A stretch of DNA of 61,195 bases from Desulfuromonas sp. GTDB lineage: Bacteria > Desulfobacterota > Desulfuromonadia > Desulfuromonadales > UBA2294. The notes under the pieces were generated by a model, which saw nothing but the letters and a program-made list of their open reading frames with translations, did no database searches and had not been told where the DNA came from. Below, piece by piece: positions 1 through 61,195 of this stretch; the first letter of the stretch is position 1; each line of letters opens with the position of its first letter. The translations under genes and the position numbers were made by a program. The DNA is taken from NCBI GenBank assembly GCA_002869615.1, contig PKUH01000024.1, positions 1 to 61,195 of the forward strand. Direction: 5' to 3'.

Positions 1-454
1 ACCAAAGGGCGACCTCAAGAGCTCCGGGGGTGAGTCAAAATCATCAATGGATTCCTGATCGGAGTCGAAAAGCTGAACGGGGACACTACCCGAAGTTCAG
101 GGAAGTGTCCCCTGACCAGGAGACAGGAAGAACCGCCGGGTCCCGGCCCGGCAGCCGGGCTCATTTCTTTATTAAGCGATAAAGAAACGAACCAAAGAAA
201 CCGCTCCCTTGCAGGGGCTTTTTTGTTTGTTCTAAATTGTTTCTGTTCAACTGTGCTACCGGGGAGTTTGCCTTGAGGCAAACGCAGTTCGTCGCTGTGG
301 CGGTTGCGGTCGGGCTGCGGTTTAGTGATCGCGCTGACGGGAGCGACCTCAAGAGCTCCGGGGGTGAGTCAAAGGCAAAAGTATTGAGATTTGTTCCTGA
401 TTCTCTCTGACAGCTTATAGCTTAAAACTCACAGCTATCTTAAAGTGCGATATA
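1..454. repeat. gene-free intergenic repeat region
   Basis: No convincing gene is seen in the first 505 bases. A 31-bp direct repeat occurs exactly at 9-39 and 343-373, and a diverged copy of the second lies at 5591-5630. Between them are a near-perfect hairpin at 79-112, a perfect inverted repeat at 164-187 (arms TTTCTTTA/TAAAGAAA), and a weak hairpin at 203-218 followed by six T. A short AGCTTA-type simple repeat (410-436) matches one at 5699-5725. Short minus-strand open frames here run through the hairpins and look spurious. The layout suggests a recurring extragenic element, not a gene. Confidence 0.6.
79..112. repeat. REP-like hairpin (GGGGACACT type)
   Basis: Bases 79-91 pair with 100-112 at 12 of 13 positions, with an eight-base loop. 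The arm reads GGGGACACTACCC against a perfect partner GGGGACACTTCCC. Such extragenic palindromes resemble REP sequences mobilised by RAYT-family transposases. No such transposase is in the window, so the link is inference. Confidence 0.45.
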
Positions 455-486
455 CCAAAAAAGGGGCAGCGTGCGCTGCCCCTTTG
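455..486 (-). terminator. intrinsic terminator of the zinc-ribbon membrane protein gene
   Basis: On the minus strand an 11-bp stem (AAAGGGGCAGC, loop GCAC, GCTGCCCCTTT) runs into a T tract. It lies about 20 bases after the stop codon of the gene ending at 506. Confidence 0.85.
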
Positions 487-505
487 AGATCTCTATTTCC
501 GGATA

Positions 506-2383
506 TCAGGGATTCAATTCGAGATTGATCAGGGTTTCGCCGGTCGGTTCCTCGGTTGACCAGTCAGCGATAATCTCTTCTTTATTTGAATCAAAATCGT
601 AGGTATAGACCTTGACCTGAACTTTGGTCATCCATGGGTCCCCCGGGATGGAATTGTAGGTCACATCGATCGTGTTGTTGCCATGCTGTAACTGACTGCC
701 GCTGCCGGTGTAGTTGTAGCTCATATCCTCTTCACCCTTGATCTGGTAGAAATCCTGACCGTTAACCCGGACTGAGCCCTGGTAATTAATTGCGTAGATA
801 TAAATATAGAGCTTTGATTGATCATCGATCTGGCCGCTGAAACTCACGGCACCGGCGGTGCTCCCTTTCGGCCGGAACTTATCGAGGGGGCTGCTCTCAT
901 TCTTCGGTTCGACAGCAGCCGGATCCATAATCTCTCCGACCTGGATCTGCGGTGATTTCGCCACATCATAATAGCCGCCGGATGGAAAGTCGAGAAACAG
1001 ACGGGCTTCGTAAATACCGGGACTGGCCGGAGCGAGGAACGTCAGTGTGCCGCTTGATCTCGAACCGAGATATTCGAATTCTCCATACTGTTCATTCGGG
1101 TCATCGACCCGGTAAAGGGCGACCCAGTCCTTCTCGGCCGGTTCGTCAATACCGCTGAAGCTGACAAAGATGGTGGCGCCCGGTTCCACCCTGGTGTTGC
1201 TGACCGTCAGCGTGGCGTTGCTGTCGATCACCTTCTGTGGTGGAGCCGCAGCGGTTGAATTCTGTGGACCGGTTTTGTTCTGCTGGTGCAGTCCCGGCTG
1301 GTCAAGCATTTCGAAATTAAAATCGTCGCTCGTAAAGGGTGCCATCAGGGCGCCAAAAAAAGCGCCACCGGCAACAAGGAAAATAATGACCGGCAGGACC
1401 AGGTATCCGACAGAGCCGGCGACGATCCATTTTGTCTTGCGGCCGGTTGAAGCGTTGACCGGGTGCGTTCCCTTGATCTGCTGCAGATCAAAGTACATGG
1501 TAAAGATGAATATCAGCGAGAATGGTGTGGTCAGCAGCGACAAAAGCGGACCGACCAGCGGAATGGCACCCACCGCCATGCAGATCAGGGCAAGGATGAC
1601 GACTTTGAAAAAGGTGTTCCAGCCGTGCCCCTTGACGTATTGATAACTCTTGAGCAGCGAGTTCATGCCCCGTTCCTGTTCAACAGCGATGATGAAAGGA
1701 ACAAAAAGGAACCAGACTGTAAACAGTACGCCGGGGATGAAGAAAAGAAAATAGGCCCCGACGATCAGAAATGAAGAGAGTGAAAGGGCCCACATGAAAG
1801 ACCAGACCTGGTCCCGGCCGCGCCGCAGCGCTTCGCCGAAACCGCAACTCTGATCGATAACCGCATGGACAAAGGCTCCATACCCCCAGAACAGGACGTA
1901 TGACATGACGAGAGCCGTGACCAGGCTGCCGAGTGGCATCAACAGCCAGCCGAGGCCGGGAATCAGCGGCATGGTGACAGCGGTGCCACCGCCGAAGATC
2001 ACTCCTGCTGCCAGGGTCATGATGAACATCAGCAGGTAGAGCCCGATCAGCACGAAGAAACGGCTGGCAAAAACCCCGAAACTCTGGCTGAAGAGGTTGC
2101 CGATCGATTCCGGACTGCCGCCGAGACCGGCGTGCGGATCGACCGGGGCGGCAGGCTGTTGCGGCGGCGGTGTCGGACGCGGCGGAACAGCCGCTGCCGA
2201 GCCCGGGGCCGCGCCTGAAGCGGCCGAATCACGCGGCTCAGCCGCCTGCAGCTTCGCCGGATCGAGCGGGAATTGATGTTTGCACTTGGGGCAATTGACC
2301 TTGACCGGTTTGGACGGTGCTTTGTCGCGTGGCACGGTTTTGGTCAAGCCGCAGTACGGACAGGTGATATTCACCATGCTCAT
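506..2383 (-). CDS. zinc-ribbon, multi-pass membrane protein with Ig-like C-terminal region
   Basis: A 625-residue protein of unknown function. The N-terminus is an MJ0042-type zinc ribbon (CPYC at 8-11 and CPKC at 31-34), followed by a Pro/Ala-rich linker to about residue 85. Several hydrophobic segments follow between about 105 and 300, then one near 320-345. The rest (about 390-625) is polar and looks like beta-sandwich material. A stretch with DWVALYR resembles Ig-like/SKICH-type folds. The start is set by GGAGG six bases upstream of ATG at 2383. It lies 46 bases after the radical SAM gene and may share its transcript. A role linking a cytoplasmic zinc ribbon to an exported sensor is inference. 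Confidence 0.8.
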   Translation of the reverse strand: MSMVNITCPYCGLTKTVPRDKAPSKPVKVNCPKCKHQFPLDPAKLQAAEPRDSAASGAAPGSAAAVPPRPTPPPQQPAAPVDPHAGLGGSPESIGNLFSQSFGVFASRFFVLIGLYLLMFIMTLAAGVIFGGGTAVTMPLIPGLGWLLMPLGSLVTALVMSYVLFWGYGAFVHAVIDQSCGFGEALRRGRDQVWSFMWALSLSSFLIVGAYFLFFIPGVLFTVWFLFVPFIIAVEQERGMNSLLKSYQYVKGHGWNTFFKVVILALICMAVGAIPLVGPLLSLLTTPFSLIFIFTMYFDLQQIKGTHPVNASTGRKTKWIVAGSVGYLVLPVIIFLVAGGAFFGALMAPFTSDDFNFEMLDQPGLHQQNKTGPQNSTAAAPPQKVIDSNATLTVSNTRVEPGATIFVSFSGIDEPAEKDWVALYRVDDPNEQYGEFEYLGSRSSGTLTFLAPASPGIYEARLFLDFPSGGYYDVAKSPQIQVGEIMDPAAVEPKNESSPLDKFRPKGSTAGAVSFSGQIDDQSKLYIYIYAINYQGSVRVNGQDFYQIKGEEDMSYNYTGSGSQLQHGNNTIDVTYNSIPGDPWMTKVQVKVYTYDFDSNKEEIIADWSTEEPTGETLINLELNP

Positions 2384-2429
2384 GAGGTTCCTCCAGAATT
2401 AATGGACCAAGCCTATCATACACTTCAGT

Positions 2430-4136
2430 TCAATCCCGGTCAGCCGGGAAAATAATTTCATCGATCTTTCGGCCGGTTCCGCACCGGGTCAGGTAGAAGA
2501 AGAGCCGGATATGGCGCCGGCGATCATCGAGATGGCGGAAGACGGCAGCAAAGTATTGCAGCTTTGTCCCCTGGCCGCGCAGCTCGAGTTGCCGCTGTTG
2601 CACGCTCTGCCGGACGATGGTCTGTTCGTCCGGGCGCAACCCGGTGTCGAAGAACCCGGGAGCCCGGGCCGGGATCACCCGTTCACACAGGGCATAATCC
2701 CGGGCGAGGTGTTCTGTCAGAACCAGCCGCTCCGGCTCGGCGAAGAGTTCCTCGACAGCAGCGCAGACCGCTTCGAAGATGCCATTTTGTGACAGCGGCA
2801 AGCGGAACAGTCCTTTCTTTTGCAAATGCAGAGCCAATAATTCAAGGGTTTTGCTCATGCCGCCGGTCAGCCCGGAAGCAGCCCGGAGAAAGTTTCGTAA
2901 ACGTCCGGAATTCCAGGTTAAATCTATAAATCTGCTGATCGCCCTGAGGCACTCGAGGTCAGCGAAGTCGAGATCGTTATTGCTGGTAATGGTGTACGGA
3001 GGATTGGGATCGTAGCGCAAGTTTTGCGTTTTCGCCGCATCGCGCAACGGCGCGCCGGGGAGCAGCTTGACCGGTTCGATTTGCAGGTGATCCGGGTTCA
3101 GCGCGAACAGCCTGTCGATCGAATCGAGGAACTGGGCTGCGGTTTCGCCGGGCAGCCCGGCGATCAGGTCGAGATGGAGTTCGATCCGGGTTCTCTTGCT
3201 GAGCTGTTCGATATTGTTCAGCAGCTTATCGAGCGAGACCTTGCGATCAATCGCGGTCAGGGTTTCGGGCAGCGTCGATTGCACCCCGATTTCGAAATGA
3301 AACATCCCTTTCGGCACCTGTTCAAGCAGCTCCAGGGTCGGCTCATCGAGCAGGTGGCCGCCGATTTCAAAATGGAAATGCGTCTCCCGGTTGTTGTCGA
3401 GGATGAACTTGAAGATCTCATAGGCGCGCGGCGCGTCGTAATTGAAGGTGCGGTCAACCAGCTTGACCTTGCCGACCTGCTGCTCGAGCAGCCAGCTCAG
3501 ATCGGCCTTGATCCGTTCCATTGAAAATGATCGTACCGAATCGTCGAGGGCGCTCATGCAGAAGCTGCAGTTGTAAGGGCAACCGCGGCTGGTTTCGAGG
3601 TAAACGAAGCCGCGTGCGGTGTCGACCAGGCCGCCGCTGAACGGCGAGGGGATGTCATCAAGGTTGTCGAGCGGCGGCAGATCCGGGCCGTTGGCTATGG
3701 CATCGCCATCGCGCCAGGCGAGTCGTGGCACCGCGGCCGGCTGCTTTCCATATTGCCAGGCGCTGAGAAGGCCCCGCATCGGGATCTCGCCTTCGCCCCG
3801 GATCAGGGCGGTGAGGCCGGGGTGGCGCGTGAAAATCCCTGCATCTTCGAAGGAGACCTCGGGGCCGCCGATGACCAGCTTCAGCTCCGGGTTGACCGTT
3901 GACAGCAGGTCGACCAGTTCGAGGGTTTCGCGCCGGTTCCAGATGTAGGTCGAAAATGCGATGACGTCCGGCTTCTCGGCGAGCATCGCCGACAGAATGT
4001 TCTCCTTCGGTTCATGCACGGTGTACTCGCGGATCAGTATTTCACCACAGGCGTCGCCGCAGTAGGCAGCGATGCAGGGCAGGGCGAGGGAGTTGTGGAT
4101 GAATTTGCTGTGCAGGGTCGTCAGTAGGGTTCGCAT
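2430..4136 (-). CDS. B12-binding-type radical SAM protein (DUF4080-like)
   Basis: A 568-residue enzyme with a cobalamin-binding-like N-terminal Rossmann region (about 1-150, including VIGGPE near 88-93). A radical SAM core follows, with the [4Fe-4S] motif CPYNCSFC at 186-193. The C-terminal third (about 380-568) matches my memory of the DUF4080 tail found on such proteins in anaerobes. Family members use S-adenosylmethionine radicals, often for methylation or rearrangement, but the substrate is unknown. No strong ribosome site precedes the start at 4136, so a nearby alternative start is possible. It is divergent from a second radical SAM gene 81 bases away and probably co-transcribed with the zinc-ribbon gene downstream. 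Confidence 0.85.
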   Translation of the reverse strand: MRTLLTTLHSKFIHNSLALPCIAAYCGDACGEILIREYTVHEPKENILSAMLAEKPDVIAFSTYIWNRRETLELVDLLSTVNPELKLVIGGPEVSFEDAGIFTRHPGLTALIRGEGEIPMRGLLSAWQYGKQPAAVPRLAWRDGDAIANGPDLPPLDNLDDIPSPFSGGLVDTARGFVYLETSRGCPYNCSFCMSALDDSVRSFSMERIKADLSWLLEQQVGKVKLVDRTFNYDAPRAYEIFKFILDNNRETHFHFEIGGHLLDEPTLELLEQVPKGMFHFEIGVQSTLPETLTAIDRKVSLDKLLNNIEQLSKRTRIELHLDLIAGLPGETAAQFLDSIDRLFALNPDHLQIEPVKLLPGAPLRDAAKTQNLRYDPNPPYTITSNNDLDFADLECLRAISRFIDLTWNSGRLRNFLRAASGLTGGMSKTLELLALHLQKKGLFRLPLSQNGIFEAVCAAVEELFAEPERLVLTEHLARDYALCERVIPARAPGFFDTGLRPDEQTIVRQSVQQRQLELRGQGTKLQYFAAVFRHLDDRRRHIRLFFYLTRCGTGRKIDEIIFPADRD

Positions 4137-4176
4137 ATCACCAGAGATAATAACGGAAGGGAGCCGACATGGAAAG

Positions 4177-4206
4177 TTGATTTACCGTTTTTTCGGCCTG
4201 TGTTAT
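4177..4206 (+). promoter_or_regulatory. candidate sigma-70 promoter for the radical SAM gene, possibly leaderless
   Basis: TTGATT (4177-4182), 18 bases, TGTTAT (4201-4206). Transcription would begin around 4213, almost at the ATG codons at 4215 and 4218. No Shine-Dalgarno sequence is visible, which fits a leaderless mRNA. Confidence 0.4.
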
Positions 4207-4217
4207 CTTCCCTTATG

Positions 4218-5543
4218 ATGAGTCAAAACAAAACCATACTGGCCGTAATCGCCGATGAGCAGGGCGAGGTCTTCGAACATCCCGACCTGCTGCTCGCCGG
4301 CATGAACGGCATGACCGCCCGGAGCCCGCATGCCGATGAGCTGATCCCGCTGCCGGAGGGGAGCCGCCTCTTCACCATCCCCGGCACTCCGCCGATGGGA
4401 ATCGATCGAAAAAGCGGCGAGCTGGTTGTGCGTGACCATTTGCCGCAGGGCTGGGGCGGCGGCCGGGCGCAGGCGGTCTCGGCCTTTCTGACTCCGGCCT
4501 ACACCCGGACCCTGTTGCCGGCTGCCGCCTGGCAGCGGAAAAAGCAGATGCTGCCGCTCTGGTCGTACACCGCCGTTGGCTGGTGTGTCGAAGAGGAGCG
4601 CTTCTATGCGGCGGCGGTCTGTGTCGACCGCAACCGGCAGTGGCAGCCGGAACATTTCGATGACCGGCAGCTCGATCCGCTGGTCCGCCAGGCGTTGCAG
4701 GAAAACCCGGAGAATCGTCTGCTCGAGCAGTTGTCGCGCTGTGCCCTCGATTACCACTGCTTCGCCGCCAAAAACCTCTTCTTCCGGCGCTGGGAGGCGC
4801 CGCTTCCGACCTCGCCAACCTGTAATTCACGCTGCATCGGCTGTATCTCGCTGCAGGAGTCGGATTGCTGTCCGGCCAGCCAGGACCGGCTGACCTTTGT
4901 GCCGACGGTGCAGGAGCTCTGCGAAGTCGCGGTGCCGCACCTCGAAGCGGCGGAGCATGCGATCGTCTCGTTCGGCCAGGGCTGCGAGGGCGATCCGATC
5001 CTCCAGGCCGAGACCATCTGCGAATCGGTGCGGCAGATGCGCCAGACAACGGCGCGCGGCACCATCAACTTCAACAGCAACGCCTCGATCCCGGATGCAA
5101 TCGATCGTCTGGCCGAGGCCGGGGTCGAATCGATCCGGATTTCGCTCAACTCGGTGCGCGAGGATGTTTATAATGCCTATTACCGACCGGCCGGTTACGC
5201 TTTTTCCGATGTCATGGAATCGGTCCGGCGGGCCCGGGCGAACGGGCTCTACACCATGCTCAACTACCTGGTGTTTCCGGGAGTCAGCGACCAGCGGCCG
5301 GAGGTCGATGCCCTGGCCGACCTGGTCGAAGAGACCGGTATCGATATGATCCAGATGCGCAACCTCAGTCTCGATCCGACCGTGTACTGGGAGGCGACCG
5401 GCGAAGAGGGGGAGGGTATCGGCATGCGGACCATGCTCGATGAACTGAAGCGGCGAATCCCGAAGTTGCAGTTCGGCTATTTTAACCGGACGAAAGAGAA
5501 TTTCTATCCGGATGGTCATGAGAGTGACTGGCCGATTGGATAA
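4218..5543 (+). CDS. radical SAM protein
   Basis: A 441-residue protein counted from ATG 4218; GTG 4200 and ATG 4215 are in frame upstream. The iron-sulfur motif CNSRCIGC gives Cys 202, 206 and 209, unusually far into the protein. It is preceded by a roughly 195-residue N-terminal domain I cannot assign. An additional Cys pair follows (SDCC, about 217-218). The downstream sequence has the expected TIM-barrel pattern, including NSNASIPDAI and SIRISLNS. Function is unknown. Similar stand-alone proteins occur in Desulfuromonadia as far as I recall. It is divergent from the DUF4080-type gene and convergent with the OmpA-like gene. Confidence 0.8.
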   Translation: MSQNKTILAVIADEQGEVFEHPDLLLAGMNGMTARSPHADELIPLPEGSRLFTIPGTPPMGIDRKSGELVVRDHLPQGWGGGRAQAVSAFLTPAYTRTLLPAAAWQRKKQMLPLWSYTAVGWCVEEERFYAAAVCVDRNRQWQPEHFDDRQLDPLVRQALQENPENRLLEQLSRCALDYHCFAAKNLFFRRWEAPLPTSPTCNSRCIGCISLQESDCCPASQDRLTFVPTVQELCEVAVPHLEAAEHAIVSFGQGCEGDPILQAETICESVRQMRQTTARGTINFNSNASIPDAIDRLAEAGVESIRISLNSVREDVYNAYYRPAGYAFSDVMESVRRARANGLYTMLNYLVFPGVSDQRPEVDALADLVEETGIDMIQMRNLSLDPTVYWEATGEEGEGIGMRTMLDELKRRIPKLQFGYFNRTKENFYPDGHESDWPIG

Positions 5544-5590
5544 CTTTGTGTAACCGGAACGTCTGTGTTCGCGGGTGCGGGCTGACATGA

Positions 5591-5630
5591 GAGCCGCTCA
5601 AGAGCAACGGGGTGGCAGTCAAAAGCAAAA
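5591..5630. repeat. diverged copy of the intergenic repeat at 341-380
   Basis: This 40-bp stretch aligns base for base in length with 341-380. Conserved blocks are GAGC, CTCAAGAGC, CGGGG, AGTCAAA and GCAAAAG. Like the first copy, it is followed by a run of AGCTTA-type repeats (5699-5725) just before the 3' end of a minus-strand gene. Confidence 0.6.
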
Positions 5631-5654
5631 GCCCTTTAGCCCTCGGATAAAGAT

Positions 5655-5694
5655 AAAAGGGAACAGTCCACATCGGGACAGCCCCCTTTTCTTT
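5655..5694. terminator. imperfect hairpin with T tract between convergent genes
   Basis: AAAAGGG (5655-5661) pairs with CCCTTTT (5684-5690) and GTCC pairs with GGAC inside, followed on the plus strand by T-rich sequence. It could end the radical SAM transcript or be a REP-like element. Confidence 0.4.
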
Positions 5695-5738
5695 TCTTAC
5701 AGCTTAAAACTTACAGCTTACAGCTAACGCTTCACCGC

Positions 5739-6359
5739 TTATTTCGGCGTAATCTTGATCTCGACCCGTCGATTGAGCTGGCGGCCGTAGTTGGTGTCGT
5801 TGCTGGCGATCGGCTGGCTCTCACCGAAGCCGACTGCGGTAATCCGGCTGGCAGCAACACCGTTGGCGAGCATGATATTGCGCACTGCGCCGGCCCGGCG
5901 TTCGGAGAGGGTCTGGTTCAGCGACTCGCTGCCGGTGCTGTCGGTGTGTCCGGAAACAACAATCCGGGTCTTCTCGAATTCGGCGAGGACCGCCGACATC
6001 CGGGCGACGTCGCTCTGCGATGAACCGAGCAGGGTGAACGAGCCGACATTAAACTGGTTGTCGGAACGGAAGGTCACGAACAGGACGTTGCCGTCCCTGA
6101 CGATATTAACCCCTTCGACCGAGGCCAGGGCGTTGCGCATCTTCTGCTCCTGGACGTCCATGTAGTGGCCGATGCCGGCACCGGTGGCGGCGCCGAGGGT
6201 GGCCCCGACCAGGGTTCCTTTGGTGTCGCCGCGTGCGGCCTGACCGACCAGGGCACCGGAAGCAGCGCCGATCAGCGCGCCTTTCTGGGCTTTTGTCATC
6301 GGCTCGGCACAGGCGCTGAGCAGCAGGGCGATCGATATCAGTACAAACAGTTTTTTCAT
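5739..6359 (-). CDS. OmpA-family lipoprotein with glycine zipper
   Basis: A 206-residue outer-membrane lipoprotein. From ATG 6359 it begins MKKLFVLISIALLLSAC, a classic signal peptide with lipobox. A glycine-zipper stretch follows (GALIGAASGALVG and similar, about 28-65). The C-terminal OmpA/Pal peptidoglycan-binding domain carries VSGHTDSTG, LSERRAGAV and the terminal NRRVEI. The family tethers the outer membrane to peptidoglycan non-covalently. AGGGGA eight bases upstream of 6359 favours this start over in-frame codons at 6407 and 6365. It resembles YiaD/Slp-type proteins. Confidence 0.9.
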   Translation of the reverse strand: MKKLFVLISIALLLSACAEPMTKAQKGALIGAASGALVGQAARGDTKGTLVGATLGAATGAGIGHYMDVQEQKMRNALASVEGVNIVRDGNVLFVTFRSDNQFNVGSFTLLGSSQSDVARMSAVLAEFEKTRIVVSGHTDSTGSESLNQTLSERRAGAVRNIMLANGVAASRITAVGFGESQPIASNDTNYGRQLNRRVEIKITPK

Positions 6360-6455
6360 AGTCATCTTCCCCTTAAGGTTATTGTTTTCCATTATTATAA
6401 CCTTCATTTCCTGATTCGGACAGGTGGATATGCACAGTTTTTACTCGATTTGAAT

Positions 6456-6953
6456 TCAATAGTGGGCAAAAGCCCAGGAATAGCTGGTCTGGTACTTCTC
6501 CTTGCCGAACCTGTTGACGGCCTTGAACATCACCCGGGCGATCCAGGCTGATCCTCCATCCTCTTTGATCTCCTGTTTCAATGCCAGGTCAGCCGCCCGT
6601 CTTTCCGCGGTGTTCCCTTTTTCGCCGTAGGCATATTTCAGGTCGTGGCGCAGGGCGATTTCGGTGATGTTCGGAATGCCGAACAGCCACGCGAAGAGCC
6701 CGTCCGGAGCCATTGATACACCGTCGAAGCGCCAGCTTTTGTACCGCTCCGGGTGGGCTGTTATGCGGTCGACGAGATACTGGAACCGGTAATGCCGGCA
6801 GAGTTCGATAGCGCGTTCGGTGGTGATGGTTTCGCCGATTTCGGGGAGGGTGATGTTTGGCTGGGCGTCGGCCAGGGTTGAACCGGCGAGCAGGGTGGCA
6901 AGGATCAGGGTGATGAAGAGGGTGAGCCGCTTTTTGATGAAAAGATGGTGCAT
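6456..6953 (-). CDS. secreted protein with phospholipase A2-like His-Asp motif
   Basis: A 165-residue protein with an N-terminal signal peptide (about 1-30, ending ADA). The middle holds RHDLKYAYG, giving His103-Asp104 and Tyr107. AAD follows (Asp122), then a GG and a basic/aromatic FKAVNRFG segment. This order (HDxxY, then AD, GG, FxA) resembles the small PLA2-like domains of bacteria and parvovirus capsids. The usual glycine-rich calcium loop is not evident, so enzymatic activity is unproven. It is alone between the OmpA-like gene and the AT-rich island. Confidence 0.7.
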   Translation of the reverse strand: MHHLFIKKRLTLFITLILATLLAGSTLADAQPNITLPEIGETITTERAIELCRHYRFQYLVDRITAHPERYKSWRFDGVSMAPDGLFAWLFGIPNITEIALRHDLKYAYGEKGNTAERRAADLALKQEIKEDGGSAWIARVMFKAVNRFGKEKYQTSYSWAFAHY

Positions 6954-7155
6954 CGGTTATTTCGTTTTCCTTTTAGGATGCCAATACGAAACGGAACTTC
7001 GTAACAGTGTCCTCCTGGTAGCCCTGTACTTTGGTCACCCAGGATCAGATGACAGGTTGGTGTGTCCCTTTACGTGGTCGTATCGTAAGGTGGAATTACT
7101 TTAACCCTAACAGATAAGGATAAAAAGTACGATCCTCCTCAAATCTGATCCAGGC

Positions 7156-7629
7156 CTAATCGGCAATGCCTGTCGGTACGTCGACGTTCTGAATCAATTC
7201 ATTGGCAGGCCTCGGCTCTATCCCTATTAAAAAACGGATAACCGCTATAAATAAAATGATTTTGGTAGGGATCAGAAAATAACTTGCGAACAGCATAACG
7301 GCATAACTGGCGCCGCCACCTTCAATCGTGGATGCGAACAACCGTATAGTGATATATGAAATAAAAATAAAATTTCCAATTCCAAACAAGGTGTTGCTGA
7401 GGTAATGACGTTGAATTCTTTTTGCAATGTTCAATTTTTTGAAAATCAAATAGAGCAAAATCGCGGTCGGTATGTATGTCAAAAACAAACCTGATAAATG
7501 GTAAAGAACGGGAGGGTACTGCCTGAAAAACTGACCATACATCCCATTCGAAATGTTCTTTAGTACCACGCTTCCAAGTGGAATAATGCTGCCCAATAGT
7601 ATTGTGAACCCCAATATTGCATTGACCAT
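7156..7629 (-). CDS. hypothetical four-helix membrane protein
   Basis: A 157-residue protein with hydrophobic segments near 3-23, 43-64, 82-102 and 110-138. I recognise no family. GGAGGGGG lies shortly upstream of ATG 7629, so the start is well supported. Base composition is clearly more AT-rich than in neighbouring regions, as for the next three genes, which suggests horizontal acquisition. No attC-like sequence was found on either side. Confidence 0.65.
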   Translation of the reverse strand: MVNAILGFTILLGSIIPLGSVVLKNISNGMYGQFFRQYPPVLYHLSGLFLTYIPTAILLYLIFKKLNIAKRIQRHYLSNTLFGIGNFIFISYITIRLFASTIEGGGASYAVMLFASYFLIPTKIILFIAVIRFLIGIEPRPANELIQNVDVPTGIAD

Positions 7630-7760
7630 TTTAATTCCCCCTCCGTTGATTTTCAGTCAATAGTTCGCGAAAAGCATTGGCGACCGGTCATATCATCCTC
7701 ATCGAACTTCCCGCCTCCTATCAATACCTTTCCGGTCCTTGACTGGATGGGTGGACACCC

Positions 7761-8210
7761 TTATTGAAATGTTTGGTCGAACTTGTCTTGATCAAGATAT
7801 TTTTCGAATGCTCCAAGAGCTTGAGAAACGCTCGGCTCGGTCATCAACTCCTGCATGGCAACTTCTCCCACGATTCCGAACGCATATTGAATCGATGAGG
7901 TGCCACCTTCTTTAAAGGCTGCATTAGCCGTCTGCGGACAATCTTCGGTCATAAGACGTGTTATTAACCCGCCGACATATTTGTTCATACCATCGAAATC
8001 TTTCTGCGTCGCTTTTGTGTACGGTTTAATGGTGCTATGCGTAGACATCCCAAAGTAAATCCATTTAGCCAGGTTTTTTCTTTCTTTGCCATTAATCGAG
8101 TCAGTAAGGCAAACTGCTAAATCCTGAGCGGCTTGACCCGCATGCGTTATCACGGGGGTCAGTGTCAGCATGATGATGAGCAATGATGTCACAAATAGAT
8201 GGTTTTTCAT
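7761..8210 (-). CDS. hypothetical exported protein (candidate cassette gene)
   Basis: A 149-residue protein with a signal peptide (about 1-24, ending THA). The mature part is soluble and has two Cys (AVCLTD and EDCPQT), possibly a disulfide. I do not recognise the family; the composition suggests a small helical periplasmic protein. AAGGAG upstream supports ATG 8210. The gene begins 15 bases after a GTTGATA core on the minus strand, the recombination end of a candidate attC site. It may therefore be an integron cassette, although no attC was seen after its stop. Confidence 0.65.
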   Translation of the reverse strand: MKNHLFVTSLLIIMLTLTPVITHAGQAAQDLAVCLTDSINGKERKNLAKWIYFGMSTHSTIKPYTKATQKDFDGMNKYVGGLITRLMTEDCPQTANAAFKEGGTSSIQYAFGIVGEVAMQELMTEPSVSQALGAFEKYLDQDKFDQTFQ

Positions 8211-8224
8211 TGCAACTCCTTTTT

Positions 8225-8344
8225 TATCAACGGTTCATGATAATCGGCGGCGACGAAATGTTCGAACACCACCGCAATTTTAGACATTTTGCTTTTCAGA
8301 TTCACACAGACGTATTTTCCGTCTGGTTGATTAGTTTGTTAGAA
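8225..8344 (-). mobile_element. candidate attC recombination site (weak)
   Basis: On the minus strand the gap begins TTCTAAC (8338-8344), a relaxed form of the outer attC core, and ends ACC-GTTGATA (8225-8231). That is the same end sequence as the stronger site at 8703-8812. An internal CAGACG/CGTCTG hairpin and a GCGGTGG-TGTTCG segment recall attC loops. Inner-arm pairing is poor, so this remains tentative. Confidence 0.4.
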
Positions 8345-8357
8345 ATTCTCTTTAAAG

Positions 8358-8699
8358 CTACAGAACCAAAAACAATATAAATACCAATATTGAAATAAAT
8401 AAAGAAAAGATGAAAGCGTACCGTTTGGTTATGAATTTGGAAATTATTGCTCCATTCATTATGGTTGCAATGATTAATGAAGTTAAAAATAATTCGTTAC
8501 CAACTATCGGGCCTAACATAAAAGACCACGGAAAACTGGTGATTGTCAGGGATATTACCAACGTGTAATTTAAGGCACTATATGGATCACCATTTTTCAG
8601 TGTAATTAAATACGCTATGAATAATGATATCAAGATAGGCGATGATGCTAATATGCCGTCTCTTATAAAATTGACAAGCTGTGAGATATGTTTACTCAT
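8358..8699 (-). CDS. hypothetical membrane protein, probable cassette gene
   Basis: A 113-residue, AT-rich gene for a protein with about four hydrophobic segments (roughly 13-31, 43-62, 65-83 and 93-113). No family is recognised. The gene lies between the two attC-like sites and starts just after the GTTGATAT core of the stronger one, exactly the layout of an integron gene cassette. No ribosome-binding site is obvious in the few bases before ATG 8699. Confidence 0.6.
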   Translation of the reverse strand: MSKHISQLVNFIRDGILASSPILISLFIAYLITLKNGDPYSALNYTLVISLTITSFPWSFMLGPIVGNELFLTSLIIATIMNGAIISKFITKRYAFIFSLFISILVFILFLVL

Positions 8700-8702
8700 T
8701 CC

Positions 8703-8812
8703 ATATCAACGGACCAAGCTAAGCGGGCTGGGCCTGGTCACTTTCAAATTAGTAGAAACCTTTACGCGAACCACCGCCGTATTTCCCAGTCCGCTTGAGC
8801 AATTGGTTAGCC
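8703..8812 (-). mobile_element. integron attC site
   Basis: Read on the minus strand, the left arm is GGCTAAC (R'') followed by CAATTGCTCAAGCGGACTGGG. The right arm is CCCAGCCCGCTTAGCTTGG followed by the GTTGATAT core (R'). GCT-C-AAGCGG pairs with GCT-AAGCGG, leaving one extrahelical C in the left arm, and CTGGG pairs with CCCAG. Extrahelical bases like this are the hallmark of single-stranded attC folding. The loop (TACGGCGGTGGTTCGCG) recalls Vibrio-type repeats. The 110-bp length is within the normal range. Confidence 0.8.
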
Positions 8813-8821
8813 ATTCGACCT

Positions 8822-9103
8822 CTACGATTTAAGCATAGAGATGAACATGCCCACCGTTATAAATAAGCCAATATAGAAATAGTAAATTTTAAGTAACAAA
8901 GGTGGCTTGACTAATATTTTAGTTGGTAGGAAAGCCACAATTAAAGTTGGGAGAAAAGCAATGAAGAATGCTATTGCTTCAATTTTTTGCGTGGGAGTGT
9001 TGTTTTCAGCTAACACAATTATGGCAAAACTGACAATCCCACCGATAATAAAAATTGGGACGAATATAAACAGTCTGACAAGTATGACAATAGAATTTTC
9101 CAT
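8822..9103 (-). CDS. hypothetical membrane protein, probable cassette gene
   Basis: A 93-residue, AT-rich gene encoding three hydrophobic segments (about 6-29, 40-62 and 70-91). The family is not recognised. The stop codon is nine bases from the outer core of the attC site at 8703-8812, as expected for a cassette gene followed by its own attC. Upstream of ATG 9103 lies GTTAGCC (9110-9116, minus strand), a possible recombination core marking the cassette's left end. Confidence 0.6.
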   Translation of the reverse strand: MENSIVILVRLFIFVPIFIIGGIVSFAIIVLAENNTPTQKIEAIAFFIAFLPTLIVAFLPTKILVKPPLLLKIYYFYIGLFITVGMFISMLKS

Positions 9104-9109
9104 ATATGT

Positions 9110-9116
9110 GGCTAAC
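9110..9116 (-). other. possible integron core site (attI or attC R')
   Basis: The minus strand reads GTTAGCC seven bases before the first small gene of the cluster. It is one base away from the GTTRRRY consensus. No pairing left arm was found further upstream, so this could be a relic attI. No integrase gene is present nearby. Confidence 0.35.
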
Positions 9117-9324
9117 TACTGATTAGACGGAATTATTTCCGCATAATATTCACTGTGAATTACTAAAGAACTGGCTACAGCTTCATGATTCCAGCAACTT
9201 AACATTTTGATCTGTAATATTGAAAATGAAAATGCGACCAATTCCCATCAATTTAATAAACAAAAAAGTTACCCATAATTCCGTCAAATGACGAAAAAAA
9301 TTATCAGGTATACTCAAAAATAAT

Positions 9325-9345
9325 TCGGCTCATTATAGCAACCAT
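9325..9345 (-). promoter_or_regulatory. candidate extended -10 promoter for the small-gene cluster
   Basis: The minus strand contains TGCTATAAT (TATAAT at 9332-9337), a good extended -10 element, with no clear -35 box. It lies about 220 bases upstream of the first cassette-like gene. The stretch 9117-9370 is otherwise AT-rich and gene-free. Confidence 0.4.
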
Positions 9346-9377
9346 TTCTTACATTTTTCTTACATCTGGAGGGAAAA

Positions 9378-9965
9378 TCAGGTGCTCCTGAATTTTTCTT
9401 GCAGGTGCCGTTGGGCTTCGACCAGGAAGCGGGCAGAGTCTTCTTCCAGCTCGTCATAATGTTTCAGTAACTCACCATACCCCTCGGCCAGCGGATTCTC
9501 CCGCTTGATCCGCTCACCAATGCGGATCAGGGCGCGCTCCATCACCTCGACCTCGCGGTAGGAGACGAGCCAGTTGTATTGAATCATGCGTGGGGCGACA
9601 GCTTGTAGCTTTTCCGGCAGGATGTGTTGGTATTCCTCGAGCAGGAGGTAGGTCTCTAAGGCGAATTCCTCGAGGGTCCCCTCGGCGTGCCGGTCCCAGT
9701 TGCGGGCAAGGAAGTGATCGTAGAATACATCGATGAGAATGCCGCGGAAATAGCCAAAGCGGGGATCGATCCGTTCACGGCTGGCGTTGACCGCCGGGCT
9801 GACCTGGGAAAAGGAATCGATGCTCCGGTGCTGACGCAGGCCGTGGATGATCTGCGGATGGTAGGGTGCCTTTTCGAGCCGTCCTTTGACGAAATCGCCC
9901 ATCATATTGCCGAGGCGGACGAGGGGGGTCGGATCGGAGAGGTGGAGGTGCATCAGGTAGTTCAT
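9378..9965 (-). CDS. acpH: ACP phosphodiesterase (DUF479)
   Basis: A 195-residue protein matching the AcpH/YajB family, which removes 4'-phosphopantetheine from holo-acyl carrier protein in the cytoplasm. Family features are the N-terminal MNYLMHLHLSD, GNMMGDFVKG near 20-29 and HRSIDSFS. FGYFRGILIDVFYDHFLARNW adds the Asp/His pattern of the HD-like metal site. In-frame codons extend upstream to 10091, but that extension overlaps the neighbour and lacks family character, so ATG 9965 is chosen. It lies seven bases after the DUF362 gene and is probably co-transcribed. Confidence 0.88.
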   Translation of the reverse strand: MNYLMHLHLSDPTPLVRLGNMMGDFVKGRLEKAPYHPQIIHGLRQHRSIDSFSQVSPAVNASRERIDPRFGYFRGILIDVFYDHFLARNWDRHAEGTLEEFALETYLLLEEYQHILPEKLQAVAPRMIQYNWLVSYREVEVMERALIRIGERIKRENPLAEGYGELLKHYDELEEDSARFLVEAQRHLQEKFRST

Positions 9966-9972
9966 ACTGAGA

Positions 9973-10788
9973 TTATAAGGCGGAAACGGTCTGCTGTCCC
10001 GTTTCACCGCTTCCGAGGACGCCGTCCGCCATACGGATATGCTCGATATCGGTCCAGTCGAGGCCGAGCAAGGCGGCACCGGCCGCATCAACGGCGACCG
10101 GATCGGTGCCGACGATCAGCTTGCCGAGCGGCGGTTCGCAGTGGGCGCCGCCGAGGTGGTATTCCGGCATGCCGATGCTGGCATCGACGAGGGCGAGGTC
10201 GGGGGCGCGGTGGCGGTTCAGCTCGAAGATCGATTGGTGCATCCGGTTGTGAAAGGATGATTTCTTCCAGTAGCCGCCCTGCTGATAGTGGCTCGGTGGG
10301 GCGCAGCCGATCATGTTTTTCATCGAAACCGTTACATCGGCCAGCGAATGGGCCTTGAGCACCGGCACCGAGACGACAAAACTTTCGAACAGGATCTCCG
10401 GCAGGTACATCTCCGGGAAAATCGTGCAGTCGCTGATTTCCAGACGGCGCAGTGGCGCCTCGTTGAGGTCGATCAGCGGGATGTTGTGACGGACGGCAAT
10501 CTGGCGATAGCCGAGCTCCTGGTAGATTTCGGTGGTCGAAAGCTGGCGGTCACCGCTCCCTTCGGCGATGACAATCTCGCCGTCACAGTTTTCTGAAATG
10601 GCGACAACCAATGCTTCGGCGATACTGACCGGCAGGGTGATCGGCGGTGGTGACGCATTGACCAGGTTCGGCTTGATCAGGATTTTCCGTTGGTCACGCA
10701 AAACGTCAAACGCCCCGGCATTGGCCAGGGCGGTATGGACTGATTCTTCAGCTGAGATGTAGTTTTCAATGTGACAAGGTTTAGCCAT
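9973..10788 (-). CDS. DUF362 domain protein
   Basis: A 271-residue protein with the DUF362 pattern: ILIKPNLVNASPP near 35-47, IAEGSGDRQ near 93-101, VPVLKAHSLADVTVSMKNMIGC near 140-165 and GTDPVAVDAAGAALLGLD near 225-242. The family is common in anaerobes. Some members carry ferredoxin domains, but none is present here. No biochemical role is established to my knowledge. It is followed within seven bases by acpH. Confidence 0.85.
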   Translation of the reverse strand: MAKPCHIENYISAEESVHTALANAGAFDVLRDQRKILIKPNLVNASPPPITLPVSIAEALVVAISENCDGEIVIAEGSGDRQLSTTEIYQELGYRQIAVRHNIPLIDLNEAPLRRLEISDCTIFPEMYLPEILFESFVVSVPVLKAHSLADVTVSMKNMIGCAPPSHYQQGGYWKKSSFHNRMHQSIFELNRHRAPDLALVDASIGMPEYHLGGAHCEPPLGKLIVGTDPVAVDAAGAALLGLDWTDIEHIRMADGVLGSGETGQQTVSAL

Positions 10789-10816
10789 GATCCTGTGCCC
10801 GCGGGCTCCGGATTGA

Positions 10817-12178
10817 TTACATCATGAGGATCTTGTTCTTGAGGATCAGGATCTCAAACGACATCGCCATCTTCGCCGCCAGTTTCTGCAGATCGAGCAG
10901 TTTCTCCGGCAGGTCGGCGCTTTTGTCGTCGATATAGATGATGGTGACAACCCGGCCCATGACGATAACCGGAACGAGCAGGGCGGTCGGCGGCATATTG
11001 CCGCCCATCGATTCAACGAGCCGGAGATTGTCGGCGCTGGCTTTCGGGATCGGGCCGATATAGTAACTGGCGGTGTCGATGACCGTCTTCAGGATCGAGG
11101 GGTGATCGAGGGTAATCTGGAACTGCCCGAAATCGGTTTTGGGCTTAACATCGACATAAAGTTTCCATCCCTGAACTACTTGTCCACGGATCTGGAAGAG
11201 GGCGGCGCGGTCGACTTCCTGGCCGAGATGCGCGATCAGGCTGTCGGCAATATCCTCGCGATCAGCCGGATCGGCCAGGTGTTTGAAGACTTCCTCGATC
11301 GAGAAAGAATCAATACTCGCGATGCTCTCCTCAACGATATCGGCCTCGGCGAGATCAAAGACTTCGTCCGGCTCGGGCTCCGGTTTTTTTGCCGGCGCCG
11401 CCGGTTTCGGTGGAGCGGCAGCCGGCTTTCGCTCTGGCGCTGCCGGCTTCGGCGGCTCCTCGATCACTTCGTCGTCTTCGTCATCTTCAAACTTTATCGT
11501 GCGGGCCGTTTTCTTTTTCGTCTCCTGCTTGGTCTTCTCTATCGCTTCCTGCTCAGATTCTTTCTTCCTGGCCTCGAGGTGTTTCTGTCGCTGCGTCTCC
11601 ATGTCCTTGATTTTTGGCGCAACGGTGGCCGGAACTTCTTCCGGCATGATTTCGTTGCCGACCTTGTCAGGTGAGCTGACCTCTAATTCATCGCGTAAAG
11701 ATCCCTCGACTTTCTTGCTGACCTGGACGTAGCGGATTTCCCGCGGGATGTGGTAATACTTTTCCAGGGCGAGGATCAGACGAACTTCGGCGGCGACAGC
11801 CGGACGCACGATCAGACCGGTCCGGAAGGAGATCTCATCGATCGCCTTGAGGTCGGACGGGTTGGCCATGACCAGGGTCAGCTTGCGATGTTCGATCGAA
11901 AAAGGTACGACCTGGTACTGTTCGGCAATGTCGCGGGGGATAAGGTGGATCACATCATCCGGAATATTGTGGAGTTCTTCACCGGAAACGAGCGGAACCC
12001 GGAGCATGCGGCTCAGGGTCTTGGCGATATCATCTTCACGAACGAAGTCGAGCTCGATCAGGTTGGTGCCGAGCTTGCCACCAAAAATAACCTGGTATTT
12101 CAACGCCTCCTCGAGTTGATGAGGCGAGATTACACCCTCCTGGACCAGGAGTTCACCGAGTTTCATTGCAGCTGCCAT
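10817..12178 (-). CDS. MshEN (GspE N-terminal) domain protein without ATPase
   Basis: A 453-residue protein. Residues 1-145 form two GspE/MshE N-terminal modules (KLGELLVQEGVISPHQLEEAL, then VPFSIEHRKLTLVMANPSDL). In other proteins such modules bind c-di-GMP or partner proteins. A charged Lys/Glu/Pro-rich linker covers about 165-275, then an acidic segment. The C-terminus (about 290-453) may be GAF- or roadblock-like but is unassigned. No Walker A motif is present, so it is not a secretion ATPase. A c-di-GMP-responsive regulator is a reasonable guess. It stands alone between the DUF362 and aldolase genes. Confidence 0.75.
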   Translation of the reverse strand: MAAAMKLGELLVQEGVISPHQLEEALKYQVIFGGKLGTNLIELDFVREDDIAKTLSRMLRVPLVSGEELHNIPDDVIHLIPRDIAEQYQVVPFSIEHRKLTLVMANPSDLKAIDEISFRTGLIVRPAVAAEVRLILALEKYYHIPREIRYVQVSKKVEGSLRDELEVSSPDKVGNEIMPEEVPATVAPKIKDMETQRQKHLEARKKESEQEAIEKTKQETKKKTARTIKFEDDEDDEVIEEPPKPAAPERKPAAAPPKPAAPAKKPEPEPDEVFDLAEADIVEESIASIDSFSIEEVFKHLADPADREDIADSLIAHLGQEVDRAALFQIRGQVVQGWKLYVDVKPKTDFGQFQITLDHPSILKTVIDTASYYIGPIPKASADNLRLVESMGGNMPPTALLVPVIVMGRVVTIIYIDDKSADLPEKLLDLQKLAAKMAMSFEILILKNKILMM

Positions 12179-12259
12179 ACGGCCCCCAACAGTATTAAAA
12201 CGGACAAGTAGTAAAGGTTACAAACAATCCGACTATTTAAAACCAGATTTTGTCAATAG

Positions 12260-13423
12260 TCAACCGTTAGCTTCGAGCCGCCGGAAATATTCATTCCGGC
12301 ACCATTCTTCGGTGGCAATCATGGCGGCCAGGGCGTCCCTGAAGCCATCCCGGCCGATTGCAAAAACACCATGTCCGAAAACCATGACCGCTCCGGGCTC
12401 GCCGATCACCGGGGCGATGCGTTCAGCCAGGCCGCCGGCGCCGACTTCTCCGGCAACAATCGGGATAGTGCCGACCTGGCGAACATGCGGGCAATCTTTC
12501 CAGCAATCGGTGATCGGGCACTCGGCCGTTTCACAGATCATGCTCATGATGACGGCAAATTTCGGATGTCCGTGCAGCAGGGTCCGGGCGCCGGTTTGAG
12601 CATAAACCTTCTGGTGCGCCAGCAGTTCGCTCGATGCAGTGATACCGCAGGTCGACGAGTTGTCGATCGGAACCGGGTCGATGCACCCTTCGAGCTCGTC
12701 GAGGGAGGCGGCGGTCTGGGAGATATAGATCGTCTCCTGATGGCGCAGGCTGATATTGCCGAAGAACGAGTCGACCAGTCCGAGCCGCACCGTTTCGCGG
12801 CCGATTCGACAGATCTCATCGAGAATGTGTGCCCGTTCGTCGAGTGTCCCTGCCGGCGCGAACGCGATATCCGATGCAAGCGGCTTGAGCCAGTTTTTCT
12901 GAAAATCGGCGAGCGCCAGTTGTTCCTCTGCGGAGAGACTCTTTTCGCCGAGGATATCGAGCAGGTACTTGACGAACACCGAGTGAAAAATCGAGGAAAC
13001 ATTGATGTAGGCCTGCTCCGGGGTGACCGCGCCGGTGGCGATAATGCCGAGTCCCTCGACCAGGATGCCCTTGCGGTTGCCGAGCAGGCGGGCGAGTTGA
13101 TCGGCCGGCTGCGTCGCCAACTCCTGGTGCCGGACAAACGGGATGTCGTGCAGAAAGGTCCGGGTTTCGGTGTCGCGGGGGACCAGGCAGGACTCGGCCC
13201 GACCGGCTTTTCTGATCAGGAAGTCGGCAAAGGGGAGGGCCGGTTCGACCAGGGCGACGGCGACCACGTTGAGGCGCTCGAGCAATTCGTGTCCCAATTG
13301 ACAGAGATCGTCAGCCCCGGTGCCGACGATGCGATCGTCGTTGGCGAGCAGGGCGCTCCGTCCCGGCCGCCCGGTCCGGTCCAGTTCGAGCTTGTCGAGG
13401 AATTTCTGTGCCTGCCTGATCAT
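12260..13423 (-). CDS. tandem class II aldolase/adducin family protein
   Basis: A 387-residue protein. The C-terminal half is a full class II aldolase domain. It has FGNISLR, SSELLAHQ (Glu), LLHGHPKF (His-x-His zinc ligands) and FGHGVFAIG (third His). Family members are zinc-dependent fuculose-phosphate-type aldolases or epimerases. The N-terminal half (about 1-165) ends in VEGLGIIATGAVTPEQAY, which resembles the end of the same fold but lacks the HxH pair, suggesting a degenerate duplicate. Its ATG overlaps the stop of the AOR gene (ATGA, 13420-13423), implying translational coupling and a shared aldehyde-related pathway. The substrate is unknown. Confidence 0.82.
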   Translation of the reverse strand: MIRQAQKFLDKLELDRTGRPGRSALLANDDRIVGTGADDLCQLGHELLERLNVVAVALVEPALPFADFLIRKAGRAESCLVPRDTETRTFLHDIPFVRHQELATQPADQLARLLGNRKGILVEGLGIIATGAVTPEQAYINVSSIFHSVFVKYLLDILGEKSLSAEEQLALADFQKNWLKPLASDIAFAPAGTLDERAHILDEICRIGRETVRLGLVDSFFGNISLRHQETIYISQTAASLDELEGCIDPVPIDNSSTCGITASSELLAHQKVYAQTGARTLLHGHPKFAVIMSMICETAECPITDCWKDCPHVRQVGTIPIVAGEVGAGGLAERIAPVIGEPGAVMVFGHGVFAIGRDGFRDALAAMIATEEWCRNEYFRRLEANG

Positions 13424-15180
13424 GGTTGCTGCCCGAGGAAGTCGGAGTCGGTAAACCGGCCGTGATCGTCGAGGCCTCTGATCCGGTAGTATTTCCGGCG
13501 CTCCTCGAGGAAGCGGGTTCGATCAATCGGGTTGATGGAGATGCCGTCACCGCTGCTTCCCTCCTCCGTGAAGAAACGCTCCGGCAGGATATCATCAGTA
13601 TCGGCGAAGCCGTTTTCGATATTATAAAACCGTTCGGTCAGGTAGATCCGTTCACCGATCCGCTTGAGTTCCTGCGGTGAGTAATCATGGCCGGTGACTG
13701 CTGACAGAGCTTCGGCGTACTCTTCGAGTGATGCTCCGAAAAACGAGAATTTGCAGGCGACCAGTGAGTCGATAACGGCGTTGCTGTCCTCGGCGATCTT
13801 GATTATCCGGGCTTTGCCGGCGAACGAGAAGCGATCGGTTGCGACCGGTTTGCGCAGAATTTCGTGCGAGATCGGGTAGGCGCGGAGATGACAGCCACCC
13901 CGGTTGCTGGTGCAGTAGGCGAGGGCCATGCCGTAAGCGCCGCGCGGGTCGTAGGCCGGCAGCTCAAGCGATTTGACCGCCATCGCGACCTCCGGATGGC
14001 CGAGCTGTTGCGCCATTCGCCGCGAACCGAGGGCGAGCAGGTCGCCATCGCCGTTGCGGTGGGCAATCGCCGCGAGCAGCTCCCCGAGCTCGGTCGCGGT
14101 CGGGAATTCGCCCCTGATTTCACCCCAGGCGGCAAGGGTCGCGGCGGCGGTGATGGTGTCGAGGCCCATTTCGTTGCAGAGGGTGTTCGCCTTGACGATG
14201 GTGTGCAGATCGTCGATCCGGTTCAGCGCCCCGAAGTGGGAGACGGTTTCATACTCCGGCAGGTGTTCGCCTTGCGGCGTGCTTTTCTTGCACTGGATCG
14301 GGCAGGCGTAGCAGCCGTCTTTCCTGGCCGCGAAGTGTTTGCGGATCGCCGGTCCGGAGTAGTTCGATGAATTCGCGAACAGCGTCTTCCGAAAATTGTC
14401 GGTCGGCGCCATGCGCCGCTGCGCCATCAAATCGACCAGGGCCGGGGTGCCGTATTCGGCAATGCCGAGCTCGCCGAAAATGACCGGCGACGCCCGGAAC
14501 AGGCGCATAATATCCTGCTGCGCCAGGCGCAGTCGATCCGGGTCGGCGACCCGGGTCTTTCGATCACCTTTGACGGTGATCGCCTTGAGTTTTTTATGGC
14601 CCATTACGGCGCCGAGGCCGCCGCGACCGACGGCGTTCCCTTCGCTCATCATGATCGAGGCGTAGAGCACGCCATTCTCTCCGGCCGGACCGATCGCGGC
14701 GACGCTGCTGGCGTTGGCGAAGGCGCGCACGGTCGCCGAAACCGGTTCTCCCCAGAGCAGTGTCGCGTCGTCGAGCCGGGCGCCGTCTGCGGTGATATTG
14801 AGGGCGACCGGCCGGCTGCTTGTCCCGGTCACAACCAGGGCATCGTAACCGGCCTGCTTGAGCCGGTAGGCGAAACGGCCGCCGGCCGAGCAGTCATAAA
14901 TTGTGTTGGTCAGGGGCGACCGGCTCACCACGGCAAGCCGGGCCGCGGTCGGGGCGGCGGTGCCGCACAGCGGACCGACGGCGAAGATCAGCGGCATGTC
15001 GGGATCGAATGGGTCAAGGCGGTAGTAATCGCGCATCATCCTGACCCCGAGGCCGCGGCCGCCGAGATAATTCGACAGCCATTCTCCGGGGATCGGTTGC
15101 GAATGGATAGTACCGGTACTCAGGTTGACGTGCAGGGCCTGGCCTTGCCAGCCGAACGGTTGTTTTCCAGAAACGCTCAT
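13420..15180 (-). CDS. aldehyde ferredoxin oxidoreductase family protein (tungsten/molybdopterin)
   Basis: A 586-residue AOR-family enzyme, normally cytoplasmic. The family oxidises aldehydes to acids with ferredoxin, using a bis-pyranopterin W or Mo cofactor and a [4Fe-4S] cluster. The N-terminal domain shows LHVNLSTGTI and YLGGRGLGVRMM. Cluster ligands CYACPIQC lie near residue 290, and the fourth Cys is probably in DSLVACKFSFF. ATG 15180 starts directly before the domain; an in-frame ATG at 15288 would add 36 unrelated residues. It overlaps the downstream aldolase by four bases. FdhD and MoeA, which serve this kind of cofactor, are about 6 kb away. Confidence 0.88.
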   Translation of the reverse strand: MSVSGKQPFGWQGQALHVNLSTGTIHSQPIPGEWLSNYLGGRGLGVRMMRDYYRLDPFDPDMPLIFAVGPLCGTAAPTAARLAVVSRSPLTNTIYDCSAGGRFAYRLKQAGYDALVVTGTSSRPVALNITADGARLDDATLLWGEPVSATVRAFANASSVAAIGPAGENGVLYASIMMSEGNAVGRGGLGAVMGHKKLKAITVKGDRKTRVADPDRLRLAQQDIMRLFRASPVIFGELGIAEYGTPALVDLMAQRRMAPTDNFRKTLFANSSNYSGPAIRKHFAARKDGCYACPIQCKKSTPQGEHLPEYETVSHFGALNRIDDLHTIVKANTLCNEMGLDTITAAATLAAWGEIRGEFPTATELGELLAAIAHRNGDGDLLALGSRRMAQQLGHPEVAMAVKSLELPAYDPRGAYGMALAYCTSNRGGCHLRAYPISHEILRKPVATDRFSFAGKARIIKIAEDSNAVIDSLVACKFSFFGASLEEYAEALSAVTGHDYSPQELKRIGERIYLTERFYNIENGFADTDDILPERFFTEEGSSGDGISINPIDRTRFLEERRKYYRIRGLDDHGRFTDSDFLGQQP

Positions 15181-15381
15181 GTGGTATTTCTCATATCGAT
15201 TATTATTGTCCGGAACGTGGCCGTCGGGTCTGGCAGTGCGGCTTTCGTCCGGCTGACGCAGTGCCGGATCCTTCGCAGACATAATCACCGATAACAGGCG
15301 GGTGTTGTCAAGCTCTTTCCGGAGCGGCCAGAGACTTGAAGCAGTTTGTCATGATCAGGGAGCTGAGCTGAGGGAACAGGC

Positions 15382-16692
15382 TTACTGCTGCTCGATCGTT
15401 TCGCCGGACTGATGATCACTACGGGCGACCATGGTTCGCGACTCGAACCGGGCGAGCAATGGCTCGATCGTCGATTTGAAGGCGGTCAGGTTTGCCTCGG
15501 AGACCGGCTTGGCCGATTTGGCCTTGACCCGCGATGGATTGACCGGTCGGCCATGCTTGTACATCCGGAAGCAGAGGTGTGGTCCGGTGGCCAGTCCGGT
15601 GCTGCCGACATAACCGATAACCTGCCCCTGGGAGACCCGCTTGCCCTTCTTCATGCCCCGGGCAAAGCTGTTCATGTGCAGGTAGAGGGTCTGGTAGGTG
15701 CCGTTGTGACGGAGCTTGATATGACGACCGTTGTTGCGGTCCTTGGCGATCTTGACAATGGTGCCGTCGCCGACGGCCTTGATCGGGGTGCCGGTCGGGG
15801 CGGCATAATCGATCGCCGGGTGTGCCTTCCAGGTCTTGGTGATCGGGTGGTAGCGGCGCATGGTGAAACCGGATGAGATCCTCGAGAAAGAGAGCGGCGC
15901 TTTCAGGAACATCTTGCGGACGCTTTCGCCATTCTCATCGTAGTAGCCGGCACGGCTTTCGCCATCCCTGTAATAGAAGGCGCGGAAGGTCTCGCCACGG
16001 TTATTGAATTCGGCGGCGAGGATGCGGCCATAACCGGCCGGTTCGCCATCGCGGAAACGTTTTTCAACCAGCGCTTGGAAGGAGTCGCCCTTGCGGATGT
16101 CGAGAATGAAGTCGATGTCCCAGGCAAAGATATCGGCGAGGTTCATCGCCAGCTCGGGTGCCTCGTCGGTCGACGTGACGGCATCGAAGAGCGAGGTTTC
16201 GATCGTGCCGCGAACGAGATCGGTTTTGATCATGTAGTCGATCGGCTGGCGCGAAACATCGAAATTGTCGGTTCCGCGGATAATGATCAGCTGCTCGTCG
16301 CTGTTGATGTCATATTCGAAGCGTTCGAATTCGCCTTCGGTCAGGCAGATCTTGTAGGGCTGCCCGGTGCAGATTCTGGAGAGCGGGAAGACCGAACGGC
16401 TCTTCCGGTTGAGGTCGTCAATCTCCTGCAGGGTCAGGTATTCGTCGAGGAGGACGCTGATCGAATCGCCCTGGCTGACCGCACCTTCAATAAATTCCCG
16501 ACGGATTTCCGGGACGATCTCTTTCGGCGGTGCCTCGGTGTGGGCCTCGGTGTTGGGTGTGATATTGGTGAAGATGAAGGGGACGGAGATGGCAATGATA
16601 GCGAACGCCACCATGTAGAGCGGCAGCAGTGAACGTCGCTTGCGCTTGTTGCGCAGGTTGGATCCCCTGGGGGGATTGAAATCATGATTCAT
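15382..16692 (-). CDS. M23 family peptidase with Cys in the HxH motif
   Basis: A 436-residue membrane-anchored, periplasmic peptidoglycan endopeptidase candidate. It has a basic N-terminus and TM helix (about 24-44), then a LysM/Csd3-like region (about 65-260). The LytM/M23 domain follows, with HPAIDYAAPTGTP (His and Asp ligands) and LYLHMN. The last motif, normally HxH, reads GPHLCFRM, so Cys replaces the usual zinc-ligand His. Cys can bind zinc, so activity may remain. The family resembles MepM/ShyA, which cut stem-peptide crosslinks. It is divergent from the M20 peptidase gene across a 215-bp AT-rich gap. Confidence 0.87.
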   Translation of the reverse strand: MNHDFNPPRGSNLRNKRKRRSLLPLYMVAFAIIAISVPFIFTNITPNTEAHTEAPPKEIVPEIRREFIEGAVSQGDSISVLLDEYLTLQEIDDLNRKSRSVFPLSRICTGQPYKICLTEGEFERFEYDINSDEQLIIIRGTDNFDVSRQPIDYMIKTDLVRGTIETSLFDAVTSTDEAPELAMNLADIFAWDIDFILDIRKGDSFQALVEKRFRDGEPAGYGRILAAEFNNRGETFRAFYYRDGESRAGYYDENGESVRKMFLKAPLSFSRISSGFTMRRYHPITKTWKAHPAIDYAAPTGTPIKAVGDGTIVKIAKDRNNGRHIKLRHNGTYQTLYLHMNSFARGMKKGKRVSQGQVIGYVGSTGLATGPHLCFRMYKHGRPVNPSRVKAKSAKPVSEANLTAFKSTIEPLLARFESRTMVARSDHQSGETIEQQ

Positions 16693-16907
16693 TACAGCCC
16701 GGTCCCTGACACCCGGAATGTTGACCTTCCGAGTGTGAATTATGGCATAATTATATTAAATTAGTGATAATTCTGCCTATAAGTATCATAAAATTATGTC
16801 GTCTGTCCAGCGCTTTTGATAAATCGACTTGCCAGCAGTGCTCCGTTGACGTAAAACCGGAATTGAAAAGCAACAGGCGGACCCATCGATAACACAGAGG
16901 AGAAGTT

Positions 16908-18041
16908 ATGGTCAACCGTGAAAGAATCACCGAAGAATTTATGCGCCAGGCGGCAATTTCAAGTCCGTCTCTAAAAGAGAGCGCGATGGCACAATACCTG
17001 GAAAAACGTTTTGCCGGGATGGGGGCCGAGGTCGTTTACGATGTCGCCGCCGGCCGGGTCGGCGGTGAAGTCAGCAACCTGATCGCGCGCTTTCCGGGAA
17101 GCCGGGATGGTGAGCCGTTCCTGTTCTCCGTACACATGGACACAGTCGTACCGTGTGATCATGTCGAGCCGGTTCTGGTCGATGGTGTCGTGCGTACGGC
17201 CGGCGAAACGGTTCTCGGGGCGGATGACAAGGCCGGGATCGCCGAGTTGATCGAAGCGCTCGAGGTGGTGCGGGAGCAGGGCATTGAGCATGCTCCGCTC
17301 GAGGTCGTGGTGACCATTGGCGAAGAGATCGGCCTGGTCGGCGCCAAACATCTCGATTATTCACTGGTCCGCTCAAAGCGGGGTATCGCGCTCGATACGC
17401 CGGGTGTCGACTGGATTGTCCGCCGGGCACCGGGCGCCAACCGGTTCGAGGTCACGGTTTACGGTCAGGCGGCCCAAGCCGGTGTTGCCCCGGAGAAAGG
17501 GGTGTCGGCGATCGAGGTCGCGGCCCGGGCCGTCGCCAGGATGCGTCTCGGCCGCATCGATTTTGAAACGACCGCCAACATCGGCACGATCAATGGCGGT
17601 CTGGCGACAAATATCGTTGCCGAAAAGGTGATCCTGAGCGGCGAAGCGCGCAGCCATGATGCCGAAAAACTGGCGGACCAGACGGCCCACATGCTCGCCT
17701 GCTTTGAAGAGGCGGCCGACGAGATGGTGCGCGAAATTGATGGTACGGTGGTCCGGGCCAGCATCAAAAGTGAGGTCCGGCCCGACTTCCCCCGAATGGC
17801 GGTCGCCGCCGATGCCGCGATTGTTGACCTGGCCAACCGGGCCGCAGCCAATATCGGTCGGGAGATGCGGGACCGCCTCGGCGGTGGCGGCAGCGACGCC
17901 AATATCTTCAATGAAAACGGCATCGAGATGGTCATCATCGGGACCGGCATGCAGAACGTCCATTCAACCGATGAAGAGGTCGCGGTCGCCGACCTGATGG
18001 CGGTGGCGGAGTTCCTGGTTGAAGTGATCCGTGAGGCTTGA
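16908..18041 (+). CDS. M20 family peptidase, PepT-like
   Basis: A 377-residue cytoplasmic metallopeptidase of the tripeptidase T/YqjE type. Two-zinc site motifs are SVHMDTV (about 75-81), GADDKAGIAEL (about 106-116), TIGEEIGLVGA (about 137-147), GGGSDANIFN near 325 and VHSTDEEV near 350. In the dimerisation domain the expected AAHAG reads AAQAGVAPEKG, with Gln where family members usually have a substrate-binding His. The start follows GAGGAGAA. It converges on the M16 protease gene with a 46-bp gap. Confidence 0.88.
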   Translation: MVNRERITEEFMRQAAISSPSLKESAMAQYLEKRFAGMGAEVVYDVAAGRVGGEVSNLIARFPGSRDGEPFLFSVHMDTVVPCDHVEPVLVDGVVRTAGETVLGADDKAGIAELIEALEVVREQGIEHAPLEVVVTIGEEIGLVGAKHLDYSLVRSKRGIALDTPGVDWIVRRAPGANRFEVTVYGQAAQAGVAPEKGVSAIEVAARAVARMRLGRIDFETTANIGTINGGLATNIVAEKVILSGEARSHDAEKLADQTAHMLACFEEAADEMVREIDGTVVRASIKSEVRPDFPRMAVAADAAIVDLANRAAANIGREMRDRLGGGGSDANIFNENGIEMVIIGTGMQNVHSTDEEVAVADLMAVAEFLVEVIREA

Positions 18042-18087
18042 ACCTGTTGCAATATTATTGCATAACTTAAATATAATTAGAGTATAA

Positions 18088-21042
18088 TTATATTTTATTT
18101 ATACTAATTTTGTTGTCGCTAATCTTTTCGTTGGCCCGGGCCAACTGTTCTTCACCAGAGATGATTGAATCGACCCGTTCGCGGTTTTCCACGAGATATC
18201 TTGTCGCCGCCGCACTGATTTCGTGGCGACCGCAGGCGAGGAGCTGCTGGCGGAGCTGCTGACGCATCTCCAGGGTCAGCCCCTGCTTGAGGTTCGAGAA
18301 CTCATGCGCGCCCCGACCGCCGGGTGACAACGGCCGGTCAAGATCGCTAAAGACGGAGAGTTTCGCCTCCTTGATCGCCTCGTCGCTGAAGTCTTCGGCA
18401 GCAGCCCATTGCGCGGCCTGGTCATAGACATCAAGGGTTCTGATCAAATGCGGATCACGGTAGGAGAGCAGGGTAAAGAGCCCCGCCTCATTGTTGCAGC
18501 TCGCCATGCCGCCGTAGGCGCCGCCGCGCTCACGAATTTCCCGATGCAGAAATCCGGAGCGCAGCAGTTTCGCCAGGATCATCAGCGCCGGTGCATCCTG
18601 GTGCCGGTAAGGGACCGTCTTGAACGTCCGCGTTACATAGGAGACCGGCACCGAAGTGCTCCAGCCGATCCGGCCGCTTCCGGCCAGCTGTTTGGTGAAA
18701 TCGACCGCGATGTCTCCGGTCGCTGACGGCAGCTGTTCGCTGAAGGTCGCGAGGTGTTTCTCGACCTCCTGAAATGAGTTCTCTTCGCCGGTGACTGCGA
18801 AGCTGATGTTGTCCCGATTCGCCAGCTTTGCGGCGATGGCGGCAAAGCGATCGGTTTCATGGCGCAGGCCCGTATCGTCAAGAGCATTGAGGTTGCGCAA
18901 CAGGTGCAGCAGCGAAATGCCGGACCAGAGTTCGCGCTGCTGCGCCGAGGCTGACAGCCGGGCGGCGCCGGCCCGCGCCGCGTAGAGATGCCCCGAGCCG
19001 GGGATAGCGTTTTCGACCGAAGTCTGAAGCTGGCGCAGGACCGTTCGGACTCTTTCGATATCGGAAAAATCGGGAGCAATCAGGAACTCGCCAAGGATCC
19101 GGAAGAACGGTTCCTGCTTGTGGTTGAGTGCCTTGCCGCGGAGGCTGACCAGCGCTTCGAAATCATCGCTGTCTTCCGGGTTGTCGAGGATCTCGCTACT
19201 TAAGCTGATGCCGCCGGTGTGCGCCTCGACCTGTTGTGCCATCTCGACATAACTCTTGCCGGCCGCACCGACCTGGCTGGCGAGGCTGCAGTAAATCGGC
19301 AGGTAGGGGAGATCGCAGTGCTCAATCCCATCCAGCGAAAGGTGAGCGTTGAAATAGAGGATGCCGTTGGTCGGTTGCGGGAACCAGGTTGTCGGAATCG
19401 ACGCGACCGCGGCGGCGCTATAAGCAACGGCCGGTTCCTTTTCGGGGATATCGGACAACTCGAGGGTCGGCAGGCAGGAGAGATCCTCTTCCTGTTCCTG
19501 ACTCTCTTTCAGTTCGGCCGCCTTCAGGAGAATCTGCTCTTTCTCCCCGTCTGAAAGCTTTTCGGAAATCGTGGCAAGTTTTTGCTCGACTTCGGCGTCG
19601 ATCCGGTTCTGCATTTCCGGATCGGGTGCCAGGGTCAGGGTGACCCGGTGCTGGTTGTCGAGCAGGTATTGGCGGATCAGGTCCGGAAAATAGTTGCTGT
19701 TGGCGGCCTCGCTACGCAGGCGGTCGAGGTTGTCCTCCAGCTTGAGGACCGAAACCGGATCGTCAGCGTGCAGCCATGGTCCCATGATCCGCATCAGCAG
19801 GCCGAGGGAGTAGTGATAGCGGTCGCCGCTCACCTCGCGCTGGCCAAACTCGAGGCGATGAATGACCGCATCGATTCGTTCCCGGGTGAACCCGGTTTCG
19901 GCGACCTTCCCCAGGGTTTCGAGAATCAGCCCTTCAATCGCATCGGTGTTTTCCGGTTCGGTTGCCTGCAGGCCGGCGGCGAAAAAGGTGGTCCGGTTAT
20001 CGTCCTGGAATCCGCAGCCGGGAGCGAGGTTGCCGCCGAGCCGCGAATCGAGCAGCGCCTTATGCAGCGGCGCCGCCGGATTGCCGAGCAGCAGCATTGA
20101 GAGCAGACTGAGTGACAGGCGGCTGAAGCTCTCCTCGATGTCGCAGGTCAGCCAGGCGGTCTGCACAATCGATTTGTTTGTGGCTGTCTCGCCGGGATCG
20201 AGCGGAAAAGATTCGGCAACCCGGAATGGTTTGGCAAACCGCTGTTCGGACGGGACACTGCTGTCGATGTCGAGGCGGGAGAAGTGGCAGAGTACCTTCT
20301 CGGTCGTCACGCCGAGATGCTCTTCGACCGGAATGTTGCCGTAGGTATAAAACCAGGCGTTGCTCGGGTGATAGTAGCGGGCGTGAAAATTGCGCAGGTC
20401 GTCCCAGGTCAGATCCGGAATATCCGAGGGCTCGCCGCCGGAGTTGAAATGATAACAGGTCGTCGGATAGAGCGCTTTTCCGAGTCGTCGGTAGAGCAGG
20501 GATGAGGGCGAGGCCATCGCTCCCTTCATTTCGTTGTAGACGACCCCTTTGTACTCGAGGGGTGAATCCGGATTACCCGGTTCGCTGAACTCGAGCCGGT
20601 GCCCCTCCTGGAGAAAATCGTTCTCGCGCAGCAGGGGAAAGAAGGCGGCGTCGAGATAGATTCCGAGGAGGTTGGCGAAATCCTTGCGGTTCTGCGACGA
20701 AAAGGGGTAAACCGTCCAGTCGCTCGCGGTCATGGCGTTCATGAAGGTATTGAGACTCCTTTTCAACATCGAAAAGAAGGGGTCGCGAACCGGATAGTTG
20801 CGTGATCCGCAGAGGGCGGTGTGTTCGAGGATGTGGGCGATGCCGGTAGAGTCGGCCGGTGGCGTCCGGAACCCTACGGCAAACAGATTGTTGGGATCTT
20901 CGTTGTTGAGGTGGACCCAGCGCGCCCCGGTCGCCGAATGCGTGAGTTGGATCAGTTCGGTGTTCAGCTCTTTCAGGTATTCGACATTCAGTACATTGAA
21001 ACCGTGGGTGGTGTCGCCGATGTTGAGCTTTGTCCTCTGCAT
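18088..21042 (-). CDS. PreP-like M16C insulinase-family protease
   Basis: A 984-residue zinc protease. The inverted zinc motif HILEH lies at 70-74, followed by TALCGSRNYPVRDPFFSML, typical of presequence-protease (M16C) enzymes. These enclose and degrade peptides in a two-halved chamber. The second half keeps the usual GGAYGG and FLHREIRERGGAYG features. Length matches PreP (about 970-1000). No signal peptide is visible, so it is probably cytoplasmic. The last residues (NKISINKI) come from very AT-rich DNA running into the convergent gap, a possible local 3'-end replacement. Confidence 0.92.
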   Translation of the reverse strand: MQRTKLNIGDTTHGFNVLNVEYLKELNTELIQLTHSATGARWVHLNNEDPNNLFAVGFRTPPADSTGIAHILEHTALCGSRNYPVRDPFFSMLKRSLNTFMNAMTASDWTVYPFSSQNRKDFANLLGIYLDAAFFPLLRENDFLQEGHRLEFSEPGNPDSPLEYKGVVYNEMKGAMASPSSLLYRRLGKALYPTTCYHFNSGGEPSDIPDLTWDDLRNFHARYYHPSNAWFYTYGNIPVEEHLGVTTEKVLCHFSRLDIDSSVPSEQRFAKPFRVAESFPLDPGETATNKSIVQTAWLTCDIEESFSRLSLSLLSMLLLGNPAAPLHKALLDSRLGGNLAPGCGFQDDNRTTFFAAGLQATEPENTDAIEGLILETLGKVAETGFTRERIDAVIHRLEFGQREVSGDRYHYSLGLLMRIMGPWLHADDPVSVLKLEDNLDRLRSEAANSNYFPDLIRQYLLDNQHRVTLTLAPDPEMQNRIDAEVEQKLATISEKLSDGEKEQILLKAAELKESQEQEEDLSCLPTLELSDIPEKEPAVAYSAAAVASIPTTWFPQPTNGILYFNAHLSLDGIEHCDLPYLPIYCSLASQVGAAGKSYVEMAQQVEAHTGGISLSSEILDNPEDSDDFEALVSLRGKALNHKQEPFFRILGEFLIAPDFSDIERVRTVLRQLQTSVENAIPGSGHLYAARAGAARLSASAQQRELWSGISLLHLLRNLNALDDTGLRHETDRFAAIAAKLANRDNISFAVTGEENSFQEVEKHLATFSEQLPSATGDIAVDFTKQLAGSGRIGWSTSVPVSYVTRTFKTVPYRHQDAPALMILAKLLRSGFLHREIRERGGAYGGMASCNNEAGLFTLLSYRDPHLIRTLDVYDQAAQWAAAEDFSDEAIKEAKLSVFSDLDRPLSPGGRGAHEFSNLKQGLTLEMRQQLRQQLLACGRHEISAAATRYLVENRERVDSIISGEEQLARANEKISDNKISINKI

Positions 21043-21139
21043 ACAGTCTATCCTTCAGTGTTGGTTAGGTGTTGTCTTCGTATATTATAACCGGTGATTC
21101 CGGTCTGTTGTGTTTCGGGCGCCGGTATTGAAACTTCAC

Positions 21140-21173
21140 AAAAAAGCTCCGTCGATACAATGACGGAGCTTTT
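21140..21173 (-). terminator. intrinsic terminator of the cold-shock gene
   Basis: On the minus strand an AAAGCTCCGTC/GACGGAGCTTT stem with an eight-base loop is followed by a T tract. It sits 31 bases after the stop at 21204. Confidence 0.88.
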
Positions 21174-21203
21174 AAGAACTTTATGTTGAGTCGTTTTCTA
21201 AGA

Positions 21204-21404
21204 TCAGGCCTTGACGACATTGGCCGCCTGCAACCCTTTGTCTCCTTCGGTGATGTCAAAGGTGACTCTCTCACCTTCGGCGAGGGATTTGAAGCCATCT
21301 CCCTGAATGACCGAGAAATGCACAAATACATCAGGGCCATCTGCCTGCTCGATAAAACCGAAACCTTTTGAATCGTTGAACCATTTTACAGTACCTTCAG
21401 CCAT
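21204..21404 (-). CDS. cspA: cold-shock protein
   Basis: A 66-residue CspA-family single-strand nucleic-acid-binding protein: [20 protein letters not shown] with RNP1 (KGFGFI) and RNP2 (VFVHFS). Members act as RNA chaperones. GAGGAGG nine bases before ATG 21404 fixes the start. The longer in-frame extension to 21497 is probably 5' untranslated leader. A TTGACA box (minus strand, 21492-21497) could be the -35 element, with no good -10 visible. Confidence 0.95.
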
Positions 21405-21675
21405 CTTTTTGTTCCTCCTCTTTCTGCTACCACCCGTGGTCTCTGGCCGGAGCGGATCTTTCTTTTCTATTCGAAAGCCCTCGCCGGCCCCTGTCAATAA
21501 AAAGCTGTAATATCAGCCATCTCAAAAAAACAATTATATTCCGTTTATCACAACAGGGAGGTCTTTGCAAGTTGTTGAAAACATTTTCTTTCTTGCTGAC
21601 ATTGCTGTTTTGTTGATTGCCCGATTCCGCTTTACTGCGATATGATGTGCTGAATTTTTATTTGATGGTGAACTC

Positions 21676-22437
21676 ATGAAGCGGAAGATTATCGAACTCA
21701 GCCCCGATGGCTGTAAGGAAAAAGAGAGCCTGGTCGCCGCGGAGAAGTTGTTCCGGGTCAATATAAATGGCCGTGACCTGCTGACCCTGGTCGCCTCGCC
21801 GCATGAGCCGGAAGTTCTGGTCACCGGTTTTCTTTACCTGCAGGGCATGATTGCCGCACCGGATGATATCATCGCGCTCGGGATCTGCAGCGATTCCGGA
21901 CAGGTGGCGGTGACGGTGCGCAAGGAGTTGCCGGAAAGTTTGTTGCCGATTATCTCGAGTGGATGCGGCGGCGGTATTGTTTTCGCGGAAGGGTCTGTGC
22001 CGGCGGTCGGGGCGACTGGCCAGTCTTTTCCGGCCGGTGATGCGGCGCTGGCGATTCGCCAGGGGATGGCCCGGCTGCTTGCGGTAGCGGAGCAGTACTC
22101 GGCGCATGGCGGCATCCATTCAGCGGCGATCTGCGACTGCACCGGATTGCTGCTGCACGCCGAGGACCTCGGACGCCACAATACGATTGACCGGCTGGCC
22201 GGGGCGGCGTTGCGCCAGCGGATCGATGTATCCGGCAAGCTGCTGCTGACCTCCGGCCGGATTTCCAGCGAGATGGTCGCCAAGGCGATCCGGCTCGGGG
22301 TGAAAGTTTTGGCATCGCGAACGTCGCCGACCGATCTGGCCGTCGAACTCTGTTGCGACCATGGGGTCGGTTTGGCCGGTTATGTTCGTGGCGGCAGTAT
22401 GGAAGTTTATACCCATCCGGAACAGTTTACGGCATAG
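21676..22437 (+). CDS. fdhD: formate dehydrogenase accessory sulfurtransferase FdhD
   Basis: A 253-residue protein that transfers sulfur from a cysteine desulfurase to the bis-MGD molybdenum or tungsten cofactor of formate dehydrogenase. Diagnostic blocks are SSGCGGG (one Cys where some homologues have CxxC), GGIHSAA, EDLGRHNTIDRLAG, TSGRISSEMV and VLASRTSPTDLAVEL. The ribosome site GGTGA precedes ATG 21676. It sits 21 bases before moeA in an apparent cofactor operon. No formate dehydrogenase structural gene is in the window; the AOR gene is the nearest cofactor user. Confidence 0.95.
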   Translation: MKRKIIELSPDGCKEKESLVAAEKLFRVNINGRDLLTLVASPHEPEVLVTGFLYLQGMIAAPDDIIALGICSDSGQVAVTVRKELPESLLPIISSGCGGGIVFAEGSVPAVGATGQSFPAGDAALAIRQGMARLLAVAEQYSAHGGIHSAAICDCTGLLLHAEDLGRHNTIDRLAGAALRQRIDVSGKLLLTSGRISSEMVAKAIRLGVKVLASRTSPTDLAVELCCDHGVGLAGYVRGGSMEVYTHPEQFTA

Positions 22438-22458
22438 GTTAACCGGGAGAGTGTTGTG

Positions 22459-23664
22459 ATGTCTGAAAAACTGCTCGAATTCAGGGAGGCGCAGCAGATT
22501 GTCCTGAATGACGTTTCTGTGTTGTCCGGCGAGATGGTTGCCTGCGGAGAGGCCGGAGGTCGGGTGTTGGTGCAGGACTTTCTCGCCCTGGCAGATCTTC
22601 CGGGCTTCGATAATTCGGCGATGGATGGCTATGCTGTGCGCGCCGCGGATACGGCGAGGGATGCCCTGCTTGAAATAATCGGTACCGTTGCTGCCGGCTC
22701 GAAGCGGACGCTTGAGGTCGGTCCCGGTCAGGCGGCCCGGATTATGACCGGTGCAGCAATCCCGCAGGGTGCCGATGCGATTGTTCCTTTTGAGGAGACG
22801 GCGGTCGAAGGTTCGGCGATCAGGCTCCCCGGAGCGGTTGAGGCGGGTCAACATGTCCGTGTACGGGGTGAAGATCTGGCTGCCGGCGCTGTTGCCGTTG
22901 CGGCAGGTCGTCATCTTTCGCCGGTCGATCTCGGACTGATATCCTGCTTCGGTAACGAACGGGTGAAGGTTGTCAGGCGACCGACGGTGGCGGTTCTGGC
23001 GACCGGAGATGAGATTGTTTCTCCCGGCGCCAGCCTCTGTCCGGGGCAACTTTACGACTGCAACACGACGGCCATTTGTACTGCGATTGCGCAAGCGGGC
23101 GGCCGGCCGGTGCCTCTCGGAATCGCCCGGGACAACCCTCAGTCACTGCGCAGCAAGGTACTGAAGGGCCTCGAATCGGATATGCTGATCACGGTCGCCG
23201 GCGCTTCGGTCGGCGAGTTCGATCTGGTCAGGACGGTATTGCAGCAAGCCGGTGTCGAAGAAAAGTTCTGGGGAGTATCGATCAAGCCGGGCAAGCCAAC
23301 GGCATTCTGCCGATTCCAGGAAAAACCTGTTTTTTGTCTCCCCGGCAACCCGGTTTCGGCACTGGTGACCTTTGAGCTTTTCGTGCGCCCGGCCCTTTTG
23401 CAAATGACCGGTTGTCGGAACCCCCTGCCCGAGATGCTCCGGCTGCCGCTGGCCGAAGCGATTACCAAGAAAAAAGCGCGTACGCTATTTGCCAGAGTCC
23501 AATTGCTGAAGCGTCCGGAAGGCCCTGTTGTTGTCAGCTCCGGTCGCCAGCAGACAGGTATTCTCTCTTCGCTTGCCCGGGCCGATGGCCTCGCTGTTCT
23601 TCCCGATGGTCAGGCCTGTTTTGCCGCCGGGGAGAGGGTTGAGGTTATTCTGCTGCAGCGATAG
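22459..23664 (+). CDS. moeA: molybdopterin molybdenumtransferase MoeA
   Basis: A 401-residue enzyme that inserts molybdate (or tungstate in some paralogues) into adenylylated molybdopterin. Motifs are DNSAMDGYAV, RIMTGAAIP and VPFEET, the domain III MPT-binding LATGDEIV, and later GASVGEFD and KPTAFC-FCLPGNPVSALVTFELF. GGGAGAG lies upstream. ATG 22459 is preferred over the in-frame GTG at 22456. It pairs with fdhD to supply pterin enzymes such as the AOR. Confidence 0.95.
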   Translation: MSEKLLEFREAQQIVLNDVSVLSGEMVACGEAGGRVLVQDFLALADLPGFDNSAMDGYAVRAADTARDALLEIIGTVAAGSKRTLEVGPGQAARIMTGAAIPQGADAIVPFEETAVEGSAIRLPGAVEAGQHVRVRGEDLAAGAVAVAAGRHLSPVDLGLISCFGNERVKVVRRPTVAVLATGDEIVSPGASLCPGQLYDCNTTAICTAIAQAGGRPVPLGIARDNPQSLRSKVLKGLESDMLITVAGASVGEFDLVRTVLQQAGVEEKFWGVSIKPGKPTAFCRFQEKPVFCLPGNPVSALVTFELFVRPALLQMTGCRNPLPEMLRLPLAEAITKKKARTLFARVQLLKRPEGPVVVSSGRQQTGILSSLARADGLAVLPDGQACFAAGERVEVILLQR

Positions 23665-23710
23665 GCCGCACCCTGCGAACACGGCTATCGGGAAAATGTC
23701 AGGCGCCGGC

Positions 23711-23750
23711 TTGACATTTTTGTTTCGGGTGATAGTTTAATGTTAAACTA
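23711..23750 (+). promoter_or_regulatory. marR promoter with palindromic operator
   Basis: A consensus -35 box TTGACA lies at 23711-23716. A perfect palindrome TAGTTTAA-TG-TTAAACTA (23733-23750) covers the expected -10 position (TAGTTT or TTTAAT). Binding of the MarR dimer here would block RNA polymerase, so autoregulation of the marR-doxX-pirin operon is likely. Confidence 0.75.
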
Positions 23751-23767
23751 ATGATTATTGAGGTGTT

Positions 23768-24220
23768 ATGAATCATCATTCGCCAGACATGCAAAATAAA
23801 AAAAGAGCCCTTTCTGCCTATATCAAGTTGATGCGGGCTGCCGAAGCGATCACCGGGCGGATTCACCGGCATCTGGCAAATCACAAGCTCTCTGTGAGTC
23901 AGTTCGGGGTGCTTGAGGCTATTTTTCATCTCGGCCCGTTGTGCCAGCGCGACCTGGCCAGAAAGCTGCTCAAAAGCGGTGGCAATATCACCATGGTGAT
24001 CACCAACCTCGAGCGCCGGAAACTGATCCGGCGCCGGAGGGATGAAGCGGACCGCCGCTATTATCTCGTCGAGTTGACGAAAGATGGCAAGGACCTGGTC
24101 GAAACCGTTTTTCCCGATTACGCGAGCAGGGTCGTTAAAGAATTTTCCATTCTGGATGCGGCCGAACAGGAGGAATTGCAGCGACTCTGTCTGAAGCTTG
24201 GACAACAACCGCAGGCTTGA
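23768..24220 (+). CDS. MarR family transcriptional regulator
   Basis: A 150-residue winged-helix repressor: LSVSQFGVLEAIFHLGPLCQRDLARKLLKSGGNITMVITNLERRKLIRRRRDEADRRYYLVELT contains the helix-turn-helix and the wing, DEADRRYY. MarR proteins act as dimers released from DNA by phenolics, quinones or oxidants. The palindrome just upstream (23733-23750) is the probable operator. DoxX and pirin genes follow directly, an arrangement I associate with quinone or oxidative-stress control. Confidence 0.9.
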   Translation: MNHHSPDMQNKKRALSAYIKLMRAAEAITGRIHRHLANHKLSVSQFGVLEAIFHLGPLCQRDLARKLLKSGGNITMVITNLERRKLIRRRRDEADRRYYLVELTKDGKDLVETVFPDYASRVVKEFSILDAAEQEELQRLCLKLGQQPQA

Positions 24221-24248
24221 TTCCATGCAGCCTGGAAAGGATTGAAAA

Positions 24249-24701
24249 ATGAAGAAACTCGTTTTGGGAACTGATTCTGATGCGGCGGGACTGGTTTTAC
24301 GACTCGGACTCGGGGTTGTCATGTTTCCGCATGGCGCCCAGAAGTTGCTGGGCTGGTTCGGCGGCTACGGGATCTCGGGAACCATGGGTTTTCTGACCGA
24401 CACCATGGGAATCCCGGCCCTGTTTGCATTCCTCGTTATCATCGCCGAATCGTTCGGAGCCCTCGGGCTTATTTTCGGCTTCATGACCCGGCTATCGGCC
24501 CTCGGCATCGGTCTGGTCATGGCCGGAGCGGTTTTTATGGTTCATCTGCAGTACGGCTTTTTCATGAACTGGAGTGGCCAGCAGGCAGGTGAAGGGTTTG
24601 AATATCATATTCTCGCTATTGCCATTGCTGTCGTTCTGTTCTTTAAAGGCGGCGGGGCATTGTCGGTTGACCGGGCCATAGCTGGCGGCCGGCGATCATA
24701 A
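24249..24701 (+). CDS. DoxX family membrane protein
   Basis: A 150-residue inner-membrane protein with four hydrophobic helices and the family signatures [27 protein letters not shown] near 16-42 and [17 protein letters not shown]. DoxX-like proteins are linked to thiol/oxidative stress or quinone chemistry, without a settled reaction. It lies 28 bases after marR and 13 bases before the pirin gene in one operon. Confidence 0.9.
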
Positions 24702-24714
24702 AAAGGAGCATGTC

Positions 24715-25410
24715 ATGTTGGAGATAAGGCCTTCGGGCGAACGGGGTCATTTCGAGGTTGACTGGCTCAACAGCTATCACACCTTTTCGTTCTCAAACTA
24801 TTACGATCCGGAGCATATGGGGTTTCGCCAACTCCGGGTCATTAACGAGGACCGGGTTCAACCGGGCGGCGGCTTCCCGACGCACCCGCATCAGGATATG
24901 GAGATTCTCTCGCTGGTCCTTGCTGGTGAACTCAAGCATGAAGACAGCAGCGGCAACAGCGAGATTATTCCGGCCGGTGGCGTCCAGCTGATCTCGGCCG
25001 GCACCGGTGTCCGACACAGTGAATACAATCCTTCGAACGAGGAGGTCGTACATTTTTTCCAGATCTGGATTCATCCCGAGCGCAGCGGCCTTGAACCGGG
25101 CTACCGGTTTGCCCGTTTCGATCTGCAGCAGCCGGATATTTTTATTCCGATCGCCAACCGCCGGGGGACGGGGGGAGCGGTGCAAATTCATCAGGATGCG
25201 GGACTTGATTTCCTCAACCTCACCGCCGGCAGCCGGGTCGAGCGGATGATTGTTCCGGGCCGGCACGCCTGGGTCCAAGTGGCGAAAGGGGAGGTAAATG
25301 TGAACGGTGTTGAGCTGGCGGCTGGAGACGGGCTGGCGGTCAGTCAAGAAAAGCAACTCGATTTCTCGACCGGCAATGGCACCGAACTGCTGCTCTTCGA
25401 TCTGGCTTGA
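24715..25410 (+). CDS. pirin family protein (YhhW-like)
   Basis: A 231-residue bicupin. The N-terminal cupin holds the metal ligands in FPTHPHQDMEI (two His), GVRHSE (His and Glu). Relatives such as E. coli YhhW show quercetinase activity; others act as redox-sensing co-regulators. AAAAGGAG precedes ATG 24715. Its place in the marR-doxX operon supports a role in handling quinones or flavonoid-like compounds. Confidence 0.92.
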   Translation: MLEIRPSGERGHFEVDWLNSYHTFSFSNYYDPEHMGFRQLRVINEDRVQPGGGFPTHPHQDMEILSLVLAGELKHEDSSGNSEIIPAGGVQLISAGTGVRHSEYNPSNEEVVHFFQIWIHPERSGLEPGYRFARFDLQQPDIFIPIANRRGTGGAVQIHQDAGLDFLNLTAGSRVERMIVPGRHAWVQVAKGEVNVNGVELAAGDGLAVSQEKQLDFSTGNGTELLLFDLA

Positions 25411-25481
25411 AAACAGAATCGAAACATTGATGGTCAGGTTGCCGATTGTTTTGTATACTCGTTTAATTCAAGGAGGGATTT

Positions 25482-26348
25482 ATGGAATTTTACCGTTCTT
25501 TTGCCTGGTTGCCGATTGCCTTGTTCGTCAGCGGCTGTGCCATGTCATGGCAGCCGCAGGTTGATGCTTCTCGTGCCAGTGTTCCGACGGCCCAATCGGC
25601 AAGCCTTACCCTTGCTGCTGACCAATGTTTTGCCCGGGCTGACAATATGGATAAGCTGGCGCAGTGTGAGCAGGATTACCTGGGGGTACTGCAGGCCAAT
25701 CCGGGTGATTACCATGCGTTAACCCAGCTCAGTACGATCAATATCCTGGTCGGCACTGCCTACACCGAAGGGACCTCTGCCAAGAGCAAACGCTTTCAAA
25801 AGGCGATGTCTTATGCCGAGCAGGCGATGTACATTAATCCCGAATTCAGGCAGCGGGTAGCCGCTGGCGAATCGATCTGGGATGCGTCCGACAGCCTGAC
25901 GGAAGCAGAAGCCGAAGCAATGTTTTTCTGGGTTACAGCGCTTCAGTATGAGTTCAAGGAAGCAATGAATCTGCCGGAAAAAATTGTCAATATTAAATGG
26001 ATGCAGAAAGCCCTGGTTTTCATTGAAAGAGTTGAAGCGGTGGACCCCGATTTCGGTGGCGGTGGAGTGCAATTCGCCAAAGCCATCTGTTATTATGCTC
26101 TGCCCAAGGCTTATGGCGGCTCGAAGGAACTCGGTGACAGAGCGATGCAGGCGGCGGTTGATCACGATCCCGACTGGTTGTTGCCGCGCTGGGCCCGGGC
26201 CAAATACTATTATGTAATCACCGATCAGCCCGACAAATCGAAACAGGAACTGGGCTGGGTTGCCAGTCGCAATCCGGATAACTTCAGGGATCCCTTGCCC
26301 TGGCGAATTCATTTTATTGAAAGTTCGGCGGCACTCCTTCAGCGATGA
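25482..26348 (+). CDS. TatT-like lipoprotein (TRAP-associated TPR family)
   Basis: A 288-residue predicted lipoprotein. The signal sequence ends in FVSGC (Cys about residue 20). The rest is alpha-helical with TPR-like repeats, including YHALTQLSTINILVGTAYTEG and YALPKAYGGSKELG. These fit TatT, a periplasmic partner of some TRAP transporters, though no TRAP permease is nearby and the assignment rests on pattern only. AGGAGGG lies seven bases upstream of ATG 25482. Its 3' end overlaps the convergent esterase gene by ten bases. Confidence 0.7.
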   Translation: MEFYRSFAWLPIALFVSGCAMSWQPQVDASRASVPTAQSASLTLAADQCFARADNMDKLAQCEQDYLGVLQANPGDYHALTQLSTINILVGTAYTEGTSAKSKRFQKAMSYAEQAMYINPEFRQRVAAGESIWDASDSLTEAEAEAMFFWVTALQYEFKEAMNLPEKIVNIKWMQKALVFIERVEAVDPDFGGGGVQFAKAICYYALPKAYGGSKELGDRAMQAAVDHDPDWLLPRWARAKYYYVITDQPDKSKQELGWVASRNPDNFRDPLPWRIHFIESSAALLQR

Positions 26349-27118
26349 ACGGTGGATGTCGTCATATCTGCCTTCAGTAGCGGTTCCAGACTGTCGAGAT
26401 GGGCCAGGAAGATTTTCCGAAAGCTGCTGTAGCTGTGACCGCCGGCAACCGAAAACGAACGGCCGTCGGGTAAAGACCGGGCGAGCAGGGCCGGACCGTC
26501 GCCGGTTATGAAATCGTCCTTGCCATAGCCGAGGTAGATCGGTGGATAATCTTCCGGTCGGCTGTTGTATCGCTTGATCCAGCTCCAGATGACCCTCTGC
26601 CAGTCACTTTCGTCGTCGGTTGTCGCCGTCCAGTCGGCGACGCCCCCGGCGTCATTGATTTCATCGATGATGCCGCCCCAGCCGACAAATGGACAGATCA
26701 GCATGACGCCATCAACCTGTGCAGCGTATTCCCGCAGGTAAAAGAGACTGCCGAGGCCGCCCATGGAAAAACCGGCCAGCCAGATTTTCCGGTATCCCGC
26801 CTTTCTTGCCGGCAGCACGATATCCTCGTTGATCCGGTCTTCGACCGATTCGTTGCGGTAGTAGCCGAAGTGCGCATCCGGGGCCACGATGTCGAATGGC
26901 AGGCCTCTTTTTCTGATCTCATCGATCAGTCCATGTTCTTCAAATGATTCATTATCACCGCCGATCCCCCTGAGCAGGATCAGCAGGTTTCGTTCGGCAT
27001 CCGCCTGCTTTTGCGGGTATTCGAGCGTCTTCATCGGGATAGTCGCGGCGGGTGTACAGCCGATTAGAACAAGTATCGTCATTAACAGGAGCCAGGACCG
27101 TTGAAGCTGTCTTGACAT
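26339..27118 (-). CDS. lipoprotein alpha/beta hydrolase
   Basis: A 259-residue predicted lipoprotein (lipobox LVLIGC, Cys about 21) with an alpha/beta hydrolase fold. The nucleophile elbow is GFSMGG near 116-121 and the oxyanion strand is LLILLRGIGGDNES. The Asp is probably in YGKDDFITG and the His in AGGHSYSSF. The substrate is unknown. It lies 17 bases downstream of a second esterase lipoprotein, so the two are probably co-transcribed. Confidence 0.82.
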   Translation of the reverse strand: MSRQLQRSWLLLMTILVLIGCTPAATIPMKTLEYPQKQADAERNLLILLRGIGGDNESFEEHGLIDEIRKRGLPFDIVAPDAHFGYYRNESVEDRINEDIVLPARKAGYRKIWLAGFSMGGLGSLFYLREYAAQVDGVMLICPFVGWGGIIDEINDAGGVADWTATTDDESDWQRVIWSWIKRYNSRPEDYPPIYLGYGKDDFITGDGPALLARSLPDGRSFSVAGGHSYSSFRKIFLAHLDSLEPLLKADMTTSTVHR

Positions 27119-27135
27119 AGGTTTCTTGTCCTCGT

Positions 27136-28110
27136 TCAGGGGGTGCGTTTAAACTGACGGAAGAAGTTCCAGATCTGTTCGGTAGCGTTGAATCCTTTCA
27201 GTTTATCCGACTCGGGCAAATCCGAGGTGAAGTATTCGGCCGGCCACTGGTGGCCCCAGTCCTTGAGGCGGAAATATTCAATGCGGGAGCCGTCGGCGCA
27301 ATCGGAGATAATCGATTTTTCGAGCGAACCGGATAAACCGGTGCTCGTCACAACATCGTCAGTACAGCGGTTGGCCTCCTGCCAGAACCTTTGCGCCTCG
27401 GTAAAGGAGCTGTACGAACGGCCGCCACCCTTGCGTGGGCTGGCGCCGCCGGCAATCGGTATATGTTTGTCCCCGGTTCCGTGAAAGGCGATAACCGGCA
27501 ACGGGGACGACGGAGGCGGCAGTAGCCATTCCGGATTGTCCGGTTTTTCACGGCTGCCGATCACTCCGGAAACCACGGCAATAGCTGCCAGCCCGCTACC
27601 ACGCTCGGCGGCATAGCGATAAGTCAGCATGCCGCCATTCGACATCCCGGCCATGTAGATGCGACTATTATCTATAGCAACAAGCGCTTTTGTCTTATTG
27701 ATCACCGCATCGACAAAAGCAATATCGTCGATGTCATCTCGCGCCGCCTTGCCGCAGCAGTGGCCGGCATTCCAGTGTTGAAGGTAACCGAAAATACCGA
27801 TCCCTTCCGGGTAGGCGACAAAGAAATTTTCCTTGTCGGCGAGTTGGCTGAAGCCGGTCTCTGTTTCGGTCTGTGCGGCCGTGCTGAAGGCGCCGTGCAG
27901 CACCACAACAAGCGGCAGCGGCGCCTCGGCTGCGGCCCCCGGCGGAATGTGAAGCAGGAAATCACGTTTTGCCAGGTTGAATCGGATGTCGGTCGCCACC
28001 CGGTACGTCGCTGCATCGGGAGCGTCGCCGTCCGGCAACGGCCTGGCGCAGGCGCCAAGGCACAGGATAAACAGCAGAAGTGCGAGCTTTTTCAGGATCA
28101 TCGTGCCCAT
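27136..28110 (-). CDS. lipoprotein esterase, PHB-depolymerase/feruloyl-esterase type
   Basis: A 324-residue protein from ATG 28110 (321 residues from ATG 28101). It has a lipobox LCLGAC and an esterase fold of the LpqC/PhaZ type: PLVVVLHGAFS, then GMSNGGML (Ser nucleophile), VIAFHGTGDKHIPIAGG and GWGHQWP-like DWGHQWPAEY with the His. The pair HCCG and CTDD/SDCADG Cys may form disulfides. A TGTTATAAT extended -10 lies directly upstream of 28110, so the leader is very short. A role in degrading esters or polyesters in the envelope is inferred from the family. Confidence 0.83.
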   Translation of the reverse strand: MGTMILKKLALLLFILCLGACARPLPDGDAPDAATYRVATDIRFNLAKRDFLLHIPPGAAAEAPLPLVVVLHGAFSTAAQTETETGFSQLADKENFFVAYPEGIGIFGYLQHWNAGHCCGKAARDDIDDIAFVDAVINKTKALVAIDNSRIYMAGMSNGGMLTYRYAAERGSGLAAIAVVSGVIGSREKPDNPEWLLPPPSSPLPVIAFHGTGDKHIPIAGGASPRKGGGRSYSSFTEAQRFWQEANRCTDDVVTSTGLSGSLEKSIISDCADGSRIEYFRLKDWGHQWPAEYFTSDLPESDKLKGFNATEQIWNFFRQFKRTP

Positions 28111-28310
28111 ATTATAACAACGATTTCGATTGTTTTTAATAATGTTCATTTTTAAATAATTTACCAGGATGAAAACCGGGAGGAAACTTGTAGTGCCGCC
28201 GGGTCTCCGGTGTAGGGCACAATACTGACAATCCACTCCCTGAAATGACTTGTTTTTCGAAAAGTTTCATGTTATTCATGTCCGCCCAACTCAGGTTGGA
28301 AAAAGATGTC

Positions 28311-28389
<79 letters not shown>

Positions 28390-28395
28390 TTTTAT

Positions 28396-28472
28396 GCGCC
28401 AGTAGCTCAGCTGGATAGAGCAACGGCCTTCTAAGCCGTGGGCCGGGGGTTCGAGTCCTCCCTGGCGTGCCA
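28396..28472 (+). tRNA. tRNA-Arg (TCT)
   Basis: A 77-base cloverleaf with acceptor GCGCCAG/CTGGCGT, anticodon loop CTTCTAA (TCT), T-arm GGTTCGAGTCC and encoded CCA. It lies nine bases after tRNA-Pro. Confidence 0.97.
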
Positions 28473-28494
28473 TTCGCCCCGGGAGAGATTCCCG

Positions 28495-28524
28495 TTGACA
28501 ATTTAAAGAGTAGTTGGATAATAT
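28495..28524 (+). promoter_or_regulatory. promoter for tRNA-His
   Basis: TTGACA (28495-28500), 17-18 bases, then ATAATA/TAATAT (28518-28524), just upstream of tRNA-His. It is close to sigma-70 consensus. Confidence 0.7.
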
Positions 28525-28537
28525 CTGTTTCTTTTGC

Positions 28538-28614
<77 letters not shown>

Positions 28615-28700
28615 TTATCTATCCAAGCCCGCCTTTTCCGTTGTATTTTTCGGGGCACTTTGCCACCGGGAAGTTGGCAGAGGGTAGGGCTTTTTTGTTT

Positions 28701-28729
28701 TTGAAAACGCAGGTTATATTTGATATAAA
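28701..28729 (+). promoter_or_regulatory. candidate promoter before tRNA-Leu
   Basis: TTGAAA (28701-28706), 17 bases, TATAAA (28724-28729). The spacing to tRNA-Leu is very short (three bases after the -10), so the transcript would have almost no 5' leader. Confidence 0.5.
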
Positions 28730-28732
28730 TTT

Positions 28733-28817
28733 GCGGGCATGGTGGAATTGGCAGACACGCCAGATTTAGGATCTGGTGCCGCAAGGCGTGGGGGTTCAAG
28801 TCCCTCTGCCCGCACCA
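28733..28817 (+). tRNA. tRNA-Leu (TAG)
   Basis: An 85-base class II tRNA with a long variable arm. Acceptor GCGGGCA/TGCCCGC, anticodon loop TTTAGGA (TAG), T-arm GGTTCAAGTCC, encoded CCA. It lies 46 bases upstream of tig. Confidence 0.97.
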
Positions 28818-28863
28818 TAAATTCTCAGCCGCAAGGGCTGAACAAAAAAGAGGCGAATTAAAG

Positions 28864-30186
28864 ATGGATGTTCAGATCGAAGAAGTCAGCAGTATCCGCA
28901 GGAAGCTCTCCTTTTCTATTCCGGCCGACCAGGTTGATGCCGAGATCGGCAAAGCCTATAAGAAGATAGCCAAAACGGCCAAGGTCAAAGGTTTTCGCAA
29001 AGGCAAGGTTCCCCAGAATCTGCTTGAGCAATACTACGGTTCCGAAATGCGCGAGCAGGTTGTTGGCCGCCTGGTCAACGACTCTTATTTCAAGGCTCTG
29101 ACCGAACATGAAATTCCGGCGGTTTCGAATCCGCAGATTGTTGATAGCGGCACTATCGAAAAAGGCCAGGCTTACACCTATGCTGCCGAGGTTGAAGTCA
29201 GACCGGAGGTCGAGGTCAGGGATTACAGCGGTCTGAAGTTGCAGAAGGAAAAATTCGTTGCCGAAGAAGGGATCGTCGACAAACGTCTCGAAGAGATGCA
29301 AGCCGCGCGTTCCGAGCTCGCCGTCAGTAAACGCAAGACGGCCAAGGATGGCGATTTTACAACGATCGATTTCGAAGGGTTTGTTGACGGCGTTGCTTTC
29401 GCCGGCGGCAAGGCAGAGAATCATCAGCTCGAGCTCGGATCCGGTACGTTTATTCCGGGCTTTGAAGAGCAGATAGTTGGAATGAAGGTCGACCAGGAGA
29501 AGGATGTCGAAGTCACCTTCCCGGAGGAGTACGGCAACGAGGATCTGGCCGGAAAGCCGGCCGTTTTCAAGGTCGTACTCAAGGAGATCAAGGAGAAGAA
29601 GCTGCCGAAACTCGATGCCGATTTTGCCAAGGAGCACGGTGCCGAGTCGATGGCCGATCTCAAAAAACAGCTCGAAGAAGCCTACGTTGCCTCCGAACAG
29701 AGCCGGATCGACAATGATCTGCGCGAGCGGATGATGAATGAACTGATCGAAAAGAACCCGTGTGAAGTTCCGGCAGGGATGGTTGACAGCCAGCTCGAGT
29801 ATATGCTCGGCAATATCCGGGCGCGCATGCAGCAGCAGGGCATGACGATGGAGATGCTCGGCATGAACGAGGAATCTTTCGCCGCGATGTATCGCGAGAC
29901 AGCCGTCAAACAGGTTCAGGGCAGCCTGATTCTCGAGGGTATCGCCCGGCAGGAGGAGATCGAAGTCGGTGACGCCGATTTTGATGAAAAGCTCGAAAAG
30001 ATTGCCGAAATGTCGCAGGCACCGCTGGAAACCGTTAAGAAATACTACATGGGCGACGAGGCCAAGTCCGGTCTGATGGCCCAGGTCAAGGAAGAGAAAG
30101 CGATCGAAGTCATCATGGCGAAGGCGAAGATCAAGGAAGTTCCGAAAGAAAAACTCGAAGAGCAGGATAAAAAAGAGAAGGAGTGA
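28864..30186 (+). CDS. tig: trigger factor
   Basis: A 440-residue ribosome-associated chaperone. The N-terminal ribosome-binding domain has the signature KGFRKGKVP (about 43-51). The FKBP-type PPIase domain spans about 150-245 ([26 protein letters not shown]). The helical chaperone C-domain extends to a Lys/Glu-rich end. It is first in the tig-clpP-clpX-lon run, coupling nascent-chain folding to proteolysis. A small TCAGCC/GGCTGA hairpin (28825-28841) precedes the ribosome site. Confidence 0.97.
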
Positions 30187-30190
30187 GGCG

Positions 30191-30775
30191 ATGTCTCTAA
30201 TCCCGATGGTGGTTGAACAGACGGGTCGGGGCGAACGCGCCTACGATATTTACTCCCGTCTGCTGAAGGACCGGATTATATTTCTCGGCGGCCCGATTGA
30301 TGATCATATCGCCAATCTGGTGATTGCCCAGTTGCTGTTTCTGGAAGCCGAAGATCCGGATAAGGATATTCACCTTTATGTCAACTCGCCAGGTGGTGTT
30401 GTTACGGCCGGAATGGCGATCTATGATACGATGCAGTATCTCAAGTCGCCGGTTTCGACGATCTGTATTGGTCAGGCGGCGAGTATGGGGGCGATGCTGT
30501 TGGCGGCCGGTGAAAAGGGGAAGCGTTTTGCCCTGCCGAATTCGAGAATCATGATTCATCAGCCGCTCGGCGGTTTCCAGGGGCAGGCAACAGACATCAA
30601 TATCCACGCCCAGGAAATCCTCCGAATGCGTGAGACGCTGAACGAGCTTCTGGCCAGGCATACCGGCCAGGAACTCGATAAAATTGCCGCTGATACCGAG
30701 CGGGACTTCTTCATGGGTAGCGACGCAGCGAAAAAGTATGGTATTGTGGATGATATCGTGCAACGCAAAACATGA
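30191..30775 (+). CDS. clpP: ATP-dependent Clp protease proteolytic subunit
   Basis: A 194-residue serine peptidase that forms the tetradecameric chamber used by ClpX. The catalytic triad is Ser98 (GQAASMGA), His123 (MIHQPLGG) and Asp172 (ERDFFM). It starts four bases after the tig stop, so the genes are co-transcribed. Confidence 0.98.
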
Positions 30776-30791
30776 AGAGGAGATAGATTAA

Positions 30792-32042
30792 GTGACTCAG
30801 AATGACGAAACATCCGGATCCTTGACCTGCTCGTTCTGCGGTAAATCGCAGGAAGAAGTAAAAAAGCTCATCGCCGGCCCTTCGGTTTATATCTGCGATG
30901 AATGTATCGAGCTCTGCAAGGATATTATTGCCGATGAGGCGCGTCTGGAAAGTACGGCCGGATCAGGCGACGGCAAGCTTCCGAAGCCGTCCGAAATCAA
31001 GGACGTGCTCGATGATTTCGTTATCGGACAGGAACGCGCCAAGAAGGTTCTCTCCGTTGCTGTCTACAATCATTACAAACGGATTGACAATGCCGGAAAG
31101 ACCGGTGAGGTCGAAGTCCAGAAAAGCAATATTCTTCTGCTCGGGCCAACCGGCAGCGGGAAAACCCTGCTCGCCCAGACCCTGGCGCGGATTCTCAACG
31201 TGCCGTTCGCTATTGCTGATGCCACCAACCTGACCGAAGCCGGTTACGTTGGCGAGGATGTTGAAAATATAATCCTCAGTCTTCTGCAGGCCTCAGATTA
31301 CGATCTTGATCGCGCGCAGCGCGGCATCATCTATATTGACGAGGTTGACAAGATTGCCCGCAAGGTCGATTCTCCCTCGATTACCCGCGATGTCTCCGGC
31401 GAGGGTGTGCAGCAGGCCCTGCTCAAGATTATTGAAGGGACGACCGCTTCGGTCCCGCCGAAGGGTGGGCGCAAGCATCCGCAGCAGGAGTTTCTCAAGG
31501 TCGATACGACCAATATTCTTTTTATCTGCGGTGGTGCGTTTGCCGGACTCGAGTCGATTGTTGCGCAGCGGGTCGGCGCCAAAAGTATGGGCTTCGGGGC
31601 AGATGTCCAGAAACTGCGCGAGGACAATGTTGGCGAACTTCTCGCCGGTGTCGAACCGGGCGACCTGCTCAAGTACGGACTGATTCCGGAGTTTATCGGC
31701 CGGTTGCCGCTGGTCGCAACCCTCGATGAACTCGACGAGGATTCGCTGGTGCAGATTCTGACCGAACCGAAAAACGCCCTGGTCAAGCAGTACAAGAAGC
31801 TGTTTGATATGGAGAAGGTTGAGCTGAAGTTTACCGACGGCGCTCTGCTGGCGATTGCCAAGGAAGCGCTGAAGCGTAAAACAGGGGCCCGCGGTTTGCG
31901 GTCGATTATCGAGAATTCGATGCTTGATGTGATGTATGATATTCCATCCCAGGACCGGGTCAAGGAAGTCGTTATCAGTGAAGATGTTATCTATAATCAG
32001 GCGCAGCCGATTATTGTCTATGATGTTGCCGAATCGGCATAA
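30792..32042 (+). CDS. clpX: ATP-dependent Clp protease ATP-binding subunit ClpX
   Basis: A 416-residue AAA+ unfoldase. The N-terminal zinc-binding domain has CSFCGKS and CDEC. Walker A is [12 protein letters not shown], Walker [11 protein letters not shown], the pore loop [10 protein letters not shown] and the ClpP-binding IGF-type loop lies near AKSMGFG. The start codon is GTG at 30792 after GAGGAGA. It recognises tags such as SsrA and feeds substrates to ClpP. Confidence 0.97.
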
Positions 32043-32072
32043 GCTTCTTCTCCCACAACCGAAAATGTTGCT

Positions 32073-34499
32073 ATGTCTGAGATTAACGACACAAAAAAAC
32101 TGTCTGCAATGACCACCGGGAAACTCTACCCGCTTCTACCCTTGCGTGATATCGTTATTTTTCCGTTCATGGTCACCCCCCTGTTTGTCGGTCGACCGCG
32201 CTCGATCAAGGCGTTGGAAGAGGCGATGGAGAAGGACAAGCTGGTCTTCTTAACGACGCAGATCGACCCGAAGGTTGATGATCCGTCGGTTGCCGATGTC
32301 TACGAAATCGGGACGATTGGCCAGGTGGTCCAGATGCTCAAGCTTCCCGATGGAACGATCAAGGTTCTGATCGAGGGGAAGAGCAGGGCACGTCTCGGTT
32401 CTTTCGTAGACAAGGAAGAATGTTTTTACGCTGAGGCTGAAGTGGTCAAGGAGCCTGAGCTCGCCAGTCCGGAGAGCGAAGCCTTGATCCGGGGTGTCAA
32501 TGCGGCCTTTGAAAACTATGTCAATCTGAGCAAAAAGGTGCCGACCGAGGTTCTGCCGACGGTTTCCGGAATCACCGAACCGGGCCGCCTGGCTGACTCC
32601 ATTATCGCTCATCTCCAGGTCCGTATCGCCGATCGTCAGGAAATTCTTGAATCTTTTGACCAGGTTGAGCGTCTCGAAAAACTGCTTGCCCTGCTTGAGC
32701 AGGAGGTTGAGATCCTGCAGATCGAAAAAAAGATCCGCGGACGGGTCAAGAGTCAAATGGAGAAGAGCCAGAAGGAGTACTATCTGAATGAGCAGATGCG
32801 GGCGATTCAGAAAGAACTCGGCGACAAGGATGAATTCAAGCAGGAAGTCAAAGAGCTTGAAGAAAAGATAGAAAAGAAAAAAATGTCGAAAGAGGCGACC
32901 GAGAAAGCGACCGCCGAAATGCGCAAGCTGAAGATGATGTCGCCAATGTCGGCCGAAGCGACCGTCGTCAGAAATTATATCGACTGGTTGATCTCGATCC
33001 CCTGGCGCGAACGTTCACGGGCCAGACTCGACGTTGACAAGGCAGAGAATATCCTCGACGAGGATCATTACGGCCTTGAGAAGGTCAAGGAGCGGATCGT
33101 CGAGTATCTTGCGGTTCAGGCTCTGGTTAAAAAGCTCAAGGGTCCGATTCTCTGCCTGGTCGGTCCACCCGGGGTCGGCAAGACATCTCTCGGGCGTTCG
33201 GTTGCCCGGGCGCTGAACCGGAAATTCGTCCGGATGTCACTGGGCGGGGTCCGTGATGAAGCTGAAATTCGCGGTCACCGCAGAACCTACATCGGGGCGA
33301 TGCCGGGCAAGGTCATCCAGGGGATGCGCAAAGCCGGGGTGCGGAATCCGGTTTTTCTGCTCGATGAGGTTGACAAGATGAGCACCGACTTCAGGGGTGA
33401 CCCTTCTTCGGCGCTGCTGGAAGTCCTTGATCCGGAACAGAACACGACCTTTTCTGATCACTTTCTTGATGTCGATTACGATCTCTCGCAGGTTCTGTTT
33501 ATAGCAACGGCCAATACGCTTCCCTCCATCCCGCCCCCCTTGCGTGACCGGATGGAGATTATCCGGATCGAAGGATATACCGAAGAGGAAAAACTCAATA
33601 TCGCGCGACGCTACCTGCTGATCAAGCAGCTCGAAGCGCACGGCCTGAAACAGGAACAGGTCAGCTTTTCCGATGAGGCGCTTTACGAGATTATCAGGCG
33701 TTATACTCGCGAAGCCGGTGTCCGTAACCTGGAGCGCGAAATTGCCAGCGTCTGTCGCAAAATTGCCCGGGATCTGGTCCGGACAATCAAGCAGGAACCG
33801 GACAAGCGCTATGATGTTGACGCTCCGCAGATCAAGGATTATCTCGGTGTGCCGAGGTTTGAGTACGGAGTCAAGGATGACGAAAGCCGGATCGGCATGG
33901 CGACCGGTCTGGCCTGGACCGAGGTCGGTGGCGAGGTTCTCAATATCGAAACAGTGATTCTTCCGGGCAACGGAAAGCTGACGGTAACCGGCAAGCTTGG
34001 TGATGTCATGAAAGAGTCCTCGCATGCGGCTTTAAGCTATGTCCGCTCACGCTGGCGCGAGCTCGGACTGGAAAAAGATTTTTATCAGAAGATCGATCTC
34101 CACATTCATGTTCCCGAAGGAGCCATTCCGAAAGACGGGCCATCGGCCGGGATCACCATGGCGAGTGCCCTCGCTTCAGCGTTGACCGGTAAGCCGATAG
34201 ATCGGGATCTGGCAATGACCGGAGAGATCACCCTGCGCGGCCGTGTTTTATCGATTGGTGGACTCAAGGAGAAGCTTCTGGCGGCCAAACGAGCTGGAAT
34301 TACACGGGTTCTGATCCCGAAAGATAATGAAAAGAATCTCGAGGAAGTACCTGATCAGGTCAAGAACAGCCTGACCATAATCCCGGTCGCTCATGTCGAT
34401 GAAGTTCTTGAACAGGCTCTTGCAGTAAGTATGCCCTTGCCACCGTTTTCCGGAGATACACAAACGGTTTCCGAAGAGACTGATTCATTACCGCATTGA
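32073..34499 (+). CDS. lon: ATP-dependent protease Lon
   Basis: An 808-residue homohexameric protease. The N-terminal LAN domain ([19 protein letters not shown]) is followed by a coiled-coil region (about 190-300). The AAA+ module has Walker [14 protein letters not shown] and FLLDEVDKM. The protease domain has catalytic Ser in [12 protein letters not shown] and a Lys downstream ([13 protein letters not shown]). It degrades misfolded and regulatory proteins. Only a weak ribosome site precedes ATG 32073. Confidence 0.97.
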
Positions 34500-34534
34500 T
34501 CCCCTAAAAAAGCGGTCTTGAAGCCAATTATTGC

Positions 34535-34564
34535 TTGACACTCTTTTCATCGGTTTGATATAAA
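34535..34564 (+). promoter_or_regulatory. sigma-70 promoter for the HU gene
   Basis: TTGACA (34535-34540), 18 bases, TATAAA (34559-34564), between lon and the HU gene. It indicates that HU has its own strong promoter. Confidence 0.75.
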
Positions 34565-34616
34565 TAGCGCGTTTTCAGCAGGGCTTAACGATAATATAAA
34601 TTCATGGAGGTATGTT

Positions 34617-34889
34617 GTGACAAAAGCGGATCTTGTAAATGCGATGGCGGAAAAGGCTGGTCTGAGTAAAGCGGATGCAGAGAAGGCTTTGAAAGGCTTC
34701 TGTGATGCAATTACTGACGGACTGAAGGCTGGCGAAAAGATTTCTCTGGTAGGTTTTGGTACTTTCAGTGTCAGCAAGCGCGCTGCACGGACTGGCCAGA
34801 ATCCTCAAACTGGGCAGAAAATCAATATTCCTGCTGCCAACTCGCCGAAGTTCAAGGCTGGCAAAGCACTCAAGGACGCTGTTAACTAA
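34617..34889 (+). CDS. hup: DNA-binding protein HU
   Basis: A 90-residue histone-like protein with the HU/IHF signature GFGTFSVSKRAARTGQNPQTG. It bends and compacts DNA as a dimer. GTG 34617 is the start, six bases after GGAGG. An ATG at 34612 directly after the ribosome site opens only a two-codon frame whose TGA overlaps the GTG. The gene order lon-hup is widely conserved. Confidence 0.96.
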   Translation: MTKADLVNAMAEKAGLSKADAEKALKGFCDAITDGLKAGEKISLVGFGTFSVSKRAARTGQNPQTGQKINIPAANSPKFKAGKALKDAVN

Positions 34890-34931
34890 ACAGCAACCTC
34901 ACGCTTTACTTTTTAGTTGTAAAACAACTTA

Positions 34932-34974
34932 GAATAGGGAACGGAAGAAACAGTCTTCCGTTTCCTATTTTCTT
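34932..34974 (+). terminator. intrinsic terminator after the HU gene
   Basis: A long stem (AATAGG-AACGGAAGA with TCTTCCGTT-CCTATT, loop about five bases) is followed by TTTTCTT. It separates HU from the tRNA cluster. Confidence 0.85.
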
Positions 34975-34984
34975 CTGATTTCAT

Positions 34985-35061
34985 GGGGCTGTAGTAGAGT
35001 CGGTTACAACGCCGGCCTGTCACGCCGGAGGTCGCGGGTTCAAGTCCCGTCAGCCCCGCCA
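34985..35061 (+). tRNA. tRNA-Asp (GTC), copy 1
   Basis: A 77-base cloverleaf with acceptor GGGGCTG/CAGCCCC, anticodon stem CCGGC/GCCGG, loop CTGTCAC (GTC) and encoded CCA. The D-stem reads GTAG/CAAC, leaving an A12-A23 mismatch. The sequence is identical to copy 2 at 35161-35237. Confidence 0.96.
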
Positions 35062-35069
35062 TTTTATAT

Positions 35070-35145
35070 GGGCGAATAGCTCAGTTGGGAGAGCATCGGC
35101 CTTACAAGCCGAGGGTCACAGGTTCGAGCCCTGTTTCGCCCACCA
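35070..35145 (+). tRNA. tRNA-Val (TAC)
   Basis: A 76-base cloverleaf with acceptor GGGCGAA/TTCGCCC, anticodon loop CTTACAA (TAC), T-arm GGTTCGAGCC and encoded CCA. It lies between the two tRNA-Asp copies. Confidence 0.97.
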
Positions 35146-35160
35146 TTTCAATCGAATAGA

Positions 35161-35237
35161 GGGGCTGTAGTAGAGTCGGTTACAACGCCGGCCTGTCACG
35201 CCGGAGGTCGCGGGTTCAAGTCCCGTCAGCCCCGCCA
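35161..35237 (+). tRNA. tRNA-Asp (GTC), copy 2
   Basis: Identical over all 77 bases to the copy at 34985, including the unusual D-stem. This suggests a recent duplication or gene conversion. Confidence 0.96.
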
Positions 35238-35247
35238 TTATTCACAG

Positions 35248-35277
35248 GAGGCGAGTCATTTTTGACTCGCCTCTTTT
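35248..35277 (+). terminator. intrinsic terminator of the tRNA operon
   Basis: GAGGCGAGTCA pairs with TGACTCGCCTC across a T-rich loop and is followed by TTTT. It lies ten bases after tRNA-Asp copy 2. Confidence 0.92.
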
Positions 35278-35351
35278 ATTTGTTTCGATTGACTTCTGCA
35301 GTATGGTTTGGCTACGATGAAAGATCAATAACCAGTAGATGGAGTAATGTC

Positions 35352-36317
35352 ATGTCCCTTCAATCAAAGTGTTTGACCGTAAGCCTGTTCATGGCTGTTT
35401 TTTTATGTCTGATGTCGACAGTTTCTATTGCTGAAGTCAGGGTTGTCGCAAGGGTCGGGAGTGTTCCGATCACCGATTTTGAATTGAATCAGAAGCTCCG
35501 GCAGCTGATTCCTCTTGCAAGCAGTTATCACCGAGGTGTTTCCCAGGAGAAAATTGGAGAACTGCAAGTCAAGGCGATGGATTCACTTGTAGAAAGCGCA
35601 TTGATGGTTCAATACGCCATCGATGAAGATATTCTATTGCCGGAAGATGCAGTTGGGGAAGAATTTAAACGTTTGCGCTCCGGTTACTCGACTGATGAAT
35701 CCTTTAATAAAGCCCTCGGGGAATTAACGAGAACAGAATTGCGTGATGCGATTCGTCGTAAATTACTTGCAAGCGAGGCAATGAAAGTTGCTGTTGATAA
35801 CAAGGCCGTTGTCACTGAAAAATCGGTAAAGGAATATTATGACGAGAACAAGCACCGTTTTAAGCGCCCCCGTCAATTCAGGGCCAGTCACATAATGATC
35901 AAGGTCGACCCGTCTGCTTCATCTGAAACCAAGAAAGATCGGTTTGAGCATGCAAGAAAACTTGCGCAAAGAGCGCAATCAGGGGAAGATTTTTATAATC
36001 TTGCCTATTATAATTCCGATGACAAGACAAAATATGTTGGTGGCGATATGGGTTATTTCCATCAAGGTGGGATACAAAAGGAGCTCGAAGACGTCATATT
36101 GAAAATGAAGGTCGGTGAAATTTCCGATCCGATTAAAACTCTTTACGGTTATTCCATCGTTAAACTGGTAGAAAGCAACCCCCCTCAACAACTCTCTTTT
36201 GACGAAATGAAAGGAAAGCTGAAAAAGCAACAGAAGAAAAATCTTTATGAAAAGCTTAAGGCGGACTGGTTGGCCAGCTTGAAGGCTAAATACAAAGTTG
36301 AAAAAAATATCGAGTGA
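35352..36317 (+). CDS. periplasmic SurA/PpiC-type peptidyl-prolyl isomerase
   Basis: A 321-residue exported chaperone from ATG 35352, preceded by GGAG. The earlier in-frame start at 35262 lies within the terminator and is rejected. Signal peptide about 1-29. A SurA-like N-terminal helical domain follows (VARVGSVPITDFELNQKL). The parvulin domain runs about 175-275 (FRASHIMIKVD, LAQRAQSGEDFYNLA, GGDMGYFHQGG). A lysine-rich C-terminus ends the protein. It overlaps the following NHL lipoprotein gene region by a few bases. It may help fold exported cytochromes or outer-membrane proteins encoded nearby. Confidence 0.9.
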   Translation: MSLQSKCLTVSLFMAVFLCLMSTVSIAEVRVVARVGSVPITDFELNQKLRQLIPLASSYHRGVSQEKIGELQVKAMDSLVESALMVQYAIDEDILLPEDAVGEEFKRLRSGYSTDESFNKALGELTRTELRDAIRRKLLASEAMKVAVDNKAVVTEKSVKEYYDENKHRFKRPRQFRASHIMIKVDPSASSETKKDRFEHARKLAQRAQSGEDFYNLAYYNSDDKTKYVGGDMGYFHQGGIQKELEDVILKMKVGEISDPIKTLYGYSIVKLVESNPPQQLSFDEMKGKLKKQQKKNLYEKLKADWLASLKAKYKVEKNIE

Positions 36318-36319
36318 TA

Positions 36320-37369
36320 ATGTCGCGTTGTCTCAATATTTCTGTTTTCTGCCTTTCCCTTTTAGCGTTTTTGATAGCATCCTGCGCACCAGTGGAGATG
36401 AAAGTCTCGGACTGGCAGGATGAGTCACTGCCTGAAACGGTTTGGCCGGATCCCCCTGAAACTCCCCGGATCAAGTTGTTGCGAACGATAGCTACCGAGA
36501 GGGATCTTTCCGGACAAGAAGAGAACGGTTTCCTTGAGTGGCTTATTGGTGATAGGGGATCTGAGGATTCTCTGGTTTCGCCGTATGGTATTACCGCTGA
36601 CGGTTCTGGCAAGGTGTGGGTCGCTGATCCAGGTGCCGGCCAGGTCCTGGTTTTCGACTTGGCACGACAAGAGATCAAGCCTCTCGACCCGCCACCGGGA
36701 CTTTTTTTTCAGTCACCTGTTGGCGTTTCTTATGATCCGAACAATCGGCGACTTTATGTTTCTGACAGCATCACCGGAAGTGTACATATCTACCAGGATT
36801 CTGGTGTTTATGTCGGAATCCTGTCACCCGGTAATATGATAAAACGACCTGCCGGGATGGCTGTGGACCAATTGTCCAATTTGTACGTTGTCGATGTGCT
36901 GAGAGGGGTTGTCGAAGTTTTTTCGACAACCGGGAAACATGTCAGGTCTATTGGCAGCAAAGCGTCAAAAAACGGATTATTTAATCGTCCTTCTAATGTG
37001 TGGGTTGATCAGTCCGGGAATATCTATATTGTCGATTCACTCAGGTTTAGAGTCGAAATTCAATCGCGAAATGGAGAATTGTCAGGTGTACTCGGTGGTG
37101 TCGGCAATGCCGCCGGAGACTTTGCACGGCCGCGAGGGGTTGCAGTTGATTCGCAGGGCCATATTTATGTATCTGATGCGGCATTTGACAATGTGCAAAT
37201 ATTCGATATGGCGGGAAGACTACTTCTGTTTTTCGGATCGGCCGGAGAAGGCCCTGGTGATATGTGCTTGCCGGCCGGATTATTTATTGATAGTAACGAC
37301 CGGATATATGTAACGGAAGGCTGTAATCAACGCTTTCAGGTGTTTCAGTATCGTAGTCATGCGGAGTAA
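36320..37369 (+). CDS. NHL-repeat beta-propeller lipoprotein
   Basis: A 349-residue protein from ATG 36320 (GTG 36314, overlapping the previous stop, is also in frame). The signal sequence ends with the lipobox LIASC (Cys about 22). From about residue 90 at least five NHL units repeat the pattern GITADGSGKVWVADPG, GVSYDPNNRRLYVSDS, GMAVDQLSNLYVVD, NVWVDQSGNIYIVDS and GVAVDSQGHIYVSDA, forming a six-bladed propeller. Such propellers mediate protein-protein contacts at the surface. Its position between a PPIase and two multihaem cytochromes suggests a scaffold for envelope cytochromes. Confidence 0.9.
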   Translation: MSRCLNISVFCLSLLAFLIASCAPVEMKVSDWQDESLPETVWPDPPETPRIKLLRTIATERDLSGQEENGFLEWLIGDRGSEDSLVSPYGITADGSGKVWVADPGAGQVLVFDLARQEIKPLDPPPGLFFQSPVGVSYDPNNRRLYVSDSITGSVHIYQDSGVYVGILSPGNMIKRPAGMAVDQLSNLYVVDVLRGVVEVFSTTGKHVRSIGSKASKNGLFNRPSNVWVDQSGNIYIVDSLRFRVEIQSRNGELSGVLGGVGNAAGDFARPRGVAVDSQGHIYVSDAAFDNVQIFDMAGRLLLFFGSAGEGPGDMCLPAGLFIDSNDRIYVTEGCNQRFQVFQYRSHAE

Positions 37370-37477
37370 AACCTCAAGTTTATTTCTTGCGGCCTTTAGT
37401 TGGTGTGTTTTTTGCTTGTTTTTACTCAGTTAAGCTTGTGAAGATATAAGATAATTAACAGGGATGTCCTGTATAAA

Positions 37478-38335
37478 ATGAAACGGTTTAGTGTGAATAA
37501 ATCAAGTTTTAAAATATTGATAACAGTTTTATTGATCCTCTGTGCTTTTATCAGCAATGCCCCGGATGTCAGATCGGCCCAAAAGCGTCTCGGGTCTACC
37601 CCGAGTCATCCTCACAATTTTTCTGACACGGCGACCAGCGCGATACATGCTCCTGCCGGGACTGAAAGCCGCATATGCGTATTTTGCCATACACCACATA
37701 GCTCTTCGGCTGACGGACCACTCTGGAATCGAAATCGCCCTACCGGGCCAAATGGCGATGGAACCTTTCCGCTGTATGGCCAGCTCGGCGATCTCTGGAT
37801 TGATGATATTTCTGGACTTTCAGAATATAACACCACTGATTATCCGAACGGAGCCTCGAGACTTTGCCTCTCATGTCATGATGGAGTAACGGCTATTGGT
37901 GAAGTTATTAATCCGGGTAGCGGTTCGGCTCCCCTGGGAGGGCTTGGAACCATTGAATCGATCAGCGGTCCCGGCGACCCGGCGATTATCGATCTGACGA
38001 CTTCACATCCGGTTTCGTTTGTTTACAATGAAACTGTGCGTGCATCCATTGAAGGTAACAAGCAGGTTGGCGGTTCCGGCATTCCCGTCGGGTCATATAC
38101 TCTGCCCTCGGCCGGCATCCTTGACGGTAATCAGCGGATGCAGTGCACGGCTTGTCACGATCCGCATACCGATACGCGAGAGTTGAATTACGATCTACCA
38201 ATGTGGCGAAAGTGGAGCGGAATTGAAGCAAATGACTATGACAACACTTGTCTGGAGTGTCATGGCTCATTCGATACTGGTAGCCCGGGATTGAACCAGC
38301 CGGTAATTAATATCGGTGGTAATCATAACTTGTGA
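37478..38335 (+). CDS. tetrahaem c-type cytochrome, exported
   Basis: A 285-residue exported cytochrome with signal peptide about 1-34 (ending VRS). There are four CxxCH haem motifs: CVFCH (about 68), CLSCH (about 131), CTACH (about 223) and CLECH (about 260). The CHTPH and CHDPH extensions are typical of doubled-CXXCH cytochromes. It is expected to carry electrons in the periplasm or outer surface. It is 108 bases after the NHL gene and 18 before a second cytochrome. Confidence 0.93.
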   Translation: MKRFSVNKSSFKILITVLLILCAFISNAPDVRSAQKRLGSTPSHPHNFSDTATSAIHAPAGTESRICVFCHTPHSSSADGPLWNRNRPTGPNGDGTFPLYGQLGDLWIDDISGLSEYNTTDYPNGASRLCLSCHDGVTAIGEVINPGSGSAPLGGLGTIESISGPGDPAIIDLTTSHPVSFVYNETVRASIEGNKQVGGSGIPVGSYTLPSAGILDGNQRMQCTACHDPHTDTRELNYDLPMWRKWSGIEANDYDNTCLECHGSFDTGSPGLNQPVINIGGNHNL

Positions 38336-38368
38336 TTTGAACAGTGAATTGACTTGAGATATATTTCT

Positions 38369-39463
38369 ATGATTCGCATCTTTTATTTTTTAGCCTTTGC
38401 CTCATTGTTTTTCTTGTTGTGGAGCCCTTCCGCTTTTGCCCGGACAAGTCAAGGTCTTCTCCAGGGCGCTCATGGCGATAAGTCTGTCATGCCCAAGTCC
38501 TGTCGAGCTTGTCATAAGGGGATGAATATGTCAGTTAATGGTGAGGAGGATTCGTGCCTACAGTGTCATGGTGGCGGGTACGCGCGCTCAAATATGCAGT
38601 CCAGAGGATATCTGGCGAAAAATATTGAATTGGCAAATATTGAAACTGAATTGCAGAAGCCTTATCGACATCCTGTTTTGACAGAAAGGGGCATTCACAG
38701 GCAAAACGAGATCAAACCTGAACAGGAGATCAATGCCCCGCGTCACTCCGAGTGTGTTGATTGCCATAATCCGCATGCGGCCTCATCCGATAATCCCTAC
38801 GCAGGTTTCAGTGGCAAAAAAATCGGCAACCTGACTGTTGAGTTAGATCAGGAATATCAGCTCTGCTACCTCTGTCATTCCGACAGTCAGAACCTTCCCG
38901 GGAATTCGACCAACAAGCACGCCGAGTTCAAAACGACTAATCGGTCCTACCACCCGGTTGAGGGCGAGGGCGCAACCGAGTTTGTCATCAGCCTGAAGGA
39001 ACCTTATGCTGCCCGCCAGGAGCGGCCGGGTGATATTTCGATCATCACCTGCAGCAGCTGTCACGGCAGCGACGATAGTCGCGGACCCCGGGGACCACAC
39101 GGGTCAAATTACGAGGGTCTGCTGAAGTTTAACTACGAGATGAGAGATGGTATGAGCGAAAGTGCTTTTGCCTATGCGCTCTGTTACGAGTGTCACGAGC
39201 GTGACAGCATTCTCGGGAATGAGAGCTTCCCTTATCACTCACTTCATATCGAAGGGAAGGGTGGGCAGGACGGAACATCATGTTTCACCTGTCATGATGC
39301 GCACGGCAGTGTGCAATATGCATCGCTGATTCGCTTCAACGAAGATGTCGTCGAGCCTCTCCCTTCAGGTAAACTGAAGTTCGATACGGTTGCCGGAAAT
39401 TCGCGGAGTGGTTCCTGTACTTTGGTCTGTCATGGAGTTACTCATGATGATCAGAAATACTGA
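38369..39463 (+). CDS. octahaem-type c cytochrome, exported
   Basis: A 364-residue exported cytochrome from ATG 38369 (an upstream in-frame TTG lies at 38354). Signal peptide about 1-24. Seven CxxCH motifs (CRACH, CLQCH, CVDCH, CYLCH, CSSCH, CYECH, CFTCH) are followed by a final CTLVCH, a CX3CH motif. Up to eight haems are therefore possible. Doubled-CXXCH proteins of this type serve in electron transfer beyond the inner membrane. It is the last gene before a strong terminator. Confidence 0.92.
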   Translation: MIRIFYFLAFASLFFLLWSPSAFARTSQGLLQGAHGDKSVMPKSCRACHKGMNMSVNGEEDSCLQCHGGGYARSNMQSRGYLAKNIELANIETELQKPYRHPVLTERGIHRQNEIKPEQEINAPRHSECVDCHNPHAASSDNPYAGFSGKKIGNLTVELDQEYQLCYLCHSDSQNLPGNSTNKHAEFKTTNRSYHPVEGEGATEFVISLKEPYAARQERPGDISIITCSSCHGSDDSRGPRGPHGSNYEGLLKFNYEMRDGMSESAFAYALCYECHERDSILGNESFPYHSLHIEGKGGQDGTSCFTCHDAHGSVQYASLIRFNEDVVEPLPSGKLKFDTVAGNSRSGSCTLVCHGVTHDDQKY

Positions 39464-39490
39464 TTTTCGCCGTTTGTTTTAAGTCTATTC

Positions 39491-39517
39491 AGGCCAGACA
39501 TCCGTCTGGCCTTTTTG
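39491..39517 (+). terminator. intrinsic terminator after the cytochrome genes
   Basis: Perfect AGGCCAGAC/GTCTGGCCT stem with four-base loop and a T tract. It separates the cytochrome unit from the secretion operon. Confidence 0.93.
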
Positions 39518-39565
39518 TTGTTTTGCGTCGATTTTTCCGGTCATTTATGGTAGTTGTTTAAGGAT

Positions 39566-40774
39566 ATGCCAAGTTATGTCTGCAAGATAGGAACGGCCGA
39601 TGGTCGTGTTGTTGAAAAGAGCTTCGAAGCCGCCAGTCGGCAGCTTCTGGAAGCGAATCTGAAAGAGCAGGGCTTTCATGTTTTCAGGATTCGTCGAAAG
39701 ACTTTTCAGCTGTTCACCGATATGGGAAAAGGTGCCGGACGTCTCAGCAGTCGCCGGTTCCTGGCATTCAACCAGGAATTCCTGGTTCTGCTTAAATCGG
39801 GACTGCCAATCCTGCAGGTTCTTGACACTATCGCTGAACGTCTTGAATCAGGTTCCTTTCTCGATGTTCTGACTGAAATAAGGGATGAAGTCAAGGGGGG
39901 AGCTGCGATCTCCGAAGCTTTCGGGAAATTTCCTCGGCATTTTCCACATCTCTATATTGCCACAATCAGGGCCGGGGAGCGGACCGGAGACCTTCCTGTT
40001 ACCCTGGAGCGTTATATTGCCTATCAGAAGCGGGCTGAGAAGCTTAAAAGCAAGGTCCAGAGTGCTTCATTTTATCCGATATTGCTTTCAATCGCCGTTG
40101 CTGTCGTTCTACTCTTTCTGATGCTTTATGTTGTACCGAGTTTTACTCAAATCTATGCTGATGCTGATGTTGAGTTGCCTATTGCCACCCGAGTGATTAT
40201 ATTTCTTGCAGAGTGGCTGGTCGATACGATGCCGTTTATTTTGCCCGGATTTTTTTTGTTGCTGTTCGTAATCAAAAGCTTCATCGCTACGGAACGGGGG
40301 CGGATAGTGCTTGACCGGGCCAAGCTGATCGTCCCTTTTTTTAGTCGATTGCTGGTCGATTACGCTCTTTCGAGTTTCTGCCGAACACTGAGTACCACGA
40401 TGATGAGCGGGATTCCAATTGTTCAGGCCATGCAGATGTCGCGCGGCACCCTGAATAACCGTATACTGGAAGATAAGCTGCACCAGGCGACTCTTCGGGT
40501 GGAAGAAGGGACCGCCATTTCGACATCCCTTGAACAGGCCGGGTTTTTTCCCGGGATTGCTCTACGGATGATCGGTGTTGGTGAAAGCAGTGGCTCACTT
40601 GCCGAAATGTTGAGTGATGTTGCAGACTATTATGAAGATGAGGTCGAGCGTCGGCTCGACCGTTTGACGACAATGATCGAACCGTTGATGATGCTCTGCA
40701 TGGGGCTTCTGATAGGTGGAATTGTCGTCGCGATGTATATTCCGATATTCCAGTTGGCCGGCACGGTGCGTTGA
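39566..40774 (+). CDS. gspF: type II secretion/type IV pilus inner-membrane protein, GspF/PilC family
   Basis: A 402-residue inner-membrane platform protein with two repeated T2SSF domains (about 70-190 and 270-395). Conserved blocks include FNQEFLVLLKSGLPILQVLD, IRAGERTGDLPVTLERY and, in the second copy, MIGVGESSGSLAEMLSDVADYYEDEVE. Three TM helices are near 165-190, 215-240 and 370-400. ATG 39566 follows AAGGA closely; TTG 39554 is an alternative. Its TGA overlaps the ATG of gspE. Confidence 0.93.
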   Translation: MPSYVCKIGTADGRVVEKSFEAASRQLLEANLKEQGFHVFRIRRKTFQLFTDMGKGAGRLSSRRFLAFNQEFLVLLKSGLPILQVLDTIAERLESGSFLDVLTEIRDEVKGGAAISEAFGKFPRHFPHLYIATIRAGERTGDLPVTLERYIAYQKRAEKLKSKVQSASFYPILLSIAVAVVLLFLMLYVVPSFTQIYADADVELPIATRVIIFLAEWLVDTMPFILPGFFLLLFVIKSFIATERGRIVLDRAKLIVPFFSRLLVDYALSSFCRTLSTTMMSGIPIVQAMQMSRGTLNNRILEDKLHQATLRVEEGTAISTSLEQAGFFPGIALRMIGVGESSGSLAEMLSDVADYYEDEVERRLDRLTTMIEPLMMLCMGLLIGGIVVAMYIPIFQLAGTVR

Positions 40775-42519
40775 TGGGAGAAGCTGCGTTGAATTTCAAG
40801 CGGAAAAAAATTGGTGAAATTCTCATTTCAATGGGAGCCATCACCCCGGCCGAAGTCCAGTTGATCCTGGAACAGATGGATCAATCAGGCAACCGGTTCG
40901 GTGAAACAGGGGTTGCCGAAGGCATGTTTGACGATGATGTTCTCGCCCAGGCCCTGGCTGAACAGTTCCGACTTCCCTACGTTGACCTCGATGCATTTCT
41001 TCCCGAGGCCGGCCTTGCCGATGAAATTCCGTCCGGCCTGCCGATGAAATTCCGTTTTTTGCCGCTCAGCCGTACCGAAGATGGGCTTATCGTCGCGGTC
41101 GCTGATCCTACGGACGTTGTCTCTCTTGATGAACTCGAACTCCAGCTCGATACGGTGCTGCAGGTTCAGGTTGCACCCTGGAGCAAGATACGGAAGATAC
41201 TGGAAAAAGGGGATGTCGGCTCGAAGCATGTTCTCAGAGACGTATCTGAAGATTTTAAGCTGCAGTTGGTCAAGGAGACAGATAAGGGTGAAGAGGTTCT
41301 GTCGATTGAGAAGCTGACAGCAGATACCAGCCCGATCATCCGTCTCATCGATTCAACTCTTTATGATGCATTGAACAAGCGGGCCAGTGATATTCATATC
41401 GAGAGCAGTGCCGAGGGTGTGGTTATCAAGTACAGTGTTGACGGCGTTCTTTTCCGCGCCACTGACCCGCTTGATGAGCGGTTCCAGGGACCGATCATTT
41501 CCCGGATCAAGGTTATGAGCGAGCTTGATATTTCGGAGCGCCGTATCCCCCAGGACGGCCGCTTCAAGGTCCGGTTGGCAGGTAAATCGATTGACTTCCG
41601 GGTGTCGATCATGCCGAGTATTTTCGGGGAAGATGCCGTTATTCGTATCCTTGACAAGGAGTCGATTGCCAGCGATTTGCAGGGCTTGACCCTTGAGGCG
41701 CTGGGGATTCCTGCTTCCGAGCTTGTCCGCTTTCGGCGCATGGTCAGGGAACCGTACGGAATGGTTCTGGTGACCGGTCCGACCGGCAGTGGTAAAACGA
41801 CAACCCTGTATGCGGCTCTTTCAGAAATTAATTCCGAAGATGAAAAGCTGATTACGATTGAAGACCCGGTCGAGTACCAGGTCAAAGGCGTCGTGCAGAT
41901 TCCGGTCAACGAGAAAAAAGGGCTGACTTTTGCCCGTGGTTTGCGGTCAATCCTGCGGCACGATCCGGACAAGATCATGGTCGGTGAGATTCGTGACCCT
42001 GAAACAGCCCAGATTGCCGTCCAGTCGGCTCTGACCGGTCACCTTGTGTTCACTACTGTACATGCTAACAACGTATTCGACGTTCTTGGACGTTTTCTCC
42101 ATATGGGAATCGACGCATATAATTTTGTCTCGTGCCTCAATTGCGTTGCTGCGCAACGTCTGGTTCGCAAGATCTGTCCTCACTGCAAGCAACCGGTTAA
42201 ATATAGCAAGCAGACACTTGTCGAGGCCGGCTTGCCCTATGAAAAGTTCCGCCGCGTCAAGTTTTATGAAGGGGCTGGATGTGATGAATGCCATGGTACC
42301 GGATATCATGGGCGAAGTGCCATCATGGAACTGCTGGATATGAATGACGAGCTTCGCGAGTTGATAGTTTCAAAGGCACCTGTTTCGAAACTCAAACAGG
42401 CGGCCCGCAAAGCCGGAACCATTTTTCTCCGCCAGTCGGCGGTCGAAAAAGTCATCGAAGGAATAACAACACTGCCGGAAATTAACCGGGTCACTTTTGT
42501 CGAACAGGATGAGTCGTGA
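40774..42519 (+). CDS. gspE: type II secretion/pilus assembly ATPase, GspE/PilB family
   Basis: A 581-residue hexameric ATPase. An N-terminal MshEN/T2SSE_N domain (about 10-150) precedes the ATPase core with Walker [16 protein letters not shown] near 335. The Asp box is LITIEDPVEYQ, Walker B VGEIRDPETAQIA and the His box LTGHLVFTTVHANN. A tetracysteine zinc site follows, CPHC and CDECHG. It drives pseudopilus extension. The ATG overlaps the gspF stop (TGATG), and its own stop overlaps the next start. Confidence 0.95.
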   Translation: MGEAALNFKRKKIGEILISMGAITPAEVQLILEQMDQSGNRFGETGVAEGMFDDDVLAQALAEQFRLPYVDLDAFLPEAGLADEIPSGLPMKFRFLPLSRTEDGLIVAVADPTDVVSLDELELQLDTVLQVQVAPWSKIRKILEKGDVGSKHVLRDVSEDFKLQLVKETDKGEEVLSIEKLTADTSPIIRLIDSTLYDALNKRASDIHIESSAEGVVIKYSVDGVLFRATDPLDERFQGPIISRIKVMSELDISERRIPQDGRFKVRLAGKSIDFRVSIMPSIFGEDAVIRILDKESIASDLQGLTLEALGIPASELVRFRRMVREPYGMVLVTGPTGSGKTTTLYAALSEINSEDEKLITIEDPVEYQVKGVVQIPVNEKKGLTFARGLRSILRHDPDKIMVGEIRDPETAQIAVQSALTGHLVFTTVHANNVFDVLGRFLHMGIDAYNFVSCLNCVAAQRLVRKICPHCKQPVKYSKQTLVEAGLPYEKFRRVKFYEGAGCDECHGTGYHGRSAIMELLDMNDELRELIVSKAPVSKLKQAARKAGTIFLRQSAVEKVIEGITTLPEINRVTFVEQDES

Positions 42520-43427
42520 TTTATCGCAACTATCTCGGTCTTGATCTGCAGCCACTGGCGATGCGCGCTGTTTCTTTACGGCGCAAGGGGAAGTCGACGA
42601 CTTTGAATGGTGGGCGGATGCTCGGACTCGAAGAGGGTGTTCTGGCCCCCTCATTCCGCAATCCGAATATCATGAAGATCGAGACTTTCATTGAAAGTCT
42701 TCATGAGGTTGTTGGTCCCCTGGCCGGCGCTGAAAACCGGATCTCTCTGGCAATACCGGAACAATCCGGCCTGCAATTGCTGGCCGACATCGAGTCACCT
42801 CTAAAATCGAAATCAGATGGAATTGATATATTGAAATGGCAGCTTCGTGACAAGCTGCCAGAAGATGTCGAACTGCAACTTGACTATCAGATATTATACA
42901 GAGAGGAAACCGGTCGGCAAAAACTGTTGGTCGTCTGCATGGCAAAGGCGGTCCTCGAGCAGTATGAGGAGGTTCTGGATGAGGCAGGGTACGGTGCCGA
43001 ATTGATCGGATTCAGATCAATGGGCCTTTTTAATTATTATCGTCCCCGCCTCGACACCGGTGAAAACTTTGCTCTGATCCAGGTTGAAGATGGTAGCCTG
43101 GTGTTCCAGTATTTCCAAAACTCCCGGCTGTCCTTTCATCGTTCACGGCTGGTCAATCATGACATCGAGGATGTTTATCGTGAAATCAGCCGATCACTGG
43201 CCGGTGAACAGGGCCGGTTTGCCGGAATTAACCGGGCGTCGATCTTTGTTCATACAAACTGGGACGAAAAAGAGAGCCTGACCGAAGCCCTGGGCAGTCT
43301 TTTCAGCAAGGAACCCGAACTTCTTAAGCCGGTGATGGAGCGGCTGACCAGTGAATCGTTGACCCTCACTGAGAAACAGCGTCTTTCCCTGGTGACAGCA
43401 GTCGGTTCAGCCGAATTGTTAATGTAG
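42516..43427 (+). CDS. pilM: PilM-like actin-fold assembly protein (GspL cytoplasmic-domain equivalent)
   Basis: A 303-residue cytoplasmic protein beginning with GTG 42516, whose TGA overlaps the gspE stop. It starts YLGLDLQPLAMRAVSLRR, an actin-like phosphate-loop strand. It continues with the IPEQSGLQLL, LKWQLRDKLPEDVELQLDYQIL and LIQVEDGSLVFQYF patterns of PilM/GspL. In type IV pili PilM recruits PilN-PilO; in type II systems the same fold is fused into GspL. The separate gene indicates a pilus-like arrangement. Confidence 0.82.
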   Translation: MIYRNYLGLDLQPLAMRAVSLRRKGKSTTLNGGRMLGLEEGVLAPSFRNPNIMKIETFIESLHEVVGPLAGAENRISLAIPEQSGLQLLADIESPLKSKSDGIDILKWQLRDKLPEDVELQLDYQILYREETGRQKLLVVCMAKAVLEQYEEVLDEAGYGAELIGFRSMGLFNYYRPRLDTGENFALIQVEDGSLVFQYFQNSRLSFHRSRLVNHDIEDVYREISRSLAGEQGRFAGINRASIFVHTNWDEKESLTEALGSLFSKEPELLKPVMERLTSESLTLTEKQRLSLVTAVGSAELLM

Positions 43428-43436
43428 GTAGAATAG

Positions 43437-43988
43437 ATGAAGTATTCACTAAACCTGGCCAGTCGGTCATATATCAATAAACGGGCCCTTTACGCCGGCT
43501 ATCTGGTCTGCGGCATCGTGCTGCTTGCAGGGCTGATGTCGAATTTCGGATACTATGTGAAATTACAAAATCAGAAGCGTCTGACCGAGGTCCGTCTGGC
43601 CGAATTGGAAGAAAAGATATTGGCAAGCCAGGGCTCTGAGATCGCTGCGACCTACAGCGCTGAAGGTTATAAAGATATACTGAAGGAAATCAACGCTGCC
43701 AATCGCATCCTTGAACGTGATGCTTTCCGCTGGACGGCACTGCTCGATCAGCTTGAAAAGGTAGTTCCCTGGGATGTCAGCATCGAAAATATTAATCCCG
43801 ATCATAAAAAGGGGGTTGTCAAGATTACCGGCTTGGCGAAAGATCTGTCAGACATGAAGCGGTTCCTCGATAATCTGATTGATTCCGGTGATTATGTAGA
43901 TGTCCTCCTGCTGAGTCAGTCATCAGTTGATGTCATAGGATCTGGTCAGTTTCTCCGGTTTTCAATTGAACTCAGGGGGGCTTTCTGA
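43437..43988 (+). CDS. pilN: PilN-like fimbrial assembly protein
   Basis: A 183-residue bitopic protein. A short cytoplasmic N-terminus (MKYSLNLASRSYINKR, matching the PilM-binding N-peptide INL pattern) precedes a TM helix about 20-40. A periplasmic ferredoxin-like domain with coiled coil follows (LDQLEKVVPWDVSIENINPD). Its stop overlaps the next ATG by one base. Confidence 0.85.
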   Translation: MKYSLNLASRSYINKRALYAGYLVCGIVLLAGLMSNFGYYVKLQNQKRLTEVRLAELEEKILASQGSEIAATYSAEGYKDILKEINAANRILERDAFRWTALLDQLEKVVPWDVSIENINPDHKKGVVKITGLAKDLSDMKRFLDNLIDSGDYVDVLLLSQSSVDVIGSGQFLRFSIELRGAF

Positions 43989-44554
43989 TGGCAAAAGAGA
44001 CTATCTTGCAGGCAATATGGCGGATTAATCGGAAACTCCCGGTTATTCTGATGGTTCTGATCGTCGGAAATCTGTTGTTCTTCCTTTTTCTGACGCAATA
44101 CCTCGAACCAGAAATTTCTCTACTGGAAAGGCGTTTTATCAGCAAGCAATCGGAAGTTCGCGAGGCTGAACAGGGAGGGCGTTCGGCCGAGTCTCCGTTG
44201 GTCATTTACGCCCGGGGAATAAAAGATTTGCAAGCGTTTCGTAAAGCAATTCCCTCGAAAAGCGACTTAACCGGATTGGTCGGAGAGGTCTTCAACCTGG
44301 CCGAGAGTTCCGGCCTGGTTATTGACCGGATTAGTTATGATCCGAATCAAATGGAAGAGCTGGCGTTATTGCAATACGGGCTCAACTTCGTTGTTTCAGG
44401 AAACTACAATCAGATCAAAAAATTTACGCACAAGATTGAACAGTCAAAACGGATTCTCTCGATCGATCAAATGAAACTTAATCAAGGCACAAAAGAAAAG
44501 GACATTCGGCTGAGTCTCGAGTTAACCACGTATTTCAAGGCAGACGAGGCATGA
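43988..44554 (+). CDS. pilO: PilO-like alignment protein
   Basis: A 188-residue bitopic protein with one TM helix near 19-38. A coiled coil follows (SLLERRFISKQSEVREAEQ), then a periplasmic ferredoxin-like domain with the PilO pattern FNLAESSGLVIDRISYDPN and YNQIKKFTHKIEQSKRILSID. PilO dimerises with PilN and, in type II systems, corresponds to GspM. Confidence 0.85.
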   Translation: MAKETILQAIWRINRKLPVILMVLIVGNLLFFLFLTQYLEPEISLLERRFISKQSEVREAEQGGRSAESPLVIYARGIKDLQAFRKAIPSKSDLTGLVGEVFNLAESSGLVIDRISYDPNQMEELALLQYGLNFVVSGNYNQIKKFTHKIEQSKRILSIDQMKLNQGTKEKDIRLSLELTTYFKADEA

Positions 44555-45279
44555 ATAGGCAAAAGCAGATATTGGTTGCTCTGCTGGTTGTCCTGGCGTT
44601 GCTCGGAGTTCGCGCCTATCTGGCCACGCCACGGCAGCAGAAGGTCGTGACAGACGATCCCGGTCGTAACAGAGATGCTGGGCAACTTGAACGATTGACC
44701 AGGTCTGGCTCGGTTGATGATCAGCAGGTCAAGCTCGATCTCCTTGAGCCTGCCAAGGAAAAATACCAGGGCTACAAGAGGGATGTTTTTAACTTTTACG
44801 TGCCGAAACCGAAGCCGAAACCTGTGGAAAAAGTTGTGACTGCACCGCCGAAAAAAGTTATACTGCCGCCTCCACGCGAGGTTGTGACTCCCCAGGTCCG
44901 ACAGCAACTGGCCAAGTTTACTTTCCTCGGTTTCCTGGTAAAGGATCAAGAAAGAACCGTATTTCTTGCCAAGAGGGATGACCTTTTTCTGGTCAAGCGC
45001 GACGACACCTTTGGTGAAAATAATCAGTTCAAGGTGGTTTCGGTTACCGAAGAGATGATGAAGATCAGGCAAAACGATACGGATGGTCTGATTGAGATTG
45101 TCCTCGTCGAAAAAGAGCCATTGATTCCTTCTTTTTCGTCTGGCGGAGTCACAAGTCGTCCGAGCGGCGGCTTTGTAACGAGGCCTTCGGCTCTGCCGAA
45201 TGCGCAACCAAGTGCGGTGCCGCTGCAGGAACAACGCAAGCCCTGGTTCAAGCAGGCGCAACAACCGCCAGAAGAGTGA
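44551..45279 (+). CDS. PilP/GspC-like periplasmic coupling protein
   Basis: A 242-residue protein with one N-terminal TM helix (about 5-24), a Pro/Lys-rich linker (VPKPKPKPVEK) and an HR-like beta domain at about 115-190 (FTFLGFLVKDQERTVFLAKRDDLFLVKRDDTF). This matches the homology region of GspC/PilP, which contacts the secretin N-domains. A low-complexity Ser/Pro/Gln tail follows. It overlaps pilO by four bases, confirming tight co-translation. Confidence 0.78.
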   Translation: MNRQKQILVALLVVLALLGVRAYLATPRQQKVVTDDPGRNRDAGQLERLTRSGSVDDQQVKLDLLEPAKEKYQGYKRDVFNFYVPKPKPKPVEKVVTAPPKKVILPPPREVVTPQVRQQLAKFTFLGFLVKDQERTVFLAKRDDLFLVKRDDTFGENNQFKVVSVTEEMMKIRQNDTDGLIEIVLVEKEPLIPSFSSGGVTSRPSGGFVTRPSALPNAQPSAVPLQEQRKPWFKQAQQPPEE

Positions 45280-45341
45280 TTTCCGGTGCACGTATGAATG
45301 TAATAAATATGCAAATAATCAAGTTGCCAAGAGGTCAAAAA

Positions 45342-47930
45342 ATGAATTTTCGCCCGAGTACCATTTGCCTCCTGATCACATTGACATTGTTTCTGTCAGG
45401 CTGTGCCGCCGGAAGAGGCTCCTATTTGCGCGGTGTAGATGCGATTAGTGAGGCAAATTATGATCTGGCTGTTGTCGAGTTGTCAAAAGCCCTGGAAGCA
45501 GACCCTTCGAACCCTGAATACCGGGCCCGGATTGCTGCGGCAAGAGCCCAGGCGGCCATGGTGCATCTGGAAAAAGGCCGTGATTTAAGGAGTGAACGGA
45601 AGTTGACGGAGGCCGCCGGTGAACTGCGAGTGGCAGCATCACTGAATCCGACACTCGACGTTGCACGACAGGAACTCAATGAAGTCGAGAAATTGAATGA
45701 AGCTCGACTCATGGCGGCGGAAGCCCTCGAGCATCAACATGCGCGGCGGCTCAGAAAAGCCAGAAAGCTGGCGCAGGCCGCCCTTGAGATCGATCCTGAA
45801 AACGAGGCCGCAATCAAGCTGCTTGAACAGATGAAGCAGCAGGAAAAGACCCGCCTCGGTGGGTTCGAGCTCGATGTTGAATCGAATAAACCAGTGACGC
45901 TCAAGTTCAAGGATGCAAAACTGCAAGAGGTCTTTAAAATTCTCAATCGCCTCTCCGGGATCAATTTTATTTTCGATGAAGACCTTAAAAGTGAACAGGT
46001 TACGCTGCTTCTTGAGGACGCTACTTTTGCCCAGGCCCTTGAACTGATCATGAAGATGAACAATCTTGGCAGCCGGGTGCTGAATCCGAAGACAGTCATT
46101 ATCTATTCCAACTCAAAGGATAAACAGAAACAGTATGAAGATCAGATCATCCAGACTTTTTATCTTTCGAGTATTGATGCAAAAAAAGCGGTCAACATGT
46201 TGCGGACCATGCTTCAACTCCGGAAAATCTATGTTCACGAAGAGTTGAATGCTATTGTTGTACGCGATAGCCCCGATGTTATTGAACTGGTTTCACAGAT
46301 TCTTGCCAACGCTGACCTGGCCGATTCCGAAGTTGTTTTTGATCTCGAATTAATCGAAGTCAGTCACGGCGACGTACTCAAGTTGGGGGTGAAGCTTGAC
46401 CCCAAAACGATCGGTATTGGTGCGGTTAAAAATGGCAGTATTGTAACAAGGTCGTTGCCGACAACCGGACTCGACAACCTGATTAACGATTTTACCGGGC
46501 TTGACGCCTTTTTCACGCTGCCGACCGCCACCTTCGATTTAACCAAGCAACTGACAGACACCGAAATCCTGGCCACTCCGAAAATCCGGGTCAAGAACCG
46601 AGAAAAGGCCAAGGTTCATGTCGGGACGCGTGAGCCGACGATCACAACGACCACCTCCGGTGACAATGTCAGTGAAAATGTCCAGTATGTTGATGTCGGG
46701 GTCAAGGTTGACGTTGAACCGGTGATTCAGCTTGACGGAACAGTCAAGGCTAAATTGCGCCTTGAAGTCAGTACGGCCAGCGATCCGATTACGACAGCAA
46801 ACGGTACCCGGTCATTTACGATTAATACAACCAATGCCGAAACAGTGCTGATCCTGAACGATGGTGAACGGACGATTCTCGGTGGGCTGATTCGGACGGT
46901 TAATTCGTCAACCAAAGAAAAAATACCTGTACTTGGCGACATCCCGTTGCTGGGGGCGTTGTTTACAAATCATGATCTGGATGATGGTAAGCGCGAGATC
47001 CTCCTTTCGGTTACACCGTACATTGTCAAAAAGATTGACGTGCCGGGAGTAAATGAATCGAGAATCTGGTCGGGTGGTGAAGAGGAACTGAAAGCCGGCC
47101 AGAACTTTGCCGCCTTCGCTGAAATGCCGGAAATCGATGACACTCCGGCGGTGAAGCCAGCGCAGCCAGATACGCCGCCGGTAACCCCGGACAGCGCTTC
47201 AGCCGAGTCCGCTGCCTCATCTGCTCCGTCTACTTCAACTCCTGACCAGGATATAAAACAGGAAATAGGCCAGGATCCGGCTGACGAAGGGATGGAGGCG
47301 CCGACCCCGGCAACCACGGAAGGGACTGCTGCCACTCCAGAGACGTCTGTAACTCCTGAGACGTCTGTAACTCCTGAGACGTCTGTTGCCCCAGGGACCG
47401 GGGGTGATGCTGTACAGCCGGAGCCTTTAAAGCCCCTTGCCCCGGTTGTGATCCCTGACCAGGAAAACGGAGTCGCTCAGGTCGATGTGGCCCCGGCAGA
47501 AATCAAAACCCCTGTGATAAATGCGCGGATGTTTGTCAACGGCAGTCAACTTGTTAACGTAGGTGACGAGTTTACAGTTGACCTGAACATTTCCGAAGTC
47601 GATAAACTCTACAGTGCTCCGATGTTTGTTAATTATGATGCTGAACTGATTGATTTTGTCCGTGCCGGCGAGGGCGATTTCCTGAAAGTACCCGGGCAGT
47701 CAACCGTTTTTACCTCGAGCCCGAACCGGAGTCGAGGTGAATTGATCATCGGTTATAAGCAGGGAGCTGGAGGTGAAGGTGCGACCGGCAGCGGGACTCT
47801 GCTTAATATCCGGTTTAAGGCGAAAAGTGCCGGCAACGCCCTGATCCGCCCGAACCGAATTAATTTCCGGGATCCGCAAGGAAACCGGATTCAGGTTGAT
47901 GTGGAGCCGTTCAGTATTGAGATCCGCTAG
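45342..47930 (+). CDS. gspD: secretin lipoprotein with TPR and cohesin-like domains (GspD/PilQ family)
   Basis: An 862-residue outer-membrane channel protein. AAGAGG before ATG 45342 gives MNFRPSTICLLITLTLFLSGC, with lipobox Cys21. TPR-like helices (about 25-180) precede an N-domain (LKFKDAKLQEVFKILNRLSGINFIFDED) and an N1-type repeat. The secretin beta-barrel domain follows, ending ERTILGGLIRT...IPVLGDIPLLGALF and KREILLSVTPYIV. A Pro/Thr/Ser-rich linker (about 600-720) contains three copies of TPETSV. The end (about 725-862) has the beta-sandwich pattern of cohesins (VNVGDEFTVDLNISEV, APMFVNYDAELIDFV, GSGTLLNIRFKAK). A cohesin-like tail on a secretin is unusual. Confidence 0.92.
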   Translation: MNFRPSTICLLITLTLFLSGCAAGRGSYLRGVDAISEANYDLAVVELSKALEADPSNPEYRARIAAARAQAAMVHLEKGRDLRSERKLTEAAGELRVAASLNPTLDVARQELNEVEKLNEARLMAAEALEHQHARRLRKARKLAQAALEIDPENEAAIKLLEQMKQQEKTRLGGFELDVESNKPVTLKFKDAKLQEVFKILNRLSGINFIFDEDLKSEQVTLLLEDATFAQALELIMKMNNLGSRVLNPKTVIIYSNSKDKQKQYEDQIIQTFYLSSIDAKKAVNMLRTMLQLRKIYVHEELNAIVVRDSPDVIELVSQILANADLADSEVVFDLELIEVSHGDVLKLGVKLDPKTIGIGAVKNGSIVTRSLPTTGLDNLINDFTGLDAFFTLPTATFDLTKQLTDTEILATPKIRVKNREKAKVHVGTREPTITTTTSGDNVSENVQYVDVGVKVDVEPVIQLDGTVKAKLRLEVSTASDPITTANGTRSFTINTTNAETVLILNDGERTILGGLIRTVNSSTKEKIPVLGDIPLLGALFTNHDLDDGKREILLSVTPYIVKKIDVPGVNESRIWSGGEEELKAGQNFAAFAEMPEIDDTPAVKPAQPDTPPVTPDSASAESAASSAPSTSTPDQDIKQEIGQDPADEGMEAPTPATTEGTAATPETSVTPETSVTPETSVAPGTGGDAVQPEPLKPLAPVVIPDQENGVAQVDVAPAEIKTPVINARMFVNGSQLVNVGDEFTVDLNISEVDKLYSAPMFVNYDAELIDFVRAGEGDFLKVPGQSTVFTSSPNRSRGELIIGYKQGAGGEGATGSGTLLNIRFKAKSAGNALIRPNRINFRDPQGNRIQVDVEPFSIEIR
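47334..47387 (+). repeat. three 18-bp tandem repeats inside the secretin gene
   Basis: Units at 47334-47351, 47352-47369 and 47370-47387 encode TPETSV three times in the linker before the cohesin-like domain. They differ by one or two bases. Length variation by slippage is plausible. Confidence 0.85.
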
Positions 47931-48420
47931 CCAAAGAGCCAGGCTTTTTATAAGCAATAACCATGGTTTAACCTTGATCGAGCTGGTTATTGCCATGGCG
48001 ATACTTGCGGTTCTCGCTGCGGCCGTATTGCCGCTCGCCGAAGTCACGGTCAAACGGACCAAGGAGATCGAGCTACAGCGTGCTCTACGCGATATCAGGA
48101 GTGCGATTGACGCTTACAAGGCAGATTATGAAAAGGCCAAAGCCGAAAAGAAAATCATAACCAGCATCGGTGAAACCGGCTACCCTGAAGAGCTTGCAGA
48201 GCTGGTAGAGGGAAAGGAATGGGGCGATCTCTACCCTTATCCGCGAAAATATTTACGACGCATTCCCAAAGACCCATTTGACAAGTATGATGAGGGGTGG
48301 GGGTTAAGGTCCTACAAGGACGATCCCGATTCATCCGTCTGGGGCGGAGACGATGTCTTCGACGTCTATTCCCAGAGTGACGGGATAGCGCTCGACGGAA
48401 CTGAATACAGGAATTGGTGA
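47899..48420 (+). CDS. GspG-like pseudopilin 1
   Basis: A 173-residue protein from ATG 47899; a TTG at 47917 is an alternative, and both overlap the end of the secretin gene. The type III signal is NNHG-LTLIELVIAMAILAVLAA, with prepilin peptidase cutting after Gly and the essential Glu at +5. The C-terminal block FDVYSQSDGIALDGTEYRNW matches the calcium-site region of GspG. It forms part of the pseudopilus. It belongs to the same operon as the secretin and is followed by a second pseudopilin 9 bases later. Confidence 0.85.
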   Translation: MWSRSVLRSASQRARLFISNNHGLTLIELVIAMAILAVLAAAVLPLAEVTVKRTKEIELQRALRDIRSAIDAYKADYEKAKAEKKIITSIGETGYPEELAELVEGKEWGDLYPYPRKYLRRIPKDPFDKYDEGWGLRSYKDDPDSSVWGGDDVFDVYSQSDGIALDGTEYRNW

Positions 48421-48429
48421 GAAATCGAA

Positions 48430-48840
48430 ATGAAACTTCTGGCAAGCATGAAAAAAAACAGGGGATTCACCCTGATCGAATTACTGATCGTTTTGTCGAT
48501 TATTGGAATACTTGCTGCGATCACGGTGCCGAGCTACAAACGACATACGATCAAGGCACGAGAAACAGTTTTGATGGAAGACCTTTATCAGATGCGCCAG
48601 GCCATCGATGCTTTTTTTGCCGACAAGGCAAGGTATCCTGAATCGCTTGACGAACTGGTCACGCAGAAGTATCTCCGTTCGATTCCCCGCGATCCGTGGA
48701 CTGAAAAGACTGATACCTGGGTGACCGTACCACCCGAGGCCTTGCCTGACAGCGGCGACCTGGCCGAAGGCGGGGTGTTCGATGTTCACAGCGGCAGTGA
48801 TCTTATCGGCCTCAACGGCAAACCGTATAGTGAATGGTAG
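48430..48840 (+). CDS. GspG-like major pseudopilin 2 (OxpG-like)
   Basis: A 136-residue pseudopilin. The cleavage region is KNRG-FTLIELLIVLSIIGILAAI. The body has the GspG pattern LYQMRQAIDAFFADKARYPESLDELV, LRSIPRDPWT and FDVHSGSDLIGLNGKPYSEW. From memory, Geobacter sulfurreducens has a pseudopilin called OxpG in an equivalent locus, needed for exporting a multicopper protein used in Fe(III) oxide reduction. Orthology here is inferred. It lies four bases from ftsE. Confidence 0.87.
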   Translation: MKLLASMKKNRGFTLIELLIVLSIIGILAAITVPSYKRHTIKARETVLMEDLYQMRQAIDAFFADKARYPESLDELVTQKYLRSIPRDPWTEKTDTWVTVPPEALPDSGDLAEGGVFDVHSGSDLIGLNGKPYSEW

Positions 48841-48843
48841 AAG

Positions 48844-49509
48844 ATGATTCAGCTATTCAACCTCTCCAAGTCCTACTCAAAAGATGGGAATGCTCTCGAA
48901 GACCTGAATCTCAAGATCCCGAAGGGTGATTTTGTTTATATTACCGGCCCGTCCGGGGCGGGAAAATCGACCCTGATGAAGCTGCTTTATGCGACGGAAA
49001 AACCGACCCGGGGGCAGATCTTAATCAATGGGCAGAATGTCACCCGCATGGGGCCGTCGAAGATACCTTATCTCCGCCGCCAACTCGGTGTCGTGTTTCA
49101 GGATTTCAAGCTGATCGCCAGTCGAACGATTTTCGAGAATGTTGCCTTCCCGCTGGAAGTTCGTGGCCGCAAACGGTATGAAATTGGCAAAAAGGTCTAC
49201 CACGCACTGAAAAGTGTTGGTCTCGAGCATAAATTGCTGAAATATCCGCTGGAACTTTCCGGCGGAGAACAACAGCGTGTCGCCATTGCCCGCGCTCTGG
49301 TGATGGAACCTTTGGTTCTACTTGCTGACGAGCCGACCGGAAATCTCGACCCGGAAGTGACCCTCGAAATTATGGATCTCTTTAAAAGTGCCAATGCTCG
49401 CGGTACGACAGTTCTTCTGGCAACCCATGATCGGGAAATGATCCAACGTTTCCCGCGGCGCCAGATCAGCCTTGATGATGGGCGCCTCGTTGAAGACCGG
49501 ATTCCGTAA
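48844..49509 (+). CDS. ftsE: cell division ATP-binding protein FtsE
   Basis: A 221-residue ABC ATPase: Walker A GPSGAGKSTLMKLL near 35-48, Q-loop VFQDFKLI, signature LSGGEQQRVAIARAL and Walker B LLADEPTGNLDP. With FtsX it controls peptidoglycan hydrolase activators at the septum. The EnvC-like gene two places downstream is the expected partner. Confidence 0.95.
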   Translation: MIQLFNLSKSYSKDGNALEDLNLKIPKGDFVYITGPSGAGKSTLMKLLYATEKPTRGQILINGQNVTRMGPSKIPYLRRQLGVVFQDFKLIASRTIFENVAFPLEVRGRKRYEIGKKVYHALKSVGLEHKLLKYPLELSGGEQQRVAIARALVMEPLVLLADEPTGNLDPEVTLEIMDLFKSANARGTTVLLATHDREMIQRFPRRQISLDDGRLVEDRIP

Positions 49510-49535
49510 CTCTTGATTAAGGATATGAATCGATT

Positions 49536-50432
49536 GTGATCAGCCGATTTATTTATCTCATACGCCGGGCCCTGCGGAACATGCGGCAAAGCCTTTTCCT
49601 CTGTACCGCTGCCATCGGTACCGTCACCGTATCCCTTTGTATTCTCACTTTTTTTGCGATCATCGTACTGAATGTCCAGCAGATGACCAAGCACTGGAGC
49701 CGGGAAGTTCAGGTTGTGGCCTATCTCGATGAGGTTCCGTCGAAAAAAAGTTTGAATGCGCTGATCCGGGAAGCCGAAATGCTGGATGAGGTTGAAGAGG
49801 TGGTGTTTATCTCGCGCAAGCAGGCTTATGATGATTTCCGACAGCGCCTGGGGGATGATGTGATTCTGCTCGAAGGCCTGGAAGACGACTTCCTCCCGGC
49901 ATCTTTGAAGTTGTCGCTGAAAGAGGACCATCGTACCCGCGAAGGGGTGGAACGGGTGGTCAAGCATCTCCGCACCAAGAAAACATTTTCCGATTTCCGT
50001 TATGGTCAGGATTGGCTGGAACGGTTTGAGTCGTTTGTCGGATTGATCAAGATGGCCGGTTTGATCCTCGGTGGGTTCCTCCTGTTTGCAACCCTGTTCA
50101 TTGTTGCAAACACGATTAAATTGACAGTTTATGCCCGCCGGGACGAACTCGAAATTATGGCTCTGGTCGGAGCAACCTCCGCATTTATCAAAATTCCGTT
50201 TTTGATCGAGGGTGCCATTCAGGGTGCTTTTGGCGGACTGCTTGCCCTCGGCTTTTCATTTACTCTCTATTCACTTTTTCTGCAACGCGGCCTTGAAACG
50301 CTACTTCTGGCCTCCGGGGTCGAGCAAGTGGTTTTCCTGCCTCAATATTTTCAAATCATGGTCGTTGTGACCGGTGTCTTGCTCGGTGTTCTCGGGAGTA
50401 TGTTTTCTTTGCGGAAATTCGTTCGCATTTAG
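49536..50432 (+). CDS. ftsX: cell division permease-like protein FtsX
   Basis: A 298-residue protein with four TM helices (about 23-45, 170-195, 215-245 and 265-290) and a large periplasmic loop between the first two, as in FtsX. The GTG start at 49536 overlaps the TGA of a four-codon frame opened by ATG 49524, which directly follows AAGGAT. It couples FtsE ATP hydrolysis to EnvC-type activators. Confidence 0.92.
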   Translation: MISRFIYLIRRALRNMRQSLFLCTAAIGTVTVSLCILTFFAIIVLNVQQMTKHWSREVQVVAYLDEVPSKKSLNALIREAEMLDEVEEVVFISRKQAYDDFRQRLGDDVILLEGLEDDFLPASLKLSLKEDHRTREGVERVVKHLRTKKTFSDFRYGQDWLERFESFVGLIKMAGLILGGFLLFATLFIVANTIKLTVYARRDELEIMALVGATSAFIKIPFLIEGAIQGAFGGLLALGFSFTLYSLFLQRGLETLLLASGVEQVVFLPQYFQIMVVVTGVLLGVLGSMFSLRKFVRI

Positions 50433-50446
50433 GTGGTAGCAGACTG

Positions 50447-51595
50447 ATGCGCAAGCTTCTTTTTTTCGTATTCATTTCCCTGTTGAGCTGGTCGGGGCCC
50501 TGCTCCGTGCACGGAAACCCCGATCAAGCGGAGAATGTGCGTAAACTCGAGGAAATTGAGGCGCGGCTTGAAGATGCGCTTGTGGCGATTGAACAGAAGC
50601 GCACTGACGAGGTTGACCTGCTATCGGAACTCAACAGTGTCGACCGTCAGTTGAGCATAAAACGTCAGCGAGTGCGGAAATCGAAAGCAGGGCTGCAGGA
50701 GCTGAAAAAAAAGATCCGGCAACAGATGGACGACCTGGATAAAAGACGTCATGAGGTTCAGATTCTGCAGGGCCAGGTTCAACAGCGTCTGATTTCACTG
50801 TACAAATCCGAGGAAACAGGGGTTTTGAAGACCCTTTTTTCAGCTGAATCAATTTCATTGATGTTGGAAGATTATGATTTCCTCAGCCGAATTGTTGCCC
50901 ATGACCGGGAACTTCTTGAGGATTACCGAAACCGTCTGGCAAAAAGGCAAAAAGCTTTTGACGCGCTGGCCGTGAGTAAAAAAAAGCAACAGGTTACTTT
51001 ATCCCGGCTGCAAAAAGAGGAAAAAAAGTTGACCCGGGCGAAAAAGCTGAAAGAACGGTTTCTCGCCGCGGTTCGACGCGACCGGTCGGCACTCGATACG
51101 ATGGTCGGGGAATTGCGAAAACGTGCGGCTCGACTTAATTCACTGGTTAAAGGACTCGAATCGGGGAAATCGGATTCAAGCCCTTTAACATCAGCGCTTT
51201 TCCCGCTGCAGAAGGGGCTTCTGCCCTGGCCGGTCAAAGGGCGATTAAAAGTGAAGTTCGGGACCGATCGACATCCTGAACTCGGTACCTTGATTGAAAG
51301 CAACGGGATCGAAATATTCACCGAACCCGGGACGCCGATCAAGGCGGTCTGGCATGGACGAGTCGCTTTTGCGAAACGTTTCCAGGGATACGGGAACCTT
51401 CTTATCGTTGATCACGGTGATGGCTTTTATACGCTATACGCTCAGGCTTCACAGCTGAAGAAAAAGACAGGGGACATGGTGAAAAAGGGTGAAGAGATTG
51501 CCATATCAGGTTACGATGGAAACGATGCCGTTTATTTTGAAATCCGGCAGGGTCGTACTCCTCTTAACCCGTCTGGATGGATAACCAGACGCTGA
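50447..51595 (+). CDS. envC: EnvC-like murein hydrolase activator with degenerate M23 domain
   Basis: A 382-residue exported protein: signal peptide about 1-23, a long coiled coil (about 26-245) and a C-terminal LytM/M23 fold. The catalytic motifs are lost: SNGIEIFTEPGTPI lacks the zinc His/Asp pair and VYFEIRQG replaces HLHFE. As in EnvC, it should activate amidases without cutting peptidoglycan itself. The coiled coil would dock on FtsX, whose gene is 14 bases upstream. Confidence 0.9.
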   Translation: MRKLLFFVFISLLSWSGPCSVHGNPDQAENVRKLEEIEARLEDALVAIEQKRTDEVDLLSELNSVDRQLSIKRQRVRKSKAGLQELKKKIRQQMDDLDKRRHEVQILQGQVQQRLISLYKSEETGVLKTLFSAESISLMLEDYDFLSRIVAHDRELLEDYRNRLAKRQKAFDALAVSKKKQQVTLSRLQKEEKKLTRAKKLKERFLAAVRRDRSALDTMVGELRKRAARLNSLVKGLESGKSDSSPLTSALFPLQKGLLPWPVKGRLKVKFGTDRHPELGTLIESNGIEIFTEPGTPIKAVWHGRVAFAKRFQGYGNLLIVDHGDGFYTLYAQASQLKKKTGDMVKKGEEIAISGYDGNDAVYFEIRQGRTPLNPSGWITRR

Positions 51596-51633
51596 CATGA
51601 GTAGTTTAAACCTGTTCTGAAAAGGAGAGCAGA

Positions 51634-52935
51634 ATGCACCGGAAAAACGGACTTCTTGTTACGCTGATATGTCTTGTCGTTCTGGCTGGCTGGATATCTT
51701 TTGCCGGAGGGCAAACCCGGACGGCCCGTTCCGACTCACCTTACGAGGAGATGAAGATCTTTACCGACGTGCTTTCGATTGTCCGGGAAAGCTATGTCGA
51801 AGAAGTCGGTTTGCCGGAGCTGATCTACGGAGCGATCGACGGTATGCTTGCGACGCTCGACCCTCATTCTTCGTTTATGGACCCCGAAATGTACAGTGAG
51901 ATGAAAACTGATACCAAGGGAGAGTTTGGCGGTCTCGGTATCGAAATCTCGATTCGTGACGGAATCCTGACAATCATCGCGCCAATCGAAGACACGCCGG
52001 CTGATCGAGTCGGACTTGCGGCGGGTGATCAGATTGTCCGAATCGATGATCAATTGACCAAGGAAATCGGGATCATGGAAGCGGTTAAACTTCTCCGCGG
52101 CCCAAAGGGGAGTCAGGTCACCGTTACGATCATGCGGGACAGTTTTGATCGCCCACAGCCTTTTACCATTGAGAGAGAACTTATCAAGATTGAAAGTGTC
52201 AAGGCTCGTACCCTTGAAGACGGATACGGATATATCCGGCTGAGTCAATTCCAGGAAAATACGGACGATGATCTTGGCTCGGCACTTGAGCACTTGCGCA
52301 AAGAAAACGGCGGCCAGCTTAAAGGGCTGATTCTCGATATGCGTAACAACCCGGGAGGTCTGCTCGAGCAGGCGGTCCGGGTTTCCGATCATTTTCTCGA
52401 CAAGGGACTGATTGTATATACCGAGGGGCGTGAAGCGGCCAGTGAAATGAAATTTGAAGCGCACCGGGATGGTACTGAACCTGATTATCCCGTGGTTATT
52501 CTAATCAACAGTGGATCAGCCAGCGCGGCTGAAATTGTTGCCGGTGCCCTGAAAGATCACCGCCGGGCTATATTGCTCGGAACCAGAAGCTTCGGTAAGG
52601 GGTCTGTTCAGACAATTATTCCTCTCGAAGATGGATCCGGTCTCAGGTTGACAACGGCTCGTTATTTTACTCCGAGCGGAACATCAATCCAGGCTCTCGG
52701 GATCGAACCTGATATTCTTGTTAATCAGGTTACTGTCGAAGAGAAAGAGGGTGGGGCGCATTTACGCGAGAAGGATCTTGAAAATCATTTTGACAACGGT
52801 GACTTAGATCATGCAGACAGTTCGGTCAAGTTTCGCCTGGGAAAAAAAGATCGCGACGATTACCAACTGGTCCGGGCGCTCGATCTGCTCAAGGGATGGG
52901 ATCTGTTTCAGTCAATTCAAAAACCTGCGGCCTGA
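51634..52935 (+). CDS. ctpA: carboxy-terminal processing protease (S41)
   Basis: A 433-residue periplasmic serine protease with an N-terminal signal/TM segment (about 5-28). A PDZ domain (about 95-175: GGLGIEISIRDGILTIIAPIEDTPADRVGLAAGD) precedes the S41 core. The nucleophile is Ser in NSGSASAAEIVAGAL and the Lys is in SFGKGSVQT. CtpA enzymes trim or degrade envelope proteins, including peptidoglycan hydrolases. Its place after ftsEX-envC fits control of cell-wall cutting. Confidence 0.94.
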   Translation: MHRKNGLLVTLICLVVLAGWISFAGGQTRTARSDSPYEEMKIFTDVLSIVRESYVEEVGLPELIYGAIDGMLATLDPHSSFMDPEMYSEMKTDTKGEFGGLGIEISIRDGILTIIAPIEDTPADRVGLAAGDQIVRIDDQLTKEIGIMEAVKLLRGPKGSQVTVTIMRDSFDRPQPFTIERELIKIESVKARTLEDGYGYIRLSQFQENTDDDLGSALEHLRKENGGQLKGLILDMRNNPGGLLEQAVRVSDHFLDKGLIVYTEGREAASEMKFEAHRDGTEPDYPVVILINSGSASAAEIVAGALKDHRRAILLGTRSFGKGSVQTIIPLEDGSGLRLTTARYFTPSGTSIQALGIEPDILVNQVTVEEKEGGAHLREKDLENHFDNGDLDHADSSVKFRLGKKDRDDYQLVRALDLLKGWDLFQSIQKPAA

Positions 52936-52977
52936 TCAGGACCGTGCCGATCACCGTCGATAGACAGATGTTTATTT

Positions 52978-54114
52978 ATGGCTGTAAAAAATAGTAAGAA
53001 AACGAAACGTAAATATAAGGGGCGCAAAAAAAAGCAGACGAACTATTCGGCGCAAGCGCTTTTTGCCGGTCTGGTTTTAACGATCGTATCGATCGCCGCC
53101 CTGTTGTTGATCCGCGGCCCTTCCATTGAAAAAGAAGATGTACGGTTTGCTCTGGATGACCTTGAAGTTGAGGTTGAATCGGTACTTTTACGTAGCGGAT
53201 ATGCGCTTGAGCAGATTGAAATTCGACGTGAATCGGATCTTTTGAATTACGAAATCCGGGGCGGCATGCCGGACGAACCGGTGCTGGACCGGTTTACCCA
53301 TCGGTTACAAAAAAAGTTTTCCGGGATCGAAGATGATCGACGTCCCGATTCGGGTGAGCTGCTGATTTATCGAAACGGGGCGCTAGCCTGTCTTCTTCAG
53401 TTCGAAATTGGCGAGACACCTCTCTCCCCACCTGATATTCGACCAGGTAAACCGCAAGTCGTGATCATAATGGATGATCTCGGGCGAAGTCTTACCCGGG
53501 CCAAAGAGTTGATCAATCTTGGTTTGCCGGTTACTTTTTCAATCCTTCCGGGAGAACAGCTGGCGACCGATGTCGCCCTGCTGGCGGCACGAAGTGGTTA
53601 TGAAGTTATGATCCACCTGCCGATGGAACCGCACAGTTATCCGGAAACCAATCCGGGACCGGAGGCGCTGCTGCTCGGTCAGAGCGAAAGTGAGATGATC
53701 CGCAAGGTTCACTCCTATTTCAGCAAAGTGCCGTACGCCGCTGGCGCAAATAATCATATGGGTTCACGTTTTACCGAATTTGATCGAGGGATGAAAACCG
53801 TATTGAATGTTCTGCGGGAGAAAGGGATGTTCTTTATTGATAGCCGGACAACCGGTCAATCGGTTGCTCTCTCTGTTGCCGGGGAGCTCGGTGTGCCTAA
53901 TGCCGTACGTGATGTTTTCCTCGATAACGTTGCCGAAGTCGACCCGATCCGGCAACAAATCAGAAAACTGATCAAACTCGCCTTAAAACGGGGCAGTGCC
54001 ATCGGGATTTGCCACCCGTACCCTGAGACAATAGAAGCGCTAAGACAGGAAGTGAAATTTTTGCGCTCCGGCGAAGTTGATGTTGTCTTCGCTTCCAAGC
54101 TGGTCTCTTCCTGA
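52978..54114 (+). CDS. divergent polysaccharide deacetylase (DUF610/YibQ)
   Basis: A 378-residue protein with a strongly basic N-terminus (KKTKRKYKGRKKK), a TM helix about 27-46 and a periplasmic divergent polysaccharide deacetylase domain: VVIIMDDLGRS, VTFSILPG, MIHLPMEPHSYPETNPGPEALL and NHMGSRFTE. E. coli YibQ sits near envC-ctp-like genes, as here. The substrate is not established. It ends two bases from the convergent ParA-like gene. Confidence 0.88.
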   Translation: MAVKNSKKTKRKYKGRKKKQTNYSAQALFAGLVLTIVSIAALLLIRGPSIEKEDVRFALDDLEVEVESVLLRSGYALEQIEIRRESDLLNYEIRGGMPDEPVLDRFTHRLQKKFSGIEDDRRPDSGELLIYRNGALACLLQFEIGETPLSPPDIRPGKPQVVIIMDDLGRSLTRAKELINLGLPVTFSILPGEQLATDVALLAARSGYEVMIHLPMEPHSYPETNPGPEALLLGQSESEMIRKVHSYFSKVPYAAGANNHMGSRFTEFDRGMKTVLNVLREKGMFFIDSRTTGQSVALSVAGELGVPNAVRDVFLDNVAEVDPIRQQIRKLIKLALKRGSAIGICHPYPETIEALRQEVKFLRSGEVDVVFASKLVSS

Positions 54115-54115
54115 G

Positions 54116-55525
54116 TCAGGTCTGCTCAATAAACTGCTTCCGGATGCGTTCGCTAATCTGCTTGAATGTTTTGTGCTTTTCGTCATAGAGAATTTCATCG
54201 GGGAAGTCGGTGCAGACCTTTCGGATGAGCAGACAATCATCTCCCAGCATTTTGTCAGGGCCGAAAAGAACTTTTTCAGCCAGGGTATATAGAGCGGAAC
54301 GCTCACGGTTTATCAGACCTTTTTCGAACTCTTTCAGCTCAATTTCCTTATGCGAAATTTCGAGGCCATCTTCATCAAATCTGTACAGGGCGATCTGTTG
54401 CTGGTGAAAATTTCGGGTATTGATTGCCCGACGCAGGACGAAGAAAGAATGCTGCGCTGATTCGCGAAAAAGATCTGATAGCGGGTCTGAGCCGGAACCG
54501 TTCACCGGAGATCGGTAGAAGTGACGAAAAACAAGAGAGGTCAAGCATTCATCCTCAATAAATGCCGAGTGTTTTCCGCTAAAGGTTGTGGCATAGTAGC
54601 CGACCGGATCGATACCGTGGTCGTTGATGATCTGAGAGCCACAGATCAGGCAGTTTTTATCGACTGAATCGAATCTTTTGCTAAACTCTTCGTCTCTGAC
54701 CCTGAGACTGTTTTGCATATCGTCGGCATAGCGGTCGAGCCGTTTTGTTCTGGTGTCGGCATAGTTGAGGTAAACCTGGCGCGTGATGTGAGACATCTGG
54801 ATATGAACGTCAGTACTCCGGCCGTGGGTTATCACCGGATAAATTTTCCCTTCGGGATTGGTGTTGAGTGACTCGACCTTGGGGCTTTTTGCGATATAGC
54901 CTTCGAGGCATCGATAACCACGGCTCATGGCATAAGCTTTCAGGAGTTGGTAAGGGTCGCGGAAGGGCCCATCATAATGGATTCGCGAATCGATCAGGCA
55001 GGGCAGTATGCGGAGCGCCGATTTGCCAAGTTCATTCGCTGCAAAGAAATCATAAAGATGTTTGCAGTTTTCCAGAGAAGGGGCATCCTTGACCGGGACA
55101 ATAACCTGATCGGCGCAGAAAAGGGCATTCTGGGTGAAAATATCGAGGTCGGGGCGAGTGTCGATGACCAGAATTCCGGGCAGATCGGTCGCGGCAAGTT
55201 TTCGGGCGAGAACATCCGGACCACTGATCTGATCACGGATAGAGGAAAGTTGTCCGTCCGAAGGGAAAAACTGGACGCCGAATTCCCCGGTTTCGAGGAT
55301 CTGCTCGGCTTGACCGCCATTGAAAAGTGATGCAACATTGGCTTTCGGCACACTGCCGTTGATTCTGAACATCCGGTCAACCGAAAAGTGATTATCGAAA
55401 CTGCAGAGAGTGACCGGAAGGTCTTCGTGCAAAGCCTTGAGATATATGGCAAGGTTGGTGGCCAGCGTAGTTTTGCCGACGCCGCCCTTCTCACTGGATA
55501 TGGCTACAACATAGGGACGGTTCAT
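54116..55525 (-). CDS. ParA-family ATPase with C-terminal Cys/His region
   Basis: A 469-residue protein. The N-terminal deviant Walker A is SSEKGGVGKTTLATNLA, with switch II VIDTRPDLD, as in ParA/MinD ATPases (about 1-235). The C-terminal half (about 270-469) is unlike plasmid ParA. It contains CLICGSQIINDHG followed by a His and a Cys (GKHSAFIEDECL), a possible zinc site, then a charged helical region. No ParB partner is adjacent. It is transcribed against the flanking genes. A role in positioning or secretion control is only a guess. Confidence 0.82.
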   Translation of the reverse strand: MNRPYVVAISSEKGGVGKTTLATNLAIYLKALHEDLPVTLCSFDNHFSVDRMFRINGSVPKANVASLFNGGQAEQILETGEFGVQFFPSDGQLSSIRDQISGPDVLARKLAATDLPGILVIDTRPDLDIFTQNALFCADQVIVPVKDAPSLENCKHLYDFFAANELGKSALRILPCLIDSRIHYDGPFRDPYQLLKAYAMSRGYRCLEGYIAKSPKVESLNTNPEGKIYPVITHGRSTDVHIQMSHITRQVYLNYADTRTKRLDRYADDMQNSLRVRDEEFSKRFDSVDKNCLICGSQIINDHGIDPVGYYATTFSGKHSAFIEDECLTSLVFRHFYRSPVNGSGSDPLSDLFRESAQHSFFVLRRAINTRNFHQQQIALYRFDEDGLEISHKEIELKEFEKGLINRERSALYTLAEKVLFGPDKMLGDDCLLIRKVCTDFPDEILYDEKHKTFKQISERIRKQFIEQT

Positions 55526-55614
55526 GCTTCTTCCTTTTACTGCTCAGGTTGCGCTATATATAGTAGAAGGGCTGGATGATGTCAAATGAAAACCACAAGA
55601 TATTGTGAGAGTTT

Positions 55615-56811
55615 ATGTCCGATCAAAATCAGGTTCTGAGTGTGTCGCGTCTGGTCTCCCTGCTCAAGGAAACGGTAGAAGATAATTTCGTGCAAGTCGC
55701 GGTCGAGGCCGAAATTTCCAACCTGGCGCGGCCGGCTTCGGGACATCTGTACTTTACCCTGAAGGATGACTCTGCTCAGCTCCGGGCGGTTTTGTTCAAG
55801 CCGTCGGCACGGTTACTCAAGTTCGATCCCGAGAGTGGTCTGCAGGTCATTTGCCGAGGCCATGTAACACTTTATCCGCAACGGGGTGACGTGCAGATGG
55901 TCGTCGAGGCGATGGAGCCGGTCGGAGCCGGTTCGCTTCAGCTGGCGTTTGAACAATTGAAGGCCAGGTTGGCCGCCGAGGGTCTTTTTGCTGCTTCACG
56001 TAAACACGAAATTCCATCCTATCCACAGACGGTCGGGGTTGTGACCTCGGCAAGTGGCGCGGCGATACATGATATCCTCCGGGTTCTGCGGCGTCAGGCC
56101 GGCGGGCTCGAAGTTCTGATCTGGCCGGTACGGGTTCAGGGCGATGCTGCGGCCAGCGAAATAGCCGTCGCCATTGAAGAGCTTGACCGGCGTGAAAATA
56201 TTGATGTCTTGATTGTGGGTCGCGGCGGTGGCTCTCTGGAGGATTTATGGGCATTCAATGAAGAAATCGTTGCCCGGGCGATTGCCGCGTCTCATACTCC
56301 GATCATATCGGCCGTCGGTCATGAAGTTGATTTTACAATTGCCGATTTTGTTGCAGACCTGCGAGCGGCAACGCCGACTTCGGCTGCTGAACTGGCGGTA
56401 AAGGGCCGGCTGGAGCTCGAAGCCCATCTGGATCAATTAAAATTCCGCCTGGCCTGCCAGGTTGAAAGCCGTCTTGATCTTTTAAAAGAGCGGATTTTTG
56501 GTTTACGGCGCCGTCTCGTATCACCGGAACGGCAGATTGAGATCTGGCGCCATCGGTTTGAGGAGCTTGTGGGCCGTCTCTCCCGGTCCGGTAAATACAT
56601 ACTGGAACAGAAATCATCCGGCATTGCGACTCTCGCGGCCCGCCTCGATCTGTTGTCGCCGCTGAAAACACTTGAACGGGGATATTCGATTGTCAAAAAG
56701 GCTGATGGTTGTGTCGTCAGAAGAAGTGCGCAGGTTTCAACCGGAGAATCGCTGCTGGTAAAATTTGCCCGTGGCGAAGCCAGGGTCAAGGTCGAGGAGA
56801 CAGGAAATTGA
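55615..56811 (+). CDS. xseA: exodeoxyribonuclease VII large subunit
   Basis: A 398-residue nuclease subunit with an N-terminal OB fold (VSRLVSLLKETVEDNFVQVAVEAEISN, GHLYFTLKDDSAQLRAVLFK). The catalytic core has GVVTSASGAAIHDIL and the VGRGGGSLEDLWAFNEE block. Exo VII degrades single-stranded DNA in both directions with XseB. Its length is typical for shorter XseA proteins. Its stop overlaps the TTG start of the next gene. Confidence 0.96.
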   Translation: MSDQNQVLSVSRLVSLLKETVEDNFVQVAVEAEISNLARPASGHLYFTLKDDSAQLRAVLFKPSARLLKFDPESGLQVICRGHVTLYPQRGDVQMVVEAMEPVGAGSLQLAFEQLKARLAAEGLFAASRKHEIPSYPQTVGVVTSASGAAIHDILRVLRRQAGGLEVLIWPVRVQGDAAASEIAVAIEELDRRENIDVLIVGRGGGSLEDLWAFNEEIVARAIAASHTPIISAVGHEVDFTIADFVADLRAATPTSAAELAVKGRLELEAHLDQLKFRLACQVESRLDLLKERIFGLRRRLVSPERQIEIWRHRFEELVGRLSRSGKYILEQKSSGIATLAARLDLLSPLKTLERGYSIVKKADGCVVRRSAQVSTGESLLVKFARGEARVKVEETGN

Positions 56812-57662
56812 AGTTGCGTATTGTTTTTTTATTGATTCTGCTTTTTCCCTCAACTGTTTGCGGTCAATGGGTCCTCAGTCCCCGCACGATGGTCAACGGC
56901 GGCGTTGCTGTTCTGCGCTGGCAAGGAGAGGTGCCGATGGACGTCGCGGTGGCACGTTTCAATGGAGAATCATTTTTTCTCGACCGCGACAGTGAAGGAC
57001 CGTTTGCTTTGATCGGCATTGATGTTCTACAGAAGCCGGGAACCTACCAGGTTGAAATGACCGGTGTCGATAAATCCGGTGTCAATCATTTTGATTCTAT
57101 TCAGATAATAGTGAAAGATGCCAATCGGAAAACCGATTACCTGACCCTTCCTCAAGAGATGGTCACTCCGAAAAAGCCGGAGATACTGAAAAGAATCGGA
57201 AGTGAGTCGCATCGCCTGAAATCGATATTTGCACAAGACAGTGGCCCCTATATCGGTGGTCTTTTCGGGTTGCCGGTCGCCGATCCGGTCAGTAGTTTTT
57301 TCGGTACGAAGAGGGTTTTGAACGGAGAGCCGAAGTCGCCTCATTCGGGAACCGATTTCCGCTCGCCGCTCGGCCGACTCGTCCGGGCCCCGGCAGCTGG
57401 GCGGGTCGTTTTTGTCGACGATCTTTACTACACAGGTCGGACTGTTATTCTTGATCATGGCAGCGCAATCTACAGCCTTTACGCCCATCTGCTTAAGCCG
57501 CTCTGCAAGGTCGGTGAGAGGCTTGATTCTGGCCAGCCTCTCGGCAAGGTCGGCAGTACCGGCCGTTCGACCGGAGCGCACCTGCACTGGACCGTCAAAA
57601 TCCGTGGCGCGAAGGTTGATCCATTGCTTCTTCTGGCCAGCTACGGCAAGGAAAGGCCTTGA
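56808..57662 (+). CDS. secreted M23 family metallopeptidase
   Basis: A 284-residue exported peptidase from TTG 56808 (overlapping the xseA stop, with GGAG eight bases upstream). Signal peptide about 1-18 (MKLRIVFLLILLFPSTVCG). The N-terminal beta region is about 20-110. The M23 domain has SPHSGTDFRSPLG (His, Asp), YSLYAHLLKP and GAHLHWTVK, so the zinc site is intact. A peptidoglycan endopeptidase role is expected. Its insertion between xseA and xseB is also seen in Geobacter relatives as far as I recall. Confidence 0.9.
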   Translation: MKLRIVFLLILLFPSTVCGQWVLSPRTMVNGGVAVLRWQGEVPMDVAVARFNGESFFLDRDSEGPFALIGIDVLQKPGTYQVEMTGVDKSGVNHFDSIQIIVKDANRKTDYLTLPQEMVTPKKPEILKRIGSESHRLKSIFAQDSGPYIGGLFGLPVADPVSSFFGTKRVLNGEPKSPHSGTDFRSPLGRLVRAPAAGRVVFVDDLYYTGRTVILDHGSAIYSLYAHLLKPLCKVGERLDSGQPLGKVGSTGRSTGAHLHWTVKIRGAKVDPLLLLASYGKERP

Positions 57663-57713
57663 CTGCATTTTAGGCGAGAGTGATAATGCCAGACTTTCGC
57701 CGGGGAGGTTTCA

Positions 57714-57953
57714 TTGACTGAAAAAAAGACATTTGAATCGTCATTGAAAGAGCTCGAAGCAGCGGTTGAGCGTCTGGAAAGCGGTGAACTGCTGCTTGAA
57801 GATGCTCTGGCCTGTTTTGAAGAGGGCGTTCATGCTGCCGCAGACTGCCAGAAATTACTGCAGGATGCGGAATTGAAGGTTGCGCAACTGGTTGCCGACA
57901 AGGATGGGACGATACGTCAGCAACCATTTGCCGAAGAAAATGGTTCAGAATAG
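57714..57953 (+). CDS. xseB: exodeoxyribonuclease VII small subunit
   Basis: A 79-residue helical-hairpin protein with the family core FESSLKELEAAVERLESGELLLEDALACFEEG. The start is TTG 57714 after GGGGAGG. Several copies bind each XseA. It ends two bases before ispA. Confidence 0.95.
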   Translation: MTEKKTFESSLKELEAAVERLESGELLLEDALACFEEGVHAAADCQKLLQDAELKVAQLVADKDGTIRQQPFAEENGSE

Positions 57954-57955
57954 AT

Positions 57956-58846
57956 ATGGATATTAAAAAATATCTTGCCGATATCGCGGCTCTGGTAGAC
58001 GATGCGCTTGATCATTATCTTCCGGACGAAGAGCGCATGCCGAAAAACTTGCATCGGGCCATGCGTTATTCTGTCTTTGCCGGCGGCAAAAGGATCAGGC
58101 CGGTGTTGATGATGGCAGCGTGTGATGCCGTTGGCGGTCGGCGGGATAATGTCATTGCAGCGGCATGTGCAATGGAGATGATTCATACTTACTCTTTGAT
58201 TCATGACGATCTCCCGGCTATGGATGATGATGATTTTCGCCGGGGTCAACCGACCAATCACAAGGTTTTCGGTGAAGCGAATGCCATTCTGGCCGGTGAT
58301 GCCCTTCTGACTGAGGCGTTTGTTGTTCTTTCGGAAGCCGAGTCCGGCATCCTTATCGATCCCGAGATTCGGCGGAAGGTGATCCGGGTTATTGCCAGGG
58401 CGGCCGGTTGTGCCGGCATGGTAGGCGGTCAGGTCGTTGATATGGAATCGGAAGGGAAGGATATTGACATGCCGACGCTGGAATATATCCATATCCACAA
58501 AACCGGAGCTCTGATCAAGGCATCGATCGAAGTCGGTGCTCTGCTTGGTGGAGCGAGTGACGATGCTTTTGTAAAGCTCTCTCGTTATGGTGAACTGGCA
58601 GGTCTGGCATTTCAGATCGCAGATGATATCCTTGATGTTACGGCTGAACAAGGTGAACTCGGTAAGGATGTTGGGAGTGATGAGGCCCGGGGCAAGGCAA
58701 CTTACGTTTCCTTGCTTGGTTTGCGTCAGTCCCGGGAGCGGGCTGATGAACTACGGGAGATGGCGATGTCCACCCTGGATGATTTCGGAGAAGAAGCCGA
58801 GCCGTTACGGCAAACTATGAAATTTATTATTGAGAGGACCTCGTGA
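57956..58846 (+). CDS. ispA: farnesyl/geranyl diphosphate synthase
   Basis: A 296-residue all-helical trans-prenyltransferase. The first Asp-rich motif is HDDLPAMDDDDFRRG, the second QIADDILDV, with GGKRIRPVLM near the substrate site. It condenses IPP with DMAPP/GPP for quinones, carotenoids or undecaprenyl carriers. It overlaps dxs by four bases, linking supply and use of isoprenoid precursors. Confidence 0.95.
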   Translation: MDIKKYLADIAALVDDALDHYLPDEERMPKNLHRAMRYSVFAGGKRIRPVLMMAACDAVGGRRDNVIAAACAMEMIHTYSLIHDDLPAMDDDDFRRGQPTNHKVFGEANAILAGDALLTEAFVVLSEAESGILIDPEIRRKVIRVIARAAGCAGMVGGQVVDMESEGKDIDMPTLEYIHIHKTGALIKASIEVGALLGGASDDAFVKLSRYGELAGLAFQIADDILDVTAEQGELGKDVGSDEARGKATYVSLLGLRQSRERADELREMAMSTLDDFGEEAEPLRQTMKFIIERTS

Positions 58847-60756
58847 GCGAACAAACGAACAGGTCAGAGAAGTTGCTTCCCGCCTTAAAGTCCACGGCTG
58901 AGTTGAAATCGATGAGTTTCGATCAGCTTCTGACTATTTGTGATGAGGTACGTGAAAAAATCATTGAAGTCGTTTCTGTCAACGGCGGGCATCTGGCGAG
59001 CTCACTCGGTGTCGTCGAACTGACAGTCGCCTTGCATCGGGTGCTTGATACTCCGAAAGACCGGATTGTCTGGGATGTTGGCCACCAGGCATATGCGCAT
59101 AAACTTTTAACCGGTCGGTTCGACCAATTCCATACCTTGCGACAGCTCGATGGCATAAGTGGCTTTCCGAAACGGAAGGAGAGTGCATACGATTGTTTTG
59201 ATGTCGGTCATTCCAGTACATCAATATCAGGCGCTCTCGGCATGGCTGCCGCCCGCGACGCTCGCGGCACCGATGAAAAAATTTTTGCCGTGATTGGCGA
59301 TGGCTCACTGACCGCCGGAATGGCGTTCGAGGGGTTGAACCAGGCCGGTCATCTTAATAAAGATATGGTTGTTATCCTGAATGACAACGAAATGTCAATT
59401 TCGCCGAATGTGGGGGCCCTCTCTTCGTTCCTCAGCCGTCAGATGACATCCGATTTCTTTGTCCGGATGAAGCGGGAGACAGAGAACTTCCTCGATCATG
59501 TTCCTAAAATTGGCAAAGACCTGCGGCGGTTGGCGAAGAGGGTTGAGGAGTCAGTCAAGGGATTTCTAACGCCCGGAATGCTATTTGAGGCTTTTGGCTT
59601 CGATTATGTCGGTCCGATTGAAGGGCACAAGCTGGACGAGGTTATCCAGACACTCGAGAATGTCACCAAAATGGACGGTCCGATTCTTGTTCATATTGTC
59701 ACCAGGAAAGGACAGGGCTTCGAGCCAGCCATACAAAGCCCTTCAAAATTCCATGGTGTCGGACCGTTTAATCGTGAATCCGGCGAGATCAAATCTACGA
59801 AAGGTGGTGTTCCTACTTACACCAGTGTTTTTGGTGAGACGTTGTGCAACCTTGCTGTCAAGGATGACCGGATTGTCGCGATTACAGCCGCCATGCTGGA
59901 AGGGACCGGCCTGAAGAAGTTTGCCGCCGAGCTTCCGGACCGTTTTTTTGATGTCGGAATCGCTGAACAGCATGCTGTGACTTTCGCAGCCGGGCTTGCA
60001 ACCCAGGGTTTGAAGCCGGTCTGTGCCATCTATTCAACTTTTTTGCAACGGGCGTACGATAGTGTTCTGCATGATGTCTGTCTGCAAAATCTGCCTGTCA
60101 CCTTCGCGATTGACCGCGGCGGACTGGTCGGAGCCGACGGCCCGACCCATCATGGGACTTTCGATGTGTCCTTCCTCCGGTCTATTCCAAATCTGGTTTT
60201 TGCGGCGCCGCGTGATGAAGCTGAATTACAGCGGATTATGGTGACCGCCCTCGATTTTGACGGACCATTTGCCTATCGATATCCACGCGGCAGTGGGGTT
60301 GGTGTTGAACTTGCTGACAAACCTCAATCGCTCAAAATTGGTGAAGGTGAACTGCTGTGTGCAGGTGATGCCGCAACCCTCGTTGCAATCGGTTCATCGG
60401 TACAGGAGGCCCTGGGAGCAGCCGCACAATTGAAAAGTGAAGGGATTGAGGTCGCCGTGGTTGATGCCCGTTTCATCAAGCCGCTGGACGAAGTTCTCCT
60501 GTTGGCTCAGGCTGAAAAGACCGGTCTGGTTTTTACGATCGAGGAAAGTGTGCGACAAGGCGGCTTCGGTAGCGCTGTCCTTGAGCTTCTCGAGGATAAA
60601 GGGTGTTCAGCCCGGGTTGAAAGGATCGGGCTTCCCGATGTTTTTGTTGAGCAGGGGAGTCAACCGGAGCTACGGAGTCGGCACGGTATTGACGCAGAAG
60701 GTATCATTGCCCGGGTAAAAGCCCTTTGTGCCGTCACCGAGAATAAAGCGAGCTGA
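58843..60756 (+). CDS. dxs: 1-deoxy-D-xylulose-5-phosphate synthase
   Basis: A 637-residue thiamine-diphosphate enzyme, first step of the MEP pathway: pyruvate plus glyceraldehyde-3-phosphate to DXP. Motifs include DVGHQAYAHKLLTGR, the ThDP-binding GDGSLTAGMAFEGLNQAG...NDNEMSISPNVG, and in the second domain DVGIAEQHAVTFAAG and DRGGLVGADGPTHHG. The start is GTG 58843 within the ispA end. It is the last gene before a terminator hairpin. Confidence 0.97.
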   Translation: MSEQTNRSEKLLPALKSTAELKSMSFDQLLTICDEVREKIIEVVSVNGGHLASSLGVVELTVALHRVLDTPKDRIVWDVGHQAYAHKLLTGRFDQFHTLRQLDGISGFPKRKESAYDCFDVGHSSTSISGALGMAAARDARGTDEKIFAVIGDGSLTAGMAFEGLNQAGHLNKDMVVILNDNEMSISPNVGALSSFLSRQMTSDFFVRMKRETENFLDHVPKIGKDLRRLAKRVEESVKGFLTPGMLFEAFGFDYVGPIEGHKLDEVIQTLENVTKMDGPILVHIVTRKGQGFEPAIQSPSKFHGVGPFNRESGEIKSTKGGVPTYTSVFGETLCNLAVKDDRIVAITAAMLEGTGLKKFAAELPDRFFDVGIAEQHAVTFAAGLATQGLKPVCAIYSTFLQRAYDSVLHDVCLQNLPVTFAIDRGGLVGADGPTHHGTFDVSFLRSIPNLVFAAPRDEAELQRIMVTALDFDGPFAYRYPRGSGVGVELADKPQSLKIGEGELLCAGDAATLVAIGSSVQEALGAAAQLKSEGIEVAVVDARFIKPLDEVLLLAQAEKTGLVFTIEESVRQGGFGSAVLELLEDKGCSARVERIGLPDVFVEQGSQPELRSRHGIDAEGIIARVKALCAVTENKAS

Positions 60757-60794
60757 ATCGACAGGCAGTCACCATGATTTTCGGTTTCTTGAAA

Positions 60795-60827
60795 ACAAAG
60801 GCCACCGGCAATACCGGTGGCCTTTGT
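60795..60827. terminator. long symmetric hairpin between convergent genes
   Basis: A perfect 14-bp stem (ACAAAGGCCACCGG/CCGGTGGCCTTTGT) with a five-base loop lies between dxs and the convergent repeat gene. The tails are only weakly T-rich, but it can serve both strands. Confidence 0.75.
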
Positions 60828-60907
60828 AATAGCCGCAGTTAAAATCAGTTTTCGAGAATCAAACCGAACAGACAGGGAACGTTCTTGTGACAGGCGATAC
60901 TCTTCTT

Positions 60908-61195
60908 TTACTCCTCGGTCGGTGTATTACCTGGCTCCGCTGGGACAACCTCGTCAGTTGGCTCCGCTGGGACAACCCCGTCAGTTGGTTCCGCTGGGAC
61001 AACCTCGTCAGCTAGCTCCGCTGGGACAACCTCGTCAGTTGGCTCCGCTGGGACAACCCCGTCAGTTGGCTCCAATGGGACAACCCCGTCAGTTGGCTCC
61101 GCTGGGACAACCCCGTCAGTTGGCTCCGCTGGGACAACCTCGTCAGTTGGCTCCGCTGGGACAACCTCGTCAGTTGGCTCCGCTGGGACAACCTC
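60908..61195 (-). CDS. C-terminal part of an acidic, proline-rich repeat protein (partial)
   Basis: Ninety-five codons and a stop are visible; the gene continues past the window edge. It consists of nonapeptide repeats of the form VVPAEPTDE (or DG) with two variant units (PLE and AELAD), ending AEPGNTPTEE. The frame is open through every repeat. Third-position changes (T/C within the Glu/Gly codon) are the main difference between units. Such stretches usually form extended stalks or linkers in exported proteins. The N-terminal domain is not visible, so function cannot be given. Confidence 0.75.
   Translation of the reverse strand, partial: EVVPAEPTDEVVPAEPTDEVVPAEPTDGVVPAEPTDGVVPLEPTDGVVPAEPTDEVVPAELADEVVPAEPTDGVVPAEPTDEVVPAEPGNTPTEE
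60933..61195 (-). repeat. 27-bp tandem repeat array
   Basis: Nine complete 27-bp units (60933, 60960, 60987, 61014, 61041, 61068, 61095, 61122, 61149) and a partial tenth at the edge. Units 8 and 9 are identical; units 3, 4 and 6 carry substitutions. The unit length is a multiple of three and keeps the minus-strand frame open. Confidence 0.95.

Follow-up and report, generated by a model that had tools for sequence, protein, structure and literature searches.

The window, that is, the whole 61,195-nucleotide stretch of Desulfuromonas sp. DNA that was analyzed, contains an island between an ACP phosphodiesterase gene (9968–9378) and an OmpA-like gene (6407–5739). Five genes on the minus strand fill this interval: ORF93, ORF113, sec149, TM157, and a DUF1353-like gene. 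The features at the ACP phosphodiesterase side of the island are as follows:

9110–9377, minus strand: leader, AT-rich and non-coding, from the ACP phosphodiesterase gene to cassette Y
8710–9116, minus strand: cassette Y, composed of the GTTAGCC start core (9116–9110), the 93-aa ORF (9103–8822), and attC type A
8822–9103, minus strand: ORF93, predicted small membrane protein with about 3 TM segments
8704–8812 (gap 8703–8812), minus strand: attC type A, with R'', L'' with an extrahelical C, a variable loop, L', and R'
8231–8709, minus strand: cassette X, composed of the 113-aa ORF and attC type B
8358–8699, minus strand: ORF113, predicted small membrane protein with about 3 TM segments
8225–8344, minus strand: attC type B, with R' GTTGATA at 8231–8225
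7761–8210, minus strand: sec149, with a predicted signal peptide and a start about 15 bases past the R' core

As an earlier note on this DNA had described, the cassette ORFs are short, lie on one strand, and are AT-rich, with a GC content of 0.32–0.34 and a GC3 of 0.35–0.37 vs 0.56–0.62 and 0.70–0.77 in host genes. A GC3 this low fits a foreign origin. The GC3 of the DUF1353-like gene is host-like (0.75) and that of the other 4 island genes is low (0.35–0.46, with 0.46 in sec149); thus, the island is composite. Searches of Pfam, NCBIfam, PADLOC, and PHROGs matched neither ORF93 nor ORF113 to a family, and neither has a relative in the 394 other genomes of the phylum, nor does ORF113 have one in plasmids. 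Integron cassette genes are commonly without relatives. A search of the window against Rfam returned tRNAs only.

The gap between ORF93 and ORF113 had been claimed to have the full layout of an attC site, and all elements of this layout were found on the minus strand: (i) the outer elements R'' (GGCTAAC, 8812–8806) and R' (GTTGATA, 8710–8704); and (ii) the inner arms L'' (GCTCAAGCGG) and L' (CCGCTTAGC), which pair with one extrahelical C. A whole-genome search with this gap revealed 5 further copies, 4 on contig C100 and 1 on contig C92, with 75%–88% identity and E-values down to 8e-32, the best being an 88% identical attC in the C100 cassette array. The covariance-model search recommended in the earlier note was performed with 2 models. 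The first (R1), built from the 5 attC sites elsewhere in the genome (C100 and C92) with the 8704–8812 site left out, matched 8704–8818 on the minus strand with 115.3 bits (E = 3e-27), which was its sole match in the window. The second (R2), built from 79 sites of the order, among which there is no type B site, scored the type A site at 94.7 bits. In the alignment of these 79 order-wide sites, which is itself fitted to the structure, 20 of the 24 model pairs covary and the stem scores far exceed those of slid controls. Folding, which had also been recommended, gave an energy that is moderately unusual taken alone (z about −2.3 to −2.5). Since 5 attC homologs exist in the genome and a model without the site matches it with 115 bits, the layout is beyond chance; on sequence comparison, the 8703–8812 gap is a genuine attC site.

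The second gap (8225–8344) ends in the GTTGATA core at 8231–8225 that had been reported as shared with the first. Its identity as a full attC was absent from the earlier note and was established by homology to C100 and by R2. The gap is 99% identical to C100:5505–5617, which is placed between 2 C100 cassettes, with 1 of 113 bases differing, and R2 finds it at 8225–8350 with 36.5 bits (E = 1.8e-6). By these matches, the gap is a second full attC of another type, and the 2 types, A and B, are both common to the resident array. With 2 sites, spaced about 360 bases apart, 2 cassettes are present, each encoding one small predicted membrane protein. Both R' cores (8704–8710 and 8225–8231) have the form GTTGATA, which is not seen in the C100 array.

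GTTAGCC, noted earlier as preceding the first gene, is present at 9116–9110, 6 bases ahead of the first ATG, and occurs just twice in the 61-kb window, bracketing cassette Y as an inverted pair. Over 8 bases, the start core GTTAGCCA complements TGGCTAAC, the R'' of the same cassette; the C100 cassettes mostly start with a core complementing their own R'' over 8–10 bases (full range 1 to 10). By contrast, the start core of cassette X (GTTGATA) matches its own R'' (TTCTAAC) in only the 3 leading bases. The cassette X boundary is therefore not textbook, and the mismatch may have arisen from mutation or from exchange of a cassette end.

A covariance search with filters off gave no match to a third attC 3' of sec149, TM157, or the DUF1353-like gene. 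A 13.4-bit match at 8849–8930 falls within ORF93 and was regarded as a chance match. The interval from TM157 to the DUF1353-like gene contains a 12-base inverted repeat (7039–7050/7143–7154, 11 of 12 bases, with arms 92 bases apart), which was rejected as an attC because it is without GTT/AAC cores. The gene sec149, which has 3 matches in the 394 other genomes of the phylum and is absent from the same locus in a same-genus relative (G001), is possibly a third cassette whose attC escapes detection, or else a gene adjoining the insertion site. In the leader, a 15-base inverted repeat (9122–9136/9275–9289) lies near the core, and such a repeat occurred in 1 of 60 shuffles. It is possibly a decayed attC; the covariance model was negative for an attC in the leader despite the inverted repeat.

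No intI or recognizable attI was found in the window, and intI, attI, and cassettes, which are contiguous in a complete integron, are not found together there. All 6 integrase-model matches in the genome are located on contigs C61, C80, and C108, and none is on the contig of the window. An integron integrase of 436 aa is encoded without stops on contig C61 (4.2 kb); it was found by the integrase-model search of the genome with 418 bits and matches TIGR02249 with 439 bits (cut-off 265). The tyrosine-recombinase R, HxxR, H, and Y are present in the directly read translation, and the frame is apparently intact. The term "integrase-less" in the earlier note therefore holds for the window but not for the genome. 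The C61 integrase gene (L007 2798–4105) has about 120 extra aa N-terminal to the part covered by the integron-integrase model, and long integrase frames like this one were found in several relatives.

The whole-genome search for intI and attC, which had likewise been advised, revealed, in addition to the C61 integrase, an array of about 10 attC-like sites and cassettes on C100 (9 kb) and a further attC on C92. The attC sites of the C100 array, which is larger than that of the window, are the nearest kin of the 2 in the island. The C100 cassettes, whose translations were judged by eye, resemble toxin–antitoxin pairs, a NUDIX hydrolase, a GFA-type enzyme, and a methyltransferase. The C92 attC is of type A (1479–1586) and is accompanied by cassette-like genes beside host genes, on the ubiE side. 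This C92 region (L021 500–2850) appears as a second ectopic cassette-like group, with an attC-like end near 2755–2830. The assembly is a 121-contig draft, in which the island is placed on a contig separate from intI and C100. An interspersed repeat at 9–441 of the window recurs in C61 and at one end of C100 with 82%–90% identity; because both contigs carry it, their belonging to the same genome is supported. Contigs appear to break within this repeat.

The order of 10 flanking genes is retained in G001, where the ACP phosphodiesterase gene is followed directly by the OmpA gene, so that about 2.9 kb present here are missing there. The presence/absence comparison called for in the earlier note thus finds ORF93 and ORF113 absent at the G001 locus, and conservation of the same gene order as ordinary chromosomal genes, which would have spoken against a cassette array, was not seen. 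As sec149, TM157, and the DUF1353-like gene are also missing there, the exact pre-insertion site is not lined up in any relative. Among the 38 genomes of the order, 15 have an integron integrase over the cut-off, and 26 have R1 attC matches when E-values as high as 0.1 are admitted, so that a part of these matches will be due to chance. Type A attC sites are also present in named Desulfuromonas, Desulfuromonadales, and Deferrisomatales MAGs.

With 2 clustered attC sites and no integron integrase on its contig, the locus has the features by which IntegronFinder defines a CALIN (at least 2 nearby attC sites, short one-strand genes, and no intI close by). It is a minimal two-site case with an integrase elsewhere in the genome, and nothing essential sets it apart. 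The claim of an integron cassette array is borne out by the covariance models, the homology, the cassette boundaries, and the absence from the same-genus relative, with only 2 attC sites demonstrable in the island. Integron integrases join attI to the folded bottom strands of attC sites. We are confident, short of certainty, that the island holds a small CALIN of 2 cassettes (Y and X) on the chromosome of a Desulfuromonadales bacterium with an integron of its own. Insertion in trans by the C61 integrase at an attG-like site is the simplest and most likely account. The C61-encoded integrase, the putative agent, would have excised or received circular cassettes and, acting on the folded bottom strand of each attC, would have inserted them by recombination at a non-attI GTT site, presumably attG-like, in the interval from the ACP phosphodiesterase gene to the OmpA-like gene. 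Because each attC remains recognizable, the cassettes could conceivably still be mobilized in trans.

The island could instead be the remnant of a second integron that decayed and lost its own intI, an origin that has been proposed for CALINs (PMC9024848) and that we consider improbable here. A 13-base string of the leader recurs upstream of the C61 intI gene, at a score reached by 1 of 300 shuffles; this string is A-rich, and the idea that the leader had been copied from upstream of intI was rejected because the match consists of these 13 bases only. No integrase fragment accompanies the island, the 6 model matches being confined to C61, C80, and C108, and the near-identity of its attC sites to those of the resident array points to recent exchange. 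It is far less probable still that the island is an unassembled continuation of a single C100/C61 integron locus: the C100 array does extend to the limit of its contig, and the break in C61 falls about 110 bases ahead of intI, but the cassettes of the window are internal to a single contig and are flanked on either side by host genes in synteny with G001. Ordinary chromosomal genes separated by chance hairpins would agree with the modest fold z; this explanation is refuted by the E-value obtained with an independent model, by the 88%–99% identity to attC sites of the array, and by the absence of the genes at the G001 locus.

CALINs are known already, ectopic ones next to genes for outer-membrane proteins among them, as are Geobacter integron integrases, and the locus described here is one more instance. 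In Xanthomonas, ectopic CALINs are cassette pairs at chromosomal loci off the intI locus, some of them beside an outer-membrane protein gene, and a functional IntI can mobilize CALINs in trans (PMC12444791); the placement of the cassette pair is the same here and the lineage differs. According to the account of Loot et al. 2024 given in PMC12901181 and PMC12444791, integron integrases also recombine attC bottom strands with non-classical genomic attG sites. As in attG insertion, the cassettes here would be integrated at a genomic site that is neither attI nor attC, a presumed target that was not observed empty. A report of intI genes in Geobacter dates from 2008 (PMC2426708). The sedentary chromosomal integrons of Desulfuromonadales and Geobacter consist of intI and an array, whereas the window contains cassettes only. 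The locus documents cassettes at a chromosomal place apart from the contigs with the integrase and the main array, in a little-studied environmental order in which integrons are frequent and several families share the same attC type. The attG/CALIN picture gains one example, with no change of concept.

The region upstream of the OmpA-like gene might be a recurrent landing place of cassettes in the genus, with the whole 2.9-kb island, including sec149 and TM157, resulting from repeated insertion and attC decay, a speculation that we regard as rather unlikely. The G001 locus is not necessarily a pristine empty site. Upstream of the OmpA ortholog of G001 lies the 17-base sequence GTTTCTACNNNNTTGAA, an exact copy of the loop of a type A attC (GTTTCTACACACTTGAA) and the only copy in that genome (L043 9892–9908, corresponding to G001:C16:15891–15907); this fragment may be a scrap of an attC.
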